This document shows positions 1-64,000 of a stretch of DNA of 64,000 bases, in pieces. The stretch lies in assembly GCA_022822085.1 (NCBI GenBank), contig JAJECK010000113.1:1-64000 (forward strand), in the 5' to 3' direction. Made by a program: the position numbers and the translations under genes. The number at the start of each line of letters is the position of its first letter. The first letter of the stretch is position 1. This DNA comes from Candidatus Poribacteria bacterium. Lineage in GTDB: Bacteria; Poribacteria; WGA-4E; WGA-3G. The notes below the pieces were generated by a model. That model was not told where the DNA came from. It was given only the letters and a program-made list of their open reading frames with translations, and did not search any database.

Positions 1-1
1 G

Positions 2-118
2 CAAGATACCTACCGGAAACTCGCTCTTAGCTACGATAAACTCAAAGAAACTCGTTTAGGGTTTCGATATTTAGCAGGTTCTATGATTAACTTTCGTGTG
101 ACTTTCAACGATTCTTAA
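2..118 (+). pseudogene. C-terminal end of an IS5-like transposase (cut by window edge)
   Basis: The first reading frame in the window is open from base 2 to a TAA at 116-118. It reads like the tail of a DDE transposase of the IS5/IS4 kind, with a stretch of the form YRKLALSYDKLKETRLGF followed by a hydrophobic segment. In that family this is the last helix after the catalytic Glu. The start lies outside the window, so I cannot say whether the element is intact. It ends only 10 bases from the stop of the convergent gene at 129-1826. Assignment rests on resemblance of about 38 residues. Confidence 0.5.
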
Positions 119-128
119 ATCGTACTCG

Positions 129-1826
129 CTATGAGTTCAAAGGATATAGAAAACTACTAAACGAAAGTTTATCGTTACTATTCCGGGACGCTCTCCATTG
201 CATCCAATTGTCCAGATGAACATGAAAAGGGGTATCGCTGAGATAAGGTTCTAAAGATTCAAGATCCTCAATTGTTAACACTGTCAGAGGTTTTATATTT
301 AAGTCCCCTTTCAGTTCAATGCCTTTCATTAACCGTTCATATTCTGAATCCAAATATCTGTTCATAAGTGGAGCTGAAAACATCCTATCAAAAAGGACTA
401 AAACGGGATAGACCTTACTGATTCTTGAAATGTCTATTTCTATTATACTTTTTCTTTGAGTTTCGTCTATGTGAAATAGGGATTGAATTGCATTACACAG
501 TTGCTTTATTCCTTTTGCTTTTTTAGGTCTTTCACCTTCAACGATTTTGTCCTTAAGCTCTGTATCAAATTTATCTAGGTCACCACTAAACTTGGTTTCC
601 GCCCGTAAGATAGGGGATTTACATTCTAATAAGATTAGAGTTTCATTTCCACTTACGGCAATATCGGTGCATTCTTTCTTTTCTTTCTGATGGTATTGGA
701 GACTCGTTACACATTTTTCAATGGGTGGTACTTGAGCATCTATTCCGCGTATAATCGCTGAGGTGGCGTAATCCTCAAAAATGTCTCCCCATAAACTGAT
801 AATTTTCTGACCATCGCCTCTACACCGTTTTTCCAATATATCTCGAATTATCCAAAACACACCTGTTTGAAGTTTCTCTAATAAAAAATAAAAGTCAATA
901 CAAAGTATCTGGTTTTCGCTTATTTTTACCAGTGGATACTTCCGCCAGAGAAGAAACTCGTTTTTTAATCTTAGAAACTTCTTTGCTTCATCATTCAAAT
1001 CGTTTATTGAGATACAGATGTGTGGAAGCAATTTTTCGTATAACGGGATCAGATCAGGGACCGAACTTGTATCAAAGAATACTGAACTGTCCCTTGAAGG
1101 ATCCCTCCACATAACTTCCAGTGGGCTAAACTTCCAATACGCCGCTAAGATACTATAAACCAGATGTTGGTAGTCTTTTATTCTTAATTCAATTTCCTGA
1201 AAGAAAGTTTGGTTCACCTCAATTCCTAAGTGGATTTTCGCAGCATCAACGAGCCGAGACAAGTATTCTGCCGATCTGACCATTATAAACTTTGCCCGGT
1301 ATTCAAGTGAAGTGTTTATAGCGTAATCCATAGTTGGAATGGAGTCAACTATTACCCGTTTACTGATTTCCTCTTGAGATGTTATATTAGAAGTAGAATT
1401 GCCATCGTCCAATAGACTGTTGGCAATCAGATAGCATTTTAATAGGTTGTACCGTGAATCAGCTTTGTCAAAAGTGATGTTAGAATATGGATCAGAGACA
1501 CTAACACATTCGCTCAACAAGCGTAGAGTAGATTGTCTATTGAAGATAAAACGTCCTCGTAGAGATGAAGAGGTATCAATCCTATTAAGTACAACAGGTT
1601 TACAGAAATACTCCTTAAGAGCAATCTCGTCATATTCAAAGTCATTACCCCGTTGGAGTAATAGATTAATTTTCGCAAGTTGTATCAAAATATCTCTAAA
1701 TTTGAACGTACGCAGGATCTGACTTAACTCTTCTTCAGAACTTGTATAACCGATTTCTTCTGCTGTAATTAATGGAGAGATCTCTATATTTCCAAGTGTC
1801 AATTGTTTTCGTGGGTATCTGTTCAT
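129..1826 (-). CDS. Hypothetical protein with a C-terminal PD-(D/E)XK nuclease-like core
   Basis: This 565-residue soluble protein has no signal peptide or membrane segment. I do not recognise a named family. Around residues 385-405 it has an Asp in a strand (CTDIAV), about 12 residues later a hydrophobic strand ending in ECK, and further Lys-rich helices. This is the pattern of the PD-(D/E)XK nuclease fold, as in NERD and restriction-like domains. The long N-terminal part (about 1-370) is mostly helical with no motif I can name. It stands alone, convergent with a transposase tail. It could be a solitary nuclease or a defence-type orphan gene; that role is inference. Confidence 0.6.
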   Translation of the reverse strand: MNRYPRKQLTLGNIEISPLITAEEIGYTSSEEELSQILRTFKFRDILIQLAKINLLLQRGNDFEYDEIALKEYFCKPVVLNRIDTSSSLRGRFIFNRQSTLRLLSECVSVSDPYSNITFDKADSRYNLLKCYLIANSLLDDGNSTSNITSQEEISKRVIVDSIPTMDYAINTSLEYRAKFIMVRSAEYLSRLVDAAKIHLGIEVNQTFFQEIELRIKDYQHLVYSILAAYWKFSPLEVMWRDPSRDSSVFFDTSSVPDLIPLYEKLLPHICISINDLNDEAKKFLRLKNEFLLWRKYPLVKISENQILCIDFYFLLEKLQTGVFWIIRDILEKRCRGDGQKIISLWGDIFEDYATSAIIRGIDAQVPPIEKCVTSLQYHQKEKKECTDIAVSGNETLILLECKSPILRAETKFSGDLDKFDTELKDKIVEGERPKKAKGIKQLCNAIQSLFHIDETQRKSIIEIDISRISKVYPVLVLFDRMFSAPLMNRYLDSEYERLMKGIELKGDLNIKPLTVLTIEDLESLEPYLSDTPFHVHLDNWMQWRASRNSNDKLSFSSFLYPLNS

Positions 1827-2100
1827 AGTTCATCCTTGATTTTACTATCTTTGCTCTGTCATGATGCTTCTGTTTGCGGGTGTAAAATTTGTGTCTGATA
1901 GTAAATCGTAATTGGCGAGAAATTATTCTAATCTCAACATTATATTCAATAGTGTAAATTATACCATGCTTGTGTTAAATAGGCAAATAAATTAGGAGGG
2001 ATTTGGTCTGGTGGAGTACGAAAAGTTTTTTGTTGAAGTTTTGTTTTGGCACAAGGACGGGGCCGTTTTGCTATGCGTCTTCCAATTAACTGAAAATCAA

Positions 2101-2297
2101 TCAAATTGGGAACTGGTGGTTGCCAGCGGTCAATCTGCCATCAATCACAAAAACTGCACTTGTGGCAAAACTTGACTCATCGGCTCCCAGACTTCAGTTT
2201 GCCCTGTGTCAGGACAGATGTAGTTGGGATGGATGTTGTCTTTACCGTGTGCAACTGCTATAGAACGAGTCAACGCGATGACACCACGAGTAGTTTT
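2101..2297 (-). pseudogene. Remnant of a short-chain dehydrogenase/reductase C-terminus
   Basis: Read on the minus strand, 2294 down to 2145 gives residues typical of an SDR after the active-site helix: RGVIALTRSIAVAHGKDNI, then a YICP-type turn and an EVWEPM segment, ending at TGA. A second piece in another frame (VIDGRLTAG, stop at 2103-2101) matches the usual SDR ending DGGLTAG. So the gene is broken by a frameshift or deletion and lacks its Rossmann N-terminus. An inverted-repeat element (2312-2507) sits directly at its upstream end, which may be what broke it. Confidence 0.6.
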
Positions 2298-2311
2298 TAA
2301 GGTCTTATCTG

Positions 2312-2507
2312 TTATAGTAAAAACAACAATTACCTGGACATTGGCGAGGTTAGGAAACCTCGCCAGCGGAGGAGCGAAACTTGATTTGTCAGGATAAAAA
2401 ATTACCGAATTAATAAATTAATCTTCATAAGGCATTCCCCGCCACGCCAGCGCGAGTATGTGGGGATTGTTCATTGAAATATGAACATATTTTCGATTAT
2501 ACTATAA
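2312..2507. repeat. MITE-like element, copy 1 (TTATAGTA termini)
   Basis: This 196-base non-coding element begins TTATAGTAAAA and ends in an imperfect inverted copy, TTATACTATAA. Inside are the palindrome GGCGAGGTTAGGAAACCTCGCC and an outer block matching the reverse complement of the element at 11561-11674. Both copies follow the same pentamer ATCTG. It carries no gene. It resembles a non-autonomous inverted-repeat element; no transposase that would move it is visible here. Confidence 0.65.
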
Positions 2508-2523
2508 ATTCAAGAACCTTTAT

Positions 2524-2590
2524 CCGTTGGATTGAGGCACGAAACCCAACGGTCTGAGACATTCGTGTCGAATTATCAAGTTCACGTTGG
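2524..2590. repeat. Dispersed hairpin repeat (GAGGCACGAAACCC family), partial
   Basis: The stretch contains a hairpin built on GTTGGATTGAGGCACGAAAC followed by CCAAC, and ends in AATTATCAAGTTCACGTT. That ending is the right terminus of the better preserved element at 15336-15437. Relatives occur at 3244-3316 and 16485-16570. Confidence 0.6.
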
Positions 2591-2698
2591 GATAATCTTT
2601 TTGAACTGACACCGATGATCTCTTCCCCTATTAGCGGGAGAACGCAAAGATTTAGGAATACCATGGATATATTCATAAAACGGCTCGAAGGGGAAGCA

Positions 2699-2972
2699 CC
2701 AGACCAGTGCCCGAATCTGAGTCACAAGTAACCGAAAAAACCCTCTAAACATAGACGGTACAAGGATCGGGTAATTCCAAAAAGCCGAAAAATAGGGCAC
2801 AATAGGGCACAATAGGGCACTCAGCACCAATCAGGCAGAACCAGACTAGTGCCCGAATCTGCATCACGAGTAACCGAAAAAACCCTCTAAACATAGACAG
2901 TACAAGGATCGGGTAATTCCAAAAAGCCGAAAAATAGGGCACAATAGGGCACTCAATACCAATCAGGCAGAA
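2699..2972. repeat. Two-copy tandem repeat (142 and 132 bases) with a 10-base microsatellite inside
   Basis: Copy 1 is 2699-2840 and copy 2 is 2841-2972. They differ by a few substitutions and by one 10-base unit: AATAGGGCAC occurs three times in copy 1 and twice in copy 2. Both begin CCAGAC and end CAATCAGGCAGAA. The minus-strand reading frames across it have no codon character and are not genes. Confidence 0.9.
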
Positions 2973-3071
2973 TGCAATTCGGACACTCCGCCAAACCCGT
3001 TTGGTATTAATTGATACTATAGTTTGGGCAATTCTTGTCTCGTGGAAGTTGAGTTTTCAATAGAAAATGCC

Positions 3072-3224
3072 GCACTCCCGCGGAGTGCAATGTCTATAGA
3101 AAACAGGCTGCACACATTCTTGCACTCCAGCGGAGTGCTATGTGTTGGCACCCACGTACCGCTCCGCTGGAGCGGAGATGTCAGTTGATAATGTGGCTAT
3201 AAACATATTGCTCCGCTGGAGCAA
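3072..3224. repeat. Four 17-base palindromes with a CTCC/GGAG core
   Basis: Perfect or near-perfect palindromes lie at 3072-3088, 3122-3138, 3159-3175 and 3208-3224, spaced roughly 35-50 bases. The core of each is CTCC, then GCG or GCT, then GGAG, while the outer bases vary. They could be extragenic REP-like hairpins or a cluster of sites for a dimeric protein. Nothing here decides between these. Confidence 0.7.
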
Positions 3225-3243
3225 AGCGGGGTCTGTTTCGTCC

Positions 3244-3316
3244 GTCGGGTAGAGGCACGAAACCCGACAGGTATTGATTGTGGTTATCATGTCGGGTTTC
3301 GTGCCTCATCCCGACC
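3244..3316. repeat. Dispersed hairpin repeat (GAGGCACGAAACCC family)
   Basis: GTCGGGTAGAGGCACGAAAC near the left end is answered by GTTTCGTGCCTCATCCCGAC at the right end, giving a stem of more than 20 bases with a short AT-rich loop. It belongs to the same family as 2524-2590, 15336-15437 and 16485-16570. Confidence 0.75.
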
Positions 3317-3363
3317 TACGGAAGAATGGTCCAAAAATAATTAGAATTGGTATAAATTAAAAT

Positions 3364-3392
3364 TTGACTTTCAGGTATAAAAGCAGTATAAT
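3364..3392 (+). promoter_or_regulatory. Sigma70-type promoter of the histidine block
   Basis: TTGACT (3364-3369), 17 bases, then TATAAT (3387-3392). The -10 is perfect, the -35 has five of six consensus bases and the spacing is optimal. Transcription would start near 3399, just before the His-rich leader peptide at 3426. Confidence 0.75.
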
Positions 3393-3425
3393 TTAAGAAA
3401 GATTACAACTTTATACGAAATAATT

Positions 3426-3467
3426 ATGATATTTTTCAGCAACCATCATCATTCAATCCATTGCTGA
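3426..3467 (+). promoter_or_regulatory. Histidine-rich leader peptide of a candidate his attenuator
   Basis: A 13-codon reading frame encodes MIFFSNHHHSIHC and a TGA stop: four His in thirteen codons, three of them consecutive. It lies 27 bases downstream of the predicted start site of a strong promoter and upstream of histidine genes. That is the classic arrangement of his-operon attenuation in enterobacteria, where ribosome stalling at His codons prevents terminator formation. CAGCAA at 3437-3442, inside the frame, can pair with TTGCTG at 3461-3466 or at 3611-3616, so alternative folds exist. No strong ribosome-binding site is seen before it (only purine-rich AAAGA). Confidence 0.65.
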
Positions 3468-3600
3468 GTTGGGCGGATTAGAATGATGAGGTGATTACCC
3501 ATACATCATATTGGACACATAGCAAGTGCGTCTTGCTACACAATCCTGGTGAACTAACCACTCTCCTCCGTGTCAGACTATTGGCACGTTGAGATAATGG

Positions 3601-3626
3601 AGCAAGTTGTTTGCTGGGTTTTTTTG
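3601..3626 (+). terminator. Terminator-like hairpin closing the candidate his attenuator
   Basis: AGCAA (3601-3605) and TTGCT (3611-3615) enclose a five-base loop, followed by GGG and a run of seven T. The stem is short, so termination may be weak or may use more upstream pairing. Its distance of about 135 bases from the leader peptide stop suits an attenuator. Confidence 0.5.
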
Positions 3627-3653
3627 TTACAATTTCTTGGAAATGGAGAATAG

Positions 3654-3777
3654 TGCTTCGTCAAGCATTAATTGATGGGACTTGAAAGTAGTCGGGAATC
3701 GGAGTTCCCTCCTACCCTAAGCAGTCCATCGGTAGGAGCGATCTCCGAATCGCGAACAATAATATGTTGACGAAGCA
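3654..3777. repeat. Inverted-repeat element between the attenuator and hisZ
   Basis: TGCTTCGTCAA at 3654-3664 and TTGACGAAGCA at 3767-3777 are perfect 11-base inverted termini of a 124-base element. Inside, two more arms pair imperfectly (TCGGAGTTCCCTCCTACC with GGTAGGAGCGATCTCCGA). It seems to have inserted between the leader and the first structural gene. Confidence 0.65.
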
Positions 3778-3795
3778 ATAGTGGGAGTAACGCTT

Positions 3796-5232
3796 ATGGA
3801 AAAGTTTACGAAACCCGCCGGAACAAATGATTTTCTCCCTGAACAGATGGTTCAACGAAATTATGTTGAGAATGTTGTTCGTGAGACTTTTGAAAGTTAT
3901 GGATATGCACAGATTCAGACACCACTGTTCGAGTCCTTTGCCCTTTTATCCGCACAATCCGGTGAAGAGATACGTCACAAAATGTTCACATTTGTCGGAC
4001 CAGATAGGGTAGATTATGCTCTGAGACCGGAACTTACTGCCCCCGTATGCCGTCTCATTGCAAATGGTGACTTACAACATTTACCATACCCATATAAACT
4101 ATATTATATCGGTCAATGTGTGCGTCAGGAACCGAGGACAGACAATCGTGAAGTAAAGCGCGAATTTCGTCAAGCAGGGATAGAGTTAATCGGTCCATCA
4201 TCTGAGTTAGCAGATGCTGAGATTATTACGGTACCAGTTCGGATACTTGAGAAACTGAACATTACACAGACGACACTGAAAATAGGCAATACAAGGGTCT
4301 TTCGAGAGATATTCAAACAGGTTGCGTTAGATCCAAAAGACCACAGTGAAGTGATTTTGGACATAGATCATCTTTCTCGTCTGCAAAGGGACAGCCAACA
4401 CTTGGATTTAGATGCGCTTCGTGATGAGCTCAATATGTTGCGACGATCACAAGGACCTGACTACGAAGGTGAGTCCAAGATTGAAACATCGGACATCCAA
4501 GAATTAACAGAAGGCACCGCAAAGGAATGGACGGAGAAGTTAACGCTTGTCGCAGAAGAAACCTATAAAGCGAGATGGCACCGATATTTCAATATTTCTG
4601 AAGAGATCGCACAACGCTGCATTGATGTTTCAAAGATTAGTGGGAGTAAAGATGCTGTGATGGAGGCGTGGGGAACATTTCTCAATCATACCGCACGGGG
4701 AGTTCGTCAAGAAATACTCAGACTATGTGAATGTTTGGAATATAATAATATTACTGATTATGAAATAAACTTGGGTATTACACGAGGATTTGACTTTTAT
4801 ACTGGTACAGTTTTTCAGATTGAAGTGTCGGAGAGAAATCTACCAATCTGTGGGGGTGGAAGATATGATAGGTTGATCGAAAGTTTTGGCGGTCCGCCGG
4901 TGCCAGGAGCAGGTTTTGCATTTCAATTTGATTCGCTGATGGAGACATACGCCGAAATGCTGCGCGAACCTATTCAAGCAAAAAAGGATTACTTTATCAC
5001 TGCTACATCTACTGATAACCTTCGTGAAGTACAACGTCTTTCTGAAAAATTAAGGGCTTTAGGAAAAACTGTTGAGATAGATTTGATGAAACGTGAAGGG
5101 CAAGAACAGCATGATTACGCTGCAAAAGCGAACTACGATTATCTGATTCAATTGAATGATGATCAATCAATCCAACGGATTGAATTAAAAACTGGAGACA
5201 CTGCGGTAGTTGCTCTCAAAGACCTTGAATAA
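3796..5232 (+). CDS. hisZ: HisRS-like protein, probable ATP phosphoribosyltransferase regulatory subunit (HisZ)
   Basis: This 478-residue class II histidyl-tRNA-synthetase fold begins at the ATG with GGGAG upstream. It has the HisRS-type motif RGFDFYTG near residue 329, a CGGGRYD motif after it and a C-terminal anticodon-binding-like domain (about 390-478). Motif 2 around residue 110 reads RQEPRTDNREVKREFRQAG: the GRY signature of active synthetases is replaced by EVK. A complete HisRS gene lies 1.1 kb downstream and a short HisG directly follows. Together these point to HisZ, the catalytically dead paralogue that activates short-form HisG. Against this, HisZ usually lacks the C-terminal domain, so a second functional or tRNA-related HisRS is possible. 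Confidence 0.7.
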   Translation: MEKFTKPAGTNDFLPEQMVQRNYVENVVRETFESYGYAQIQTPLFESFALLSAQSGEEIRHKMFTFVGPDRVDYALRPELTAPVCRLIANGDLQHLPYPYKLYYIGQCVRQEPRTDNREVKREFRQAGIELIGPSSELADAEIITVPVRILEKLNITQTTLKIGNTRVFREIFKQVALDPKDHSEVILDIDHLSRLQRDSQHLDLDALRDELNMLRRSQGPDYEGESKIETSDIQELTEGTAKEWTEKLTLVAEETYKARWHRYFNISEEIAQRCIDVSKISGSKDAVMEAWGTFLNHTARGVRQEILRLCECLEYNNITDYEINLGITRGFDFYTGTVFQIEVSERNLPICGGGRYDRLIESFGGPPVPGAGFAFQFDSLMETYAEMLREPIQAKKDYFITATSTDNLREVQRLSEKLRALGKTVEIDLMKREGQEQHDYAAKANYDYLIQLNDDQSIQRIELKTGDTAVVALKDLE

Positions 5233-5237
5233 TAGAG

Positions 5238-5361
5238 CGTATCTCATAAATCACTTGTAGGGACGGGGTCTCCCCGCCCGTTTAGAAGAACCCTTTCTAT
5301 ATAGGGACGAGGTAACCTCGCCCCTACGATGAAGGTGTCCTATTATGATTTATGAGATATA
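5238..5361. repeat. Inverted-repeat element after hisZ
   Basis: CGTATCTCATAAATCA at the left (5238-5253) is matched by an inverted TGATTTATGAGATATAC at the right. Between them lie two hairpin-forming GC-rich blocks (GGGGTCTCCCCGCCCG and GACGAGGTAACCTCGCCCC). It is non-coding and about 124 bases long. Confidence 0.65.
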
Positions 5362-5406
5362 CCGTAGTTATGAATGAATACGGAGAACAATGATACGCAT
5401 TAAGGA

Positions 5407-5539
5407 CAGGACTTACGCATTTTCTCTTAAAGTCCCCTTGATAAGGGGGATTTAGGGGGTTAAAAAGACTAAAAACACTGAAATATCGCACCATTTAACC
5501 CCCCTAACCCCCTTATCAAGGGGGATTGCGTAAGTCCTG
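5407..5539. repeat. Long-hairpin element with AGGACTTACGCA termini, just upstream of hisG
   Basis: CAGGACTTACGCA (5407-5419) and TGCGTAAGTCCTG (5527-5539) are perfect 13-base inverted termini. Internal arms (CCCCTTGATAAGGGGGATTT and a TTAGGGGGTTAAA block) repeat inverted on the right. The 133-base transcript would fold into one long hairpin 14 bases before the hisG start, so it may affect expression of hisG and hisS. Elements with this terminus occur in several bacterial groups. Confidence 0.75.
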
Positions 5540-5552
5540 AAGGAAACTAATT

Positions 5553-6323
5553 ATGACAACAGAAAGGACACTGAATTTACTTTTGCCGAAAGGCACGATT
5601 CAATCTGAAACACTTGAGATGTTCCAACGTGCAGGTTATGAACTCAATGGATATAAGTCAACTGACCGCTCTTATCGTGCCAGTTTTGCCAACGACAGTG
5701 AAGTTCAGATAAAGATTTCTCGTCCGCAAGAGATACCGGTCTATGTGGGTATGGACGACTTCTACGATTTGGGAATAACTGGACAGGATTGGGTTGAAGA
5801 AACAGATGCTGATGTTGAGGAAATCCTTCCGTTAGACTACGGTTTTGTCAATATAGTTCTGGCAGTTCGTGAGGAACGGGAGGACATAAATGCCTTCACC
5901 GATTTGGTGAATCTTGCGGATAGGAACATCCGCATCTCAACTGAGTATTTAAATATCGCTGAGAAATATATACTTGAAACGACAGCAAACCGCATTGCGC
6001 CTGCGATTCTCACGCCATGGAAAAGGTTGAACACACTCGGCACTTATCAATCACCTATTACCCTTATGTTGTCATTTGGTGCAACAGAGGGGAAACCGCC
6101 AGAAGAAGCGGATGCAATCATTGATAATTGTAGTTCAGCACGCACATTGAAGGCAAACCATCTTAAAATTATAGAAGTGTTACGGGAGTCTGAATCTACG
6201 TTGATAGCAAACCCGAAATCACTCAAGGATCCCTGGAAACGCAAAAAGATTGATGAATTTAAACAGACCTTAGCGAAAGGATTACGGAGGCGTAGGAGTC
6301 ATGCACTTCCTGGACACATATAA
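5553..6323 (+). CDS. hisG: ATP phosphoribosyltransferase, short form (HisG)
   Basis: HisG makes phosphoribosyl-ATP from ATP and PRPP, the first committed step of histidine synthesis. The 256-residue product opens with the LLLPKGTIQSETLEMFQRAG stretch of the ATP-binding face, then a GITGQDWV-type motif and the SFGATEGKPPEEADAIIDNC region of the PRPP site. It is longer than most short forms (about 200-230) but has no recognisable C-terminal ACT-like domain; instead it ends in a basic RRRR tail. Lacking that domain, it should need a HisZ partner, which fits the HisRS-like gene upstream. The start has GGAA upstream, and hisS follows after 12 bases. Confidence 0.88.
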   Translation: MTTERTLNLLLPKGTIQSETLEMFQRAGYELNGYKSTDRSYRASFANDSEVQIKISRPQEIPVYVGMDDFYDLGITGQDWVEETDADVEEILPLDYGFVNIVLAVREEREDINAFTDLVNLADRNIRISTEYLNIAEKYILETTANRIAPAILTPWKRLNTLGTYQSPITLMLSFGATEGKPPEEADAIIDNCSSARTLKANHLKIIEVLRESESTLIANPKSLKDPWKRKKIDEFKQTLAKGLRRRRSHALPGHI

Positions 6324-6335
6324 GGAGCTATTTTC

Positions 6336-7667
6336 ATGTCAACATTTATCAAACCGCGTGTTCCACGCGGCATGCGAGATATTTTACCTGAACAGATGAT
6401 CCGTAGGCAATATGTCATAGACGTGATACGCGATGTATTTGAAGAATTCGGGTTTGAACCATTACAAACCCCTGCAATGGAATTATCTGAAGTACTGACA
6501 GGGAAATACGGGCCGGACGCAGAAAAACTGATTTATCAAGCTGGACACACGGGGGGTAAGGAGGACATCTCACTCCGCTATGATCTGTCAGTACCGCTTT
6601 GCCGTGTTGTAGCAATGTATCCGCAGCTGCCAAAACCTTTCAAGCGGTATCAAATTGATCCAGTATGGCGAGCGGAACGACCGCAAAAGGGACGTTATCG
6701 TCAGTTTTATCAATGTGATGCAGATACCGTTGGAAGTGACAGCATGTTAGCAGATGCGGAAAATGTTAATCTTATCTATCAAGTCCTGTCACGTCTCGGT
6801 TTCCAGCAATTTGAGATAAATATCAACAACAGAAAACTAATAACCGGACTGGGTGAATACTCTGGTGTTCCTGCCGAACAACTTGGCGGACTTTATCGCT
6901 CTATTGACAAATTAGATAAAATTGGGTTAGAAGGTGTCACTGAAGAATTGCAAGAGAATGGGATAGTGGAAGATGTGATTGACAAATTGCTTACACTCCT
7001 ACAGGTAGAAGGTGATGCGATTACAGTTCTCACTGATATGAAGAAACAACTTGCGAATTTTGAAATTGCTCGTGAGGGAATAACCGAATTGGAGGAATTA
7101 ATTAACTATATCACTACGCTTGGTGTGCCCGAAGCATATTATAGAGTAAACGTAGCGATGGTGCGCGGATTGGAATACTATACGGGTCCGATATACGAAA
7201 CGGTTGTCGAAGAACCGAAGATCGGCAGCATTACAGGCGGCGGCAGATACGATGAACTGATCGGGAGTTTTAGCAAACAGAGTTTTCCTGCAACCGGCAC
7301 AAGTTTCGGTATTGAACGGATTATTGATGTCATGGAAGAATTTGATATGTTCCCATCTACTGTAGGGAAAACGGTGACGCAGGTCCTGATGACCGTATTT
7401 GATGATGACCTGATGGAAGAATCGCTTAAGTTAGGGACACGCTTGCGTCAAGGAGGTATACGTACGGAAGTATATTTCCAACCTTCCCGAATTAGCACGC
7501 AGTTGAAATATGCTGATTCTAAAGGTATTCCTTATGCAGCTATCCTGGGCTCGGATGAGTTAGCTGCGGGGGTCGTTGCAGTTCGTGATTTGGCAAGCAG
7601 AGAACAAGAGAATGTTCCAGTAGATGAAGTTGTTGACCGAATACAACAGTGGTTGGAAGATAACTGA
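6336..7667 (+). CDS. hisS: Histidyl-tRNA synthetase (HisS)
   Basis: This enzyme charges tRNA-His. The 443-residue product has the normal class II features: an N-terminal PRGMRDILPEQMIRR start, motif 2 AERPQKGRYRQFYQCD with the GRY lost from the paralogue upstream, the HisRS motif VRGLEYYTGPIYE, a GGGRYDELIG motif and a C-terminal anticodon-binding domain from about residue 345. The start has AAGGAGC eight bases upstream, and the gene follows hisG closely, so the two are probably co-transcribed. It ends three bases from the stop of the convergent AAA gene. Confidence 0.93.
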   Translation: MSTFIKPRVPRGMRDILPEQMIRRQYVIDVIRDVFEEFGFEPLQTPAMELSEVLTGKYGPDAEKLIYQAGHTGGKEDISLRYDLSVPLCRVVAMYPQLPKPFKRYQIDPVWRAERPQKGRYRQFYQCDADTVGSDSMLADAENVNLIYQVLSRLGFQQFEININNRKLITGLGEYSGVPAEQLGGLYRSIDKLDKIGLEGVTEELQENGIVEDVIDKLLTLLQVEGDAITVLTDMKKQLANFEIAREGITELEELINYITTLGVPEAYYRVNVAMVRGLEYYTGPIYETVVEEPKIGSITGGGRYDELIGSFSKQSFPATGTSFGIERIIDVMEEFDMFPSTVGKTVTQVLMTVFDDDLMEESLKLGTRLRQGGIRTEVYFQPSRISTQLKYADSKGIPYAAILGSDELAAGVVAVRDLASREQENVPVDEVVDRIQQWLEDN

Positions 7668-7669
7668 TC

Positions 7670-9274
7670 CTAAACAGATGAAGGTTGTTCTTGAACTACC
7701 GGAATAACATAACTCTGAATCGTACGTCCATCTATAATCTCAGTTTCAGTCCGTGGTTCAGGTGCTGCCCGATGATCAAAAACGACATAGAATCCTTCCA
7801 CGACATCTTCCAATTTGAGATATGCAGCGAGTTGTCTTTTGCCTGCTTGATATCGACGTTCGCTTTCCCAAATCTTTGTTTCAATGATATACTTTTGTGA
7901 GTTGTGAAGGATAAGCAGATCAATTCTGCCTCGTCCGGTTTGAACTTCAAGGTACATTAAGCCGCGTACGATTCGTACAAACTGATCAAGATAGGCATAG
8001 AGTAGATATTGTCCAATAAACTCTTTCGGTGTATCAGGCACATCTAAAATCTTGTATCCCGCACGAGCGATGAATTCTTGAAAATTATCCAGTAGCGGCA
8101 TCATCTCAAGTTTGCCATCAGCGGTGAGAAAATCCGTGAATTCTGTATCGGAATTATCGGGAAAATAGTTCCCTTCAAGTACGTTGACAAGCGGTTGGAA
8201 TGCCTGTATAATGCAATGCTGATAGATAGGATTTACAATCTCACACATACCATCCGCACCTTTGGCAATTACTCCGTAAGTTGTGAGCTGAGTGATTGCA
8301 TCAATACGACGGTTAAATTGTACACCTTTGTCATAAGATACAATTGACATTAGAAGGTTTTCATAACGTGGATTCCTTCGGATATTTGTAAGTAGATGTC
8401 TGATGTTGACGTTATCTTCATCAAGTAACAGCGAAAGTCCGGTAGAAAAATCTGCCATAGTAATCGTTTCATTCTTAGGTATCTCTAATTCTTCAGTAAG
8501 AATCTGTGCAAATCGGTTGACAAGAAACGGCTGACCTGCTGTTTGTTTATATAGGGCTTCAATAACGTCAGATAAAATAGGTTGTCCGGTCTCATCTGTA
8601 TATTGTGTAAATAATTCTTCCACTTGTTGTATAGTGAAATTGGGTAATGAAAACTCATCTTGGATATTGAATGGAGAAACAGACCTATCGTAGTTGAGTT
8701 GTGATATACTCTTGACACCAATAATCCCAACACTATGGATGCACCGCGTCTGATCTGAAAGGTAGATGGTACGAAGCGAATGCAAAAAATCACTCAAAAC
8801 AACTTGAGGAATACCATCAAATTCATCAATAACGACAACAACTTTTTGATTTCCCTGATCGTCATTTAATATGCTTGAGAACTCTTCAAAGAAGTCCATC
8901 ATTGAAATATGATTTGTCATTTTCGTATTTGAAAGAAATCGCGAGAGCTTGCCAGAGAGTGTTTGTTTTCGCTTTTCAAAAACCAGTTCAATTTCTTTAC
9001 GAATTCTATTGCATGTGGCTTCGTAAAAATCTATAGCAGATAGGTTTTTATACGTTTCAAAATTGAGTTGGATAGGAAAATAGGATGAGTCTTCATCGGT
9101 GAGTGCTTCAATTGCCATTCGGAAGAAAGTGGTTTTTCCGGTTTGTCGTGGGGCAAAAAGGACGATATATCGTCCCTCTTTAATACGTGTGAGAAAATCT
9201 GCTATCTCTTTACTGCGAGGGACAATATAATGTTGTTCAGGATATACGCGTCCCTGTGTTCCAAAACGTCTCAT
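7670..9274 (-). CDS. AAA-type ATPase fused to a PD-(D/E)XK nuclease domain
   Basis: The 534-residue protein has a Walker A motif near residue 40 (APRQTGKTTF), a Walker B near residue 150 (VVVVIDEFDG) and, at the C-terminus (about 455-500), a strand-turn-strand block with RIDLLIL and IIETKIW. The latter fits the D...ExK site of a PD-(D/E)XK nuclease. Proteins with this AAA-like ATPase plus C-terminal nuclease layout are common, often multicopy, in Bacteroidetes and related phyla. Their role is uncertain; mobile-element or defence functions have been suggested. It is a single gene, convergent with hisS, and no partner is visible. Confidence 0.75.
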   Translation of the reverse strand: MRRFGTQGRVYPEQHYIVPRSKEIADFLTRIKEGRYIVLFAPRQTGKTTFFRMAIEALTDEDSSYFPIQLNFETYKNLSAIDFYEATCNRIRKEIELVFEKRKQTLSGKLSRFLSNTKMTNHISMMDFFEEFSSILNDDQGNQKVVVVIDEFDGIPQVVLSDFLHSLRTIYLSDQTRCIHSVGIIGVKSISQLNYDRSVSPFNIQDEFSLPNFTIQQVEELFTQYTDETGQPILSDVIEALYKQTAGQPFLVNRFAQILTEELEIPKNETITMADFSTGLSLLLDEDNVNIRHLLTNIRRNPRYENLLMSIVSYDKGVQFNRRIDAITQLTTYGVIAKGADGMCEIVNPIYQHCIIQAFQPLVNVLEGNYFPDNSDTEFTDFLTADGKLEMMPLLDNFQEFIARAGYKILDVPDTPKEFIGQYLLYAYLDQFVRIVRGLMYLEVQTGRGRIDLLILHNSQKYIIETKIWESERRYQAGKRQLAAYLKLEDVVEGFYVVFDHRAAPEPRTETEIIDGRTIQSYVIPVVQEQPSSV

Positions 9275-9452
9275 GTATTCACCGTATTTATTTTATTTTT
9301 ATCTAAATTATATCACATCATTTCGTGTAAGTCTATTGATAAATGAGCGGATAAGTAATATAGAATAGAGTGAAGTTCTATTTACCTCTGAAATCTAATT
9401 TCATTATTGGAAAGTCTCTGTGCCTCCGTTATTTCCGTTTAAGAACCATGGC

Positions 9453-9467
9453 GGGGCACAGTGCCCC
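9453..9467. repeat. Short GC-rich palindrome upstream of the phosphoesterase gene
   Basis: GGGGCAC-A-GTGCCCC, a perfect 7-base stem, lies 43 bases before the phosphoesterase start. It may be part of a decayed dispersed repeat. Apart from this I see nothing in 9275-9510 but AT-rich sequence. Confidence 0.4.
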
Positions 9468-9510
9468 TGTCCTACAAATGATTGATGGGATACGTAATAA
9501 AAAGGAAGAT

Positions 9511-10683
9511 ATGAAATTCTATAATCGATCGCGTTTTCTATGGAGCATGTTCCTATTATGTTTGATTGTGCAGACGGTGCAACTGACAATTGCAGGGTGC
9601 AGCCACACATCACCCTACTATCATCCAGACATTTCCACAATCGAAACAAAGGATATAGCAGCGGAGCATACGCTCCAGTATCGCGTCCTACTGATTGGTG
9701 ATGCGGGACAACCGAAACAGGATGAACCTGTCCTAAAGACATTACATTCATGGACAAAAAAAGCACCTGAGAAAACCAGTGTTATCTTCTTGGGTGATAA
9801 TATGTATCCTGATGGGATGACAGAACAGAAAATGCATGAAGCACCTACGCATCTGGGACCGCAAATAGATGTCATCAAGTCTACAGATGCTCATGGGTTG
9901 TTTATTCCCGGTAATCATGATTGGACGAACGGGAAAGAGGTGGGATATCGTGCGCTGCTTGCACAGGAAAAATATATTAACGATGCACTAACCCGTGCTC
10001 CACAATTCCTTCCGCAAGGTGGAACACCAGGACCTGTTATGCTGGGCCTACCAGAGGAGAATCCCGTCGTCCGGATGATTGTTTTAGATACCCAATGGTG
10101 GTTACATCAACACGAGAAACCAGCAGTATCTACAGATACGGTTGTAGATAAACTTAAGGATTATTTGGATACCGAATTGCCTGTTATCGTTGTAGGACAC
10201 CACCCATTACAAAGTTATGGGATACATGGCGGTTTCTACGATTGGAAGGCGCACCTATTTCCCGGAAGACTTGCACACAAATGGCTGTGGGTGCCTGTTC
10301 CTATTGTTGGCTCTCTTTATCCGTTGGTTCGGTGGCATGTGGTAAAATCGGATCAGGATTTGAACGGAACACGATATAAAAATATGGTAACAGAACTCAA
10401 TGCTGCCTTATCTGCTCGAAAAAAGTCGCCTCTGTTAATCTATGCATCCGGACATGAACACTCTCTACAAGTATTGGCAGGAGATGTAACTGATTATCTG
10501 CTTGTTAGTGGACTCGGTTCAAGTGAAAAGGCAACTGAGGTAAGTCATGGTGACAATACTCTGTTTGCACATCAACACTCAGGTTTTATGGCAATAGATT
10601 ATCTTACAAATGGGAAAGTTCTTCTACGTGTGGTTGAACCCGCTGAAAGAGAGGTGGTGTTCTATCATTGGTTGAAAAAATGA
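9511..10683 (+). CDS. Calcineurin-like metallophosphoesterase lipoprotein
   Basis: I start the gene at the ATG preceded by AAAGGAAG, which gives a signal peptide ending in a lipobox (LTIAGC), so the product is probably a lipoprotein in the cell envelope. The metallophosphoesterase motifs follow in order: GDAG, LGDNMYPDG, GNHDWTNG, VGHHPL and GHEHSLQ. These supply the ligands of a two-metal site, as in purple acid phosphatases and related enzymes. Mature length is about 365 residues. The substrate is unknown. It is monocistronic, with a possible promoter for the next gene beginning right after its stop. Confidence 0.85.
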   Translation: MKFYNRSRFLWSMFLLCLIVQTVQLTIAGCSHTSPYYHPDISTIETKDIAAEHTLQYRVLLIGDAGQPKQDEPVLKTLHSWTKKAPEKTSVIFLGDNMYPDGMTEQKMHEAPTHLGPQIDVIKSTDAHGLFIPGNHDWTNGKEVGYRALLAQEKYINDALTRAPQFLPQGGTPGPVMLGLPEENPVVRMIVLDTQWWLHQHEKPAVSTDTVVDKLKDYLDTELPVIVVGHHPLQSYGIHGGFYDWKAHLFPGRLAHKWLWVPVPIVGSLYPLVRWHVVKSDQDLNGTRYKNMVTELNAALSARKKSPLLIYASGHEHSLQVLAGDVTDYLLVSGLGSSEKATEVSHGDNTLFAHQHSGFMAIDYLTNGKVLLRVVEPAEREVVFYHWLKK

Positions 10684-10777
10684 TATTGACAGAATTACCT
10701 TAAACTTTTCTATATAGGGTATAGTCTAAATTTCAAATATGGTAAATACTTGAAACAGTGCGTAGAGGGAATTTAGT

Positions 10778-11551
10778 ATGCTCACACAAAAACAGAAGTT
10801 AGAATTTTATGAAAATGGTTATATCAAAGTTCCTGGCGTTGTGCCGAAGTTGATGGTGGATAGTGCACGGAAAATGATCAATCATTCTATCGGTGCTGTC
10901 GGTATGCACGAAGGTGACTTGGAGAAGTTTCGTGCACAATCGTATTGTGACGAAATCAGGAATGCCCCGCAGATTGTAGAGATTTTCAGTAAAACACCTA
11001 TCCAGAACATTGCAGAATCAATGTTGGGAGAAGGAAATGTTCAAGTGCCGGGTTCAGCACAGATAGCACTCCGTTTCCCGATGCCGTTGGGTCGTGATGC
11101 TAAGGAACCTGGTGGACATCTTGATGGATTGGGAAGTGGATCAAACGGTATGGCAAAAGGTGTCTACAAGCGCGGGTTCACTGCGTTAGCTGTTGTTTAT
11201 TTGGCAGATGTGCCTGAACCTTATAGTGGTAACTTCACGGTATGGCCAAAGACACACAGTTTCTTTGCAGACTACTTCAAAAAGGAAGGACACGAGATAT
11301 TGGCGAACGGCATGCCAAGACCGGATTTTCCTGAAGGTCCTACACAAATTGTTGGAAATGCGGGTGATGTTGTTCTAACCCATCACCAGGTAGTGCACTC
11401 TGCAGCACCGAATGCATCAGCGGATATTCGGTACGCAGTCATTTTCCGTATACGGCATGTTGATTGCGAAGAAAATGGTTATGATAGTTACACCGATATC
11501 TGGCGTGAATGGCCTGGTATTCAAGAGGTAGTAGAAAACGGCAGCGAATAG
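10778..11551 (+). CDS. Phytanoyl-CoA dioxygenase (PhyH) family protein
   Basis: This 257-residue Fe(II)/2-oxoglutarate oxygenase has the iron ligands HLD in GGHLDGLGSG (about residue 113) and the distal His in the HHQVVHSAAPN stretch (about residue 207), followed by an Arg that would hold 2-oxoglutarate. The N-terminal FYENGYIKVPGVV motif is typical of PhyH proteins. The substrate cannot be predicted; PhyH proteins hydroxylate lipids, antibiotics or small metabolites. It stands alone, with a hairpin terminator at 11683 and an inverted-repeat element directly behind the stop. Confidence 0.88.
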   Translation: MLTQKQKLEFYENGYIKVPGVVPKLMVDSARKMINHSIGAVGMHEGDLEKFRAQSYCDEIRNAPQIVEIFSKTPIQNIAESMLGEGNVQVPGSAQIALRFPMPLGRDAKEPGGHLDGLGSGSNGMAKGVYKRGFTALAVVYLADVPEPYSGNFTVWPKTHSFFADYFKKEGHEILANGMPRPDFPEGPTQIVGNAGDVVLTHHQVVHSAAPNASADIRYAVIFRIRHVDCEENGYDSYTDIWREWPGIQEVVENGSE

Positions 11552-11560
11552 ATATATCTG

Positions 11561-11674
11561 TTATAGTAAAATCCGAAAATATGTTCACATTTCAGTGAAC
11601 AACAATCCCCACATACGCGCTGGCGAGGTTTCCTAACCTCGCCAATGTCCAGGTAATTGTGGTTTTTACTATAA
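11561..11674. repeat. MITE-like element, copy 2 (TTATAGTA termini)
   Basis: This 114-base element runs from TTATAGTAAAA to TTTTACTATAA. It is a shorter, opposite-orientation relative of 2312-2507 and shares the blocks ATATGTTCA...TGAACA, CCCCACATA and GGCGAGGTTTCCTAACCTCGCC. It follows the PhyH stop by 9 bases. Confidence 0.7.
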
Positions 11675-11682
11675 TATATGGG

Positions 11683-11718
11683 ACGGGTGATTTGAATAAA
11701 TCACCCGTTTCGCTTTTT
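11683..11718 (+). terminator. Rho-independent terminator after the PhyH gene
   Basis: ACGGGTGATTT (11683-11693) pairs with AAATCACCCGT (11698-11708) around a short loop, followed by TTCGCTTTTT. It overlaps the stop of the convergent LamG gene and may act in both directions. Confidence 0.7.
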
Positions 11719-12535
11719 AATTACTGTCCTTGATTTCAGCCCATGTAATGCTCAATTTGTCCGCGGGTTCAACTGCAAATGGATCGCCTTTTGATCTAAA
11801 GAGCCTATCGATCTCATCTTTAGAAAGTACGCGATGGAACATCAGGAACTCATCCATCAACCCTTTAAATGTCCAGGTAGGACTCGCGTTCCCATTAAAT
11901 TCGGCTGCCTCAGAACCAACACCGATAAAGCCGTAACGTTGTGCTTTCGGCCCGATCATTTTGTTATTAGTCGCTGCGGCTGCCTGTACATCCACCCTTC
12001 CATCAACATAAATCCGTTTCATATCACCGTCAAAAGTAACGGCGATATGATGCCATTCGTTATCTGAAACTTTTATTTTCCCGTGCCAATCTTCTATAGG
12101 ACAACAGATATCAAAAGCAACAAAGTCAAAATGTTCTATTGCCGCATCTCCAACCGCAAAACGGAAATAGTCGCTACGATCCCATGATGCAATCATTCCC
12201 CTGCCTGAGGTTTTAACCCAGACTGCCATAGACAGTTCTGGTATACCTTTTGTATAGTTTAGGTCTCGTACAGCGATGTATTGGGTTGCACCACCTGGAA
12301 ATTCCATACATTCGTTCACTATACCTTCATCTACAATTTTTAGCTTATCACCGTGGATTAATCCATCATATCCATTTCTTGATAAATCTAATATATCATC
12401 CCCTTTTTGGGAGGCTTTATCAAAACTATAATAGAGGACGAGTTCTTTATCACTGATACCCCCTGCCTGTGCAGTCAACGCTGTTACTGTAAGTGTCAGT
12501 AACGTCAATAGTTTGAAAACCGATGAGTAAGTCAT
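11717..12535 (-). CDS. Secreted LamG/concanavalin-like domain protein
   Basis: The 272-residue protein has a signal peptide (about 1-24, cleaving after AQA). A single LamG-type jelly-roll domain then fills residues 30-245, with the repeated phrases LVLYYSFD, NGYDGLIHGDK, WVKTSGRGMIASWDR, WHHIAVTFDGDMKRIYVDG and GLMDEFLMFHRVLSKDEI. It ends in VEPADKLSITWAEIK. Such domains usually bind carbohydrate; activity is not implied. The next gene upstream is a paralogue of the same length, so a local duplication is likely. The C-terminal motif recurs in all three LamG proteins of this window. Confidence 0.85.
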   Translation of the reverse strand: MTYSSVFKLLTLLTLTVTALTAQAGGISDKELVLYYSFDKASQKGDDILDLSRNGYDGLIHGDKLKIVDEGIVNECMEFPGGATQYIAVRDLNYTKGIPELSMAVWVKTSGRGMIASWDRSDYFRFAVGDAAIEHFDFVAFDICCPIEDWHGKIKVSDNEWHHIAVTFDGDMKRIYVDGRVDVQAAAATNNKMIGPKAQRYGFIGVGSEAAEFNGNASPTWTFKGLMDEFLMFHRVLSKDEIDRLFRSKGDPFAVEPADKLSITWAEIKDSN

Positions 12536-12636
12536 TTTTATCTCCTTTTTTTTTTAGACACTATTAGAGATCAATAACTATGTCTGAAGTTCAATTCCAG
12601 TGTAAATTATGAGTTGCTGTTTAGTGTCCCACCAGG

Positions 12637-13461
12637 TTATTTTGTATTCTTGATTTCCCCCCATGTGATGCTCAATTTGTCTGTAGGTTCTACTGCAAAA
12701 GGATTAGTCATTCCTTTTGCCAAAGTTTCAACTTCCTCTGCCGAAATTGCCCGGTGAAACAGAAAGAACTCATCCATCAATCCGGTGAAAGCCCAGTTAG
12801 GACCTGTGCCCGCATTAAATGCAGCAGCTTCAGAACCGATACCAATAAATCCGTAACGTACTACCTGTTTTCCAATCGTCTTGGTGTTTGTGTCTGTGGG
12901 AAGTTCTGCATCCAATTCACCATCAACGTATATTTTCTTCATTTCAGCATCAAACGTCGCAACAACATGATGCCATTGGTCATCAGCAACATCCGTCTTA
13001 CCGAACCAATCCTTGATGGGACAACAGACATCAAATCCAACAAAGGTAGTGGCAGCGTTGCCGCCTATGTCATCGCCAACAGCAAAGCGGAAGAATTCAC
13101 TTCGATCCCACGATGCGATCATTCCTCTTATTGAAGTTTTAACCCATACCGCGAGGGTGATTTCTGGGAACAAATCGTCATAAAAATGATCTCGTACTGC
13201 AATGAAGTTGGCTGCGCCTCCTGGAAACTCCATAGCACCGTTAACTTTTCCTTCTACAACCTTAAGAACTCCGCGTTGCAACCCATGGTTTTCATTGCCG
13301 GACAAATCCATGATATCTGCCCCTTCATGGGTATCCTCGTCAAAACTGTAATGGATGATAAGTTCATCTGTGCTGACACCGCCTGCGCGAGCAGTCAACA
13401 TTGGAACTGTTAGTATTAGTGTTAGTATCAATAGTTTATAGATTAAAGTAATTTTCATCAT
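12637..13461 (-). CDS. Secreted LamG/concanavalin-like domain protein (paralogue)
   Basis: The 274-residue product is strongly similar over its whole length to the protein encoded at 11717-12535: signal peptide ending ARA, then LIIHYSFDEDTHEGADIMDL, WVKTSIRGMIASWDR, WHHVVATFDAEMKKIYVDG and GLMDEFFLFHRAIS. It ends VEPTDKLSITWGEIK. The 100-base gap between the two genes and their similarity indicate tandem duplication followed by divergence. A ribosome-binding site (AGGAG) precedes the ATG. Probable envelope or extracellular carbohydrate-binding protein; ligand unknown. Confidence 0.85.
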   Translation of the reverse strand: MMKITLIYKLLILTLILTVPMLTARAGGVSTDELIIHYSFDEDTHEGADIMDLSGNENHGLQRGVLKVVEGKVNGAMEFPGGAANFIAVRDHFYDDLFPEITLAVWVKTSIRGMIASWDRSEFFRFAVGDDIGGNAATTFVGFDVCCPIKDWFGKTDVADDQWHHVVATFDAEMKKIYVDGELDAELPTDTNTKTIGKQVVRYGFIGIGSEAAAFNAGTGPNWAFTGLMDEFFLFHRAISAEEVETLAKGMTNPFAVEPTDKLSITWGEIKNTK

Positions 13462-13508
13462 ATTTCTCCTATAAGAAAATGCGCTTTACTATATGCCAAT
13501 TTTTGTAT

Positions 13509-14342
13509 TTATGTATATCCACCTATACCTAACAACATCCTTTCCTCCATATCAGCATCTTTGAGGAAGGTTTGTGTCAATCCGTCTTCTGGTGGCTTTC
13601 CACCGTGTGGTGATCTTCGTAGCCATGTCGGTGTATAACCGAAAATTAACATTCTCCGTTTTGCTCTGAGTGTTGGCAAAGCACGATGCCAGAGATTACC
13701 GTGAATTAACACTGCCCCTCCAGCTTTCACTCGTATTTCCACTTCGCCATCTAAAGGTTCATAAGTACTTGGTGTTGCTTTGTCCAGCCAGTCGTGAGAA
13801 CCGGGAACAACGACAACGCCTCCCGTATCTTCGTTTAAGTCATCAAGATAGATAAAACAATCGACACAATGCGGACGAGAAAACCACGGTGGGACTGGGT
13901 TTGGGACAACACGCATGTGTTGATGCCAAGGGGTTTGATGTTGTCTGTCATCACCCGGATATGTGATGCGTGCACTCAATCCCCGTAACCTGACAAGAGG
14001 TCCCATCATTGCCCTGACAATTGACAAGATCGGTTGAAATTTCAGGAGTTCAAGGAATGCTTCATCCTTATCCATCAGATGTCGAGGAATAAAACCCCAC
14101 CCTTGCTTTGAAGCAATAGCTGCAGCTCTGCCCTCCGATTCCCGTTCTTCTAATCTGTCAAGGGCATCTCTCAACTTTTGCAATGCTTCTCCTTGAAAGA
14201 GTTCTTCGCGAATGAGGTAACCGGTATCAGCGAACTGTTGTAACTCTTCGAGGGTAGCATGCACATCCACGTCCCAATATTGACCAGTTTCACCTGGATG
14301 AAAGACATTTAGGATTTCATAGTGAAGTGTGTGCTGCTCCAT
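13509..14342 (-). CDS. Phytanoyl-CoA dioxygenase (PhyH) family protein
   Basis: This 277-residue Fe(II)/2-oxoglutarate oxygenase carries a PWHQHMRV segment near residue 140 where the HxD ligands are expected. Here it reads HQH, so the Asp may be replaced or come from elsewhere. The second half is typical: DCFIYLDDLNEDTGGVVVVP, GSHDW, and GGAVLIHGNLWHRALP with the distal His, then an RRMLIFGY strand. It is followed on the same strand by a third PhyH gene upstream (14391), 48 bases apart, so the two may be co-transcribed. Substrate unknown. Confidence 0.82.
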   Translation of the reverse strand: MEQHTLHYEILNVFHPGETGQYWDVDVHATLEELQQFADTGYLIREELFQGEALQKLRDALDRLEERESEGRAAAIASKQGWGFIPRHLMDKDEAFLELLKFQPILSIVRAMMGPLVRLRGLSARITYPGDDRQHQTPWHQHMRVVPNPVPPWFSRPHCVDCFIYLDDLNEDTGGVVVVPGSHDWLDKATPSTYEPLDGEVEIRVKAGGAVLIHGNLWHRALPTLRAKRRMLIFGYTPTWLRRSPHGGKPPEDGLTQTFLKDADMEERMLLGIGGYT

Positions 14343-14390
14343 GAATACCTCACTGTGTTTTGTACAGGTATAATATGTTCACCTATTGTT

Positions 14391-15179
14391 CTACGGCTTC
14401 AAATATCCACCAGGAATACGGGAACCTGGATAGTTTCCGTTTTCATCCCGGTTAGCGATGAGTTCGGGTATCTCGTCATCCCAATAATCTGGAATTGTGT
14501 TAGGACGACTGTGCCATGCGAGAATCAGTGTGCGTCTCACATCCGTTTGATTATTATGTGCGGAATGTAGGACCCGCGCATCTGCCATAACCAATGAACC
14601 TGCTTTTGCATGGACATCTATCTGGTCTGGATGATTGTCAAACATGTGTGGGTGGTCTTCTTCAATAAATCTTGCCCCTTGTTCATGTGCTGGAACAAGT
14701 TGGTCGTGCAGTTCAATCCGTTTTAGATGTGTGCCCGGAATAATCCTCAAACATCCATTTTCGGGGGTCGTATCTGACAAATAATAATTAAGAAAGATAG
14801 TTTGCGGCCACGGTGTAGTACTAAGCGGGTCATTCCATCGCATCCAATCTTGGTGCCAATACAGCGGTGGACCTCCGGGTTCTTTGGTTAGGATAATAAT
14901 TCCACCTGATGCTGCGAAATCACCGAAACCGAGTTGATTCAAAGCGTCTCGCGACGGTTGCCACTCCAGCAAGCGTTTGATGTATCGGTTATCTGCCCCG
15001 CCCACATTAACGTGTTGTCCTTGATACACCATTTCATCGGGTTCTACGTGTCCTGCTATGAGCCGTTCTGATTCATCGTGTAGTTCCTGCAGGAATTCTT
15101 CAGTCAATATATCGTCTACAATGCAAAATCCATCGCGCAGCATCTGATTGCGTTTTTCTAAAGCGACTTCGGGTGTCAT
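14391..15179 (-). CDS. Phytanoyl-CoA dioxygenase (PhyH) family protein
   Basis: The 262-residue protein has the PhyH start pattern RDGFCIVDDILTEEFLQELH, the HQD iron ligands in YWHQDWMRWND (about residue 105), an ENGCLRIIPGTH strand, and the distal His and substrate-site Arg in ADARVLHSAHNNQTDVRRT. It lies first in an apparent two-gene unit with the PhyH gene at 13509. The two are only distantly similar, so they probably act on different substrates or consecutive steps. The upstream region is AT-rich and holds dispersed repeats. Confidence 0.87.
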   Translation of the reverse strand: MTPEVALEKRNQMLRDGFCIVDDILTEEFLQELHDESERLIAGHVEPDEMVYQGQHVNVGGADNRYIKRLLEWQPSRDALNQLGFGDFAASGGIIILTKEPGGPPLYWHQDWMRWNDPLSTTPWPQTIFLNYYLSDTTPENGCLRIIPGTHLKRIELHDQLVPAHEQGARFIEEDHPHMFDNHPDQIDVHAKAGSLVMADARVLHSAHNNQTDVRRTLILAWHSRPNTIPDYWDDEIPELIANRDENGNYPGSRIPGGYLKP

Positions 15180-15335
15180 CCAATGTACTCCTCAATTGAA
15201 ATTAAACATATTTTATAGAAAACAACTAAAAAATTCAACATTTTTGTATAAAAATTAACAATTGATTTTTACATTTACAATTAATTATCAATATTATCCA
15301 TTTTTGTGTATGAATTCAACCTGATTTTTCCTATC

Positions 15336-15437
15336 AACGTGAGTTTGATAATTCAACACATAAGTCGCCCGTAGGTTGGGTTGAGGCACGAAACCCAACG
15401 GACAGTGGTTATTGGGTTTAATTATCAAGCTCACGTT
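15336..15437. repeat. MITE-like element with AACGTGAGTTTGATAATT termini
   Basis: AACGTGAGTTTGATAATT at the left is matched at the right by AATTATCAAGCTCACGTT, an 18-base inverted terminus with one mismatch. The centre is the GTTGGGTTGAGGCACGAAAC hairpin also seen at 2524-2590. This is the best preserved copy of the family in the window. Pieces of it appear at 2571-2590 (right end) and 16299-16318 (left end). Confidence 0.75.
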
Positions 15438-15489
15438 AAGTTAAGCTCACACCATTGGGTTGAAAACCCTTCCAAACAAGAGAAAATCA

Positions 15490-15590
15490 TGAGATTTTAT
15501 TTTTAAATTGACGCTTATGGGAATGTCAGAATACGCGTCCGGCATTCTGAATTGGTGTAGGAAACCGCACCTACCGTGGTTTATTGGTTC
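15490..15590. repeat. Dispersed repeat with a GAATACGCGTNCGGCATTC hairpin
   Basis: The hairpin CAGAATACGCGTCCGGCATTC and a following GGAAACCGCACCTACC block recur, diverged, at 25228-25335 (GCTGAATACGCGTGCGGC and CCTAACCGCACC). Non-coding. The rest of 15180-15746 is AT-rich, with a possible -10 (TATAAT, 15673) for the gene at 15747. Confidence 0.5.
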
Positions 15591-15746
15591 TGATAAATAT
15601 CACAAGAACAGCAGAAAACTAAATATCACTGTCACATGTGAAAATTCAATTCCGATTTTTTTACATTTTTGGTATAATGAGGAAAATTGCAAGATGGACT
15701 TGCAAGTTACGACAAAAACTTATCCATAGTAGCAAGGAGGCTTGTT

Positions 15747-16202
15747 ATGTTTGGAAGGAAAAAGAAATCACCACAGATCCCGACAATTAGTTCTGGGGTC
15801 TCAGGTCCTCTCGGTGTTTTACATCTCCCAAGATTTTGGTCTAAAGTCCTGATGGATGCTAAGGGTGTCCTTCACGCGGATTATCCTGCCTGTGGCGCGG
15901 GTTATGATCAGATGGTGTTAGACGGTCTTGGACTTGATAAGGATGCCACGCTTGCATATATTCGAGATAACTCACCGACCTATCCTCAATTTGAGGCTTG
16001 GGTATTAGAACAGAAAGGTGGTAGTCTTGATGCTGATGCAGTCGCAGAGTTGAATGCTGCGATAGAGGGGTACCATCACGATGACGATACCCGTAAAGGT
16101 ATTCTTGGTGCAAGTGGTATCGAAGATGATGGCACTATCTTAGATGCTGTTAACCTTAATAACCTTGATGATTGGTACGAATTTCATGCAAGTTTAGATT
16201 AA
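15747..16202 (+). CDS. DUF5069 family protein
   Basis: I start at the ATG preceded by AAGGAGG, giving 151 residues. The sequence GVLHLPRFWSKVLMDAKGVL near the start, a DGLGLDKDATLAYIRDNS stretch and the ending NNLDDWYEFHASLD match the pattern I know for DUF5069, small cytoplasmic proteins of unknown function. It has no signal peptide or membrane segment. It is monocistronic, bounded by repeats on both sides, with a hairpin right after the stop. Confidence 0.7.
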   Translation: MFGRKKKSPQIPTISSGVSGPLGVLHLPRFWSKVLMDAKGVLHADYPACGAGYDQMVLDGLGLDKDATLAYIRDNSPTYPQFEAWVLEQKGGSLDADAVAELNAAIEGYHHDDDTRKGILGASGIEDDGTILDAVNLNNLDDWYEFHASLD

Positions 16203-16210
16203 AGTTTTAG

Positions 16211-16250
16211 ATATTTCATGTAGGCAGGTTTTAACCCTACCTACATGAAA
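16211..16250. terminator. Hairpin after the DUF5069 gene
   Basis: ATTTCATGTAGG at 16213 pairs with CCTACATGAAAT near 16250, with a GGTTTTAACC core between them. The stem is long, but no clear T run follows on the plus strand, so it may be a terminator or simply another extragenic hairpin. Confidence 0.45.
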
Positions 16251-16298
16251 TACTCCTCTCTCCTTCATATCTAACCCATTTTGACATTTAACTTAAGG

Positions 16299-16570
16299 AA
16301 CGTGAGTTTGATAATTCAAACCATTAGTGTCCGTAGATCGGGTTTCGTCCATTAACCCATAGGTGTAAAATTAAGAAACAATTGTCCTGCTATGACTACT
16401 TCTCAATGCCCATTGTTATTGGGATTGTCCACTTTAGTCCCTACGGGACTGAAGAGGGACACTCAAAATCAAAAACCCTTAAGTTGACACATAAGGGTAG
16501 AGCGAAGCGAGACCCGACATGATAGACATAATCATCACGTGTCATGTTTCGTGCCTCTACCCGACCTACT
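16299..16570. repeat. Composite of dispersed repeats upstream of the pectate lyase gene
   Basis: From left to right: a left terminus AACGTGAGTTTGATAATT (as at 15336); a stretch shared with 17829-17921 (AGTCCCTACGGGACTGAAGA, then GGGACACTCAAAATCAAAAA and TTGACACATAAG); and a hairpin of the GAGGCACGAAACCC family (16495-16570). It looks like nested insertions. Position 16631 has a TATAAT that could be the -10 for the pectate lyase gene, but no good -35 lies 17 bases before it. Confidence 0.6.
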
Positions 16571-16718
16571 TATTTAGTCTGGACTATCCACTAAATTGTG
16601 CAGTCCCGCACGTCAACTAAAAATTTGCACTATAATAATTGTGTGCAGGTCCTTATCGTTTCCACTATAAATATGTAACGGCACAACCTGAATACTAACT
16701 AAAGGAGACCTTCATTAC

Positions 16719-17765
16719 ATGAAGTTACGATTCATTGTCCTATCTATCTTGTGTCTACTGCTTCTGTCTTCTTCCAATGCAAATGTTCCTTCCCGATACG
16801 CGAAGCAATCCACCGAATGGTTCCAGAGCGAGGAAGGTCAACGCATTGCGGACAACGTCCTCACGTGGCAGACACCGCACGGCAGTTGGCCCAAGATTCG
16901 AGACACGGCATCTAAACCGTATGATGGCAAAAATGCCGATTTGCAAGGAACGTTTGACAACGACGCTACCATTGACGAACTACGGTTCCTTGCGCGTGCG
17001 TTTCGTGCGACAAATGAGCCGCGTTACCGAAAGGCATTTCTTAGAGGTCTTTCTCATATTTTTGAAGCGCAATACCCGAATGGTGGGTGGCCTCAGTATT
17101 ATCCGCTTAGCAAAAATTACCATCGCCACATTACGTTCAATGACGATGTTATGGTGCGAATTCTCGAGTTACTCCGAGATGTCTCTGAATCTTCAGATTA
17201 TGGATTCCTGAAAACGGAGTATCGCACTCAGGCTAAAGCTGCTGTAACTAAGGGAATTGACTGCGTCCTGCGAACGCAGATAAAACAGGATGGTAAACTC
17301 ACCGCATGGTGTGCGCAGCATGACGAGAAAACACTTGAGCCTGCGTGGGGGCGTTCATACGAACCGCCATCAATCTCTGGTGCCGAAAGCGTTGATGTCG
17401 TGCGCTTCCTGATGTCAGTCAAAGAACCCTCGCCTGCGATCATCGCGGCTGTTGAGGGGGCTGTGAAGTGGTTCAGGAGTACCACAATTCATGGCATTCG
17501 CTTAGAGACATTTACTAATGCAGAGGGACAGGAAGATCGCCGTGCCGTGGAGGATCCTGATGCCGGACCGCTCTGGGCGCGTTTCTACGAGATCAGCACC
17601 AACCGTCCAATCTTTCTGGACCGCGACTCAGTCGTTCGCTACTCGTACTCTGAAATTGGGCAGGAACGTCGCACTGGCTACGCCTACTACGGTGGATGGG
17701 CTAACAAGTTAATCAGAGACGAATATCCACGTTGGAGAGAAAAGCACAAACTCGTGAAGGAATAA
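16719..17765 (+). CDS. Secreted pectate lyase, PL10 family
   Basis: The 348-residue protein has a signal peptide (about 1-21). The mature part then has WQTPHGSWPKIRDTASKPYD, a GTFDNDATIDELRFLARAF helix, a YPNGGWPQYYPL loop and an ITFNDDVMVRIL segment, which I recognise from family PL10 pectate lyases. These cleave polygalacturonate by beta-elimination using an Arg base and calcium. The DDVM segment and the downstream R residues fit the active cleft. It has AAGGAGA nine bases upstream. It is monocistronic and points to use of plant or algal polysaccharide. Confidence 0.85.
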   Translation: MKLRFIVLSILCLLLLSSSNANVPSRYAKQSTEWFQSEEGQRIADNVLTWQTPHGSWPKIRDTASKPYDGKNADLQGTFDNDATIDELRFLARAFRATNEPRYRKAFLRGLSHIFEAQYPNGGWPQYYPLSKNYHRHITFNDDVMVRILELLRDVSESSDYGFLKTEYRTQAKAAVTKGIDCVLRTQIKQDGKLTAWCAQHDEKTLEPAWGRSYEPPSISGAESVDVVRFLMSVKEPSPAIIAAVEGAVKWFRSTTIHGIRLETFTNAEGQEDRRAVEDPDAGPLWARFYEISTNRPIFLDRDSVVRYSYSEIGQERRTGYAYYGGWANKLIRDEYPRWREKHKLVKE

Positions 17766-17828
17766 CCGAATGTCAAGTTCACGATATTCACTGCGCAATA
17801 TGGTCTGTCAAACAGAGTAACCATAGGC

Positions 17829-17921
17829 GTCAATTTAAGGGTATAAATCCGTTGTGGCAGTTTCTTCAGTCCCGGTAGGGACTGAAGAGGGACGCTCAAA
17901 ATCAAAAATCCTTAAATTGAC
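17829..17921. repeat. Inverted-repeat element with GTCAATTTAAGG termini
   Basis: GTCAATTTAAGG (17829-17840) and CCTTAAATTGAC (17910-17921) are perfect inverted 12-base termini. The centre carries the hairpin TTCAGTCCCGGTAGGGACTGAA. A diverged copy lies within 16366-16490. Confidence 0.75.
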
Positions 17922-17991
17922 ACATAAGAGTCTTGTCCTTTAAGCTCAACCTACCTCTAAGTAAATAAATTCCGTATTGAATTTATTTTAT

Positions 17992-19050
17992 CTACTTGTC
18001 CGCTTCTGTTGTAAGATTAACTGCACTACCTGTTTCAGATGATTTGAGTCCTGCCAACAGAATTTCAGTCACGTGCCGGGCTGTGTAAACATTAGAGAGC
18101 GGTGGTTGTGTGCCTGCCCGAATATGTTCTGCGAAATGTGCGTGCATCCCACTGGGTGCGACATCGCTACAGTCAATTGCTTTGGTATCAACGGGTGCGT
18201 GTTCACGTGTATATGAGGTAGGTGTGTATTGTGTGAGTCCAGCACCGTCCTTTCCGGGCATTGTGAACTTTCCTGCTGTGCCGTGGATACTCGATTCTCC
18301 TGTTCGTGCAGGGTCACACCAACTTGTTTCAGCGGTGACAATTCCACCTGACTGCATCTCAAGCACGAGTGTTGCGACATCTTCTAATTCTGTCGGTTTG
18401 TCAAACGTAGAAACGAATCCCGTTACACGTTTGAAAGTGCCAAGCATAGCAACGAGCCCTGATACAGCATAAACACCCATATCGAAAAGTGCTCCGACAC
18501 TTGCTTGCTTAGCGTCAAAGAACCACAAATCGTCCCCGCTTTCGCCAAAAATGTCTCTGATTTCAGCGTAATATATCTCCGGTCCGCCGTGGCTACTACG
18601 CATTCTCGCGCCGGATACACGTCCGATAGCATTTTCAGCGATGAGTTGACGAACTTTATAGATGCCAGCACTGAAATGCGGAAGACACATCACTGTTTTA
18701 CCGCTCGCTTCAGCAGCCTCCACAAATTGATTTGCTTCATCCATCTCACCGCAGAGCGGTTTTTGCATCAACACATGCTTCCCCGCTTCCAATGCTTTTA
18801 CGCCCCATGAGACATGTAAGGGATGCGGTGTACCGACAAGGATTGCGTCAAGGGTATCGTCAGCGATAATTGCGTCATAATCCTGCGTCCAGCGTGGAAT
18901 ATCAAATTCTTGACATTGATGTTTAAGACGGTGTTCGCGTCTTCCACCAATAACAACGATATCAAAATCGTCTCCATTTTTTATATCGGGTAGATGCATT
19001 CGGCAGACAATACCGCCTGCTCCGATTACACCAAGTTTAAATTTAGCCAT
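17992..19050 (-). CDS. Gfo/Idh/MocA family NAD(P)-dependent oxidoreductase
   Basis: The 352-residue protein opens with a Rossmann fold, KLGVIGAGGIVCRMHLPDI, and has the EAGKHVLMQKPLCGEMDEA stretch of this family near residue 95, whose Lys is catalytic. The C-terminal alpha/beta domain carries a GGPEIYYAEIR segment and an HFAEHIRAG helix. Such enzymes oxidise or reduce sugars and cyclitols. The substrate is not predictable, though the neighbouring pectate lyase suggests a sugar acid or related compound. It lies alone on the minus strand; an rRNA-methyltransferase relic stands head to head with it. Confidence 0.88.
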   Translation of the reverse strand: MAKFKLGVIGAGGIVCRMHLPDIKNGDDFDIVVIGGRREHRLKHQCQEFDIPRWTQDYDAIIADDTLDAILVGTPHPLHVSWGVKALEAGKHVLMQKPLCGEMDEANQFVEAAEASGKTVMCLPHFSAGIYKVRQLIAENAIGRVSGARMRSSHGGPEIYYAEIRDIFGESGDDLWFFDAKQASVGALFDMGVYAVSGLVAMLGTFKRVTGFVSTFDKPTELEDVATLVLEMQSGGIVTAETSWCDPARTGESSIHGTAGKFTMPGKDGAGLTQYTPTSYTREHAPVDTKAIDCSDVAPSGMHAHFAEHIRAGTQPPLSNVYTARHVTEILLAGLKSSETGSAVNLTTEADK

Positions 19051-19134
19051 AGTTGTAATAGTCCTTCAAAATGAAACAGTTGCGAAATAAATCACTTAAA
19101 CACTTTTTAAGACAGTCGGGTTCTCCATCAGTAA

Positions 19135-19383
19135 AAAAAATATAAAGAGACAGGTTATCTCGCGTGTACGTTAGAAGTTGCAACAGATGCCATGCCTTAT
19201 CATACAGTCGAATATCCTGAAAAAGTGTGCCTAATTGTTGGAAATGAATACCGTGGCATTTCCCGACAAACTTTTGATGTCTGCAATATGGCAATCTACC
19301 TTCCCATGTCCGGTAAAGTCGGTTCTTTGAACGTACACGGCGGATTGGCAGTAGCATCGTCCCACATTTTACATAGAGAATGA
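19135..19383 (+). pseudogene. C-terminal relic of a SpoU-family RNA 2'-O-methyltransferase
   Basis: The frame after the TAA at 19132-19134 reads ACTLEVATDAMPYHTVEYPE, then KVCLIVGNEYRGIS and IYLPMSGKVGSLNVHGG, ending at TGA. GNEYRGIS, the IPM-type turn and SLNV are motifs 1-3 of the SPOUT fold that bind S-adenosylmethionine. The N-terminal half is missing: upstream is AT-rich non-coding sequence and the divergent Gfo/Idh start. About 80 residues remain of roughly 170-250, so this is a truncated, probably dead gene. Confidence 0.75.
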
Positions 19384-19510
19384 GTCTTACCGTATCAATA
19401 ACCGCTTATCCATCCCTTTCTGAGCATAATAGCACTTTGGAATGGTAGAGTCAAATGTTTTGGCATCAGGTATAGCCATTCAAGTTTGGTATTTCAAAGA
19501 TAAGGCCACC

Positions 19511-21250
19511 TTACTTTTTGGGATTGAAGAGTTCTGGGTCAATTTCAGCGTTGAGGGTGATGTTGGTAAAAGAGGTCTCATGATGGGACTCGTCCTTTGA
19601 ATCCTTTGAAATCGAATAATGCGCAATTTTAATGCCATCTACATCCTTATATTGCTCCAATTCTATAAATGTGTTTACGCGTCCACCTGCAACCTCAAAT
19701 TGAACAATAAGATGTGTTTTTTCGCTGATAAAGATCTTTAAAGGTTTGCCTGTAGGTTGACGAACTCGTAGTATAGAAGCAAGTACACCCTTGACATTCT
19801 CTGTTCCGACATATTGCACAGGTATCTTATTATCTGAAAGGTTCGGCAAGATCCATATCGGTTCACGGAACGCTGTATCCTTGTAAAGGTCTATTCTATA
19901 CTTAGCATCATCAGGGGGTAACTGTTCAAAATTTACGCCCTCCGACATATATAATGAAGTGCCATCATAGCATTGGATGAACTGCTCACCTTCATTAGTA
20001 TGGAATTCTGCACGGAATTTATCACGGTAATAGTAGACTTTAGCACTTCCTTCATCCTGCCAAGAATCATCGGGGAAGTGTTCAAAGAGTCGCATATTCA
20101 TCACAATGTTTTCCACAGTCCTTAGTTTTTCAAGTCCGCCGTGTGCCTTAACCGCCGCATCTACAATCTCTTGTGTTCTCGGATCATCGTAAGTAGCGAG
20201 GTTTTCCTTCACTAATTCCTCAACTGCTTTTTCAAGGGGAACCGCGTCAAGATACGTCTTTCGGACAACACCATTAGCATCAATCAGAAAGACAGCGGGG
20301 AGGGAGCGTATCTGATACATATTGACGAGTTTCCCATGTCTGTCGTGATAGTGAATCCAAGCGTCACCTTTCACCTGCACAGGTTTAGTTTTATGCGGTT
20401 CGGATATGTCTGCATTCACGGTGATAATCTGGAACTTTTTGTCTTTATACATGTCGTGAAGCTGCGCCAGATTTAGATTTTGCGTGTCCGCACCGCCATA
20501 ATAGAGTAAAACAACCTGTCCTTCGTATCGGTTCAAGCTAAGTGATTGCCGCCTACCTTCTCCATGTCGCATGCGAAAATTGAGTGCCGATTGACCTATC
20601 GACGCACCGTGAGACGTTGGAACTTCACCTGTCCGCAAAGCAGTATCCAATTCAAGTATCTGCCTGGCAACCCGTGCTTGTACCCTGTTCACAAAATCCG
20701 GGTAGGCTATCAGTTTTTTATAGACAGCATTAGCCTTATCGTGTGCTTTCTGTTTATCATACGCTAATCCCAATTCCAGCAACGCATGTTCAGTGAGATT
20801 CCATGTAATACTACTCCCAAAATTATCATTAAGACGCGCCAAAGCGACATAATAAGGTGGGGTATCTCTTATCACTTTTTCAAGGGTAGCGATTCCTGTT
20901 TCAACATCATCTAACAGCACCAACGCTTTGCCAAGGTAGTAGTTGACAGTATTCACTCGTTCAGATGTCGGATACATAGAGATATAATTTTTTGACGACG
21001 CAATCAATCTATCTAATACTTCGGTATCAGTTGGGTCGGTGAGGTGCAACATAAATGCGCGCATTGCCGCAGCCGAAAGATCGTTATATGCTCTAACCGT
21101 GGCAGGTTTATCAAATTTCTTAAGATTCGCACTGACACCCGCTTTCAACTGCTGCGCACTGGTAATACTTACACAAAAAACTGTTAGTATTAACAGTGCC
21201 AGAATATGGTTCAACCATGGACCTATCCTTGATTGGTTTCGGAAAAACAT
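19511..21250 (-). CDS. Secreted TPR and thioredoxin-like (AhpC/TlpA fold) protein
   Basis: The 579-residue protein has an N-terminal signal anchor (about 15-33), a helical TPR-like region (about 60-200), a redoxin domain (about 225-345) and a C-terminal beta-rich domain (about 365-579) resembling outer-membrane lipoprotein-sorting (LolA-like) folds. In the redoxin domain the strand VVLLYYGGADTQNLNLAQLH stands where the CxxC would be, so no thiol pair is present and redox activity is doubtful. It probably acts in the periplasm. The next gene on the same strand, DUF1080, lies 309 bases upstream in plus coordinates of the TonB gene; no operon link is certain. Confidence 0.65.
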   Translation of the reverse strand: MFFRNQSRIGPWLNHILALLILTVFCVSITSAQQLKAGVSANLKKFDKPATVRAYNDLSAAAMRAFMLHLTDPTDTEVLDRLIASSKNYISMYPTSERVNTVNYYLGKALVLLDDVETGIATLEKVIRDTPPYYVALARLNDNFGSSITWNLTEHALLELGLAYDKQKAHDKANAVYKKLIAYPDFVNRVQARVARQILELDTALRTGEVPTSHGASIGQSALNFRMRHGEGRRQSLSLNRYEGQVVLLYYGGADTQNLNLAQLHDMYKDKKFQIITVNADISEPHKTKPVQVKGDAWIHYHDRHGKLVNMYQIRSLPAVFLIDANGVVRKTYLDAVPLEKAVEELVKENLATYDDPRTQEIVDAAVKAHGGLEKLRTVENIVMNMRLFEHFPDDSWQDEGSAKVYYYRDKFRAEFHTNEGEQFIQCYDGTSLYMSEGVNFEQLPPDDAKYRIDLYKDTAFREPIWILPNLSDNKIPVQYVGTENVKGVLASILRVRQPTGKPLKIFISEKTHLIVQFEVAGGRVNTFIELEQYKDVDGIKIAHYSISKDSKDESHHETSFTNITLNAEIDPELFNPKK

Positions 21251-21275
21251 CGGAACACCTCCTTAAGTGCACATT

Positions 21276-21941
21276 TTAGTTATCAATCGGTGTCAAAACA
21301 ACGTTACGATATGCAACGGGACCGTGATCACCTTGCAATAGTAAAGGACCCGTAGCGGCTTCTTCTGTTAACATTGCCCCGCGTGTGACTCCAACTACTT
21401 CCACGTCTTCGTGAACTACTTGCCCATTCCATACGACTTTGACGAATGTTGCATTTGAGACTTTACTGTTGTTAGCATCAAACTTCGGTGCACGGAATGT
21501 AATATCGTAAGTTTGCCATTCACCGGGTGGTTTACTTGCATTGACACGGGGTGGAACACCATCAACAGGTTTGTTGTCAATCCAACGACAATAGACTCCA
21601 CCACATGAGCCATAGTTGAGTTCAGTTGCTCCCCAACTATCCAATATCTGTATCTCATATCGTCCCATCACATAAACGCCTGAGTTTGAACCTTGTGGCA
21701 CCATAAATTCTACGTGCAGTTCACAATCTCCATGTTCATATTCTGTATAGAGATCGGCGGTTCTTCCAGTGGGACCGTTATAAAAGATACCTTCACCTGA
21801 AGTCGCTGTCAACAACTTGTTATCGTCTTGATTGAGTGCAACGCCTCCAATAGCAGACCATGCATGTTCCGAGGCACCGCCTCTGGCGTGCCAATCATTC
21901 AAATCTTTACCATTAAACAGAGATATTTGGGTATTTTCCAT
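21276..21941 (-). CDS. DUF1080 (3-keto-disaccharide hydrolase-like) protein
   Basis: I start at the ATG with GGAGG upstream, giving 221 residues. The sequence has the hallmarks of DUF1080: SLFNGKDLNDWHARGG at the start, NSGVYVMGRYEIQILDSWG in the middle and PPGEWQTYDITFRAP near residue 160, with a VQV-like beta-sandwich fold. Members with known activity hydrolyse 3-keto-glucosides; many are simply carbohydrate binding. No signal peptide is seen, unlike most relatives. It sits directly downstream of the TonB receptor gene (27 bases), so co-transcription with it is likely. Confidence 0.8.
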   Translation of the reverse strand: MENTQISLFNGKDLNDWHARGGASEHAWSAIGGVALNQDDNKLLTATSGEGIFYNGPTGRTADLYTEYEHGDCELHVEFMVPQGSNSGVYVMGRYEIQILDSWGATELNYGSCGGVYCRWIDNKPVDGVPPRVNASKPPGEWQTYDITFRAPKFDANNSKVSNATFVKVVWNGQVVHEDVEVVGVTRGAMLTEEAATGPLLLQGDHGPVAYRNVVLTPIDN

Positions 21942-21968
21942 GATTAAAAATTCCTCCATTGTTAGTTT

Positions 21969-24431
21969 TCAGAAATCAAGTGTTAATCCAAGATAGACAA
22001 TTAACGGCAGTTGTGGTAATTCACCTGTCCCTTCATCAAGGTAGATGTTATCAGTTCCTGTGATCTCCTGTGATTCATCAATAACAATTTTTATTTTATT
22101 TTTGCGATTATATATATTTATTATATCAAGAAATCCGCCAATCTGTGTTCCCCATAACTTCCATTTGCGACTCACCCGCATGTCCAACTTATGATACGGT
22201 TCGAGTTCAACAGTGAAGTTTTCTTCAGCGGAGGCGAGGAGTGGATTCAACCCACGCGTTATCGGATCTTGAATCAGCGTAATTGAATTGACGGGAGCTT
22301 CTGACGTTCCGCTTAGATACTGCCACTTTGCACCTATCTCAAAATTCGGTGTGAAATTATAGTTAGCAACGATGCTAACAATGTGTGTCCTATCAAAAAG
22401 ATGTGGTTTATAGTTTGCGTTGGGATTCTTGCGACGCTCAGCATGTGTCCAGCTATATGAAATCCAACCGAAGAACTTATCTAAAACACGGTGACGCAAG
22501 AAAGCCTCTGCCCCGCCAATATATCCTGCCCCCTGATTCAGATAATTCCCGGCACTGTTCTTTGTAACCAACTTATCCGAGTTTTTGTAATAGGTTGCGA
22601 GTTTGACTTCTGTTTGTGGTGTGATTTCATGTTCAATTTCCAAAATATAGTGTTGTGCAAGGCTGGATTTCAACGCTGGATTCCCATTTTCCGCCAGTAT
22701 CTGATACGGTTTCGGACTCTGTTCATAGTGTCCATATCCGAATCGGAGATTAGAACCGATCGGCAGTTCAAAATTAACGCTTCCCCTGGGTTGAATTGAG
22801 ACCTCTTCTGTCAGATCCAGATAATCAAGTCTGGCACCAAGCGCGACAGACATGAAGGAGGAGAGGTTATATCGTCCTTGGAGGTATCCTTCAGCACGGA
22901 AAAAATCGTGGCCAAATTCATCGTGTGCCTCTTTTATACCAGCGAACCCATATTCCGGCCCAGTCCTACTTCTTCTTCTTTCACCCGCGGAACTTCCATC
23001 TTCTCTGGTTCTGGTAACTTGAATCTCTGTATGTATTATACCTAACGATTCAAACTGTACTTCTTTGCTGTCTTCAAAACTAATGGCTGGACTAAAAGAA
23101 AAAAGGAGACCAGGTTCTATTTGGAACCTTGGGTTTAAACGGAAAGTCACATCCTCTCGAAGTGTCCATACCGGAACGTTAACTCGAACTGTGTACGTAT
23201 CAAATTTTGCGGTGAGAGTTATGGGATCCTCCGGAAAATGTATTTCTCCACCCTCCCGCCTTACATCTACAGGATTACGGAATTCAACATTGAGGAAATT
23301 GGCAGAATGGGTCAAAGAAAAATGAGAGGTAAGCTTATCAGAGAAATTGGAGCGGAGATGGATGCCTTGCCCCTCAAATCCGTTTTTGAAGTATATAGAA
23401 GGGCTCCATATTTTAACTTCTGCAACTTCTGTTCCCGGCGCATATCTCCACGGACTCTCCGTGTCCTCTCCTCGCGAAATTTTTGTTACCTCTCCCACAG
23501 TGTTAAAATGGTCCGTTGCAGCGAAGGCATTCAACGTAAGGAGATGATTTTTACCGAAAGATTGAACAAATTTGAACTGAGAATCTGCAAAATAAGGGAA
23601 GTCATCGTCTGTGAACAGTCCAACGATGAGGTCTAAATAGCTCCGTCGTGCGGCGACATAAGCGTATCCTTTCTTGCCAATTCTGCCTTCAAGTATCCCC
23701 TCCGAATAAAGGAAATTGAGGTTAAATTTCCCACGCCACCTTTTATCAACTCGATTGCGCGAGTGGATATCTAAGACATTTTGCGAATCCAACCCAAATT
23801 CGGCACCGTATCCACCTGCATAGATATCAACATTGTCAATAATTTCTGAGCTGATAGTTGAGAGTAAACCGCCGCCGTGGAAAGGATAACCTAACGGTGT
23901 TCTGTCAAAATAGTAGAGATTGGAATCCGGTTCGCTCCCACGGATATACAGGATACCGAGTAGATCGTTCGGTATGCCAATGCCCGGCAGCGTGGTAAGT
24001 CCACGGAGGATGTCGTTAGCGGCACCGGGGATACGGAGCAGTTCGCTGCCAAGGATCCGTTTTCGACTCACTGTTGGTGGCGGACGATCTTCCTGAACAA
24101 CGACCGTTTCGAGTTCAACGACCTCTTTGAGAAACATTTTCACCTTTGTGGTTTCATCTGCTTGAACCTCAATTAATGTTTTTGTCCGTGTTGTATACGC
24201 CTCGTGGATTACGGATACCGTCCAAGTTCCCGACGCAATATCTGTGAACACAAATTTTCCATTTGCATCCGTCGTTTGTTGTTGATCAATTTCAATGATT
24301 CGGACCTCCGCACCTGCTAAGGGCTCACCAGTACTTTCATGCAAAACTGTTCCTTCAATTGTTCCGGTTTGGGCAAGGGCAGATAACGGAAGTACGAAAA
24401 CCAATAGTCCAGAAAAAAGATGTTTGATCAT
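21969..24431 (-). CDS. TonB-dependent outer-membrane receptor with N-terminal carboxypeptidase-like domain
   Basis: With the start at MIKHLFSG the product is 820 residues and has a clean signal peptide (to about residue 21). Then come a CarboxypepD_reg-like beta-sandwich (GTIEGTVLHESTGEPLAGAEV, about 22-100), a plug domain with GIPNDLLGILYIRGSEPDSN (about 130-220), and a beta-barrel to the C-terminus, ending in LPLIVYLGLTLDF with a terminal Phe. It would import a ligand through the outer membrane using TonB energy. An earlier ATG 12 codons upstream would spoil the signal peptide. A small lipoprotein gene precedes it by 28 bases, suggesting a paired surface unit. Confidence 0.87.
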   Translation of the reverse strand: MIKHLFSGLLVFVLPLSALAQTGTIEGTVLHESTGEPLAGAEVRIIEIDQQQTTDANGKFVFTDIASGTWTVSVIHEAYTTRTKTLIEVQADETTKVKMFLKEVVELETVVVQEDRPPPTVSRKRILGSELLRIPGAANDILRGLTTLPGIGIPNDLLGILYIRGSEPDSNLYYFDRTPLGYPFHGGGLLSTISSEIIDNVDIYAGGYGAEFGLDSQNVLDIHSRNRVDKRWRGKFNLNFLYSEGILEGRIGKKGYAYVAARRSYLDLIVGLFTDDDFPYFADSQFKFVQSFGKNHLLTLNAFAATDHFNTVGEVTKISRGEDTESPWRYAPGTEVAEVKIWSPSIYFKNGFEGQGIHLRSNFSDKLTSHFSLTHSANFLNVEFRNPVDVRREGGEIHFPEDPITLTAKFDTYTVRVNVPVWTLREDVTFRLNPRFQIEPGLLFSFSPAISFEDSKEVQFESLGIIHTEIQVTRTREDGSSAGERRRSRTGPEYGFAGIKEAHDEFGHDFFRAEGYLQGRYNLSSFMSVALGARLDYLDLTEEVSIQPRGSVNFELPIGSNLRFGYGHYEQSPKPYQILAENGNPALKSSLAQHYILEIEHEITPQTEVKLATYYKNSDKLVTKNSAGNYLNQGAGYIGGAEAFLRHRVLDKFFGWISYSWTHAERRKNPNANYKPHLFDRTHIVSIVANYNFTPNFEIGAKWQYLSGTSEAPVNSITLIQDPITRGLNPLLASAEENFTVELEPYHKLDMRVSRKWKLWGTQIGGFLDIINIYNRKNKIKIVIDESQEITGTDNIYLDEGTGELPQLPLIVYLGLTLDF

Positions 24432-24459
24432 TTGATAATTCCCACAAATTAGGATTAGA

Positions 24460-25110
24460 TTATTCATCTACGTTCCCAGATGTTTCATCATCTACGGTCT
24501 CAGATGTTTCACTCTTACTTATGCCGTTGTACCTACTAAAAATAGTTTGGACGTTTATTAATCTGCCAACTTCAAAGAAACTAGGTATATCATCTATATT
24601 TTCCGTATTCTCAAACAAATCCTCTTCTATTGATTCAGGTGATATACGTTGCGTGGAAAATGTTTTATCGCGATTTCCTTCATCAAAATTTCCTTCACCG
24701 TTGAACTTGATAATTAAACGGAGCGAGTCGGTGTCTTCGTTGCTTTCAGATTCAAGGGCAGTGCATTTGAGTTTCACAGAAAAGTATCGTTCATCAGGGT
24801 CAACTAACGGAAATGTCTCAGAATCTACTAACGGAAATGTCTGGCTAAAATCTTCCGTAAAAGAGAACTTCTGTTCGGTATTGTGAACGATGAGTCTGTT
24901 TCCAAGATCGTCTCTTTCTTCACTGTAGTTGCTGGAAACAGCAAGATCAAATGCTGCACCTTCGGGTGCCTCTACCGTCACAGTAACACTGTCAGGTAGA
25001 TCGAGATTCGGGAACGCCATTCTGCGTTCGTCTTCGCCACAACTGGTAAGAAAAGGTAACGCAAATAGAAAGACGAGGGCAGTCCAACTAAAAAACTTAT
25101 TTAATTTCAC
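24460..25110 (-). CDS. Hypothetical lipoprotein in operon with the TonB receptor
   Basis: The 216-residue product begins with a signal peptide and lipobox (LTSCGEDERR), so it should be lipid-anchored. The rest is acidic with beta-strand character (DSVTVTVEAPEGAAFDLAVS) and two near-identical phrases ETFPLVD about 80-110 residues in, an internal micro-duplication. I recognise no family. It lies immediately upstream of the receptor gene and may be its surface partner; that is inference from position. Confidence 0.7.
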   Translation of the reverse strand: MKLNKFFSWTALVFLFALPFLTSCGEDERRMAFPNLDLPDSVTVTVEAPEGAAFDLAVSSNYSEERDDLGNRLIVHNTEQKFSFTEDFSQTFPLVDSETFPLVDPDERYFSVKLKCTALESESNEDTDSLRLIIKFNGEGNFDEGNRDKTFSTQRISPESIEEDLFENTENIDDIPSFFEVGRLINVQTIFSRYNGISKSETSETVDDETSGNVDE

Positions 25111-25227
25111 TATCTTCTCCTTTCAGTTTGATATGCACATGAATTGTCTAAACTTTAGCATATTATAGCACAATCTGTATGAAGATTAAGTTTTTAATTC
25201 GGTAATTTTAATTTTTCCAAACCCGGT

Positions 25228-25335
25228 GAATCAACGCTAAATGCGCTTTTGGCATTTGTCCAAATCAACGCTGAATACGCGTGCGGCATTCAGCGGGTGC
25301 TGTTTCCTAACCGCACCCTGAACAAGACAGATCAG
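25228..25335. repeat. Dispersed repeat with a GAATACGCGTGCGGCATTC hairpin
   Basis: The region has two imperfect units, CAACGCTAAATGCGC and CAACGCTGAATACGCG, and the hairpin GCTGAATACGCGTGCGGC, related to 15490-15590. The rest of 25111-25567 is AT-rich and holds a promoter at 25499. Confidence 0.5.
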
Positions 25336-25498
25336 GGTAATTAATTGGGTATTATAAGCCAATAACGATCACCGCCTGTGCCTGACTTAATACACCTGCT
25401 ACTTAATATATATGTCTATACAAGGAAAAGTTAAGCTTTTTTTAGATTTTGCTGATAAATCTGTAGTAAATGTTAAATTTTATACCAAAAACTTTTCA

Positions 25499-25527
25499 TT
25501 GACAAATTTTGGAAAATGACATATCCT
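25499..25527 (+). promoter_or_regulatory. Sigma70-type promoter of the cytochrome c gene
   Basis: TTGACA (25499-25504), 17 bases, then TATCCT (25522-25527), placing transcription start near 25534 and giving a 34-base leader before the ATG at 25568. The -35 is perfect; the -10 has four of six consensus bases. Confidence 0.6.
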
Positions 25528-25567
25528 ATATGAGTAATTGGCAATTTATTAAGGACAATTAAAGTCT

Positions 25568-26479
25568 ATGAAACAAGCATTCTTATTTTTAGTATTATCC
25601 TTATTGATGGGTTCATTCGTTGTGTTAATGCTTGCAACTATACAAGCAGAGACTGAGGAAACACAGCAGAACATATCAGAAAACACAAAAACACCTTTTA
25701 CTGAAGGTTGCAACAAATGTCATGGTGACGAAGATGCTTACAAAGAATGGACACAGGCTGGACATTCACATGCCCTTGTCAATCTGCTTGAAGGGCCGTA
25801 TGAGGTAAAGACATCCTGTCTGAGTTGTCACTCATCGGGATATGAAACCTTTGCAGAATATGGTATTCCGGGACACCCGTATAATGAAAAAACTGCAGTC
25901 AATGCAGTCGCTTGCTCCTCCTGCCACTCACACACGAGCAAGGAAGAACATTTATTAGTTCTGCCAGCAAAAAAGCTGTGTGTCACCTGCCACAAGATGG
26001 ACTGCGGTTGTGCTGGTGCGGGGATTGTACATCAATCACAAACTGAGATGTTTTTGGGACGTGAAGGTGCTGGTGTTAGACGTATGCCGTCACCGCATGT
26101 GCGTGCTATGAAGAAACGTTGTGTCCACTGCCACATGGCAGAAGTTGAACCGTCAACAGATGGTCAACCCATAGAAGAAAAACATGGGGGGCATACCTTC
26201 AAGGCGGACTTCTCAACTTGTAGCAGCGCAGGATGCCATGATACTGCTGACAACGATATGACGAAGAAACTTCCTCTGTATCGCGCAGAAATTGAGGCAA
26301 AAATGAAGGAGGTCAAAGCAGTCCTTGACAACGCTAAGGATAAGACATCTCAATCGTATATTGATGCCAAATTGAACTATGATATGGTAAAAGGAGACAG
26401 TGGTTACGGACTGCACAACGTCCCGTATGCACGTGCTCTGTTGGAACACAGTCTATCACTTAAATCAGAGATAAAGTAG
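25568..26479 (+). CDS. Multiheme cytochrome c (six heme-binding motifs)
   Basis: The 303-residue protein has a signal peptide or anchor (about 5-27), followed by CNKCH, CLSCH, CSSCH, CVTCH, CVHCH and a less common CX4CH site (CSSAGCH). That is six predicted covalent hemes in the periplasm. After the last heme there is a 75-residue helical tail with regular charged heptads and an HNVPYARALLEHS segment like the C-terminus of nitrite-reductase-type cytochromes. It is probably an electron carrier or subunit; no partner oxidoreductase lies nearby. It is convergent with a PhyH gene 14 bases away. Confidence 0.85.
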   Translation: MKQAFLFLVLSLLMGSFVVLMLATIQAETEETQQNISENTKTPFTEGCNKCHGDEDAYKEWTQAGHSHALVNLLEGPYEVKTSCLSCHSSGYETFAEYGIPGHPYNEKTAVNAVACSSCHSHTSKEEHLLVLPAKKLCVTCHKMDCGCAGAGIVHQSQTEMFLGREGAGVRRMPSPHVRAMKKRCVHCHMAEVEPSTDGQPIEEKHGGHTFKADFSTCSSAGCHDTADNDMTKKLPLYRAEIEAKMKEVKAVLDNAKDKTSQSYIDAKLNYDMVKGDSGYGLHNVPYARALLEHSLSLKSEIK

Positions 26480-26493
26480 AGGTGTGCAGTACT

Positions 26494-27330
26494 TTAGTTG
26501 CCACCATTCACCACAGATTTCAATGGTACATCCTTATCTTGGGGAATATAAAAACTCATCGCGTCATCCACAACCCCGAGGAGTTGCTTTTGAATTGGAT
26601 TGCATCTGTCAACCAATTCATCAGGCATCATGATATAATCCATCGGTTTGACCCAACGGTATGCGTATCCCATAAAGATAGTTTTGCGCGGAAGTCCAGA
26701 CCAGTTATGTCCAATGCCGTGATATGTCCGTTGTTCAAAGAGGAACGCATCCCCGGCATTGACGTTCATAGAAATTGCGCCACGTGCCCAACCTGTTTCT
26801 GGGTCTCTTGCTGGCATTCCTGTTAAGCGGTTGCTGCCTGGCACTAATACCGTTGCACCAGAGGCAGGATCAGTCTGGTCGCTGATAGCATACGCAATTT
26901 TAAGCAGAATTCGCGGATGCGGTTCCTGCATTTCCCGATATGACGTGCCACCATCACGATGAAGTCCAATTTTGGTTTTAACATCGTCGGGGGGTTCCTC
27001 TTTTGAAGGTAGCACAATCAGATGTGATGTAATCATCTGAATGTTCCAATTTAGAACACCGCACGCATAAGGAAAAGATTTGTGCCAGTCCAGAAGTTGG
27101 AGAAATGCTTCATGATGTGTAATGCAATTGCGAAGATTCAGTTTTCCGTTTGCTTCCAGATTGCCTGCTTCCTCCTCTTTTGCATACACTTCATCAACGG
27201 CAGCATCGATTTCCGACACAACATCTGGAGGTAATGCGTTTTTGATTAGGAGGTATCCGTTGTTATCAACAAACTGTTTTTGCTCAGACGAAAGGACTAC
27301 TGCTTCAACTATATCGTTGTTCGTATCCAT
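26494..27330 (-). CDS. Phytanoyl-CoA dioxygenase (PhyH) family protein
   Basis: I start at the second ATG (MDTNNDIVEA), which has GGTG at good distance; this gives 278 residues. The start pattern FVDNNGYLLIKNALPPDVV, the HRDGG iron ligands (about residue 128), a SGATVLVPGSN strand and the distal His in FLFEQRTYHGIGHNWS identify a PhyH oxygenase. It is the fourth PhyH gene of the window and differs clearly from the others. It is transcribed divergently from the membrane-protein gene at 27493. Confidence 0.87.
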   Translation of the reverse strand: MDTNNDIVEAVVLSSEQKQFVDNNGYLLIKNALPPDVVSEIDAAVDEVYAKEEEAGNLEANGKLNLRNCITHHEAFLQLLDWHKSFPYACGVLNWNIQMITSHLIVLPSKEEPPDDVKTKIGLHRDGGTSYREMQEPHPRILLKIAYAISDQTDPASGATVLVPGSNRLTGMPARDPETGWARGAISMNVNAGDAFLFEQRTYHGIGHNWSGLPRKTIFMGYAYRWVKPMDYIMMPDELVDRCNPIQKQLLGVVDDAMSFYIPQDKDVPLKSVVNGGN

Positions 27331-27492
27331 TTTTTCACCTTTATACAAATTAATATGTAACTTCTACTATGGACGGTTTTTTGTCATATTGATATTAAAG
27401 TATACAAAGATTTACAGAAAAACTCAAGAAAATTTAGACATTACTGACGCTTTGGATTCTAAGACTACAACGCGGAAAGTTCACAATCAGTT

Positions 27493-29445
27493 TTGAGACC
27501 TACCACTTCACAACCATCAGGAAGCCGTCATGAATCAAGGCATCGTGATTTATCAGAACAGAAACCTCGCCGTTTCGGTGCAACATGGCGCGCCATCCTA
27601 ATTGGCACTGCACTCACTATACCCAACGTCTACTGGATTTTGGATTCAGCGGGACAAGGGTATCCCACCACGATTTCACTCTATTTCAATGTTGTTTTTT
27701 GCATCTTTGTTCTGACAGGTGCGAATTTGGTCCTGAAACAGGTGCTGCCTCGAATCGCCTTTGAACAAGGTGAGTTGTTGACTATCTATGTCATGCTTGC
27801 AATCGCCTCCTCTTTGGCAGGTCATGATGTCCTCCGCGTCTTAATCCCGATGATCCCTTACGCTTTCTGGTATGCCACACCTGAAAACGATTGGGCACAT
27901 CTATTTCATCGCTATATCCCTGATTGGATAGCAGTTAAAGATAGGGCATTTTTAACGGAGTATTACCGTGGCGAAACAAGTTTATATCAGTGGGAAATCA
28001 TTGAAAGATGGCTTACGACCACCCTAACTTGGGGCGGTTTTTTGTGCGCGCTTGTGTTCGTCATGGTTTTCATCAATACGCTTGTTCGAAAGCAGTGGAC
28101 AGAACATGAGAAGTTGAGTTATCCGATAATCCAGCTTCCTCTTGAACTTACAAATATCGGTAGAACAAAACTACTGACAAATAAGATGATGTGGCTTGGA
28201 TTTGGAATTGCGGGTGCGATTGATATTCTGAATGGGTTGCACTTTCTATTTCCGAATGTGCCGAGTCTGGGTGGACGTTTATACGATCTGCGTCCATTTT
28301 TTACACAAAAACCGTGGAGTGCGGTCGGATGGACACCTGTTGCTGTGTTTCCGTTTGCAGTTGGGATGGCGTTCTTTATTCCGTTGGATCTGTCGTTCTC
28401 ATGCTGGTTCTTTTATCTATTTTGGAAGGTTGAACGGATCTTTGGGGATGCCCTGGGAATCAGAGGAATGCCAAATTTTCCTTTTACCGATGAGCAATCG
28501 TTTGGTGCGTATATCGGTTTGTTTGTCATTGCTGTTATTGCTACACGTAAACACCTGGCACAAGTAGGACGCAAAATTTTTACACAACGGAGAGGAGAAG
28601 ATTCTGACGAACCGATGTCTTATCTCGGTATGGTTCTCTGCCTCATCGGAAGTCTGTTATTTATCGCTATTTTCTGTAATGCTGCCGGTATGTCAATCTG
28701 GGCAATTATAGTTTTCTTCGGTATATATTACGCGATTTCTACCGCTGTAACCCGCATGCGCGCTGAACTCGGTTCACCTGTGCATGATTTGCATTTTATT
28801 GGACCGGATGAGATGATGCCGCGTATCTTTGGGACACGTCTGCTCGGTCCACAGAACCTAACGATGTTGGCGTATCTGTTCTCATTCAACCGTGCTTATC
28901 GTGGGCATCCGATGCCACATATCCTGGAAGGTTTTAAACTCGCTGAACGGACACGGATTTCCAATCGTGGCCTTCTTATTGCTATGTGTGTGGCAATTGT
29001 TGTCGGCACGTTTGGATCGTTTTGGGCATTTTACCACATCTCATATATTGAGGGTGCGCGGGATTGGTTTGCTGGTAGACCGTTCAACCGACTTCAGGGG
29101 TGGCTGACTTCACCCAAAGTACCAGATATTCCCGCGATTGTTGCGATGATTGTTGGGTTTGTGATAACTGGGTTTTTGATGCTTATGCGGATCCGGTTAT
29201 TTTGGTGGCCCTTTCACCCTGCGGGGTTTGCGATTTCAAGCAGTTGGTCTATGAATGTGTTTTGGTTTTCTATCTTCGTCAGTTCTGTAATCAAATGGAT
29301 TATTTTGAGGCAAGGTGGGATGAATCTGCACCGTAAACTTATTCCGTTTTTCCTTGGGTTGATTCTGGGAGAGTTTGTTGTTGGGGGTGTGTGGAGTCTT
29401 ATAGGGATTACAACAAATACGCCTATGTATCGATTTTTGTTTTAA
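27493..29445 (+). CDS. Large polytopic membrane protein (DUF6785-like)
   Basis: The 650-residue protein has a hydrophilic N-terminus and about 13-14 hydrophobic segments, beginning with AILIGTALTIPNVYWIL and ending with an FFLGLILGEFVVGG helix. Conserved-looking polar loops include FEQGELLTIYVM, EHEKLSYPIIQLPLEL and AELGSPVHDLHFIGPDE. I have seen this type in Poribacteria and Planctomycetes as a family of unknown function; the resemblance to OPT-like transporters is only general. The first plausible start is a TTG, and no ATG occurs in frame before the first membrane segments, so the start is uncertain. Confidence 0.7.
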   Translation: MRPTTSQPSGSRHESRHRDLSEQKPRRFGATWRAILIGTALTIPNVYWILDSAGQGYPTTISLYFNVVFCIFVLTGANLVLKQVLPRIAFEQGELLTIYVMLAIASSLAGHDVLRVLIPMIPYAFWYATPENDWAHLFHRYIPDWIAVKDRAFLTEYYRGETSLYQWEIIERWLTTTLTWGGFLCALVFVMVFINTLVRKQWTEHEKLSYPIIQLPLELTNIGRTKLLTNKMMWLGFGIAGAIDILNGLHFLFPNVPSLGGRLYDLRPFFTQKPWSAVGWTPVAVFPFAVGMAFFIPLDLSFSCWFFYLFWKVERIFGDALGIRGMPNFPFTDEQSFGAYIGLFVIAVIATRKHLAQVGRKIFTQRRGEDSDEPMSYLGMVLCLIGSLLFIAIFCNAAGMSIWAIIVFFGIYYAISTAVTRMRAELGSPVHDLHFIGPDEMMPRIFGTRLLGPQNLTMLAYLFSFNRAYRGHPMPHILEGFKLAERTRISNRGLLIAMCVAIVVGTFGSFWAFYHISYIEGARDWFAGRPFNRLQGWLTSPKVPDIPAIVAMIVGFVITGFLMLMRIRLFWWPFHPAGFAISSSWSMNVFWFSIFVSSVIKWIILRQGGMNLHRKLIPFFLGLILGEFVVGGVWSLIGITTNTPMYRFLF

Positions 29446-29560
29446 CTGTTCCAAGTTATTTTCCTTTACTATACACAATAATCATGCTAAAATACAAGAA
29501 ATTCCAATGTTTTAGATGTGAATTTACGGAAAAAGACCGTTTCAATCAGATACTACATTT

Positions 29561-30106
29561 ATGCGCAGATTCAAATGTCCCATTGAGAGGATTTCAGATT
29601 GGCACCCACGTCTATTTCTTGAACTTCATACTGTTGCCTGTGTATCAGTAATGCGTTCGTATTCTGCTTCACCTGCAGTGTTTGAAGTTACATGTGAGAA
29701 TATCGTTTCTGACTGGTTAGGTGAAGAAACACAGTTTATGCTTGAAGTTTCGTGGGCGGAAGAAACCGAGAACAAAGCAGAACGTCTAAGATCAACTATA
29801 CAGACAAAACCTTTAGTAGAAATGGCTGCATCCTCCATCGCGTTTATCCTTACCCCTAATATTGTTAATCTTGGACAACTAGATGTAACAAATTATGGTG
29901 ACCGCGCTGACTACCGATCATTAGACCAGCAAAGTGTTCTTGAAATTAGTGGGACAGAAACGGCATCTGAACTCGGACGACGACATCGAGAAAAGATTAA
30001 ACAAGCATTAGAAAATCCATTTAGATCAGACGCTTATGTTATTGTCTGTGCTTTCTCAAAGTTTGGATTCCTAATACGATTTTCTTACCATCAGTCGGAG
30101 GAATGA
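29561..30106 (+). CDS. Hypothetical protein
   Basis: This 181-residue soluble protein has no motif I can name. The region LGEETQFMLEVSWAEETENKA is acidic, followed by hydrophobic segments such as VEMAASSIAFILTP and a basic helix with GRRHREKIKQALENP. It ends four bases before the next gene, so the pair forms an operon. The start is uncertain: no clear ribosome-binding site precedes the ATG, and a later ATG (MRSYSAS, residue 31) is possible. Confidence 0.5.
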   Translation: MRRFKCPIERISDWHPRLFLELHTVACVSVMRSYSASPAVFEVTCENIVSDWLGEETQFMLEVSWAEETENKAERLRSTIQTKPLVEMAASSIAFILTPNIVNLGQLDVTNYGDRADYRSLDQQSVLEISGTETASELGRRHREKIKQALENPFRSDAYVIVCAFSKFGFLIRFSYHQSEE

Positions 30107-30110
30107 TTAC

Positions 30111-30470
30111 ATGAAAAACTTGACAACTAAACCAAATACGAAGGTTCTGAAAGAGATGATGAGCCAAAAGTCAGAAATACTGTCTAAAGCACAAGCCTTG
30201 TCAGAAATAGGCATATCAGAAACAGCAGAATCACTTTGGCTATCCGCTGCCTACTATGAAGAACATATTGCCCCAATGCTGGATTTGCTCGGGCGAGAAT
30301 TAGAAGCCGCAGTCCATCGTATTAGTGCAGCATCTTGCTACGAGAAGGCAGGTGATATAGAACGTGCAGTAAATCTTTATCGTGCAGCACTTTCAGGACC
30401 GTTACAAGACAATACACGACTGGATGTCCAAAACATGCTGAGCAGTTGTCTTGAAGCACTGAATTCTTAG
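30111..30470 (+). CDS. Small TPR-like helical protein
   Basis: The 119-residue protein begins with an ATG preceded by GGAGG. It is all-helical and has a TPR-like pair (HRISAASCYEKAGDIERAVN, then LYRAAL). It probably mediates protein contacts; a partner could be the product of the overlapping upstream gene. No specific function is recognised. After it, 30471-30656 has no gene that I see. Confidence 0.6.
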   Translation: MKNLTTKPNTKVLKEMMSQKSEILSKAQALSEIGISETAESLWLSAAYYEEHIAPMLDLLGRELEAAVHRISAASCYEKAGDIERAVNLYRAALSGPLQDNTRLDVQNMLSSCLEALNS

Positions 30471-30656
30471 TTCCGATCAACGGAGCCTTTCTCAATCAAA
30501 ACTTTTAAAACCTTGATTTAATCCTCCATAAAAACACAAGAAGTGTTGTTGATCTGTATATCTACCATGAAGCCAAACATGCTATTAAGATATATCATTA
30601 TTGCGATTATATATAACTAAATGCCAAACTTTACACACCCACCACCTTCCCAAAAT

Positions 30657-30685
30657 TTGACAATTCATTCATTTTATGTTATAAT
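30657..30685 (+). promoter_or_regulatory. Consensus sigma70 promoter of the rpe operon
   Basis: TTGACA (30657-30662), 17 bases, TATAAT (30680-30685): both hexamers are perfect and the spacing is optimal. Start of transcription near 30692, 32 bases before the rpe start codon. Confidence 0.75.
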
Positions 30686-30723
30686 TAATAGATTGAGAAC
30701 ACGAATTTATTTGGAGAAAAACC

Positions 30724-31449
30724 TTGCCGACTCCAGAGAGTCAATCCCCTATTACCACTAATAATAAGATTCGCATAACACCGTCAGTTATGTGTGCCGA
30801 TCTCTGTAATTTGGAAAAAGATATTCAGGAATTAGAGAAATCAGGGATAGACTTGCTCCATTTTGACTTGATGGACGCTCACTTTGTGCCAAACATGCCG
30901 ATTGGATTGGCACTCACAGAGCAATTACGTCAAAAAACGGAGTGCGATTTTGACATACATCTGATGGTGGAAGATAATGATTTTTTCGTGAATGCAGTCG
31001 CAAACATCGGTGTTCAGCAAATCGCTGTACACGCTGAATCTGCTACCCATCTGGACAGGACTCTATCTGTAATTCAAGGATATGGCATTAAAGCGGGTGT
31101 CGCATTGAATCCAGCGACCCCGCTGTCAGCAATTACTTATGTTATCGATCGTCTTGACTATGTACTGATTATGACGGTGAATCCGGGTTTTGCTGGTCAA
31201 AAGTTAGTCCCGGCAACACTACAGAAAATTTCAGATTGTCGAACTTTCTTGGACAAACATGGCGTGAACCTGCCAATTGAAGTGGATGGGAATGTCAGTT
31301 TTGAAAATATACCCAAAATGGTAGCAGCGGGGGCAGACATCTTGGTCGGTGGGAGCAGTAGCGTTTTTCACAAAACTGGTTCTCGTGCAGAAAATATCCA
31401 AAGAATCCATCACGCAATATCACTCGGACTTGAAGATAGAGGCGTGTAA
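30724..31449 (+). CDS. rpe: Ribulose-phosphate 3-epimerase
   Basis: The enzyme interconverts ribulose 5-phosphate and xylulose 5-phosphate. The 241-residue TIM barrel shows ITPSVMCADLCNLEKDI, LHFDLMDAHFVPNMPIG with the metal-binding HFD and MDAHF residues, DIHLMVED, VNPGFAGQ and a final EVDGNVS/GGSS phosphate-binding pair. The first ATG downstream falls inside the conserved PSVMCAD strand, so translation must begin at the TTG (GGAG nine bases upstream) or an equivalent codon. Its stop shares one base with the next start, so it is the first gene of an operon with two dehydrogenases and apt. Confidence 0.9.
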   Translation: MPTPESQSPITTNNKIRITPSVMCADLCNLEKDIQELEKSGIDLLHFDLMDAHFVPNMPIGLALTEQLRQKTECDFDIHLMVEDNDFFVNAVANIGVQQIAVHAESATHLDRTLSVIQGYGIKAGVALNPATPLSAITYVIDRLDYVLIMTVNPGFAGQKLVPATLQKISDCRTFLDKHGVNLPIEVDGNVSFENIPKMVAAGADILVGGSSSVFHKTGSRAENIQRIHHAISLGLEDRGV

Positions 31450-32510
31450 TGGAAAACGGTCTGATGGATGCACTTGTCCTGCACGGTGTTGGGGATTTGC
31501 GTTTAGTACAGATGCCAATTCCAACCGTCTCTGAGGGGCAAGTTCGAGTCAGAATCGGTTTTTGTGGTGTATGTGGTTCGGACATTCCAAGGATTTTTTC
31601 TAAGGGCACCTACAATTTCCCCACAATTTGTGGACACGAATTTGCTGGAACAATAGAGTTGTGTGGTCCTGAGGTTGATGAATTTAATCAAGCAGATAAA
31701 GTTGTCGTTTTTCCGTTAATCTGGTGTGGAAAGTGTGCAGCGTGTGAGAATGGGAAATATGTTCAATGCATCGATTATGACTACCTCGGTTCCCGAAGTG
31801 ATGGGGCATTTGCAGAATTTGTTGTCGCCCCAAAAGAGAATATAATACGAATACCTGAAGGTGTTACATTAGCAGAAGCAGCGCAGACCGAACCCGCTGC
31901 AGTAGCATTACATGCTGTTAGACGAGTCCAGGAACCTATTGTCGGAAAAACAGTGGCGATTTTCGGTGTCGGTCCAATCGGGTTAATGGTAGCACAGTGG
32001 GCAAGAATAATGGGTTCTACACAAGTGCTGCTCTTTGATATTAGGACTGAAAAGCTTGAATTAGCACGCAATCTCGGTTTTGAATGCGCCTATGATAGCA
32101 GAGATGTCGATCCCGTTGATGTGATAAACACACAGACAGTAGGAGATGGGGCACACGTTTGTATTGAAGCAGCAGGTGTGCCACAAACTTATTTAAATGC
32201 GTTAGGAAGTGTTCGACGGGGCGGTAGTGTCGTGTTACTTGGGAATCCAGTTGCAGATGTAACGCTACCCGCAACGCTTATATCACAACTGATGCGTCGC
32301 GAAGTTCGTGTTTTGGGGACATGGAATTCCGATTACAGTGTATCTGGTAACGATGATGATTGGCGAACAGTGCTTCAAGCGATTGCATCTGGTAAGTTGG
32401 ATCTTTCTCCGCTTATTACTCACAAGGTATCTTTGAAAGATAGTACTGAAGTCTTACACATGATGAAGGATAAAAGCGAATTTTACGCAAAAGTACTTAT
32501 ACACCCGTAA
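31449..32510 (+). CDS. Zinc-dependent medium-chain alcohol dehydrogenase (polyol type)
   Basis: The 353-residue protein has the catalytic zinc ligands in GVCGSD and GHEFAG (about residues 40 and 63), a structural-zinc loop with three or four Cys (CGKCAACENGKYVQC) and an NAD Rossmann motif VAIFGVGPIGLM. It resembles galactitol-1-phosphate and sorbitol dehydrogenases. It overlaps the rpe stop by one base (TAATG). Together with the next gene it suggests oxidation of a sugar alcohol feeding the pentose phosphate pathway; the exact substrate is unknown. Confidence 0.85.
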   Translation: MENGLMDALVLHGVGDLRLVQMPIPTVSEGQVRVRIGFCGVCGSDIPRIFSKGTYNFPTICGHEFAGTIELCGPEVDEFNQADKVVVFPLIWCGKCAACENGKYVQCIDYDYLGSRSDGAFAEFVVAPKENIIRIPEGVTLAEAAQTEPAAVALHAVRRVQEPIVGKTVAIFGVGPIGLMVAQWARIMGSTQVLLFDIRTEKLELARNLGFECAYDSRDVDPVDVINTQTVGDGAHVCIEAAGVPQTYLNALGSVRRGGSVVLLGNPVADVTLPATLISQLMRREVRVLGTWNSDYSVSGNDDDWRTVLQAIASGKLDLSPLITHKVSLKDSTEVLHMMKDKSEFYAKVLIHP

Positions 32511-32534
32511 TGAATATCTAAAACAAGGGGAAAT

Positions 32535-33587
32535 ATGAAAGCGGCTATACTTGAAAGCCTTGAAAACTTTGATGTACAAGATGTTCCTGAACCAGAGATT
32601 GATAGTGACTCCGCACTGATGCGGATTGAATCGGTTAGTATCTGTGGATCCGATGTTCGGATTTTCCATCATGGTAACCCACGGGTGGAACCGCCAACGA
32701 TCATTGGACACGAAAATTCGGGAGTAGTCGTCAAAGTTGGAAGCAACGTAACCCGTGTTAAGGAAGGGGACCGAGTGTCCATCGGTGCAGATGTGCCGTG
32801 TGGACAGTGTCATTGGTGTCGGAACGGCCTCGGTAACAACTGTGCCATAAATTATGCCATCGGATACCAAATACCTGGTGCATTTGCACAATATATGAAA
32901 CTCCCCCGCTTAGTATTAGAAGAGGGTCCTGTTACAACATTCGGTACAGGTCTAAGTTTTGACGAAGCCGCCCTTGCAGAACCCCTTGCTTGCGCAATTA
33001 ATGGACTTGAGTTGGTAAACATGTCCCTTGGAAAGCGTGTTGTGATTATTGGATTGGGACCTATCGGATGCATGATGATTGACCTTGTTCGCGTGATGGG
33101 TGCGACGAAAGTGATTGGTGTTCAACGCAGCAAACTTCGGATGGAAATAGCAAAATTCTATGAAGCGGATGTGTATATTGCCTCAGAAGAGGAGGACGTG
33201 GTTGAACGTTGCCGTGAAGAAACAGACGGAGAAGGACCGGATATCGTTGTTACCACTTGTGGTTCAGTTGAAGCACATGAGCAGGGAGTCGAAATGGTAG
33301 CACACCGTGGCTATGTCAACCTGTTCGGTGGATTACCCAAAACTATGCGACCGATGAACGTCCTCTCTAACACGATCCATTATAAAGAGTGTTTCGTAAC
33401 CGGATCTCACGGTTGTGTTCCACGCCATCATGAGTTAGCGGTTAGACTTCTTGAAAAAGGATTAGTTCGTGTCCAACCGCTCATTACTCACCATTTTCCA
33501 CTTACAGAAATTGACAAAGCCTTTGAAACAATGGAGTCCCGAAAAGGAATGAAGATAATGATACATCCGCATGCTGAACCTATGTAA
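32535..33587 (+). CDS. Zinc-dependent medium-chain alcohol dehydrogenase
   Basis: The 350-residue protein, a distant relative of its neighbour, has CGSD and GHENSG for the catalytic zinc, CGQCHWCRNGLGNNC for the structural zinc, and VVIIGLGPIGCMM for NAD(P). The end of the protein (PLITHHFPLTEIDKAFETME) is the usual ADH tail. Preceded by AAGGGGA. Two dehydrogenases in one operon after rpe suggest opposite or sequential steps on polyols or sugar phosphates. Confidence 0.85.
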   Translation: MKAAILESLENFDVQDVPEPEIDSDSALMRIESVSICGSDVRIFHHGNPRVEPPTIIGHENSGVVVKVGSNVTRVKEGDRVSIGADVPCGQCHWCRNGLGNNCAINYAIGYQIPGAFAQYMKLPRLVLEEGPVTTFGTGLSFDEAALAEPLACAINGLELVNMSLGKRVVIIGLGPIGCMMIDLVRVMGATKVIGVQRSKLRMEIAKFYEADVYIASEEEDVVERCREETDGEGPDIVVTTCGSVEAHEQGVEMVAHRGYVNLFGGLPKTMRPMNVLSNTIHYKECFVTGSHGCVPRHHELAVRLLEKGLVRVQPLITHHFPLTEIDKAFETMESRKGMKIMIHPHAEPM

Positions 33588-33619
33588 AATATTACAAGGA
33601 GGTGTCAACTTAATTAGGT

Positions 33620-34135
33620 ATGAGCGATTTTTCAAAATATATCCGAGTAATACCCAATTTTCCCACACAAGGTGTCAGTTTTAAAGATATTTCGCCTCTC
33701 TTAGGAAACGGAGTTGCATTTAATGCCGCAATTGATGTGTTCGCAAACCGTTTTAAATCTGAAATGATCGATGTAATTGTAGGTATTGATGCCCGTGGTT
33801 TCATCTTAGGTGCCGCACTTGCACATCGGTTGGATATAGGTTTCGTGCCCATCCGTAAAAGTGGCAAGTTGCCTTTTGATTGCTATGAAGTGACATACAA
33901 TCTTGAATATGGTACAGACACCCTCGCTATTCATCAGGATGCATTCCCACGTGGGAGTCGCGTGCTTATATGTGATGATGTTTTAGCGACTGGTGGGACT
34001 CTTTCAGCTTCAATAGAACTTGTTAATCAGCTGGAGGCGGAAATAATTGGGGTTGCGCTTTTATTAGAATTAACGGAATTTGAGGGAAGGAAAAAAGTTA
34101 CAGAAGTACCGATTTTCTCTCTCGTTGAATATTAG
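33620..34135 (+). CDS. apt: Adenine phosphoribosyltransferase
   Basis: This enzyme makes AMP from adenine and PRPP. The 171-residue protein has the family start KYIRVIPNFPTQGVSFKDIS, the GIDARGFILGAALA loop, an RKSGKLPF flexible loop and the PRPP-binding motif VLICDDVLATGGT. Length is normal. AAGGAGG lies 16-22 bases upstream of the start, a little far. It is the last gene of the rpe operon. Confidence 0.93.
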   Translation: MSDFSKYIRVIPNFPTQGVSFKDISPLLGNGVAFNAAIDVFANRFKSEMIDVIVGIDARGFILGAALAHRLDIGFVPIRKSGKLPFDCYEVTYNLEYGTDTLAIHQDAFPRGSRVLICDDVLATGGTLSASIELVNQLEAEIIGVALLLELTEFEGRKKVTEVPIFSLVEY

Positions 34136-34165
34136 CAATATGACTATAATTCAATCAGAGAGATG

Positions 34166-34194
34166 TTGTTGTAGCTTGATTTTAGTTTTATAAT
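34166..34194 (+). promoter_or_regulatory. Promoter of the tRNA-Arg gene
   Basis: TTGTTG (34166-34171), 17 bases, TATAAT (34189-34194). The tRNA begins 10 bases further on, as expected for a tRNA promoter. Confidence 0.6.
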
Positions 34195-34203
34195 ATGGAT
34201 GAC

Positions 34204-34276
34204 GCGCCTGTAGCTCAGGGGATAGAGCAGGGGCTTCCTAAGCCTCGTGTCGGGGGTTCGATTCCTCCCAGGCGCA
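34204..34276 (+). tRNA. tRNA-Arg, anticodon CCT
   Basis: A full cloverleaf can be folded by eye: acceptor GCGCCTG with CAGGCGC, D arm GCTC...GAGC, anticodon stem GGGGC/GCCTC with loop TTCCTAA (anticodon CCT), T arm GGGGG-TTCGATT-CCTCC, and discriminator A. It reads AGG codons. CCA is not encoded. The following stretch to 34531 is AT-rich and I see nothing in it. Confidence 0.95.
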
Positions 34277-34531
34277 CTATAAAAAATACTTCAATAAAAT
34301 ATCGTGTGGTCATCTTAACTGCATATCTATGTGAATTTATCACTTTTCAGATAGGCGCAATAGATAGAAGAAGGACGGATGTAGATTAGCAACATTGGAT
34401 TAACAAATATTTGTCATGAAACTATAACATTAGTTTTCTGGATATAACAGTTATGTATTTAGATTATAATTTTAATTTAATCTGTTGAATTCTATCATCC
34501 GTAAAATAGTATTAGAAAATAGGAGCATTTG

Positions 34532-36478
34532 ATGTACAGATTCAATATCTGGAAAATAATATTAATCATTGGTGTATTACTGTTATCAGTTTTATACCTT
34601 ATTCCTACACCAAAAAGTCTTTACTTGCCGTTGTATGGAAATCTGCCGTTCTGGATACAGAAAGCGTTCCCACCTTTTGAAGTCACCGAAGATAATGCAT
34701 TTAAGGTCAATTTAGCGGATGTAGAATATCCGGAGGGTAAAAACTTTCAAGAGGCAATTGATGAACTCCAAAATGTTTTCACAGTCCATTTAGAGAAACT
34801 TAATTTTGAAGAAACGGTTGACTATGAGTTTGATACTACTGAAGCCAAAGAATTTTTGGTCAAACTTATCTCCGACACAGCGAAAGAAGATCCTGCAGCC
34901 ACTTTGGAAAATTTACATTTATACGGTAGTCTTCCACTATCTTTGAGACCGGTTCTGCCTGCAAATCGCCTGAATTTGGGATTAGATTTAAAAGGTGGTG
35001 TTCACCTTGTCCTTGAAGTTGATCTGCAAAAATCCAAAAGCGAATTGTTGAAAGCGCATACCTACTCTATTCCAGAGATGCTTAGATCAGAACAAATTTT
35101 GTGCAGACAAGTTGAACAGGTTGATGGGGAAGATGCATTGAATGTACTGATTGAAATCCCTTCTCGACTTAGATCAGATCAAGCACAAAAAGATGAGTAT
35201 CTACAAAAAGCAGTTAATCTTTTAAATGAGGTTGAATATTTTGAAGATGCACAAGCAGCATCTGAAAAGGACACTCAATCTACTTACCAACTTCGCTTGG
35301 CTGAACGAGGAATGCAGCAATACAGCGATCAAGCAATTGAACGGGTATTGATTGTCTTACGCAATAGGGTTGACGCTTTCGGTGTTGCTGAACCATCTAT
35401 CCGTCAGGAAGCAAATCGTCCGAGAATTATCATAGAGTTGCCAGGTGCTAAAGATTCATCTGGACCGCTTCGTATTGTGCAAACAATGGGTCGGTTAGAA
35501 TTCAAGATGGTAGCACAAAATCCTTCTGGTGGTCCTTTTTGGTCGGGGTCAGCGAACACACCACCGCCAGACAATCTTCCCGAAGACACGGAAATTCTGT
35601 ATCATCATGAGACCGGGGATTGGTATGTTTTAGAAAGTCCGGTTCTCCTATCAGGACATCACATAAAGGATTCCAGAGCCAGTTCCGGCAGCACAAGTTT
35701 TGAAATCGTTGTACTTATGGATTTTAACTCCGAAGGTTCAACCAAATTTGCTAAAATCACTGGTGACCATATCGGAGATCATTTGGCAATTATACTTGAT
35801 GATAAGATACAAACTGCCCCCAGGATCAACTCACCGATAAGAGGCAGTGCAATGATTGAAGGGAACTTTAATTTTGAAGAGGCAACCTATCTTGCGAATA
35901 TCTTGAACGCTGGGGCTTTCCCAGTCGGTGTTCAAGTAGGTGAAGAACGTGCTGTTGGTCCCAGTCTCGGTCAAGATTCTATTGATAATGGAATCAAAGC
36001 CGCAATCATTGGACTTCTGGGTGTTTTGTTGTTTATGGTTATTTATTATCGCTTATCTGGATTCATCGCTATCCTGGCTCTCGTCTTTAATATGATTATC
36101 ATTTTGGGGGCTTTAGCTGGTTTCGGGGCGGCATTGACACTCCCGGGTATCGCTGGATTAGTATTAACAATTGGGATGTCAGTTGATGCGAATGTACTTA
36201 TTTTTGAACGTATACGCGAGGAGTTACGAACAGGAAAAACTGTCTGGGATGCAATCACAAGTGGTTATCAACGGGCGTTTGTAACCATTTTGGATGCTAA
36301 CCTCACAACCTTCTTTACCGCTCTGGTTCTTTATCAATTTGGCACTGGTCCAATTAAAGGGTTCGCGGTAACACTCGGTATCGGTATACTTGCAAGTATG
36401 TTCACAGCGATTATTGTAACACGCGAGATATATGGGTTGACAATCGGAAATAGAGATGTGAAGAAACTAAGCATCTAA
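34532..36478 (+). CDS. secD: Protein translocase subunit SecD
   Basis: SecD, with SecF, uses the proton gradient to pull proteins through SecYEG. The 648-residue product starts at the ATG with AGGAGC upstream, has one N-terminal membrane segment, the motif LGLDLKGGVHLVLEVD (about residue 149), a large periplasmic part with ALNVLIEIPSRL-type P1 folds, and five C-terminal membrane helices with the motif LTIGMSVDANVLIFERIREE. Length is at the high end for the family. secF follows after 27 bases. Confidence 0.95.
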   Translation: MYRFNIWKIILIIGVLLLSVLYLIPTPKSLYLPLYGNLPFWIQKAFPPFEVTEDNAFKVNLADVEYPEGKNFQEAIDELQNVFTVHLEKLNFEETVDYEFDTTEAKEFLVKLISDTAKEDPAATLENLHLYGSLPLSLRPVLPANRLNLGLDLKGGVHLVLEVDLQKSKSELLKAHTYSIPEMLRSEQILCRQVEQVDGEDALNVLIEIPSRLRSDQAQKDEYLQKAVNLLNEVEYFEDAQAASEKDTQSTYQLRLAERGMQQYSDQAIERVLIVLRNRVDAFGVAEPSIRQEANRPRIIIELPGAKDSSGPLRIVQTMGRLEFKMVAQNPSGGPFWSGSANTPPPDNLPEDTEILYHHETGDWYVLESPVLLSGHHIKDSRASSGSTSFEIVVLMDFNSEGSTKFAKITGDHIGDHLAIILDDKIQTAPRINSPIRGSAMIEGNFNFEEATYLANILNAGAFPVGVQVGEERAVGPSLGQDSIDNGIKAAIIGLLGVLLFMVIYYRLSGFIAILALVFNMIIILGALAGFGAALTLPGIAGLVLTIGMSVDANVLIFERIREELRTGKTVWDAITSGYQRAFVTILDANLTTFFTALVLYQFGTGPIKGFAVTLGIGILASMFTAIIVTREIYGLTIGNRDVKKLSI

Positions 36479-36505
36479 AAAACTGAATATGGAAGGATTT
36501 AAAAA

Positions 36506-37846
36506 TTGCAATTCCTAAGAGATACAAACTTTGATTTTATTAATAGACATCGTACCGGATTTTTGTTTTCTGCTATATTTATCTGTATCGGTATTGTTTT
36601 TCTTGTTATCCAAGGCGGTCCGAATTTCGGAATTGACTTCCGGGGTGGGGTTAAAGTTCATGCGAAATTCAGTAAACCGTTAACAGAAACTGAGTTACAA
36701 GCAAAACTGAGCGAATTAGGTCTTGAAACTAATTTGATTAAAATTGCACAGGGTGAAACTGTTATCACTGAGACTGAACTGCAAGAAGAACTCAACGACC
36801 AAGGTTTTGACATAAAACTTGAGCTCCCACCGGGTGAAACTGTTATCACTGAAACTGAATTGGAAGCGAAGTTGAGTAGTTTAGGATATGATGCAAAGAT
36901 TCAAATTGAATCGGGTAAATACCCGATTGAAAATGAGGCGTTCATTTCTATGGGGCATCGTCCCGAATTCCAGCAACAGTCTATCAATATACCTATTCTG
37001 TCTGACCCTGGAGATGCGACTGCAACAATTATTCAAATCAGTAGTTCCGCAGAAAAAGCACATCTATTAAATAAGGACGACGCAATTGAGTTGGTTGATA
37101 GTAATGGTCGTCGTCGTAATGTGATCAGTTCTGTAGAACTTGTTGCAGATGGTACAGTGAAACAATTAACTCTTACAGAAGAAATCGGTATTGATTTAAC
37201 AGAAAATGCCACCATTCAAATACAAGCAAGTGTCGGAAGCATCCTTACAGAAGCCCTACTTGAAGGTGGGGATGGATGGAAAGCGGTACCGGAGGGTGTA
37301 AATGTTACAGAGGTGGGACCGAGTGTAGGGCGTGATTTGAAATGGGCAGCACTCTGGTCAGTTTTAGCATCAATCGCAATTTTACTGCTCTATATCTCAT
37401 GGCGGTTTGAATTCCGTTTTTCCATCGGAGCTATTGCAGCACTCGTTCATGATGTGCTGATCACATTAGGCATCTTTGCTATCTTTTCAAAAGAGATCAA
37501 TCTTCCTACAGTCGCCGCATTTCTTACAATTATCGGATATTCGCTCAACGACACTATTGTCGTGTTTGACAGAATACGGGAAAACGGCATATCTTTACGC
37601 GGTACAGAATACATTGATGTACTAAACCGAAGCATCAATCAATCGTTAAGTCGAACCGTCATCACTTCAATAACAACGCTTTTTGTGGTTGTAGTTATTT
37701 TTACCCTCTCCAGTTCGGGTGAAGAGATTAATACATTCGCTTTAGCCCTGATCGTTGGGGTGTTGATAGGTACGTATTCCTCAGTCTTTATTGCCAGCCC
37801 AATTCTATATATTTGGCAACAAAAAGAACAAGAAGCGAAAGCATAG
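36506..37846 (+). CDS. secF: Protein translocase subunit SecF with a triplicated 27-residue insert
   Basis: The 446-residue SecF partner of SecD begins at a TTG with GGAAGGA nine bases upstream. It has the motif FGIDFRGG near residue 38 and the C-terminal membrane part with YSLNDTIVVFDRIRENG. Unusual is the periplasmic segment from about residue 55 to 135: three tandem units of 27 residues built on TETELQAKLSELG, TETELQEELNDQG and TETELEAKLSSLG. The DNA is repeated at 81-base spacing. This makes the protein about 110-150 residues longer than typical SecF. The next gene starts four bases after the stop. Confidence 0.93.
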   Translation: MQFLRDTNFDFINRHRTGFLFSAIFICIGIVFLVIQGGPNFGIDFRGGVKVHAKFSKPLTETELQAKLSELGLETNLIKIAQGETVITETELQEELNDQGFDIKLELPPGETVITETELEAKLSSLGYDAKIQIESGKYPIENEAFISMGHRPEFQQQSINIPILSDPGDATATIIQISSSAEKAHLLNKDDAIELVDSNGRRRNVISSVELVADGTVKQLTLTEEIGIDLTENATIQIQASVGSILTEALLEGGDGWKAVPEGVNVTEVGPSVGRDLKWAALWSVLASIAILLLYISWRFEFRFSIGAIAALVHDVLITLGIFAIFSKEINLPTVAAFLTIIGYSLNDTIVVFDRIRENGISLRGTEYIDVLNRSINQSLSRTVITSITTLFVVVVIFTLSSSGEEINTFALALIVGVLIGTYSSVFIASPILYIWQQKEQEAKA

Positions 37847-37850
37847 TTAT

Positions 37851-38594
37851 ATGAAAATATTGATTTTTAACTCATACACAACGGGACAGAAACATAAACT
37901 TGACAATCCTCTCAGTGCTGAAGATTGCAGTTCATCTGATCGTCTTAAGGCACGCATAAAAGAGTTGTGTGGTTTCAATGCTGAGGGGTGGTATGATAAA
38001 AGTAAGGACTACCGTTTACCTGCAATTGAGATGTTTACTGGACCTCTATTTGTTCAATTGCGTGAAGGTTTGAATCAGATGAGGGAACACGAACACTATG
38101 GAAATAATACCATTGATCTGTATTTCCCGTGGTATTATTGTCGTGTAGATGGCAAAAAGATTCCAGTGAACGAAAAAGACGTTGTTGTCCCCTTTGACAC
38201 TGCCCCACTTCACGAACTTGATGTGTTAGAGTTTGATGATAATGGTGTTCCTGAACGGACGGTGGAATTACTTGAAAGTTATGACCTTGTTTTTTCGTTA
38301 TTGAGACCAGACGATATAGAGTCATTGCAGCGCGTTTTTGAGGTGGAGCGATCAGTCCCGTTGATTTTCCTGTTACCTAAAAGTCAAAGAAAGGCAGTGA
38401 ATGAGGATTTACCGAATGTCCACGTTGTTGAAACTGGTAGGGATTTGCAGAAAAACCTCCGTACCTCAAATTATGCATTGAAGGGTGTTGTGATGCGGAG
38501 GTTATGTGAGGCTGCTTGTCGCGACGGTTTTCAGGTGTTTGAGGAAGTAATACAAGATCCCCAGCGGTTGATTGAAATTATACAAAATCAGTAA
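37851..38594 (+). CDS. DUF6884/YaaA-like protein A, divergent (likely catalytically altered)
   Basis: The 247-residue protein is a clear paralogue of the next gene: the ends VVMRRLCEAACRDGFQVFEE and FVFKRLCEAICRDGLQVFEQ match. At the N-terminus, where protein B has a strand ending TSCTDSKK, protein A has NSYTTGQKHK, so the Cys is replaced by Tyr. The SAGYGLL motif of B is replaced by a PWYYCRV-type segment. It begins four bases after the secF stop and lies 12 bases before B. It may be a structural partner of B in a heteromer. Role inferred only from context. Confidence 0.6.
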   Translation: MKILIFNSYTTGQKHKLDNPLSAEDCSSSDRLKARIKELCGFNAEGWYDKSKDYRLPAIEMFTGPLFVQLREGLNQMREHEHYGNNTIDLYFPWYYCRVDGKKIPVNEKDVVVPFDTAPLHELDVLEFDDNGVPERTVELLESYDLVFSLLRPDDIESLQRVFEVERSVPLIFLLPKSQRKAVNEDLPNVHVVETGRDLQKNLRTSNYALKGVVMRRLCEAACRDGFQVFEEVIQDPQRLIEIIQNQ

Positions 38595-38606
38595 AGGAAC
38601 AGATTT

Positions 38607-39299
38607 ATGCGAATATTAGTTATCACTTCTTGCACAGATAGCAAAAAATATAAGCCTGAGAACAAACTCCAGTATGAAGATTTTGCTTCTTGTGAGCGAC
38701 TTCGTAAGCGAACAGCAGAGCTGAAGAATTTCAAAGCACCAGCGGCAAAAATGTACACAGGTCGACAACATCGTCCCCTAATGGAAGGTTTAGAGCAACT
38801 TAGGGAGAATTATGGACCAGATGTAGTTGATTTATACATTATTTCTGCAGGATACGGTTTACTTAAGGAAAATAAAGTTATTGTTCCTTATGATGTTACA
38901 TTTGGAAAAATAAAAGGGAGAATCTTGGAACTCAGTGATAGTCTTCAAATTCATAATAAAGTAGAGACTTTAGTCGTTGATTACGATCTTGTTTTCTTTT
39001 TAATGGGTAAAGAATACGTTCAAGCATTACAACTTCCTTTTCAAGTTCCAGATACAGTCCGCCAGGTTTTCTTGGCAGCACCGAGTTGGAAGTATGTTTT
39101 TTCTGATCATTTACAAAATATACATGTTGCTTGTGCTGGCGTTGATTTAGTGAATCAACTCGATGGTGCTACTAAACATAATCTTAAAGGATTTGTTTTC
39201 AAAAGATTGTGTGAGGCTATATGCCGTGACGGATTACAAGTTTTTGAGCAAATAAGACAAAACCCGCAGAAGTTAATTGGGATTGTGCTTAACCAATAA
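38607..39299 (+). CDS. DUF6884/YaaA-like protein B
   Basis: The 230-residue protein has the three blocks I associate with DUF6884/YaaA-like proteins: an N-terminal strand with TSCTDSKKYK, a middle MYTGRQHRPLMEGL helix and YIISAGYGLLKENKVIVPYD. I recall that a YaaA-type (DUF328) domain is part of DpdC, which acts after DpdA in 7-deazaguanine modification of DNA. A TGT/DpdA-like gene lies at the end of this cluster, which fits such a role. The gene has AAAGGAAC upstream. Function is inference. Confidence 0.65.
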   Translation: MRILVITSCTDSKKYKPENKLQYEDFASCERLRKRTAELKNFKAPAAKMYTGRQHRPLMEGLEQLRENYGPDVVDLYIISAGYGLLKENKVIVPYDVTFGKIKGRILELSDSLQIHNKVETLVVDYDLVFFLMGKEYVQALQLPFQVPDTVRQVFLAAPSWKYVFSDHLQNIHVACAGVDLVNQLDGATKHNLKGFVFKRLCEAICRDGLQVFEQIRQNPQKLIGIVLNQ

Positions 39300-39340
39300 G
39301 GAACTTTGTTCCTTGAAGAGGAACAAATTGGGCTTTCAGA

Positions 39341-40831
39341 ATGTTAGTGGATAAAAGACTGACCGAAAAAGGTGTACAAGAAGATCTTCTTCAGCAGCCT
39401 CAGTTAATGATGAAACTGGTAGAAAAATCATTATTAGTGGCTGAGAATCTAAGAGATAACTATTTTCGGAACACTGCACATTTCATAAAAGATCTGCGGC
39501 GAAATATAGACGCTGCTAATAGTGGTAGACGCGATACTGGTATTCTTCAGACTTTTTCAGTCGCGGATGCTACTTGGGAAGATCTTCAAAACGAACAAGT
39601 AAGTTTTATTGACGGCGGAATTGGTCAAGTAGAATTATCTAATCAAGTACCTATCTTTTTACGTGTAGGTTCTTATGGAGTACGTGTAGGTGAAAGGAGG
39701 TTAGCTGAACGGGAAAATTTCGGTTATTATCCGGTAATCTTCGGAGATCTTGAAGGGGGCAGTAAGGAACGGCGAGACTTTCCCGATATCGTCCGTATCA
39801 CCGCTGAACTTTTAGGAGGTATTTCAACGTTGTATCGAAATCCTGATATAAGAGTCTTACTGTTTCACGGACCATTGGTTTATTTGATGAATGCTTATGC
39901 AGGTCATACCCCGTTTACTGAGACAGACATTGACTTGTTTCTGAAACATTACTCGAACGATAGAGATGAAGCAGAACAATTAAAGGAAGATTTTCTTGAA
40001 AAGGCTCGTCTTGATATTTATCCAGAAATAGCTGGTGGAAGGTCCGATGAGTGGTCAAACCGTAGGCTTTTTGAACCACTGTCTTGGATTGCTTTTCTTT
40101 ATAGAAAATTGATCTCTGTTGCACAAAAAAGAAAGCCACATCCCATCATTGCAGGAGTTATAGAACGCGGAGCATCGCGTGAGTTTTGTGAGAAAGTGTT
40201 GCTTGACCGTGTTTTTCGTTCATTGCGTGAAAAAGGAAACGAAGATTATTTCAACGATATGTTTGGCCTCACTGATCTCACTTCCCCTAAGAACTTAATG
40301 GATAGACTGGGTTATACGGATACTCTTATTTTACCTTTACTTCTTGAAACTGGCGAATATTCCGAACATTGGGAAATGAATAAGTCCAGTGGATTGGGCT
40401 CAGGTGAAATTAGACTTCCAAAAGAGTCAGGAAGTTCCACGGTGAACTTTTCCTGTTTGAGAGATAGTAGCCCGTTAGGCTTTCCTGTCATAAGAGGGAC
40501 CTATATTAGGACTACTGAGAATACAGAACCTATTAGGGTTGAGGTTTTTTCTAAACTTGGAGAAGATCAAGTTAAAGAAGCAGTAAGGCGTGTATACTTA
40601 TATTCTCGTCTATTACCCAATTACGGATTTCCTGTCGGTTTAGATATCGCGGATAAGTTTGCCCATGTGCCAAACTGGATGACAGAAGCTTACGCTAAGA
40701 TGATTCGTCACACATTGGGGGTAAGTTTACAAAAGGGTGAAATTAACGATGAAGATATGCGCAAAGTACTGGTGCAGGCGATCTATATGACACCCCGAGA
40801 TTGGCTTTTTAGACCAAATGTGAGAGAGTAG
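39341..40831 (+). CDS. nurA: NurA-type nuclease 1
   Basis: The 496-residue protein fits the NurA pattern: an early strand with the acidic triplet in VSFIDGGIGQVEL (about residue 88), a second strand VLLFHGPLVYLM (about 170) where many NurA proteins have DG, a GVIERGASREF segment (about 270) and a C-terminal block GFPVGLDIADKFAHVPN. NurA proteins are Mn-dependent 5'-3' exonucleases that work with the HerA helicase in DNA end resection. The next gene, 8 bases away, is HerA, the usual partner. It is longer than archaeal NurA (about 330-400). Confidence 0.75.
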   Translation: MLVDKRLTEKGVQEDLLQQPQLMMKLVEKSLLVAENLRDNYFRNTAHFIKDLRRNIDAANSGRRDTGILQTFSVADATWEDLQNEQVSFIDGGIGQVELSNQVPIFLRVGSYGVRVGERRLAERENFGYYPVIFGDLEGGSKERRDFPDIVRITAELLGGISTLYRNPDIRVLLFHGPLVYLMNAYAGHTPFTETDIDLFLKHYSNDRDEAEQLKEDFLEKARLDIYPEIAGGRSDEWSNRRLFEPLSWIAFLYRKLISVAQKRKPHPIIAGVIERGASREFCEKVLLDRVFRSLREKGNEDYFNDMFGLTDLTSPKNLMDRLGYTDTLILPLLLETGEYSEHWEMNKSSGLGSGEIRLPKESGSSTVNFSCLRDSSPLGFPVIRGTYIRTTENTEPIRVEVFSKLGEDQVKEAVRRVYLYSRLLPNYGFPVGLDIADKFAHVPNWMTEAYAKMIRHTLGVSLQKGEINDEDMRKVLVQAIYMTPRDWLFRPNVRE

Positions 40832-40839
40832 ATGAAATC

Positions 40840-42594
40840 ATGAAAGATAATAAAAAGGAAAACTCGCATGACAGATTTGTTGGCACACTCGTAGGTGAAA
40901 GTACTAGCAAAGAATTTCGTCTTGCTGTAGCTCATGAAACCATACGGGAGCAAGATATTATTGCGGTTGATGCTACGTTAAATACAACAGATGAAAATGC
41001 ACAACCAGAGAATTTACGAGTTTGGGCAAAGGTACAGAGAATAGAACGTATCAACCCGCTGTTTCCAGTTGAAGCAGGGCATGAACTTGCAGAAACACGT
41101 ACTGATCCTATGGATACTGTACTTTCTCTAAGTCGTGAAGTTGTGTCTGCCGTGTGTCAAGTACTGGGTGCTGAATCATTGGGAAATAACGGCACAGGCA
41201 AACTTGACACTTTACGATACCCTCCAAAGCCAGCTACAAGTGCTTATAGACCGGATTCAGAGGATCTTGCACGTGTTTTGATCGGTGATCTAAATGAGAA
41301 TCAGATCAGCGCGATAGATATTGCCACCCTCTCTAATCGCCCTGATATTGATGTAAAAGTAGATGGTCATTCAATAGTTTCTCGTCATTTAGCTATCCTA
41401 GCAATGACAGGGGCAGGTAAGAGTTGGGCAGCCCGACGAATTATTGAAGAATTGTCAAATAAAAATTATCCGATGATCGTCTTTGATCCGCATGGGGATT
41501 ATACTGGATTAGCGGACATTGAATCACTTCGCGATCGAGTTAGTCGTTATTATGTTACGCTACCAATCTTTGAAGAAGATGCTGATACAGTAGCACAAAT
41601 TATCAATAATCTTGGCAGAGATGAGCTATCAATTACAATGATGAATTTATTCTATGGCTTATTTGAGGCATCAAAAGAATTCTACGAACCTGAGGGAAAT
41701 GAAAGACAAAATAGAGTAAATTGGTTATCTGAGAGACTAAGCGATCAAAGGATTCTCCGTTTTAGTATTCATCCCGATCTATGGCTAATTGCCAATATTG
41801 CTGATGTCGCTGCTCGATCAATAAGAGAGGCGAAAAATGATGATAATTCCGAAAATTTTGATCGTTTGAGTGAAATGTGTTGGGGTAGCCTTCAGGTTAA
41901 TTTGAGAGACGCAACAACTCTGGACTCTATACGTAATAGGACCCGAACGGCAGCAAAGCACTTGACTAGAATGGAAACAGTCAACCGAGAAATTGCGGGA
42001 AAATCACAACCTATGCCTTTGGATCGAAAAGAACTTATAGAATATGGCAAAATCTCAATTGTGTCTTTGGCCGGTTATACTGGGGACTTTCAGGCTACAA
42101 TCTATAATCTGATTGCAGACGAACTGTTCGAAGCCAAGATTAGAAAAGAACTTGAACTACCTTTTCTTCTTTTACTAGAGGAAGCACATAATTTTGTTCC
42201 TGGAGATGGGAAGTCAGCAGCAGAGCGGCAGTCTATTGCAACTACCAAGCAAATTGCGCAGGAAGGAAGGAAATTTGGTGTAGGCTTGGTTATTATTAGT
42301 CAGCGTCCTTCCCGTTTAGATGAAACTGCTCTTTCTCAGTGCAACTCATATATAATTATGCGAATGGTTAATCCTGCTGATCAGAACTTTGTAAGAAGAG
42401 TCATTGAATCATTAGGTGAGGAAGAAGTTCGCTTACTTCCTGATCTTGATGTAGGTGAAGCACTGTTGTCGGGTCAAATGGTCAATTTCCCTATATTAGT
42501 CCGCATGAAACCACCAGAGTCTAAAGGTGAGCGAGAAGAAACTAATGCTTTTGAACACCTTAAGGACATTAGATCGAAAACCAGAAATCGCTAA
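40840..42594 (+). CDS. herA: HerA-type DNA helicase/translocase 1
   Basis: The 584-residue protein begins with a HAS-barrel-like N-terminal domain, then a Walker A AMTGAGKSW (about residue 190), DPHGDY, a Walker B LLLLEEAHNF (about 443) and sensor/Arg-finger blocks KFGVGLVIISQRPSRLDE and CNSYIIMRM. These are HerA/DUF87 signatures: hexameric ATPases that thread duplex DNA to the NurA nuclease. It lies directly after NurA 1, so the pair probably forms one machine. About 39 bases behind it is the relic of a TGT gene. Confidence 0.88.
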   Translation: MKDNKKENSHDRFVGTLVGESTSKEFRLAVAHETIREQDIIAVDATLNTTDENAQPENLRVWAKVQRIERINPLFPVEAGHELAETRTDPMDTVLSLSREVVSAVCQVLGAESLGNNGTGKLDTLRYPPKPATSAYRPDSEDLARVLIGDLNENQISAIDIATLSNRPDIDVKVDGHSIVSRHLAILAMTGAGKSWAARRIIEELSNKNYPMIVFDPHGDYTGLADIESLRDRVSRYYVTLPIFEEDADTVAQIINNLGRDELSITMMNLFYGLFEASKEFYEPEGNERQNRVNWLSERLSDQRILRFSIHPDLWLIANIADVAARSIREAKNDDNSENFDRLSEMCWGSLQVNLRDATTLDSIRNRTRTAAKHLTRMETVNREIAGKSQPMPLDRKELIEYGKISIVSLAGYTGDFQATIYNLIADELFEAKIRKELELPFLLLLEEAHNFVPGDGKSAAERQSIATTKQIAQEGRKFGVGLVIISQRPSRLDETALSQCNSYIIMRMVNPADQNFVRRVIESLGEEEVRLLPDLDVGEALLSGQMVNFPILVRMKPPESKGEREETNAFEHLKDIRSKTRNR

Positions 42595-42633
42595 GAATAA
42601 ATGTCATGTGTTATTTAGAGGAATTTATTTGAT

Positions 42634-42744
42634 ATGGAAATTGTTGCTGGATTAAATCTGACCAGTATCAAGCCAAGGCTATGGGATAAGAAGTCGTATT
42701 ACTACTTGTCAAGGAAAAAGTTGCTTGGAATTATTTTTAATTAG
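42634..42744 (+). pseudogene. N-terminal relic of a second TGT/DpdA-like gene
   Basis: The frame reads MEIVAGLNLTSIKPRLWD and then diverges to a stop after 36 codons. Sixteen of its first 18 residues equal the N-terminus of the intact TGT-like gene at 46628 (MEIVVGLNLTSIKPRVWD), and about 45 of the first 54 bases match. The remaining 300 codons are absent. It sits at the end of the first DUF6884-NurA-HerA set, where a complete gene would be expected by comparison with the second set. Confidence 0.85.
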
Positions 42745-42780
42745 TGTAGTTTGTTCTGGCCTACAAATAGGAATTACCTC

Positions 42781-43551
42781 ATGACAAATACACCGTATGA
42801 GGAGAAGATTTCTTCCAATTCACGCTTGTTATTTTTCTCCTATTCGTGAAGCAAACTGCTTACTAAAGACAAACTACCAGCATTAAAACGGTATAATGGA
42901 CCGGTATTTCGTGTGATTAATAAGTATATTCGGGAGTGTCTATCTGGAGGGCAATTACCTGATACCTACATATTGTCAGCCAACTTTGGATTGATTTCTA
43001 CCGACTATCTGATTCCTAACTACGATCTCCCAATGACGCGGCAACGAGTTGAGGAATTACAACAACCGACTTTTATCAAACTTGAGCACATTTTAAATGG
43101 GAAACAATACCAAGAGTTTTTTATAAGCATGGGAAAGGGCTATCTGAGGGCATTGGATTGGTATGAAACGCTTGCATCCAATGAACTTGACGTGACTGTT
43201 GCTCAAGGCTCAATGGGTCGCAAACTGACAGAACTTCGCAATTGGCTACACAAAGATTCAACATTATCACCTGATGTTAATACGAAAGATGCAAAACAGG
43301 GAAAGGTATCCCTTCGCGGAATTAAAATTACATTAACTTCTGATCAGGTAATACAGAAAATAAAAAACGCATTGGCAACGAGTAACAATATCCCAAAATA
43401 TCAGATGTGGTATGTACAGGTAGGGGATAGACAAGTGCCTGTTAAGTGGATAGTTAAGCAATTGACAGGTTTATCTGTGAGTACTTTTCACACAAGCGAA
43501 GCAAAGCGAGTTTTGCAGCAACTTGGAATTGAAGTTTATTCAAAACTATAG
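42781..43551 (+). pseudogene. DUF6884-like protein C with an in-frame TGA near the start
   Basis: From the ATG at 42781 one frame gives MTNTPYEEKISSNSR, then LLFFSYS, a TGA at 42847-42849 and, without frame change, SKLLTKDKLPALKRYNGPVF and 200 more codons to 43551. The two parts join into a normal DUF6884-type N-terminus, including GPVFRVINKY and ILSANFGLI. The strand usually ending in SCS-x-x-K here reads SYS-stop-S-K, so the Cys is Tyr and the next variable position is a stop. Translation could restart at the GTG at 42913 (212 residues). A C-terminal extension (about 120 residues) has a helix-turn-helix-like end. Open frame after the stop suggests recent loss or read-through. Confidence 0.65.
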
Positions 43552-43562
43552 GGGAGATCCAA

Positions 43563-45116
43563 ATGTCCAATACAGAATTGATAGGGAAGGTCATTTCAGA
43601 TGAGGAAACTCCATCATTTGAAACTGTGCGCATTATACTAAAGGCTGGGCAAGATGTCAAACCAGGGACGCTTGTTCGAATATCAGTATCAAGAGGTGGT
43701 AAAAATATTGACCTCATCGCTCGGGTTCGTAGTGCTCGTGAACATAATCCCAATGAAGGCCCAGAAGACATCAATGTTCGGGACACGATGGAGATACCAA
43801 GTAGTTATCCACTTGAAGAAGAGAGTACAATTATATACCGTCTTGCCGAAGCCGAATTGATTGAGGAAATTATTGATGGAAACATGCAATCGCCACAGAC
43901 GCTACCGCAGTCTGGTGTAGATGTGTTTATAGCCAACGAGGATGAGATTGTGGATACGCTCGGTTTGGTAAAAGATGAATCAATTGGACTGAGAATTGGA
44001 GAAACGGTAGCAGGGACAACAACTAAAATTATTCTAAAGCGGGAGGCTATTCAGCGACATCTCTTTCTCTGCGGAACGACGGGAAGTGGTAAAAGTTACG
44101 CAATGGGAGTCATTGCTGAAGAATTTGTCAAACGTAGATTGCCAGTTATCTTTATTGACACCCAAGACGAATATTCCAAGTTAGTTCCAAAACTTAAAGG
44201 TAAAGTTGTTGAACCAGGAAAAGATTTTGATATTCGTATTTCATCACTTACGGAATCGGAATTGATAGACTTATTGCCAGAAGCATTAAAAAGAAGTGCT
44301 CTACAGTCTGGTGTCGTTGGAAGAGCATTTGGGGAACTTCACACAGCTGCATCAAATCAAGGTAATATTCCTCAATTTACGTTAGATGATGTCCTTAGTG
44401 GAGTAGAGAGTGCCGCTACCTTACTAACATCCAGGCAGGGCGATGTGCCTAGCACAATTGACGCTGTCACGCGAAGATTAGAGACACTTCGTAATCTCAA
44501 TATATTTGGTGAGGGAATTAGTAAAGAAGATTGGTGTCAATTAATGTATCCTTGTCTAGCAATTAACTGTAAGCATTTGACAACAACGCAACTCCAATCT
44601 TTTGCAACAGGAATCTTGCGCGAACTTCAGACGTTGCGGCGTTATAAACTTATTCCACCCTATGTAGTAGTAATTGATGAAGCCCACCTATTTGTCCCTG
44701 AAGGAGAGGGCAGCCCTTGCAAACAGATTATCAGAGAAGGTGTTCGCATCGGTCGACATCACGGCATTGCGATAGTACTTATGACACAAAGTCCTGTTGA
44801 CATTGACAAGCGTGCAATTCGACAATGTAACACCCGACTTGTTTTTGCCTTGGAACCTGATCAGCTTGATGCCATTAAAGGTGTTAGATCGGATGCTTCT
44901 GATGAAATGTTGAACGCTTTACCGAAAATGCCGCGGGGAACATGTATTCTTTCTGGAACTTATGAAAATGTTAAACACGCAATTCCTGTTAAAATTCGAA
45001 AGCGAGATACAAAGGATTCAGAAGGAGGTGCTTCACCAGATATTTTTGCAGAAATGAAAGATATCTGGCTTGATGATAATGATGAATTGAAGCAAGGAGA
45101 AGCCAATGGCACATAA
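43563..45116 (+). CDS. herA: HerA-type DNA helicase/translocase 2
   Basis: The 517-residue protein shares HerA architecture but only distant similarity to HerA 1: a barrel-like N-terminal domain (about 1-120), Walker A CGTTGSGKSY (about 170), FIDTQDEYSKL, Walker B YVVVIDEAHLFVPEGEG (about 365), then HHGIAIVLMTQSPVDIDKR and CNTRLVFAL. Its stop lies 11 bases inside the start of the nuclease gene that follows, so the two are translationally coupled. Preceded by GGGGAG. It is the second helicase of the island. Confidence 0.88.
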   Translation: MSNTELIGKVISDEETPSFETVRIILKAGQDVKPGTLVRISVSRGGKNIDLIARVRSAREHNPNEGPEDINVRDTMEIPSSYPLEEESTIIYRLAEAELIEEIIDGNMQSPQTLPQSGVDVFIANEDEIVDTLGLVKDESIGLRIGETVAGTTTKIILKREAIQRHLFLCGTTGSGKSYAMGVIAEEFVKRRLPVIFIDTQDEYSKLVPKLKGKVVEPGKDFDIRISSLTESELIDLLPEALKRSALQSGVVGRAFGELHTAASNQGNIPQFTLDDVLSGVESAATLLTSRQGDVPSTIDAVTRRLETLRNLNIFGEGISKEDWCQLMYPCLAINCKHLTTTQLQSFATGILRELQTLRRYKLIPPYVVVIDEAHLFVPEGEGSPCKQIIREGVRIGRHHGIAIVLMTQSPVDIDKRAIRQCNTRLVFALEPDQLDAIKGVRSDASDEMLNALPKMPRGTCILSGTYENVKHAIPVKIRKRDTKDSEGGASPDIFAEMKDIWLDDNDELKQGEANGT

Positions 45117-46617
45117 TTACGATCCTGTTGCTACTACAATTTCGTACATGCTACGGTGTGTGGAAATTGAGAAGAATTGGGAGACAACGCTTCAGAAAAC
45201 ACGTGAAGTCTTACTGGAGATCGATCCACGACAGCTTTACTTAGACTTTTTCATCGATCTAAAAAGTCAGATTGAGCAAAACTCATCCGAATCTGAAATG
45301 TTAGCAAACTTGCTAAGATCGGTAGCTATACGCGGATTTGGAATGAGTATACCGAAACACATCAAATTTACTCAATCGGTTGAAACTAATGCCAACACAC
45401 ACTGGCAAGTATATATTGATGAAGATGCAGTGCGGGAACATCTTGACGCACATATCTTTGGAGACAATTTTCTTAATCAAATCACAGTCGACGATAACGC
45501 TTGGGGAGGGAACATTCCAGTTATAGGAGGGTCCGATGTGAGCCAGCATACGGATTGTTCTGTTCCGTTCCCTGGGCGTTTCTTTAAACGTCATGCCCCC
45601 TACGTCCTCAACAATGCGGCGGGAACATTACGAAAAATACAAGACGGCCGTGTGAAGTTTACTCCAATCTTTTATCCAAAAACAGACGAAGATTTAATAC
45701 GATGGATGTTGATTGATCCATCTTATCAAGAAGAACTCGAAGATGAAGATTATAGAAGATGCCTTGCTTCAGCGATGGATGTCGGTCACTATAGATTTGA
45801 TCTTGAATATCTATTAAAGGCAGACCCGCGCCCACCCAACATCATCTTCAAAGATGGTAGTTTGTTTCCGCAAGACGCCTATCTTTATAACTTCCAAAAT
45901 ATTCAAAATAAAAGAGGCGATTTCACTCGTGAAGCTATACGTTACCTACTTGATTGTTTACGTTGGGCAGATACAAGCAGCGTGATTTATTGCGGTGTGA
46001 CAAAGCAAGTGAAACTGAATGTTTATAGTGCAGTTGTTGATTGGTTTATCGCGAAGGAAATCGATTCTAATTGGGAATTCGGTAGCTATACATTCAGCGA
46101 TGGTCAAGCAATGAGTCTACTTTTAGCATCTCCTACGTTCGTAGCAGACAACCTGAAGCAAACTGTGACTACTTGCTTAATTCGTCGCTCGTTCACAACA
46201 AGAGCAAATTTAAACGAAGGGAACAAACTTGATAACCTTGAAGATTACTTTGATGCTGAACAAGAAAAGCACCAAGAAGTAAATATTGCCCCATACCGAG
46301 AGTTGTGTAAACTCGCTCACGTTTATATGTTCTTTATCGCGCATTCCCAAAATCCACAGCAGCAACTACCTCGCTATGAGGTTTTTTATACAGACAATTT
46401 CGGTGATCCGCAGGAAATAGTGCAGAAAATTCTGTTATCTTTAAAGACTTGCGGTTTTATGCTTGATCGCGACCACTCCTTTATGGCTGTCGAACCTATG
46501 AGATATTTAATACCTACCGTTACGCAGCAGGCACACCATCTCTCAAAGCAAGCAGGTAAGCATCTTGCTTCTGATATTGGACAAAAAATAACAGCACGTT
46601 TTAAAGAAATGGTTTAA
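45106..46617 (+). CDS. nurA: NurA-type nuclease 2
   Basis: The 503-residue protein overlaps HerA 2 by 11 bases. The NurA-like features are VIGGSDVSQHTD (about residue 145), IIFKDGSLFPQDAYL (about 245) with the DGS signature, a strand VIYCGVTKQVKLNVY (about 295) and a C-terminal FYTDNFGDPQEIVQKI region. It is larger than usual and differs strongly from NurA 1, so the two pairs are probably separately evolved and perhaps target different DNA. Its start is fixed by coupling: the ATG lies inside GCCAATGGCACA. Confidence 0.65.
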   Translation: MAHNYDPVATTISYMLRCVEIEKNWETTLQKTREVLLEIDPRQLYLDFFIDLKSQIEQNSSESEMLANLLRSVAIRGFGMSIPKHIKFTQSVETNANTHWQVYIDEDAVREHLDAHIFGDNFLNQITVDDNAWGGNIPVIGGSDVSQHTDCSVPFPGRFFKRHAPYVLNNAAGTLRKIQDGRVKFTPIFYPKTDEDLIRWMLIDPSYQEELEDEDYRRCLASAMDVGHYRFDLEYLLKADPRPPNIIFKDGSLFPQDAYLYNFQNIQNKRGDFTREAIRYLLDCLRWADTSSVIYCGVTKQVKLNVYSAVVDWFIAKEIDSNWEFGSYTFSDGQAMSLLLASPTFVADNLKQTVTTCLIRRSFTTRANLNEGNKLDNLEDYFDAEQEKHQEVNIAPYRELCKLAHVYMFFIAHSQNPQQQLPRYEVFYTDNFGDPQEIVQKILLSLKTCGFMLDRDHSFMAVEPMRYLIPTVTQQAHHLSKQAGKHLASDIGQKITARFKEMV

Positions 46618-46627
46618 AGGAGTTAGC

Positions 46628-47665
46628 ATGGAAATTGTTGTTGGACTGAATCTAACCAGTATCAAACCACGAGTTTGGGATGCATCAGACTTTACTTACC
46701 ATTTGCCTAAAGTAAATGCTGTAATGGTATCTTATGCACAGTTTCATGAAAGTCCAACCCGTCGCGAGCGAGCAATGACGAAGGGGTTGCATGAAAGTCT
46801 TGATATACCAAAACGTGTGAAAATTTACTTAGATAATGGTGCATTCAGATTTTCACGTGCTGGTGGTGAGGTGCCGCGGGATACCTATAAAGAATTCGTG
46901 AAAGAGGCAAAACCCGACTGGCATGTAATTCCACAAGACTACATCCCTACTCCGCACATGAGTGATGAAGAGCAGATTGAGTGTCTACAACAGACAATGG
47001 ATGTAAATAAACAGTTTAATTACGATGGATTTGTGCCGATCTTACATGTAAGCCGCTACTTAGATAATTACATTCAACTGTTTAATGCAGATGAAAAACT
47101 ACAGAATAAGACAAGTATTGCTATAGGTGGAATCGTTCCTAACCTTCTACGTGCCCCTAAAGCAATGTCTGGTCAGAAAATCCTTGAAAAAGTCTATAAA
47201 ATTCGGGAAACATTTGTAGACAAGAAATTGCACCTTTTTGGAGTTGGTGGTACATCCACATTACATGTCGCTGCATTGTTAGGAATGGATTCAGTGGATT
47301 CAGTTGGTTGGCGAACCCGTGCTGCACGGGGACTAATTCAGATGCCAGGAATTGGTGATCGCTCTATAGCTGATCTCGGTAATTGGAAGGTCCGTGAACC
47401 AAATACACAGGAGATGAAATTATTGGAAAAATGTCAATGTCCCGCTTGTAAGAAAAATGGAATTGACGGTCTTAGAAAAAACCGCACCGTTGGTTTTTGC
47501 AATCGAGCAACACACAACCTATGGACCTTGTTAGAGGAAAATAGATTGATCCAAGAACATTTAGATGCGGATACCTATGTAGATTGGTATAAAGACCATT
47601 TATATAATACCATCTATCGACCACTCATTGATCAACTCGTAAAAAAGCACCTTGAGCACAAGTGA
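46628..47665 (+). CDS. TGT/DpdA-like base-exchange enzyme (tRNA- or DNA-guanine transglycosylase fold)
   Basis: The 345-residue TIM-barrel protein has a strand-loop VKIYLDNGAFRFSRAGG (about residue 58) corresponding to the DSGGF site of tRNA-guanine transglycosylases, a GGIVPNLLR block, HLFGVGGTSTLHVAALLG, and GMDSVDSVGWRTRAARG (about 220), where TGT carries its Asp nucleophile. Near the C-terminus is C-x-C-x2-C-x21-H, the zinc site of this family. The DS-x-DS-x-x-WR form is closer to DpdA, which exchanges guanine for preQ0 in DNA, than to bacterial Tgt; this is by memory. AAGGAG precedes the start. Context with HerA/NurA favours DNA as substrate. Confidence 0.7.
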   Translation: MEIVVGLNLTSIKPRVWDASDFTYHLPKVNAVMVSYAQFHESPTRRERAMTKGLHESLDIPKRVKIYLDNGAFRFSRAGGEVPRDTYKEFVKEAKPDWHVIPQDYIPTPHMSDEEQIECLQQTMDVNKQFNYDGFVPILHVSRYLDNYIQLFNADEKLQNKTSIAIGGIVPNLLRAPKAMSGQKILEKVYKIRETFVDKKLHLFGVGGTSTLHVAALLGMDSVDSVGWRTRAARGLIQMPGIGDRSIADLGNWKVREPNTQEMKLLEKCQCPACKKNGIDGLRKNRTVGFCNRATHNLWTLLEENRLIQEHLDADTYVDWYKDHLYNTIYRPLIDQLVKKHLEHK

Positions 47666-47683
47666 CAGAATGGAATAAAGAAT

Positions 47684-49063
47684 ATGAACCTACCACCCCC
47701 CCTTACTCCCCCTAATTCACAACTTGTTATCGGTGAATCTGAACCGATGCAAATAGTTTGGCACCAAGTTACACAAGTCGCGCCGACAAATGCGACTGTA
47801 CTTATTACAGGGGAAACGGGGGTTGGAAAAGAGGTAGTCGCACAGATTATACACGACAATAGTAACCGCAAAGACCGCCTCTTCAAAGCAGTGAATTGTG
47901 GGGTGTTTTATCAAGACCTGCTTCAGAGTGAACTCTTTGGACATGAAAAAGGAGCGTTTACGGGTGCTACAAGTCAACGGCGTGGTGTGTTTGAACTTGC
48001 TGATGGTGGCACGCTGCTACTTGATGAGATCGGTGAAATGTCTCCCGAAGTACAGGTAAAATTTTTGCGTGTGTTAGAAACACAAGAATTCACACGACTC
48101 GGTGGAGAGAGAAACGTCCAAGTGGATGTCCGTATTATCGCTGCAACAAATGTCAACCTTGAACAATCAGTCCAGGATAAAAAGTTTAGACAAGATCTTT
48201 TTTACAGGCTTAACCTTTTCCATATTCAGATTCCACCGCTTCGTGACAGGCGCGAAGACATCCCACTTTTTGTATATGCTTTCATCTCGGAATTAAGTAA
48301 AAAACACAATAAAGACGTAACCGGTATAACATCTGAGGCACTTGATCATCTCAAAAATGTTGACTGGCCAGGTAATATCCGACAGCTCAAAAATGCTGTT
48401 GAGACAGCTATCATTGTAGCAACATCTGAGGAACTTGAAAAGAAAGACTTCCCATTAGATCCAGATTTTGGCCGGACCAAGTTGCCCGTTCAAATCGTCG
48501 ATCAACCAGGTACTTCCATTCAACGTGTTCTCCAAAACGGGGACACTATTTCATCAGAAAATGTAGCCCTTTACAAAACAATCTTAGCACTGATTGCTTT
48601 AGTATCTCGCCTGCTTAAATCAAACTCTACCTCTAACAATCAAGATAGACCTCCAATTCCCGACGATGACAATGAGTGGACACATATTGCTGATGCTGAC
48701 GATGCAGCCGATATTTTTAGGAAAGTAGTAGAGGAGTTTTCAGCGAATCTGAATATAGAAGGGATTGAAAATCTGACTAAGGACGAGGTTACTTCAATTG
48801 TTACATCAGTAGAACAGCAGGATGGTTCACCTAAGCCAGTAGAGTATTTGCCTGCCCTTGACGACGACCAAATGATCGGTAAGGTTGGGATGACGATGGC
48901 GGAAATTGAAAAAGTGGCAATCTATAAGACGCTCAGAGAAACAGGCGAGAATAAATCAAAGGCAGCGAAAATCCTGGGTATCGGTGTACGCACGTTATAC
49001 CGTAAACTTGATGAATATGAAAAAGGAATCGACGAGAATCAGGACACATTGAATCAGGAATAG
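47684..49063 (+). CDS. Sigma54-dependent transcriptional activator (AAA+ and Fis-type HTH, no sensor domain)
   Basis: The 459-residue protein consists of an AAA+ domain (about 14-250) with Walker A GETGVGKE, the sigma54-contact loop GAFTGA, a Walker B LLLDEIGE, a DLFYRLN block and [10 protein letters not shown], then a long acidic, low-complexity linker (about 270-400) and a Fis-type HTH ([20 protein letters not shown]). There is no N-terminal receiver or GAF sensor. It starts 18 bases after the TGT-like gene and is the last member of the island, so it may control that operon or be controlled with it. No -24/-12 promoter is obvious in the 4-base gap before protein A. Confidence 0.88.
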
Positions 49064-49119
49064 AAGGGTTAAGAAACTTGCCACAAAGATAGATAACACA
49101 GTTTTGGGAGTTTGAAATC

Positions 49120-50010
49120 TTAACGGGTAGGTTTCGTAAGTAATGTCTCATCCACTTTATTATCTGCTTCGTTTTGCCGATCCTCTTGAGATTCACGCTG
49201 GATAAGTGGAATTTGGGGAGTGCCAGCTTCAATTGACTTAATTTCGCTAAGCATCCATCGATGGTTATAACGTTCATAGGCTTTTTTTAGCATAGGAACT
49301 GCTTTATCGTACTCGCCTATCCTTTGATATGCCCAAGCTAATTCATAGAGTCCCTCAGACGGATCAAGCCTATTTGCCATTTGTAGGAGTTCGATCGCTT
49401 CTTCTGGCGAGTCTTTCTTAAGCTTAGAGCCTAAACCTACCAACGCGGGAACGAAATTCGGATCCATTTCCAAGAGTCTACGATATCCCGCTTCTCTTTT
49501 GTCATCCTCGTTTCGATCTCGAAGTCGTGTCCAAATAAACAGTGTTTCAAAATCGTCTGGATTTTCCGCGAGTGCTTTCTCCGCATATTCACGGGCGTAA
49601 CCATTATATCCACCCAAAGCTTTTAAATACTTCGCAGCACTTAAGTTATCCAATCCCTCAACAAGAATATCAATTTCTTCTTGAGGTGGTCCATCCTTCG
49701 CCCAAGAAGGATCTCTGTCCCAACTATTCCCATCATATAGTGCACTGATTCGTTTTCTTTTTTCTTCTGAAATTTCTGGTATAGGTAGATTTCCTATGGA
49801 ATTACGGTGTGAAAATGTTTTTGGAATCTCCAGAGTTCCGTTCCTATGATTGGTCGTTTTTACCTTAGCAGAAGTAGTATCAAGAGAGATAAACTCCGAT
49901 TTCTTTGAAAGCAAGGCATTTGATAGGACTTTATATCCTGCTATAGCAAGAAGTCCACAAATAATGATTATGACAATACTTAGGTTATTGCGAAGAAATT
50001 GGTACAACAT
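49120..50010 (-). CDS. Membrane-anchored TPR protein
   Basis: The 296-residue protein has an N-terminal membrane helix (NLSIVIIIICGLLAIAGY, about 9-27) with the rest outside or in the periplasm. TPR units run from about residue 120 to 260 (FETLFIWTRLRDRNED, FVPALVGLGSKLKKD, LYELAWAYQRIGEYDKAV). The C-terminus is charged. No specific partner is known. It is convergent with the sigma54 regulator. Confidence 0.7.
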   Translation of the reverse strand: MLYQFLRNNLSIVIIIICGLLAIAGYKVLSNALLSKKSEFISLDTTSAKVKTTNHRNGTLEIPKTFSHRNSIGNLPIPEISEEKRKRISALYDGNSWDRDPSWAKDGPPQEEIDILVEGLDNLSAAKYLKALGGYNGYAREYAEKALAENPDDFETLFIWTRLRDRNEDDKREAGYRRLLEMDPNFVPALVGLGSKLKKDSPEEAIELLQMANRLDPSEGLYELAWAYQRIGEYDKAVPMLKKAYERYNHRWMLSEIKSIEAGTPQIPLIQRESQEDRQNEADNKVDETLLTKPTR

Positions 50011-50077
50011 TATGAATCCCTTTTATAACTATAGCAAGCGTATGCTTAGGTAAGATACAATGCTCCTTAATTTTGTT

Positions 50078-50663
50078 TCACAGAAACAAATCCCGCACCC
50101 GACATTGAAACCCTTCAATGACATCGCCACCATCAAGGATGTCATCTCCATGCAGAACGGTAATATCTTCAGGAGACTTGTATACTTTCACAGTTTCTCT
50201 GCAAGGGTTTACAACCCACACCATTGCACATCCCGCATTTAACCATTCATCCACCTTTTCTGCCACCTCAGTATAAGTATCACTTGGAGAGATAACTTCA
50301 ACTGCCAGGTCAGGCGCACCTTCCCAAAATCCTTTTGGAATACCTTTTTCTTCAATGGCAGATTGTTTCACAAAAGCCGCATCAGGCGCGCGAACGGTAT
50401 CTGGATTTTGGGAAATTTTAAATCCTGTTTCTGCCCCACATACATAGCCTAATTTATGTTTTTTTACGTGCACATTTAGCAGACTTCCAATTTCAGCTGT
50501 TCGGATTCCATGCTCAAAACCAGTTAGCGGCCTCCTCTTAATTACTCCTTTTACTAATTCGGACCGATATCCATCATCAGTCTGCTTCCATAGGTCTTCA
50601 GCGGTCAGCAGAGTAGGTTGTGCATTTAGTGATTCAGGTTTGGTTATGTGTTGTTTTCTTCAT
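50078..50663 (-). pseudogene. Uma2-family (PD-(D/E)XK) endonuclease gene with a one-base frameshift at its start
   Basis: A frame from 50653 to 50078 encodes a full Uma2 (DUF820) protein: LTAEDLWKQTDDGYRSELVK near the start, then AEIGSLLNVHVKKHKLG, VRAPDAAFV, DLAVEVISPSD with the catalytic D and E, and AEKVDEWLNAGCAMVWVV. No normal start codon lies in that frame before the conserved part. The ATG at 50663-50661 is in another frame; deleting one A from the run complementary to TTTT (50654-50657) would join it precisely, giving 194 residues, the usual length. So there is a +1 A insertion, or slippage is used. An ATG further in (50473) gives only 131 residues. Confidence 0.75.
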
Positions 50664-50913
50664 TTGTCTGTTTTATATAGTCAGGTGTAAGTTGAACAAT
50701 TTCAAGAACTTTTTCCATACGGACAGTAGTTGGATCGTAGCCATAGTTTATCTGCCGCATAATTTCAAGTGCTTGCTTACGTTCCTGTGGTGTTTTTGAT
50801 AGCCAATATCCCTTGTCGTTTGTTTTTTCAGATAGCGTTGTGACAGAAAACGCTGTCTTGTCCATTTTTATATGACTTAGGAATGAGCGGGAATTCGTAT
50901 CTTTTTTATCCAT
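50644..50913 (-). CDS. Small hypothetical protein upstream of the Uma2 gene
   Basis: The 89-residue soluble protein has the pattern KMDKTAFSVTTLSEKTNDKG, YWLSKTPQERKQALEIMRQI, then NYGYDPTTVRMEKVLEIVQL. Small proteins of this type are, as I remember them, often found next to nucleotidyltransferases or nucleases in Poribacteria and cyanobacteria, and may be antitoxin-like; this is a weak inference. Its stop overlaps the probable Uma2 ATG. The start is uncertain: the second ATG (MDKTAFSV) is equally plausible. Confidence 0.5.
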   Translation of the reverse strand: MDKKDTNSRSFLSHIKMDKTAFSVTTLSEKTNDKGYWLSKTPQERKQALEIMRQINYGYDPTTVRMEKVLEIVQLTPDYIKQTNEENNT

Positions 50914-50963
50914 TGAACAAACTTAACCTATTTATCTATAACAATAAGACAGGACATTGACAC

Positions 50964-51977
50964 TTAATCTACTTCTTGTGGTTCAACTTTTTCTAATAAC
51001 TGTGAAATAATGTCAAGGCTGGTAATTCCATCTGCTTCAGCATTGAAATTGGTCAAGATTCTATGTCGTAAGACAGGTTTTGCGACTGCTTTGATGTCAT
51101 CGTAACTGACATGATAGCGACCGTGCATAATAGCGCGTGCCTTTGCACCTAACACAAGATATTGCGATGCTCGCGGTCCGGCACCCCAATTGACCCAATC
51201 CTTGATAAAATCAGGGGCATCCGGATGTGACGGTCGTGTATTTAGACTGAGTTCAACAGCGTAATCTACCATCGCGTCAGCAATGGGGACTTTCCGCACA
51301 ATCTGTTGCAATTTGAGCACTTCTTCACCTGAGATTACCGCTCCTATATCCGGTTCATAAGCTGAGGTAGTTGTTAAAACAATCTCTTTTTCCTCAGATT
51401 TCTCTGGATAATCAATATAAATATTGAACATAAAACGGTCAAGTTGTGCTTCAGGTAGTGGATATGTACCTTCCTGTTCAATTGGATTTTGTGTGGCTAG
51501 GACAAAGAAAGGCAGTTCTAATGCATAAGTATTTCCCCCGGCAGTTACTTTATACTCTTGCATGGCTTGTAAGAGTGCCGCTTGTGTTTTGGGTGGTGTT
51601 CGGTTGATCTCATCTGCCAGAACAACATTGGCAAAAACAGGTCCCTTAATAAAGCGGAATGCCCGTTTTCCTGTATTTACTTCTTCCTCTATTATATCCG
51701 TGCCAATGATATCAGATGGCATGAGGTCGGGCGTGAATTGTATGCGATTGAACGGGAGTTCAAGTATTTTTGCAAATGTGCTGATAAGCAGTGTTTTCGC
51801 TAAACCCGGAACACCTACGAGGAGGCAATGCCCTTGTGAAAAGAGGGCAATAAGAAGTTGATCAATAACATCACTTTGTCCGATAATTCTTTTTTTTAGT
51901 TCAGTCAATATGTTTTCACGAGCAGATTTAAGGAACTCGGCCGCTTCTAAATCTGTTTCAATTGGAGTAGTTTCCAT
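50964..51977 (-). CDS. MoxR-family AAA+ ATPase
   Basis: I start at the ATG preceded by GGAAGGAAA, giving 337 residues. The sequence has RIIGQSDVIDQLLIALF, Walker A GVPGLAKTLL, TPDLMPSDIIGTDI, Walker B VLADEINRTPPKTQAALLQA and sensor 1 LATQNPIEQEGTYPLPEAQLD: the MoxR hallmarks. MoxR ATPases act as chaperones for metal insertion or assembly of protein complexes, usually with VWA-domain proteins and DUF58 proteins. None of these is adjacent here; a GHMP kinase gene is next on the same strand, 118 bases upstream. Confidence 0.9.
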   Translation of the reverse strand: METTPIETDLEAAEFLKSARENILTELKKRIIGQSDVIDQLLIALFSQGHCLLVGVPGLAKTLLISTFAKILELPFNRIQFTPDLMPSDIIGTDIIEEEVNTGKRAFRFIKGPVFANVVLADEINRTPPKTQAALLQAMQEYKVTAGGNTYALELPFFVLATQNPIEQEGTYPLPEAQLDRFMFNIYIDYPEKSEEKEIVLTTTSAYEPDIGAVISGEEVLKLQQIVRKVPIADAMVDYAVELSLNTRPSHPDAPDFIKDWVNWGAGPRASQYLVLGAKARAIMHGRYHVSYDDIKAVAKPVLRHRILTNFNAEADGITSLDIISQLLEKVEPQEVD

Positions 51978-52094
51978 TAATTTTCCTTCCATAATATACA
52001 GAATAATTCCGGTTGATGACAATGTTTGTAATTGATAACGGTAGATGTTGTGCCGAATAATGTGTGGAATGCTAAGTTTGTAAAACTGGTTGGT

Positions 52095-53147
52095 TTAGTC
52101 TTCTCTCCACATTTGAAGACCTTCAACATCAAAGTTGAAATCAATAATTTGTGTGCCTGCTTCTTCAAGTTTCTGTCGAACGGTATGTTCGCGTGTCGGT
52201 TGGCAGTAGAACAGCAGACAACCGCCACCGCCTGCCCCACATGCTTTTCCACCAATCGCACCGTGCTCTTTTGCAATATTAAAGAGTTTATCAATCTGTT
52301 CGTTTGTTACAGATGAATGAAGTTTTTTCTGATTTGTCCAATTTTCTGTTAATAGTTCACCAAAATCTGTCAAACGTCCTCGAATTAATGCGGTTTTTGT
52401 GGATTCTGCAACTGATTTAAGGTTTTCTAATGCTTTTCTTACCCCAGCTTCACTACTTTTATAAGCTTGCGTGACATTCTGATGTATATTCCCAGAGAGT
52501 CGGGATTGCCCGGTATAACATAGCACAAGGTTTTTTTCAAGTTCATACCGAATGTGTGCAGGTAGCTTTAAAGGGGATGTTTTTACTTCTTCACCTTTAA
52601 ATTCCATAAAACTAATTCCGCCGATAGCACTCGCGTAATGGTCCTGTTTGCCGCCAAGAATGCCAAGTTCATGACGTTCAATGCTGCTGGCAAGTTCAGC
52701 GTACTGATATGGAAGATACGTTACATCCTTAATTGCACCGAGAACGCCAATTAATGCTACGCCCATTGCTGCTGATGTTCCAAGACCACTTCCCGGTGGG
52801 GCGTTTGATTGCGTAATCAGATCAAAACTACCAATTTGGATTGACATTTGACGTACAGCTGCTTTAACAAGATCAATATTACCGTCATATTCAAGTTGAC
52901 GGACATCTTCAGCTTCAACGAAAGTGTCAAAATCTGCGGAATAGATCCTGATCTTCTTATCCAGAACGCGTTGTGGTTCAACGGAGTCGGGGAAAGTTGT
53001 TTGGCTATCAATTATAAGCGTTGCATAAGCGTATCTATTGATCGCTCCGTTGACAACAAGTCCTTTGGTTTCCTTTGTGAAAAGGGCGACATCACTCCAC
53101 CCCCCCGCAAAATCAATACGAACAGGTGCTCTTGATCTGAGTAACAT
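52095..53147 (-). CDS. GHMP-family sugar kinase (HddA-like heptose-phosphate kinase)
   Basis: The 350-residue protein begins RSRAPVRIDFAGGWSDVALF, has the GHMP ATP loop PPGSGLGTSAAM (about residue 105) and near the C-terminus GGKACGAGGGGCLLFY. The order and the FAGGWSD start resemble D-glycero-D-manno-heptose 7-phosphate kinase and L-fucose kinase, which act in synthesis of nucleotide-activated sugars for surface polysaccharide. No other heptose gene lies nearby, so the substrate is uncertain. The start has AGGAG at good spacing. Confidence 0.83.
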   Translation of the reverse strand: MLLRSRAPVRIDFAGGWSDVALFTKETKGLVVNGAINRYAYATLIIDSQTTFPDSVEPQRVLDKKIRIYSADFDTFVEAEDVRQLEYDGNIDLVKAAVRQMSIQIGSFDLITQSNAPPGSGLGTSAAMGVALIGVLGAIKDVTYLPYQYAELASSIERHELGILGGKQDHYASAIGGISFMEFKGEEVKTSPLKLPAHIRYELEKNLVLCYTGQSRLSGNIHQNVTQAYKSSEAGVRKALENLKSVAESTKTALIRGRLTDFGELLTENWTNQKKLHSSVTNEQIDKLFNIAKEHGAIGGKACGAGGGGCLLFYCQPTREHTVRQKLEEAGTQIIDFNFDVEGLQMWRED

Positions 53148-53378
53148 TATAGTTCTCCTGAAATTAACGCTTTACCATTGCTAGGACCGCCTCCAAAAAA
53201 TTACTCAGTAAACGAGTAAAAAAAATGGGGCATATATCAACTATTATGATAGCATGATATCTGAGTAATTTCAATCATATTTCTGGAGAATACAATAGAG
53301 TAATAATAGTAGACAAGTCTTATCAGGATTGATGATAGATAGGGTTTTATGAGAGGACAGGGAATGAATTGTAAAAAG

Positions 53379-53413
53379 AAAAGTCGTGGCAACGAGAAGT
53401 ATCCCACGACTTT
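53379..53413 (-). terminator. Rho-independent terminator of the HU gene
   Basis: AAAAGTCGTGG (53379-53389) and CCACGACTTTT (53403-53413) form an 11-base stem. On the minus strand it is followed by CTTTTTAC, so it terminates the HU transcript 26 bases after its stop. The rest of 53148-53438 is AT-rich with no gene. Confidence 0.8.
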
Positions 53414-53438
53414 TCAGATGTATGCCAAACTACAAGGT

Positions 53439-53723
53439 TTAGGAGACAGCGTCTTTTAGTTTCTTACCAGCTTTGAATGCAGGCACCTTTTTTTTCGGTA
53501 TTTTCAGGGGTTCGCCGGTTTGCGGATTGCGTCCTTCTCGGGCGGCACGGGTTCTGACTTCAAACGTACCGAAGCCAATGAGACCAATTGAATTGCCTTT
53601 TTTCAAAGCATCTTGAACGGTAGACGTAAAAGCTTCAACAGCAGCGGCGGCATCTTTCTTAGTAAGATCTGTTTTGTCAGCAACGCTGTTGATGATGTCG
53701 TCTTTCATCAATTTCTTTGCCAT
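53439..53723 (-). CDS. hup: HU-family DNA-binding protein
   Basis: The 94-residue nucleoid protein matches HU throughout: [20 protein letters not shown], then [40 protein letters not shown] and [20 protein letters not shown]. The RNPxTG arm that intercalates in the minor groove is present. It bends and packages DNA. AAGGAAG precedes the start; it is monocistronic. Confidence 0.95.
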
Positions 53724-54255
53724 GATTCAACTTCCTTTTGATAAAGAATATATATTCAGCCAAGCAAAACTCACACTGAAGGATTTGAATTCAAACAAAT
53801 GATATATTTCGCTTCTGACTGAAAAGTTATATATGATAGAAACTACCCAACTGGTAATCTGACTAATACATATATTAATGTGTAAAGTAAACTTAACATT
53901 GTATGGTTTCTACTAAACAGAACACTACATATAACAAGTATTGTCAACGTACAACTGGATGTTTCAAAACCGTTTAACATTATAGTTTCCACATTCAAAA
54001 CATCGGAATCCTATTATGTCTACTACTAATAACGATGTTTTATAAAATTGGTTACCATTAAGGTCGTTTCAACATAGTATTTATCTACATAGACGGAATT
54101 TTCAACGCTAATTCTTATATGATTTATCAAATTTTAACCGGATTGATTAATATCATACTAATCCTTGTTGTGATAATAAAACAGGTTTGCTTAAGTCTCA
54201 ACTTTATGGTAACATTATTAGATAGTTAGAAAGGTTGACTTTGAGGTAAAATAAG
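53724..54255. other. AT-rich intergenic region between hup and asd
   Basis: About 530 bases with no reading frame of note, no long repeat and no DnaA-box cluster that I can see. It must hold the divergent promoters of hup and asd; I could not single out a convincing pair of hexamers for either. Confidence 0.6.
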
Positions 54256-55257
54256 ATGAATGAGAGTTATCGTGTTGCAATTGTCGGTGCTACAGGGGCA
54301 GTTGGCAACACAATGTTGGAACTATTAGAAGAACGGACTTTTCCTATTCGTAATCTGAAACTGCTGGCATCTCACAGATCAGCAGGTGAAATCTTGACCT
54401 TCAAAGGGGCACATATCGTTATAGAAGAATTGACTCACGATTCTTTTGATGATGTGGATCTTGTCTTTTCATCTGCGGGTGCATCAGTAAGTCGAGAATT
54501 TATACCGACAGCAGTAGAAAAAGGCGCATTAGTTATTGACAACACAAGTGCTTTCCGTATGGATGCTGACACACCGTTAGTGGTCCCCGAAGTTAATATG
54601 GAGGCAGCACATAAACACAACGGACTTATTGCCAATCCAAACTGTTCAACGATACAGATGATGGTCGCGCTTAAACCGATTTATGATGCGGTGGGTATAA
54701 AAAGAATTGTTGTCTCGACCTATCAGAGTGTATCCGGTAAGAGTGGGCAGGCTGTCAATGAATTGATCCTACAAACAACTGAAGCTCTGGAAGGCAAACC
54801 TATCACACTTGACCGATTTCCGCATCAGATGGCATTTAACGTAGCTTTTGATTGGCCCTTTACTGATACAGGTGATAACGAAGAGGAACTGAAGATGGTC
54901 AATGAAACCCATAAGATTCTTTCTGATGATACTATCGGGGTTTCGGCTACAACTGTCCGTGTTCCAGTTTTCTTTGCACATTCAGAATCAATTAATCTTG
55001 AGACTCACGAAAAAATGACACCTACAGAAGCCCATAAGTGTCTATCAGATGCTCCCGGTGTGCAACTGATAGATGATCCAGACAACTATAAGTATCCCAT
55101 GGCTATAGACGTTGCTGGTAAAGATGATGTCCATGTCGGTCGTATCCGTGAAGATGTATCCATTTCAAACGGATTAAATATGTGGGTTGTTGCCGATAAT
55201 CTTCGTAAAGGTGCAGCTTTGAATGCTATCCAAATTGCTGAAGAACTCTTACTGTAG
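54256..55257 (+). CDS. asd: Aspartate-semialdehyde dehydrogenase
   Basis: This enzyme reduces aspartyl phosphate to the semialdehyde, the branch point to lysine, threonine and methionine. The 333-residue protein has the NADP loop VAIVGATGAVGNTMLELLEE, SSAGASVSREF, the active-site Cys in ANPNCSTIQMMVALKP (about residue 132), VSTYQSVSGKSG and the substrate-binding His/Arg in TVRVPVFFAHSESI. The start has GAGG upstream. The next gene, mtnK, follows after 30 bases. Confidence 0.93.
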   Translation: MNESYRVAIVGATGAVGNTMLELLEERTFPIRNLKLLASHRSAGEILTFKGAHIVIEELTHDSFDDVDLVFSSAGASVSREFIPTAVEKGALVIDNTSAFRMDADTPLVVPEVNMEAAHKHNGLIANPNCSTIQMMVALKPIYDAVGIKRIVVSTYQSVSGKSGQAVNELILQTTEALEGKPITLDRFPHQMAFNVAFDWPFTDTGDNEEELKMVNETHKILSDDTIGVSATTVRVPVFFAHSESINLETHEKMTPTEAHKCLSDAPGVQLIDDPDNYKYPMAIDVAGKDDVHVGRIREDVSISNGLNMWVVADNLRKGAALNAIQIAEELLL

Positions 55258-55287
55258 ATAAAGACTTCTTGTGGATTGTTCTTATCA

Positions 55288-56424
55288 ATGATGGAACTAA
55301 ATAGAGAGACCATCCCTCAATATCTTCGCGACCGGCAAGGTGAGATAAGTTTTTTTGATACGGATGTAGAACTGCTTTCTGATGAGATCGGCGACGGAAA
55401 TCTCAACTTTGTCTATCGGGTTACTGATAAAACTAATTCGGAACGTTCACTTGTCCTGAAGCAAGCACCACCGTATATCAAAATACTGGGACCTGACTAC
55501 CCATTGCCATCCGAACGATTGACTTATGAGTCGCGATCACTTGAAGTCTATAACCAATTTGCCAGTGAATCGGTACCAACACTTTACTATTTTGACAGTG
55601 ACGCTGCCGTGATTGTAATGGAAGATTTACGCGGGTACCGTTTATTGCGTGATGATCTCATTATAGGAAAAGTTAATCAATCAGTCCCTGAACAAATTGG
55701 CAGGTTTATGGGGTGTGTGCATAGCCAGACCTACACCAAAAACCTCGACGAAACTCTTGTAAATAAGTACCAAAAAGACTTTGCTAACACCGTAATGCAG
55801 TCTATAACTGCGGATTATGTTTTCACTTTTCCGTTTACCGAACACGAAACAAATTACTATACAGAAGGTTTAGAAGGAGAGGTCAACCAACTGAAATCTG
55901 ACCTACAATTCTTAGAGCAGGTAGATGAACTTAAGAACATTTTTCTAACAGTACAGCGTGGGTTGACGCACGGGGATCTCCATACAGGCAGCATCATGGT
56001 TAGTGACGAAACTGCCAAAGTCATTGATTCAGAGTTTGCTTTTTACGGTCCCGTTGGATTTGATGTTGGTTTATTCTGGGCAAATTATGTCTTATCTTAT
56101 TTTTCCCATATAGATAACATCAAGGTGCAGTCAAAAATAAAAACAGCCATAATTCAGACATGGAAAACTTACACAGAACAATTTAAGATGGATTCGGCGT
56201 TAAAGTCTCGTACCTTACAAATTATCTTCCACGAATCTGTAGGATTTACAGGATTGGAAATGTTGAGACGGATAATAGGTGCAGCGCATGTCAAGGATAT
56301 TGAGAACATAGAGGATATACATCAAAAATTGTGTGTAGAAACCGCTGTGCTGGAATTTGGAAAGATTCTCATAAAAGAACGACATAAAATCACTACTGTT
56401 GATGAAATGGTAGATTTATTGTAA
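55288..56424 (+). CDS. mtnK: S-methyl-5-thioribose kinase (MtnK-like)
   Basis: The 378-residue protein has a kinase fold of the aminoglycoside-phosphotransferase type: GDGNLNFVYRV as glycine-rich loop, SLVLKQAPPYIKILG, a VIVMEDLRGYRLLRDDLI hinge, the catalytic loop GLTHGDLHTGSIMV and metal site VIDSEFAFYGPVGFDVG. This combination is that of methylthioribose kinase in the methionine salvage pathway. Two adjacent ATG codons (55288, 55291) could start it. Other salvage genes are not in the window, but asd before it is also methionine-related. Confidence 0.85.
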   Translation: MMELNRETIPQYLRDRQGEISFFDTDVELLSDEIGDGNLNFVYRVTDKTNSERSLVLKQAPPYIKILGPDYPLPSERLTYESRSLEVYNQFASESVPTLYYFDSDAAVIVMEDLRGYRLLRDDLIIGKVNQSVPEQIGRFMGCVHSQTYTKNLDETLVNKYQKDFANTVMQSITADYVFTFPFTEHETNYYTEGLEGEVNQLKSDLQFLEQVDELKNIFLTVQRGLTHGDLHTGSIMVSDETAKVIDSEFAFYGPVGFDVGLFWANYVLSYFSHIDNIKVQSKIKTAIIQTWKTYTEQFKMDSALKSRTLQIIFHESVGFTGLEMLRRIIGAAHVKDIENIEDIHQKLCVETAVLEFGKILIKERHKITTVDEMVDLL

Positions 56425-56480
56425 CATGATATTCATAGTTTACAGTAAATAAACAGAATAAATGAATAGCAACAAAACCT

Positions 56481-57344
56481 ATGAGAGACTATTACGAAAT
56501 TCTCGGTGTTAACCGAGATGCATCATCAGAAGAGATAAAGAAAGCCTATCGCAGATTGGCAGTCAAGTATCACCCCGATAAAAACCCTGATGACAAAGCT
56601 GCTGAAGAAAGATTTAAAGAAGCATCCAACGCTTATTCAGTGCTGTCTGACCCAGATAAACGACGTGCCTATGATACGCGTGGTCATGCTGGTGTGCACG
56701 GCATGGGATTTGAGGGATTTACAAATGTAAATGACATCTTTACTCACATCAACTTGAACGACATTCTTGGGCGTGCCGGTTACGGTGGATTTGGCGATGC
56801 ATTCGGGGATGTCTTTGGACCACAACACCGCACGACTCGTACATACCGTGGACGTGACCACCGCATAAACCTAACTATTCCTTTTGAGGATTCTGTTCTT
56901 GGTGCAAAGAAAGAGGTTACGATACAAGGAAGAAATATTACTATTAAGATTCCACCCGGAATTAAAGATGGTCAGACATTACGGGTTCGTGGACAAGGAG
57001 AATCAATCGGGGCGGGACCATCAGGGGACTTGATGGTCAAAATATCCGTTCAACCCCATCCCACCATATCAAGAGACGGACTTGATTTGGTAACCGAGGC
57101 AAAGGTATCTATGACAACCGCAGCTTTAGGTGGCACTGCCAGAGTACAAACACTCTCAGGAAATGTGGATCTCAAAATACCTTCAGGCGCACAACCAGGG
57201 CAGCAGTTACGAATCCGCGGGCAGGGGATCGTTGATCCCGCTGGACGCAACGGTGATTTGCGTGTTCGACTTGTTGTGGAAATTCCCAAATCTTTGACAC
57301 GAAAACAGAGGGATTTGCTAAAACAACTTGCGAAGACGTTATGA
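56481..57344 (+). CDS. DnaJ-type co-chaperone without zinc finger (CbpA-like)
   Basis: The 287-residue protein has a complete J domain ([20 protein letters not shown], and the HPD motif in [10 protein letters not shown]), a Gly/Phe-rich linker (about 80-120) and two C-terminal beta-barrel domains with [20 protein letters not shown] and a second [20 protein letters not shown]. There is no Cys-rich zinc domain, so it is the CbpA or class B type that delivers clients to DnaK. The stop overlaps the next start in ATGA. Confidence 0.93.
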
Positions 57345-58312
57345 CAAAAGAACATTCGGAACTTGATGACACACCACAGTTGAGTGGGCAATTTGATATT
57401 GTTTCTAAACAGATTATTCGTAATAGTCCAGATGAATGTATCCAATTTTACCTTGGAACACCGGACGCACAGGTGATTAAAGTTTTAGATACCGAGCAAC
57501 CCGTCGTCAAATGGTATCGTGCAGATAGTTTTATACATGCAAACGTTCATGGTCAAGAAGCCATCGTACATTTGGAGTTTCAGACGCACGATAGCAAAGA
57601 GATACCGATGCCGTACCGAGTGGCAGGTTATGCGGGTTTAGGGATACGGATGTATCAATTACCTATCTATTCACACGTGATTTACCTGCATCCAAATGCT
57701 GGACTGAACGATCCAGGGGAATACGTGCAAAATATATCGGGGTATAAAATAAACATAAAATATAAGGTCATAAGACTTTGTGAAATAGAAGGACAAGCCA
57801 TTTTAGATGCCAGACTAAAAGGACTCATTCCATTTACACCATTGATGAAACCACCATCGGAAATGGAACCTGAGCAATGGCTGCGGGAATGTGTTAAGAT
57901 AGCTGATTCAATTCCGATGGACGAACCGGATAAACCTGATTTTCTTTCAAACATTGCAATCTTGGGTGGTATAATTTTAGACTATGAAACTATTCGTAAA
58001 ATCATAACGGAGGAAACTATGTACGCATCATCAGTCATTCAGCACTGGACAGAACAAGGTCGTGAACAAGGTCGTGAAGAGGGGCTTGAACAAGGTCGTG
58101 AAGAGGGACTTGAACAAGGTGGGAGAAATGAGGCACTTGAATCTCTGATAGAAATATTGGAATTCCGTTTTCCACCTGATGAAGCGCAACACCTAATACC
58201 TATACTTGAGAACATAGAAGAACTGCAGCAACTCAGGCAACTGCGGCACAACGCACTTCAGGTATCAAGCCTTGATGAATTTAGAAGTATTTTGTCATCA
58301 AACGGGAGTTGA
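57341..58312 (+). CDS. Rpn-like PD-(D/E)XK nuclease, full length
   Basis: The 323-residue protein begins in the dnaJ stop (ATGA overlap). Residues 1-210 fit the Rpn/transposase-like PD-(D/E)XK nuclease family: [20 protein letters not shown], followed by [19 protein letters not shown], where D, E and Q line the active site, then YKIRLCEI-like strands. Residues 227-323 form a helical C-terminal domain with two 8-residue units EQGREEGL and the ending [11 protein letters not shown] good ribosome-binding site and ATG occur in frame at residue 227. Rpn proteins are DNases that can be toxic and can defend against phage. Confidence 0.75.
58019..58312 (+). CDS. Probable internally started short form of the Rpn-like protein (97 residues)
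   Basis: Within the Rpn-like gene a GGAGG (58009-58013) lies five bases before an in-frame ATG at 58019, the start of [14 protein letters not shown]. From there only the C-terminal helical domain is made. In E. coli RpnA a short protein from an internal start blocks the toxic full-length protein. The same two-protein arrangement is visible here. The signal is stronger than that of most starts nearby. Experimental proof is lacking. Confidence 0.6.
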   Translation: MYASSVIQHWTEQGREQGREEGLEQGREEGLEQGGRNEALESLIEILEFRFPPDEAQHLIPILENIEELQQLRQLRHNALQVSSLDEFRSILSSNGS

Positions 58313-58330
58313 ACCGTTACGCGTGAAACT

Positions 58331-58603
58331 ATGTACGAATCATCAGTCATACAGCACTTTATAGAACAAGGTAAAAAGAAAGGCATTAAGAAAGGTTTTG
58401 AACAAGGTCTTAAACAAGGTAAAAAGAAAGTGGCACTTGAAGTTCTGATAGAAATATTGGAATTCCGTTTTCCACTCAATAAAGTACAACCGCTAAAACC
58501 TATTCTTGAGAGCATTGAAGAACTGCATCAACTCAGGCAGCTACGGCAACATGCACTTCAAGTGTCAAGTCTTGATGAATTTAGAAGTATTTTGTCATCA
58601 TAA
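58331..58603 (+). CDS. Free-standing copy 2 of the Rpn C-terminal domain
   Basis: The 90-residue protein MYESSVIQHFIEQGKKKG... to ...[10 protein letters not shown] repeats the whole C-terminal domain of the Rpn-like gene, with the EQG repeat altered to KQGKKK. It is 18 bases downstream. The ATG is preceded by CGTGAAACT, matching the GAGGAAACT of the parent but with a weaker ribosome-binding site. So the antitoxin-like segment, not the nuclease, has been duplicated. Confidence 0.65.
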   Translation: MYESSVIQHFIEQGKKKGIKKGFEQGLKQGKKKVALEVLIEILEFRFPLNKVQPLKPILESIEELHQLRQLRQHALQVSSLDEFRSILSS

Positions 58604-58630
58604 GGGAATTGAACCGTTAAACATGAAACT

Positions 58631-58867
58631 ATGTACGCATCATCAGTCATACAGCACTGGACAGAACAAGGTATTGAACAAGGTGAGAGAAAAGGAGTTC
58701 TTGAATCACTCATAAATATATTAGAATTCCATTTTTCACCCGATGAAGTGCAGCCGCTAAAACCTATTCTTGAAAGCATTGAAGAACTGCAGCAACTCAA
58801 GCAACTACGCAACCACGCACTTCAGGTATCAAATCTTGATGAATTTAGACGTATTTTGTCATCATAA
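58631..58867 (+). CDS. Free-standing copy 3 of the Rpn C-terminal domain
   Basis: The 78-residue protein begins [18 protein letters not shown], as in the parent, and ends LDEFRRILSS. It is shortened in the EQG repeat. The preceding sequence CATGAAACT again resembles the parent start. All three copies share the block KPILESIEEL or PILENIEEL. Copies 1-3 start 312 and 300 bases apart. Confidence 0.65.
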   Translation: MYASSVIQHWTEQGIEQGERKGVLESLINILEFHFSPDEVQPLKPILESIEELQQLKQLRNHALQVSNLDEFRRILSS

Positions 58868-58897
58868 GGGAACAATAAATAAAGAGAAGGAGAATTA

Positions 58898-60085
58898 ATG
58901 ATTTCACTATCACAACGGAGTCAAAACGTAACACCATCATCAACCTTAGCCATCACCGCAAAAATCAACGCGATGATTGCCGATGGCGTAGATGTCGTCA
59001 AATTCGGAGCAGGTGAACCCGATTTTGACACACCCGACTACATCAAAGCTGCCGCAATAGAGGCACTTGATGCAGGCTTTACCAAATACACACCCGTTCC
59101 AGGTATTCCCGAACTACGGGAAGCAATCGTAGAGAAATTTCAGAACGACAACGGATTGAGTTATACTACCTCTCAGGTCATAGTTTCCTGCGGTGCAAAG
59201 CACACACTCTATAACATCATGCAAGCGATATGTGATCCAGGCGACGAGGTAATCTTTGCTGCTCCCTATTGGGTGAGTTATCCGCAACAGATGAAATTGG
59301 CAGGCGCGGTCCCAACCGTCATTGAAACAACAGCCGAGCAGAACTTCTGCATGCAACCCGATCAGGTAGAGGCAGCGATAACATCAAAAACGAAAGCAAT
59401 CCTCATCAACAGCCCGAGCAATCCCACAGGCACAACCTACGATGTTGAAACACTCAAGCAGATTGCCGCACTCGCCGTTGAAAATCAGATATACCTTATC
59501 TCTGATGAAATCTATGAAGCACTGCTATACGATGGTGCGACACACCAGAGTCCTGCTTCCTTCAACGAGGAAACGAAAGCGATTACCTTTGTCGTGAACG
59601 GAGTGTCAAAAGCCTATTCTATGACGGGATGGCGTATCGGATATACTGCAGGGCCCGAAGATGCGATTTCAGCGATGTCACGCATACAATCGCACAGCAC
59701 ATCAAATCCTACCTCAATTGCACAGAAAGGTGCAGTTGCCGCACTAAAAGAACCGCAGGATGCCGTTGAAGAGATGCGTAAGGCATTTGAAGAACGACGC
59801 GATGTTATCTGTCAACGTTTTGATGAGATCGACGGTGTGAGTTATGTGAAACCGCAAGGTGCATTTTATATATTCCCGGATTTTTCTGAACACTACGGCA
59901 GAACACTTGACGGTAAAAAGATTGAAGGTTCAATGGACATAACCGATTATTTACTTGGTTCAGCAGGTGTCGGTGTTGTGCCGGGTGATGGCTTCGGTGC
60001 GGACAAGAATTTGAGGCTATCCTTCGCTACTTCTCTGACAGAAATTAATCGTGGATTAGATCGCATTAAAAAGGCGTTGCAGTAG
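58898..60085 (+). CDS. aspC: Aspartate aminotransferase (PLP class I, subgroup I-gamma)
   Basis: The 395-residue PLP enzyme has KFGAGEPDFDTPDYIKAAAI, FAAPYWVSYPQQ, INSPSNPTGTTYD with the substrate-binding Asn, the DEIYE motif, the PLP Lys in VNGVSKAYSMTGWRIGYTAG (about residue 234) and a C-terminal LRLSFATS with the Arg that holds the carboxylate. It transfers an amino group between aspartate and 2-oxoglutarate. AGAAGGAG precedes the start. It follows the Rpn cluster by 30 bases but is probably separately controlled. Confidence 0.9.
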   Translation: MISLSQRSQNVTPSSTLAITAKINAMIADGVDVVKFGAGEPDFDTPDYIKAAAIEALDAGFTKYTPVPGIPELREAIVEKFQNDNGLSYTTSQVIVSCGAKHTLYNIMQAICDPGDEVIFAAPYWVSYPQQMKLAGAVPTVIETTAEQNFCMQPDQVEAAITSKTKAILINSPSNPTGTTYDVETLKQIAALAVENQIYLISDEIYEALLYDGATHQSPASFNEETKAITFVVNGVSKAYSMTGWRIGYTAGPEDAISAMSRIQSHSTSNPTSIAQKGAVAALKEPQDAVEEMRKAFEERRDVICQRFDEIDGVSYVKPQGAFYIFPDFSEHYGRTLDGKKIEGSMDITDYLLGSAGVGVVPGDGFGADKNLRLSFATSLTEINRGLDRIKKALQ

Positions 60086-60149
60086 AAATATACTTCTTGT
60101 AGGAAAGGTTTGTAAACCCGATGATGTGAACCCAAAGGGACGCATATTT

Positions 60150-60178
60150 TTGACAATTGTTTTCTGACATGATAGAAT
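60150..60178 (+). promoter_or_regulatory. Sigma70-type promoter upstream of the small membrane protein
   Basis: TTGACA (60150-60155), 17 bases, TAGAAT (60173-60178); start of transcription near 60185, about 53 bases before the ATG at 60238. Confidence 0.6.
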
Positions 60179-60237
60179 AATTTCATCTATTATCATAGGC
60201 AAGACAATCTTTGGTGTCATGCTATAATTCATGGATA

Positions 60238-60690
60238 ATGATGTCCAACAATCGGCAATCGCTTAGCATCATATTTGGTGTCCTCTTTGTCCTTTTTGTA
60301 GTTTCTACTGCATTAGGACAACAGTCCGATTCTACGCTTTCACAATCACAATTTATACAAATTATTGATAGGATAGACAAATCTGAAGAGAAATTGCGTG
60401 ACCATATTGATAAGAAATTTGGTGAGCTTGACAAAAGAATTGATGACATAGAGGAAAAATTTCACGAACTTGATAAAAAGGTTGCAGTTCTAAGATCGGA
60501 TGTTGATAAATTATTTACGATTATAATAGCGATAGCGGTGGCAGTCGGCACTCACCTTCTAATTTTCATCGGTTCACACATTTATACTTATTGGAAAAAC
60601 AAGACTAATATAGTACCGAAAGTTATCTCTAATAATCAATTAGATCAAGATGTTATTTTAAGGCAAGCTTATTACAAAGATAAAACATAA
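60238..60690 (+). CDS. Small exported coiled-coil membrane protein
   Basis: With the start at 60238 (or the adjacent ATG at 60241) the product is about 150 residues. It has a signal-like hydrophobic segment (SLSIIFGVLFVLFVVSTALG), a charged coiled coil (KSEEKLRDHIDKKFGELDKR and on, about 45-95) and a C-terminal membrane helix (TIIIAIAVAVGTHLLIFIGS). Function unknown. It may form an operon with the TPR gene 31 bases downstream. Confidence 0.65.
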   Translation: MMSNNRQSLSIIFGVLFVLFVVSTALGQQSDSTLSQSQFIQIIDRIDKSEEKLRDHIDKKFGELDKRIDDIEEKFHELDKKVAVLRSDVDKLFTIIIAIAVAVGTHLLIFIGSHIYTYWKNKTNIVPKVISNNQLDQDVILRQAYYKDKT

Positions 60691-60721
60691 TCCGATTCTC
60701 ATCGTCAAAAGGAATAATCAG

Positions 60722-61618
60722 ATGGCAAAAGATAATTCCCCCAAGATCATTGCTAAATCTGTCAAGAGATACATTAATAACGGCAAGAAGTTATTTGAAC
60801 AGGAAGATTATAGTAATGCTATCTCTAATTTTGACGAGGCGATTCTTCTAAACCCTGATTCAGCTGAGGCTTACTGCTATCGAGGGGCAGCAAAAACTAA
60901 AGAACTTATGTATGTAGAAGCTGTCTCTGACTTAGATAAAGCTATCAGTTTAGATCCAGATTCTGCAATTGCTTACAATTTCAGAGGAGTCTCAAAAATT
61001 GGTTTAGAACAATATACAGAGGCAATTTCTGATCTTAATGAGGCAATCAGAAAAGATCCAGACTTAGCAAGAGCATACAACAACAGGGGTTTGGCAAAAC
61101 GAAAAATTGGACAGCATTTTGAGGCACTGACTGATATTGAAACAGCTATCCGCTTGGACCCTAAAGCACCAATCCCATACAACAGTAGGGGAACAGTGAA
61201 AGGTGAACTTGGTCACCCTGAAGCCGCTATCCCTGACTTTGATGAAGTTATTCGTTTAGATCCAAACTTTGCAGATGCTTATTACAATCGTGCAGTAGCG
61301 AAACGCCTGATTGGACTATATTTTGAAGCTATATCTGACCTGGAGACAACCATCCATTTAAAACCAGAATATTCCGAAGCATATATCAATAGAGGAGTTG
61401 CTAAATTATGTCTCGGCTACCCTGAAGCTGCGATTCAGGACTATGACAAAGCCATAAGTCTGAATCCTGATAATATTGAAGCATACGCGAACCGTGGAGT
61501 TGCTAAACGTGAAATAGGGCGTACAGCAGAAGCAAAACAAGATTTCCAAAAAGCATTAAATTTAGCAATGTCTGCAGGAGAATCAGAACTTATTGACCAA
61601 ATTAAGAAACAGATATAA
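60722..61618 (+). CDS. TPR protein with about eight repeats
   Basis: The 298-residue protein consists almost wholly of 34-residue TPR units of the form AYNNRGLAKRKIGQHFEALT-DIETAIRLDP, beginning near residue 18 (KKLFEQEDYSNAISNFDEAI). About eight units make a continuous superhelix for protein binding. There is no signal peptide, so it is probably cytoplasmic, although the preceding gene encodes a membrane protein. A ribosome-binding AAAGGAA precedes the ATG. Confidence 0.8.
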   Translation: MAKDNSPKIIAKSVKRYINNGKKLFEQEDYSNAISNFDEAILLNPDSAEAYCYRGAAKTKELMYVEAVSDLDKAISLDPDSAIAYNFRGVSKIGLEQYTEAISDLNEAIRKDPDLARAYNNRGLAKRKIGQHFEALTDIETAIRLDPKAPIPYNSRGTVKGELGHPEAAIPDFDEVIRLDPNFADAYYNRAVAKRLIGLYFEAISDLETTIHLKPEYSEAYINRGVAKLCLGYPEAAIQDYDKAISLNPDNIEAYANRGVAKREIGRTAEAKQDFQKALNLAMSAGESELIDQIKKQI

Positions 61619-61653
61619 CAATTAACCATAAATGAATAAATGGAGATACTATC

Positions 61654-63363
61654 GTGACACAACCTAATCTTATTTTCGTTATTACCGATGACCAAGGTTA
61701 CGGTGATTTGGGATGCACTGGAAATCCAGTCATCAACACCCCGAATTTAGACGCACTTGCTGGAGAGAGCGTTCAACTGCGGAATCTGCATGTCGGTCCT
61801 ACCTGTTCACCGACACGCGCCGGCATCATGACCGGTAGATACTGCAACTCCACAGGTGTGTGGCATACCATCGGAGGTAGGTCACTCCTCCGCAGTGATG
61901 AGGTCACGATGGCAGATATCTTCAGACGCAACGGATATAAAACCGGCATGTTCGGAAAGTGGCATCTCGGCGATAACTATCCTTTCCGTCCGCACGACCG
62001 CGGCTTTGAAGAGGCACTCTATCACGGCGGTGGTGGAATTAGCCAAACACCTGATTATTGGGGGAACGACTATTTTGACGACACCTATTTTAGTAACGGT
62101 TCTGAACAACCTTTTGAGGGATACTGCACAGATGTATGGTTTCAAGAAGGAATGAAGTTTATTGAGCGCAATAAGGACCGTCCATTTTTCTGTTATATCC
62201 CGACCAATGCACCACACGGTCCCTTCCGCGTTCCAGATGCATATAGTGAGGTATATAGAAGGAAAGGAGAACCAGAATCGCGTGCATGTTTTTATGGCAT
62301 GATTACCAACATAGACGATAATATGGCGCGACTACGACACCATCTCAAAGTGCTCGGACTTGAGGAAAATACAATCCTGATCTTTATGACAGATAACGGT
62401 TCTGCTAATGGTTGTGACTTGGATGGACAGCAGTTCGTTAAGTCAGGTTATAACGCAGGTATGCGGGGCAAAAAAGGATCACCTTATGAAGGTGGACACC
62501 GTGTTCCGCTCTTTATGCATTGGCCAGAAGGTGGTTTCTCACAAAAGAAGGAAGTTGACGAACTCACGGCAAACATTGATCTGCTGCCAACACTTATCGA
62601 CCTTTGTGAATTAGAAGTCTCTGAGACTTCACGTTTCCATGGCAAAAGTTTCACACCGTTATTACAAGATCAGTTAGTAGAATGGGAAGATCGCGTGGTT
62701 GTCACAGATTCACAACGGATTGAAAATCCAATAAAGTGGAGGCAGAGTGCCACTATGTCACAAAGATGGCGACTCATCAATGGCACTGAACTCTACGATA
62801 TCCAAGCAGACCCCGAACAGCGAGAGGACATTGCAAATGAACATCCCGATGTTGTTGCTGAACTTCGCGAACATTATGAAGCCTGGTGGACATTGGTATC
62901 AGAAAGATTTGATGAGGAATGTCCAATTGTTATCGGCACACAAAACGAGCAACTTGCTTGTATAACGACACATGATTGGCACGGCAGTGGAAATGCGTGG
63001 AATCAAGGTTCTATTCGCAACGGAATGGAATGCAACGGATATTGGGCAATTGAAGTACCAGAAGATGGCGAATATAGTTTTGAGTTACGCCGCTGGCCCC
63101 GTGAGGAAAATAGGGCAATCACCGAAGGTATTCCGGGTGAGAAAATTGACCTTTACAACGGTGGACGCGCATTAGATTTGAAAACAGCACAAATCCGTAT
63201 TGGTGATCAGACTGCGACACAAACTATTGCACCTGATGCTGTTGGTGTTACCTTTACATTTGACCTCAAAGCGGGACAAACACGTATGCATACAGAATTT
63301 TCTGATGAATCAGAGGAATTATCGCTTGGTGCATATTATGTCTATGTGAAACGGGTGATTTAA
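61654..63363 (+). CDS. Sulfatase (arylsulfatase-like) with a C-terminal extra domain
   Basis: The 569-residue protein begins at a GTG with GGAGA upstream. It has LIFVITDDQGYGDLGCTGNP with the metal-binding Asp pair, the sulfatase signature CSPTRAGIMTGRY (about residue 51), where the Cys becomes formylglycine, GMFGKWHLG, and FMTDNGSANG. From about residue 430 there is a beta-rich domain unlike the core (THDWHGSGNAWNQGSI and GYWAIEVPEDGEYSFELRRW), perhaps carbohydrate binding. No signal peptide is visible, so it may be cytoplasmic, acting on imported sulfated sugars. A modifying enzyme is not in the window. Confidence 0.88.
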   Translation: MTQPNLIFVITDDQGYGDLGCTGNPVINTPNLDALAGESVQLRNLHVGPTCSPTRAGIMTGRYCNSTGVWHTIGGRSLLRSDEVTMADIFRRNGYKTGMFGKWHLGDNYPFRPHDRGFEEALYHGGGGISQTPDYWGNDYFDDTYFSNGSEQPFEGYCTDVWFQEGMKFIERNKDRPFFCYIPTNAPHGPFRVPDAYSEVYRRKGEPESRACFYGMITNIDDNMARLRHHLKVLGLEENTILIFMTDNGSANGCDLDGQQFVKSGYNAGMRGKKGSPYEGGHRVPLFMHWPEGGFSQKKEVDELTANIDLLPTLIDLCELEVSETSRFHGKSFTPLLQDQLVEWEDRVVVTDSQRIENPIKWRQSATMSQRWRLINGTELYDIQADPEQREDIANEHPDVVAELREHYEAWWTLVSERFDEECPIVIGTQNEQLACITTHDWHGSGNAWNQGSIRNGMECNGYWAIEVPEDGEYSFELRRWPREENRAITEGIPGEKIDLYNGGRALDLKTAQIRIGDQTATQTIAPDAVGVTFTFDLKAGQTRMHTEFSDESEELSLGAYYVYVKRVI

Positions 63364-63402
63364 GAAGTTGCTTAATAGCATCAATGGAATAATGAACTTT
63401 GT

Positions 63403-63433
63403 CGATAGGTTCGGTTTTTCAACCGAACCTATC
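63403..63433. terminator. Hairpin terminator between sulfatase and LamG genes
   Basis: GATAGGTTCGGTT (63403-63415) pairs perfectly with AACCGAACCTATC (63421-63433) over a five-base T-rich loop. It lies between convergent genes; no T run follows directly, so strength is uncertain. Confidence 0.6.
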
Positions 63434-63480
63434 AAGATTTAAGCAACATTAGCACCAACAACATAGGACAATTATTTATA

Positions 63481-64000
63481 CTACTGCTGTTTCAGTTTTC
63501 CCCAAACCGTAGACAATTTGTCGGTAGGTTCCACAGCATAAGCAGTATGGTAAATACCATCTTCCATTATCGTCTGGATCTCTTCTTCGGTTAAGGCATC
63601 GTTGAAAAGACCAACATCGTCCATTATAACAGTAGATTGAAAACTTGCTCCTTTGTCAGTTGCAAGCCATGCTGTCTGCTTTTCTTTTACAAGTTGAAAT
63701 TTTGGGACTGCTTGTGAGACCTTCTCTTCCCCGTTGACATATATTTTCGCGATGTTCCCATCGTAGGTATTGGCGACATGATACCATGTTCTTGCCTTAA
63801 CAACAAAACCACTGGTAACATTCCAGTTATTGCTCCAACTGCGAAGGTTATTAGGAATTTCTTTATATGGCACATAGCGGTTATTACTCTGATCGTGTAT
63901 AGAGAAATAGTTCTGTTGTCCTGCTACATCGGTGAACTGTATCCATAGGATGAAGCTCATTTTATCGGTTACGACTGCATCATCAAACTGAATAGTTACA
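63481..64000 (-). CDS. LamG domain protein, C-terminal part (continues past the window)
   Basis: The frame is open from the window edge (VTIQFDDAVVTDKMSFILWI) to the stop at 63481, so the gene begins outside. The visible 172 residues form most of a LamG domain with ARTWYHVANTYDGNIAKIYV and a DVGLFNDALTEEEIQTIM block. They end in VEPTDKLSTVWGKLKQQ, the same C-terminal motif as in the LamG proteins at 11717 and 12637. Confidence 0.8.
   Translation of the reverse strand, partial: VTIQFDDAVVTDKMSFILWIQFTDVAGQQNYFSIHDQSNNRYVPYKEIPNNLRSWSNNWNVTSGFVVKARTWYHVANTYDGNIAKIYVNGEEKVSQAVPKFQLVKEKQTAWLATDKGASFQSTVIMDDVGLFNDALTEEEIQTIMEDGIYHTAYAVEPTDKLSTVWGKLKQQ

Follow-up and report, generated by a model that had tools for sequence, protein, structure and literature searches.

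The window analysed here, a stretch of 64,000 nucleotides from a Candidatus Poribacteria bacterium, contains a run of genes at 37851-49063 for which an earlier note had proposed a single new system. It was thought to combine a TGT-like enzyme, three DUF6884-like proteins, two HerA-NurA pairs and a sigma-54 regulator, marking the cell's own DNA and degrading DNA that lacks the mark. The locus raises the question of which of these genes belong together and what they might do. The run was borne out as a series of co-directional genes that includes a relic. The proposed extent was not: the genes at 37851, 38607 and 47684 are residents of the site, and the system is an 8.4-kb insertion. In the following, E denotes the YaaA/DUF6884 protein and H the TGT-fold enzyme of the inserted set.

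An insertion into a conserved site

The inserted block (39318..47676, plus strand; about 8.4 kb) is bounded by resident gene B on one side and by the sigma-54 gene on the other, and comprises two fused units. In the DNA comparison with same-genus loci, the match stops at 39317 (L123) and restarts at 47677-47711, depending on the genome. The block is absent from all seven same-genus loci that were fetched, out of 16 other genomes with a secF match. In each of the seven, secF is followed by a homologue of the 37851 gene and the sigma-54 gene, and no HerA, NurA, E or H genes are found between secF and the sigma-54 gene.

Resident A (37851..38594, plus strand) and the sigma-54 activator (47684..49063, plus strand) are kept in all seven of these system-free genomes, and a homologue of resident B (38607..39299, plus strand) is present in three. 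The three genes are therefore residents of the site and are ruled out as system members, including the sigma-54 regulator, which exists as described but had been counted as part of the system. B matches DUF6884 (E-value 2.3e-9) and DpdC (E-value 1.3e-12, PADLOC). The product of A has no Pfam match at an E-value ≤1 and is recognised solely by its paralogy to the 38607 product, A homologues matching both (e.g. 53-93% and 36-38%). In another genus, the corresponding interval from A to the sigma-54 gene is occupied by a type I unit (L025) or by the decayed remains of one (L095). The distribution is patchy, with 5 carriers among 386 cyanobacterial genomes. Loci that look intact are present in the cultured Roseofilum halophilum (type II, L037) and Calothrix sp. 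PCC 7103 (type III, L033). The set is mobile and has been inserted into an otherwise conserved site.

Unit 1, of type I, begins with a predicted nuclease, NurA1 (39341..40831, plus strand; Pfam NurA 35.7 bits, cut-off 21), whose Asp91 in the motif FIDGG is invariant in 9/9 sequences and whose dN/dS is about 0.11. It is followed by the ATPase HerA1 (40840..42594, plus strand; Pfam DUF87, E-value 1e-24, 88.3 bits). The Walker A and B residues of HerA1 are invariant in all eight aligned sequences, an alignment made without the HerA of L030, which is split into two ORFs. The relic of an H gene comes next (42634..42801, plus strand), encoding the N-terminal 56 residues with one TAG and 44% identity to residues 1-56 of H. 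Downstream of E, unit 2 (type II) encodes the ATPase HerA2 (43563..45116, plus strand; Pfam DUF87, E-value 5.7e-22), with Walker residues invariant in 9/9 and a profile that matches solved HerA proteins. The NurA2-like protein, the presumed nuclease of this unit (45106..46617, plus strand), reaches 17.3 bits against Pfam NurA (cut-off 21). Among nine aligned relatives, three match NurA at an E-value ≤0.01 (best 0.00039), and the DGS motif (D250-S252) is invariant in all nine. NurA2 adjoins HerA2 in all 10 type II loci and, within the phylum, is found solely beside H (3/3 genomes). A profile comparison of the NurA1 and NurA2 sets yielded no relation. Neither profile had a useful match among PDB sequences, and searches of plasmids with NurA1, NurA2 and the type IV NurA gave no match. 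The two pairs reported earlier thus amount to two HerA-type ATPases and one NurA above the cut-off, with a weakly NurA-like product at 45106.

The assumption that both pairs act in one machine is ruled out, as a single type immediately precedes H in each of the other 18 H loci with HerA and NurA. HerA1 is followed by H in type I loci; since the relic at this position represents the missing H of unit 1, the pairs are read as tandem units, that is, as two alternative versions of one system, fused and damaged. With E interrupted by a stop and only a relic left of the first H, the copy in the window is probably impaired.

The TGT-fold enzyme H and the YaaA-like protein E

The identification of a TGT-like enzyme at 46628 was confirmed. 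H (46628..47665, plus strand, unit 2) matches Pfam TGT with an E-value of 2e-14. Its structure model (pLDDT 88) has an archaeosine TGT as best PDB match (Z 30.7, rmsd 2.5, 312 aligned), and all 50 PDB matches listed are TGTs. The alignment covers residues 34-360 of this archaeal enzyme (577 residues), whose C-terminal part is absent from H. D69, D104, D224, C269, C271, C274 and H296 are invariant in 21/21 aligned relatives and align with canonical TGTs; we take them to be the catalytic acids and the CxCxxC...H zinc site. By its model, H is a complete TGT-fold enzyme, for which base exchange is predicted. H of the window reaches 26.8 bits against the NCBI DpdA model (equivalog cut-off 200) and three relatives reach 19.6-27.3 bits, so that all four H proteins tested stay far under the cut-off. 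The best-scoring NCBIfam model is that of the tRNA enzyme TgtA (47.7 bits). In viral contigs, the single sequence of H found no relative and the H alignment found one contig (L046); tblastn of H against phage records returned five entries from Sulfolobus viruses, with an identity of about 23%.

E (42781..43551, plus strand) consists of a YaaA/DUF6884 part and a C-terminal domain. The third DUF6884 gene of the earlier note is upheld through its relatives, but it starts at 42781 rather than at 42913, where the longest ORF begins, and contains one in-frame TGA. Read through this TGA, E of the window shares 66% identity with E of L025 over residues 1-253. The ORF from 42913 falls just under the DUF6884 cut-off (27.7 bits, cut-off 30), which is passed by its full-length relative in L025 (44.5 bits) and by E of L021 (37.6 bits). 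The match of E to DpdC models is weak (E-value 3e-4). A model of the L025 homologue resembles AF0587 (Z 10.6) and YaaA (Z 9.7), which also hold the top Foldseek ranks, and the structural alignments reach residues 8-164 only. According to this model, the N-terminal domain of E is of the YaaA-like fold class. Phage records gave one weak match to E, and its profile had no useful match among PDB sequences.

Constant ends and exchanged cassettes

The gene set also occurs together in other genomes, one of the checks set by the earlier note. H is adjoined by HerA and NurA or a NurA-like gene in 19 of 28 loci; five have Rad50-type genes and four are fragments or contig ends. The order E-[HerA/NurA]-H is present in 18 of the 28. 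Because the single genome scan relied on two short peptide patterns, it overlooks relatives that are more distant or mutated, and these counts are no census. Other phyla show the same genes in unchanged order, which places their grouping beyond chance. In a search for genomes with NurA1, 13 of 14 have an adjoining DUF6884 or TGT gene or relic, and the fourteenth ends at a contig edge.

E and H are located at opposite ends of the operon with the cassette between them. Their distances correlate (r 0.868, 0/5000 permutations, 18 loci; E of L032, L033, L042 and L044 left out). The cassette is NurA1-HerA1, HerA2-NurA2-like or a HerA-like gene with Mre11 and a Rad50-like gene. Types I and II switch at least four times on the H tree, which was built without the broken or partial H of L032, L044, L045 and L115 and in which L046 falls into no group, and likewise on the E tree. 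The cassette has thus been exchanged at least four times while E and H keep their end positions. Some loci deviate from this arrangement. In L042, the K1-K7 cassette is placed next to a type I unit and outside it. L043 carries HerA2-NurA2-H but lacks E, and L095 (genome G055) has kept NurA1-HerA1, with H gone and E broken. In L036, a DUF366 gene is encoded upstream of E; a link of it to base salvage could not be made, and no paper on the DUF366 family was among the matches listed.

A second lineage consists of true DpdA fused to DUF6884 beside another NurA-HerA. The fused TGTs score 326 and 322 bits against NCBI DpdA (cut-off 200), an unfused one 398 bits. NurA-HerA adjoins the fusion in six loci and UvrD-PDDEXK in two others. 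G055 encodes such a fusion elsewhere in its genome.

All 24 host genomes searched encode a separate full-length TGT. QueC is matched in all 24 as well and in full length, i.e. over nearly the whole model, in 21; the matches in three Chloroflexi hosts are partial (E-values 4.7e-5 to 1.4e-4) and were counted as absent. In two of these three hosts, a gene of the YhhQ family (Vut_1) lies upstream of E; the third (G094) has no Vut_1 match. YhhQ was not found in the other fetched loci, a weak result given that the two known copies miss each other at an E-value of 1e-3. The pattern of QueC and Vut_1 suggests the use of a host-supplied base.

Known systems and a proposed function

A description of the present gene set was not found in the literature searched. 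It resembles the Dpd systems, with their dpdA-C modification and dpdD-K restriction operons, in that a TGT-family enzyme and a DUF6884 (DpdC-type) protein are encoded beside DNA-degrading genes in mobile islands (as outlined in PMC11888242). In Dpd, DpdA is described to mark self DNA, and DUF6884 is the domain of DpdC (PMC11888242, PMC12839542). In contrast, H of the window does not qualify as DpdA under the NCBI cut-off, HerA-NurA takes the place of the other helicases and the PLD-type protein of Dpd, and neither DpdB nor DpdD-K was among the PADLOC (9 proteins) and Pfam matches of the window proteins. Loci of BREX-Related Capture (BRC) are described to encode a HerA/FtsK translocase, accompanied in a subset by a TGT (PMC12839542), a combination present in the window. 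BRC is further described with PglZ, DUF6079, STAND NTPase, DUF4007 and GNAT, and as free of DpdC homologues (PMC12839542). No window protein exceeds the Pfam cut-off for any of these five, whereas NurA and DUF6884 belong to the present set.

The same ATPase and nuclease families form the HerA-NurA end-processing operons (with Mre11-Rad50) of archaea and Deinococcus-Thermus; in hyperthermophilic archaea, rad50-mre11 is reported to be linked to nurA and herA (PMC2288612). The present set differs in that E and H enclose it, its distribution is patchy and it has been inserted. To our knowledge, archaeal repair operons carry no TGT or DUF6884 genes, and HerA-Sir2 and HerA-DUF4297 pairs have other effector domains and no base-exchange enzyme. 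The latter pairs share with the present set the combination of HerA and a nuclease, there in anti-phage defence (PMC12977600). Archaeal HerA-NurA is described to cut both DNA strands, and an antiviral role is suggested for it in the same source (PMC12977600).

We propose that the set is a mobile, Dpd-like restriction-modification system, i.e. a self-marking defence with new nuclease modules; this is plausible and unproved, with a probability of roughly 0.6. H would replace a guanine of host DNA with a 7-deazaguanine base, most likely preQ0, E would complete or target the base so that host DNA is marked, and the cassette between them would thread and degrade DNA without the mark. The DNA substrate, the base, self-marking and the degradation of unmarked DNA are what we infer; the marking and degrading scheme of the earlier note may stand in this conditional form, agreeing with the TGT fold and the recurrence of the set, but not in its extent. 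The Dpd-like proposal is now better supported. In its favour are the order E-[HerA/NurA]-H, the exchange of cassettes between co-varying E and H, the independent DpdA-DUF6884 lineage beside NurA-HerA, the marking roles described for Dpd, the TGT fold and residues of H, the YaaA-like E, the separate TGT, QueC and Vut_1 genes of the hosts, the patchy distribution and insertion, and the activity described for archaeal HerA-NurA. It is weakened by the low DpdA scores of H with TgtA as best NCBIfam model, by the three Chloroflexi hosts with partial QueC, one of them (G094) also without a Vut_1 match, and by the weak assignment of NurA2. Self-marking in particular is weakened by G055 (L095), with NurA1-HerA1 and no working H or E, and by L043, which lacks E, since attack on unmarked self DNA should be costly. 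This cost could be avoided if E is needed for attack or if another DpdA marks the DNA, as the DpdA fusion of G055 might.

More tentatively, and with the odds somewhat against it, a TGT/YaaA pair at the operon ends could set a deazaguanine self-mark that swappable translocase-nucleases spare or stop on, comparable to Chi and RecBCD. Such machines would include HerA proteins of three lineages, each with its NurA or NurA-like partner, HerA-like with Mre11-Rad50, and UvrD-PDDEXK, making a modular immunity with a constant marker and an exchanged shredder. An opposite, type IV-like polarity appears unlikely: H and E would swap or remove bases in foreign DNA, such as that of deazaguanine-modified phages, and the translocase-nuclease would degrade the processed DNA. 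Phages with 7-deazaguanine DNA are described (PMC6884629, a source that also has E. coli K-12 as a producer of preQ0), and the persistence of HerA-NurA without a working H in L095 is poorly explained by self-marking. However, described Dpd systems mark self DNA via DpdA and DUF6884/DpdC (PMC11888242, PMC12839542), and full-length QueC in 21/24 hosts together with Vut_1 near E in two others suggests a base supplied by the host.

It is quite improbable that H and E modify tRNA or other RNA while the nuclease cassette responds to this or is a separate passenger. The closest solved fold to H, an archaeosine tRNA TGT, and the top rank of TgtA would fit such a role, which is made less likely by the separate full-length TGT in 24/24 hosts, the missing C-terminal part of the archaeal enzyme and the 19/28 loci in which H is adjoined by HerA and a NurA or NurA-like gene. 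Little probability is also left for an ordinary DNA-end repair cassette riding with a base-modification pair without joint function. HerA-NurA and Mre11-Rad50 are indeed described as classic end-resection enzymes, and the K1-K7 cassette of L042 stands outside its type I unit; yet the cassette otherwise sits between ends kept through at least four exchanges, NurA2 occurs in the phylum solely beside H, and NurA1 has a DUF6884 or TGT neighbour in 13/14 genomes.

If the proposed self-marking is correct, base-exchange marking would be a general self-label read by several unrelated DNA-degrading machines, beyond a single Dpd module, and would provide a self/non-self signal for HerA-NurA, whose repair versus antiviral role is debated. 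Cultured cyanobacteria carry loci of the system, so that the bases in their DNA are directly measurable.

Composition and insertion of the window locus

The gene list proposed for 37851-49063 agrees with the genes present. Gene A (start 37851) is followed by B (38607; Pfam DUF6884, DpdC-like by PADLOC, E 1.3e-12), C or NurA1 (39341; Pfam NurA) and D or HerA1 (40840). D is followed by a remnant of the H N-terminus (42634-42801) and then by the YaaA/DUF6884 gene E (42781), which contains one in-frame TGA and shares 66% identity with the intact E of locus L025 over residues 1-253. F or HerA2 (43563), like D a HerA domain protein by Pfam and HerA by PADLOC, G or NurA2-like (45106), the TGT-fold, putative base-exchange enzyme H (46628; Pfam TGT, weak DpdA match by PADLOC, E 1.2e-6) and the sigma-54 activator I (47684) complete the list. 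In comparisons with relatives, the open part of E has a dN/dS of 0.29, and A, C, D, F, G, H and I lie at about 0.07-0.16; the ratios are rough, with dS > 1 for all window genes compared except E.

The window locus consists of a type I unit (NurA1-HerA1 cassette), which has lost its H and lacks a separate E, and a type II unit (HerA2-NurA2-like cassette) behind it. The earlier note had combined two HerA-NurA pairs into one system. HerA1, HerA2 and NurA1 are borne out by Pfam and the NurA match of G is below the Pfam threshold, but the pairs belong to two units in tandem.

The window's closest named relatives carrying the system are Candidatus Poribacteria records. Of 16 other same-genus genomes with a secF match, all seven fetched show the order secF-A-(B)-I without C to H, three of them including B. 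DNA similarity to L123 stops at 39317, and that to same-genus loci picks up again at 47677-47711, depending on the genome. By this order and these breakpoints, the system is an insertion of about 8.4 kb between residents A, B and I, all three of which had been counted as members and are ruled out as such. At the same spot, another genus of the family carries A-A'-E-NurA1-HerA1-H-I (L025) and a decayed A-E relic-NurA1-HerA1-I (L095).

A and B (37851-39299) are themselves DUF6884 relatives, B matching DpdC models, and sit exactly at the insertion spot of a DUF6884-bearing system in two genera, which may be chance.

Recurrence and cassette exchange

The gene set is found together in other genomes as well; counting the window, there are 28 distinct H loci from several phyla, 19 of them with a type I or II cassette. 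Scanning the named genomes once with the initial alignment of H yielded 22 loci (Poribacteria, Latescibacteria, Cyanobacteria, Chloroflexi, Acidobacteria); the others are the window, G019, an Aulosira laxa NIES-50 plasmid, one viral-collection contig and two further cyanobacterial genomes. Type I (E-NurA1-HerA1-H) comprises nine loci (L019, L025, L028, L029, L030 with HerA split into two ORFs, L031, L036, L041, and L042 with a short E), and type II ([E]-HerA2-NurA2-H) ten (window, L024, L026, L034, L037-L040, L043, L114). Five loci have a Rad50/SbcC-like sequence before H (type III): in L021 and L033, E precedes a run K1-K7-H with HerA-like, Mre11-like and Rad50-like genes, and L027, L032 and L035 are decayed or cut by the contig. 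Four loci are fragments or contig ends (L044, L045, L046, L115). E, whole or partial, occurs in 21 of the 24 type I-III loci; of the other three, L043 lacks it, and L027 and L035 break off ahead of its position.

H was found at E <= 1e-20 in 5/386 cyanobacterial genomes searched. Among 84 genomes of the phylum, NurA2 occurs in three, beside H every time, and the NurA1 query matches in 14 (5 strong, 9 weak via type IV NurA). A DUF6884 or TGT gene, or a relic, adjoins the NurA match in 13 of these 14; the remaining one, G053, is cut by the contig.

Types I and II each require five changes on the H tree (24 rows), at least four of these being forced by well-supported branches, and type III forms one clade (4 rows). 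The E tree (18 rows) forces at least four changes for each of types I and II. Distances of E and H, which are encoded at opposite operon ends, correlate with r 0.868 across 18 loci (0/5000 permutations as high), a value to which common species history adds. Most simply, this reads as a constant E/H pair flanking a replaceable nuclease cassette.

In L042 (11108-20578), a K1-K7 cassette (sigma70-like, M78 peptidase, HerA-like, Mre11-like, Rad50-like) adjoins the type I unit on the opposite strand, and may therefore also be an independent system. The viral-collection contig (L046:9151-10374) carries H without E or nuclease genes, with PAPS-reductase-like genes upstream; its ORF starts with a 46-residue HerA1 match, as if a type I unit remnant.

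Enzymes, base supply and putative function

The TGT fold proposed for the 46628 product was confirmed. The H model (pLDDT 88.0) matches TGTs alone among the 50 PDB matches listed. The best is archaeosine TGT (Z 30.7, rmsd 2.5, 312 aligned), a 577-residue protein matched across residues 34-360. D69, D104, D224 and C269/C271/C274/H296 are invariant in 21/21 aligned sequences and line up with the acidic residues and zinc ligands known from canonical TGTs; presumably they have the same catalytic and zinc-binding roles. The YaaA-like character of E is likewise upheld, the L025 E model (pLDDT 85.5) matching AF0587 (Z 10.6, rmsd 3.1, 123 aligned) and E. coli YaaA (Z 9.7, rmsd 3.4, 143 aligned) ahead of the next structure at Z 6.9. 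Walker residues of both HerA sets and the NurA1 Asp are kept in every aligned row.

Among the host genomes searched, a separate full-length TGT is found in 24/24 and full-length QueC in 21/24; the QueC matches of three Chloroflexi records (G087, G094 and G099) are partial and counted as absent (24/24 if included). QueD-type PTPS is present in 8/9 genomes searched, G087 being the exception. Vut_1 (YhhQ family) is found in 2/9, G087 and G099. In both, a copy lies upstream of E in the same orientation, at a distance of 823 bases in L029, with a C39-peptidase ORF in between, and of 46 bases in L041. The genome search gave no Vut_1 match in G094, where DUF366 precedes E. YhhQ is termed a preQ0 transporter in an excerpt of PMC6884629. 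In these draft genomes, the distribution of QueC, PTPS and E-linked Vut_1 favours preQ0 as the putative base.

G087, a host without full-length QueC or QueD matches, has a second Vut_1 gene (G087:C10:92432-92914) about 2 kb from its full-length TGT.

Most likely, with a probability of roughly 0.6, the set would work as a Dpd-like restriction system that marks self DNA. Tests for DpdA, DpdB and dpdD-K were negative for the window locus, which is therefore classed as a variant of the Dpd-like kind, not as Dpd. Against self-marking stand the nuclease kept without H or E in decayed L095 (6619-13620 in G055; NurA1-HerA1 open, E broken, H missing) and without E in L043, the weak NurA2 assignment, and the three hosts without full-length QueC. 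A second decayed copy, L119 (G054), retains an E relic with NurA1 at a contig end. Among the papers listed for 7-deazaguanine, DpdA/Dpd, DUF6884 and HerA-NurA, with subscription papers mostly outside the search, none described the TGT/DUF6884/HerA/NurA set, and the earlier note knew of none. Nearest is BREX-Related Capture, which has HerA and a TGT according to an excerpt of PMC12839542. A 2026 study, as excerpted (PMC12977600), has archaeal HerA-NurA cutting both strands of DNA and proposes a role against viruses.

DpdA fusions and further TGT/DUF6884 sets

The phylum also has single-chain proteins of 573-641 residues in which DUF6884 is fused to a TGT domain. In two of these fusions, the TGT portion exceeds the NCBI DpdA cut-off (326 and 322 bits vs 200), whereas the H family reaches only 19.6-27.3 bits against DpdA in 4/4 tested, so two distinct TGT lineages have come together with HerA-NurA. 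Six loci (L096-L100, L102) have NurA-HerA directly ahead of the fusion, with UvrD-PDDEXK additionally after it in L096 and L100; in L101 and L103, the latter from G055, UvrD-PDDEXK precedes the fusion without HerA-NurA. G016 has an unfused DpdA (398 bits) and an adjoining DUF6884-like ORF after the same NurA-HerA. A Deinococcus plasmid encodes a DUF6884 protein with TGT similarity near dpdE, dpdF and dpdH.

Six loci of the same phylum (L087-L091, L093) combine a TGT-like protein (~400 aa), a BrxC/D-like ATPase and a 280-318 aa protein, mostly with a PIN-domain protein, and with a short DUF6884-like gene nearby. Two haloarchaeal plasmids (L022, L023) encode a DpdA-type protein of 967-968 aa (276 bits in L022) that also shows DUF6884-like similarity, a second TGT and a BREX-type ATPase, close to queC, folE, queE and a gene of the 6-pyruvoyl tetrahydropterin synthase family. 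A small plasmid of Picosynechococcus sp. PCC 73109 (L127) carries dpdA, a second TGT and a PD-(D/E)XK nuclease adjoining an ATP-dependent helicase, an arrangement resembling the UvrD-PDDEXK variant.

Follow-up and report, generated by a model that had tools for sequence, protein, structure and literature searches.

The window analysed here is a 64,000-nucleotide stretch of a contig from a Candidatus Poribacteria genome (JAJECK010000113.1, positions 1 to 64,000), and all features considered lie on its forward strand. A DnaJ-like gene (56481..57344), whose synteny with the gene that follows is kept in two related genomes (G017 and G006), ends in a TGA that overlaps the ATG of that next gene (ATGA). 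The latter (57341..58312) encodes a full-length Rpn-like (RpnL-like) protein of 323 residues, of which residues 1-226 (57341..58018) are predicted, from an AF2 model and Foldseek matches, to form a PD-(D/E)XK-type nuclease domain with the putative catalytic residues D62 and E79-x-Q81 (57524..57583). At the end of this domain the Shine-Dalgarno (SD) sequence GGAGG (58009..58013) stands at 5-nt spacing from an in-frame ATG at 58019, from which an embedded, RpnS-like product of 97 residues, S1 (58019..58312), would be made; it contains six four-residue repeats, or tetrads (24 residues, 58049..58120). Two ORFs encoding stand-alone copies of this product follow: S2 (58331..58603; 90 residues, five tetrads), which starts 18 nt past the stop of the nuclease gene, and S3 (58631..58867; 78 residues, two tetrads), 27 nt past the stop of S2. 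The coordinates given in the initial annotation (57341-58312, 58019, 58331 and 58631) were all confirmed by an ORF check.

The window gene is one of 13 full-length paralogs in its 5.6 Mb genome, the others sharing 34-45% identity with the window protein. When one genome per species was scanned, across 84,980 species, 175 relatives were found, and the best 80 of these, which were kept, all came from MAGs of Poribacteria, Latescibacterota or Gemmatimonadota. These genes make up a divergent Rpn-like family that has expanded in Poribacteria and Latescibacterota. No viral copies of the inhibitor or of the nuclease, such as might serve in counter-defence, were found in IMG/VR.

Several loci depart from the usual layout. 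Another contig of the same genome (C26; L017, 1471-2254) carries two C-terminal-only copies, each with a GGAGG-GTG start, and a fragment of a third, with no nuclease gene adjoining; this is an orphan array, and in its second copy a stop codon lies just before an intact GGAGG-GTG. A truncated gene of this genome (L014, contig C110) has its nuclease domain cut to the last third and retains the C-terminal product with an intact GGAGG-ATG, and in three genes of related genomes (L073, L090 and L130) an in-frame stop lies within the nuclease domain while the C-terminal product and its start are intact. The genome also has a second Rpn-like family, which is Transposase_31-like (L021, L022 and L023), with an SD and ATG just before EQG repeats.

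S1, S2 and S3 are tandem direct repeats with a spacing of about 300 nt and a DNA identity of 69-83%. The initial annotation had described the two downstream genes as repeating exactly the embedded product from the corresponding ATG. Both do begin at that codon, but the repetition is not exact: protein identity is 71% between S1 and S2 and 78% between S1 and S3, the tetrad numbers differ, and GGAGG has been lost at S2 and S3, where anti-SD pairing is +0.3 and +0.4 kcal/mol, as against -9.5 kcal/mol at 58019. The proposed amplification to three copies with diverging repeats is nevertheless what the sequence holds, and the length differences among the three are exact multiples of four residues, save for a three-residue tail on S1. 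The further suggestion, that a gene-within-gene is here splitting into separate genes, did not survive: copies have been added rather than the gene split, since almost all members of the family retain the embedded start, including most of those with downstream copies. As for similar arrays, which the same annotation had thought worth surveying, C-terminal-only copies adjoin full-length genes at four of the 13 loci of this genome (contigs C153, C36, C38 and C54), and further ones occur elsewhere. The loci fetched contain 18 C-terminal-only ORFs, of which 16 lie next to a full-length gene; 10 of the 18 keep both GGAGG and a start codon, so that the duplicated unit includes the internal start.

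One may consider that S2 and S3 are functionless debris of tandem duplication and that only the embedded product matters. In favour of this, the SD has been lost at both, their tetrad numbers are unlike that of their neighbour, the analogous E. coli copy, ypaA, is annotated as a pseudogene, and the third copy of the orphan array mentioned above is a fragment. At the locus related to that of the window, with the same aminotransferase gene downstream, one copy is found in each of G017, G001 and G016 and none in G006, an observation that can be read both ways: the copies can be absent, yet they persist at syntenic loci of other species. Against the debris explanation, none of the 18 stand-alone copies is interrupted, a search for broken ones was empty at E <= 1e-3, and the ypaA protein has been detected experimentally (PMC10327210). 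So does the pooled pN/pS between copy and neighbour outside the repeats, which over 15 pairs was 0.41 (0.34-0.48). The value of w between the stand-alone copies of G001 and G016 was 0.28 (0.07-0.74), and within the window dN/dS was 0.37 for S1-S2, 0.35 for S1-S3 and 0.42 for S2-S3 (the interval of the last reaching 0.91, or 1.05 on a smaller codon set), with the caveat that gene conversion between copies can mimic constraint. S2 and the stand-alone copy at the syntenic G017 locus have a common 5' signature, MYESSVIQHF, and S3 shares its 5' signature with the G017 full-length gene, its start and helix resembling the C-terminus of that protein more than the one encoded by its own neighbour. The rest of the window and G017 copy sequence groups partly by genome (in a short alignment and with moderate support), which suggests gene conversion among these copies. 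On balance S2 and S3 may be either diverged or orphan antitoxins or genes on their way out; we moderately favour the former and regard mere debris as unlikely.

Repeat number bears on what such copies could do. Of 1420 non-zero length differences across the family, 1328 are multiples of four residues, and 11 of 15 pairs of neighbour and copy differ in the length of the repeat helix, always by such a multiple; S2 and S3 have one and four tetrads fewer than their parent. An excess of repeat mismatches in the copies, as a sign of selection, was not borne out: pairs of full-length genes at least 90% identical differ in nine of 17 cases, compared with three of six for copy and neighbour. Full-length genes differ likewise and about as fast, so the copies are simply not constrained to match their neighbour in length. 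Adding a single tetrad is enough to abolish neutralisation in E. coli (PMC10327210), and in our own alignment ypaA of E. coli K-12 has one tetrad more than RpnE. The initial annotation had suggested that the variants may tune or widen inhibition; by the E. coli rule of one tetrad, S2 and S3 would be expected not to neutralise the full-length protein of the window, and they are better understood as inhibitors that have diverged or been orphaned than as an extra dose of S1.

In the nuclease domain, none of the 76 aligned members departs from D62, E79 and Q81, and a profile of the family can be aligned to the D...E-x-Q segments of both RpnE (56-111) and RpnA of E. coli. In the AF2 model of the N-terminal domain (mean pLDDT 81.9, above 85 over most of the core and low at 53-60) the order of elements is alpha-beta-beta-beta-alpha-beta; D62 opens strand 2, and E79 and Q81 lie in strand 3. 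This invariance and this PD-(D/E)XK order of the core support the Rpn-like nuclease that the initial annotation had proposed. Curated models say less: none in Pfam or NCBIfam reaches its cut-off for the full-length family, the closest, TIGR01784, being found in 10 of the 13 paralogs with a top score of 26.1 bits where the cut-off is 52.1, and Pfam Transposase_31 matches a single member below cut-off (E = 0.046). Matches to FliH and Yae1_N in the Pfam, NCBIfam and PADLOC searches reflect the coiled EQG repeats and were rejected as indications of function. The family is predicted to work as Rpn does, though its scores lie below the cut-off of the curated model.

Alternatively, the domain could be an inactive relative, or a different enzyme, with no active nuclease in it. 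A PDB sequence search gave no match to a solved structure, no Pfam model matches above its cut-off, and the Foldseek matches are weak, with E-values of at least 0.0099, all of which would fit such a view. Yet the best of these matches are mostly PD-(D/E)XK nucleases, with Cap4 first and MspJI, XisH, McrC and a repair endonuclease of Pyrococcus abyssi among the others, all of which we take to be PD-(D/E)XK proteins, and the three invariant residues fall at the start of the second strand and in the third strand of such a core. We infer nuclease activity, and consider an inactive domain improbable.

A different doubt concerns the small product, which might be a structural partner that aids the full-length protein, as Cas11d does from within Cas10d, rather than an inhibitor. 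The evidence for an internal start, given below, fits this equally well. What speaks against it is the match to Rpn in gene layout, tetrad helix and D...ExQ nuclease, the internal product of Rpn being an inhibitor (PMC10327210), and we consider a partner role correspondingly implausible. The AF2 model of S1 is helical, its repeat helix being of low confidence, and it gave no Foldseek match to the RpnA-S crystal structure 7TH0, in which the C-terminal domain of RpnS is a dimeric three-helix bundle.

That an internal start exists is indicated by the codons at the domain boundary. A start codon stands at this boundary in 96 family members, and in 88 of these GGAGG is correctly placed, whereas a redraw of synonymous codons would lead one to expect 11.0 (variance 9.0), and at other in-frame ATG or GTG codons GGAGG is found in only seven of 1080 cases. 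Anti-SD pairing at the internal start has a median of -9.5 kcal/mol, versus -3.05 kcal/mol for the most favourable choice of full-length start. As positive controls, E. coli RpnA and RpnE were scanned in the same way and their known internal starts recovered; the scan also shows a comparable internal site in the other Rpn-like genes of the Poribacteria genome. Many members encode Glu-Glu or Glu-Gly at the boundary, but it is hardly credible that GGAGG merely reflects these conserved residues and marks no start site, given the 11 of 96 obtained by the codon redraw, the persistence of GGAGG while the residues over it change (SEET, KEGI, MEAT, REER, RRIT) and, in one member (L094), even while the codon phase over it differs, the valine at the boundary that is always encoded by GTG (seven of seven), and the stand-alone copies that begin at exactly the position of the internal start. 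Judged by comparison across the family, an internal start of the 58019 type can be regarded as established. The initial annotation was accordingly right to place an intragenic start at 58019, and the tetrad repeats and the in-frame start with its SD agree with its view of the C-terminal product as RpnS-like.

One paralog of the same genome (L007, contig C99) has lost the internal site, having no start codon at the domain boundary, and keeps the active-site D, E and Q; it is the only such full-length member in the main set examined. A possible internal promoter (57946..57975), a TTCAAA-18-TATAAT with TG before the -10, sits 43 nt upstream of 58019. This weak lead was rejected, as the region has four such sites where 5.8 are expected in shuffles, and the element is not conserved in orthologs.

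The starts of the full-length genes, i.e. of the presumptive toxins, are of quite another kind. They are nearly devoid of SD sequences, only one of 92 reaching -8 kcal/mol or below. When a promoter was called if at least 10 of the 12 positions of the sigma-70 consensus matched, 36 of 118 full-length starts had a near-perfect promoter (TTGACA-17/18-TATAAT) ending 5-9 nt before the ATG, most often at exactly 6 nt, and 11 of the 36 were perfect; the controls gave 10 of 708 shifted positions and two of 437 other ORFs. Six paralogs of the own genome are of this kind (L005, L006, L008, L009, L010 and L013) and L007 is a near match, making seven of 13, while about 30 further loci elsewhere have the same arrangement; the window gene does not. 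A promoter that ends so close to the ATG would place the start of transcription on the ATG itself, which predicts a leaderless toxin mRNA with an SD-led inhibitor inside it. Leaderless toxin-antitoxin messages are known in M. tuberculosis (PMC8485053, PMC3898074), and in the literature searched we found no description of a leaderless toxin with an SD-led embedded antitoxin.

Taken together, these observations probably describe a divergent Rpn-like toxin-antitoxin of the gene-within-gene type, in which an excess of the internal product inhibits the nuclease and the additional copies are diverged or orphan antitoxins. In this scheme the full-length nuclease would be made sparingly, from a start that lacks an SD and overlaps the dnaJ stop, and the strong SD and ATG at 58019 would yield the C-terminal helical domain alone. 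The latter would be in excess, given a weak full-length start and a strong internal one, and such an excess has been reported for several E. coli Rpn loci (PMC10327210). The free C-terminal domain would then pair with its counterpart in the full-length protein and hold the nuclease inactive. The segment from internal start to stop would have been tandemly duplicated twice, giving S2 and S3, which were kept as protein-coding genes while their repeat number drifted and their SD was lost, and which may be weakly translated by coupling to the preceding stop or by reinitiation.

A more speculative extension, which we offer only tentatively and doubt will hold in full, is that the stand-alone copies form a store of orphan antitoxins whose non-cognate repeat lengths represent earlier or alternative specificities, protecting against RpnL variants of other copies or of relatives, and that, with an SD-led antitoxin embedded in leaderless toxin mRNAs, conditions favouring leaderless translation would shift the balance towards the toxin.

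Beyond the bacteria studied so far, the codon-level evidence points to a large nuclease family in which the embedded antitoxin start is fixed, and genomes with this family can hold more than 10 such genes. Copies of the presumptive antitoxin arise beside the toxin, and their repeat number, on which specificity depends in E. coli, drifts; whether orphan antitoxins exist thereby becomes a testable question. A predicted leaderless toxin with an SD-led antitoxin would be a simple and testable answer to how their ratio is set, a point left open in the E. coli study (PMC10327210).

Much of this has precedents. In E. coli, RpnS is an embedded inhibitor of RpnL, and stand-alone RpnS copies behind rpn genes (rpnE/ypaA and rpnC), their independent origin and their repeat variation have all been published (PMC10327210). 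New here are the divergent family, the evidence for the start across the whole family, an array of two stand-alone copies, the repeated occurrence of such copies and the prediction that many toxin starts are leaderless. Like RpnA-E of E. coli (RpnL-RpnS; PMC10327210; COG5464, TIGR01784), the window family has the D...E-x-Q motif, a helical C-terminal domain preceded by an internal SD and ATG, four-residue repeats of variable number and many copies per genome. Unlike them, it is too divergent for the curated models, belongs to Poribacteria, Latescibacterota and Gemmatimonadota (judging from the best 80 of 175 relatives), and has full-length starts without SD, about a third of them predicted to be leaderless. 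In rpnE-ypaA of E. coli K-12 a stand-alone C-terminal copy likewise lies directly downstream, starts at the same ATG and is one tetrad off its parent, but ypaA is single and keeps its SD, whereas the window has two copies that have lost theirs and are one and four tetrads shorter. Type I-D Cas10d/Cas11d (cited in PMC10327210) also makes a separate small C-terminal product from an internal start, although Cas11d is a working subunit and no inhibitor. Finally, the leaderless toxin-antitoxin messages of M. tuberculosis (PMC8485053, PMC3898074) resemble those predicted here in lacking a 5' leader, whereas in the present family only the toxin start is predicted to be leaderless and the embedded antitoxin has a strong SD.
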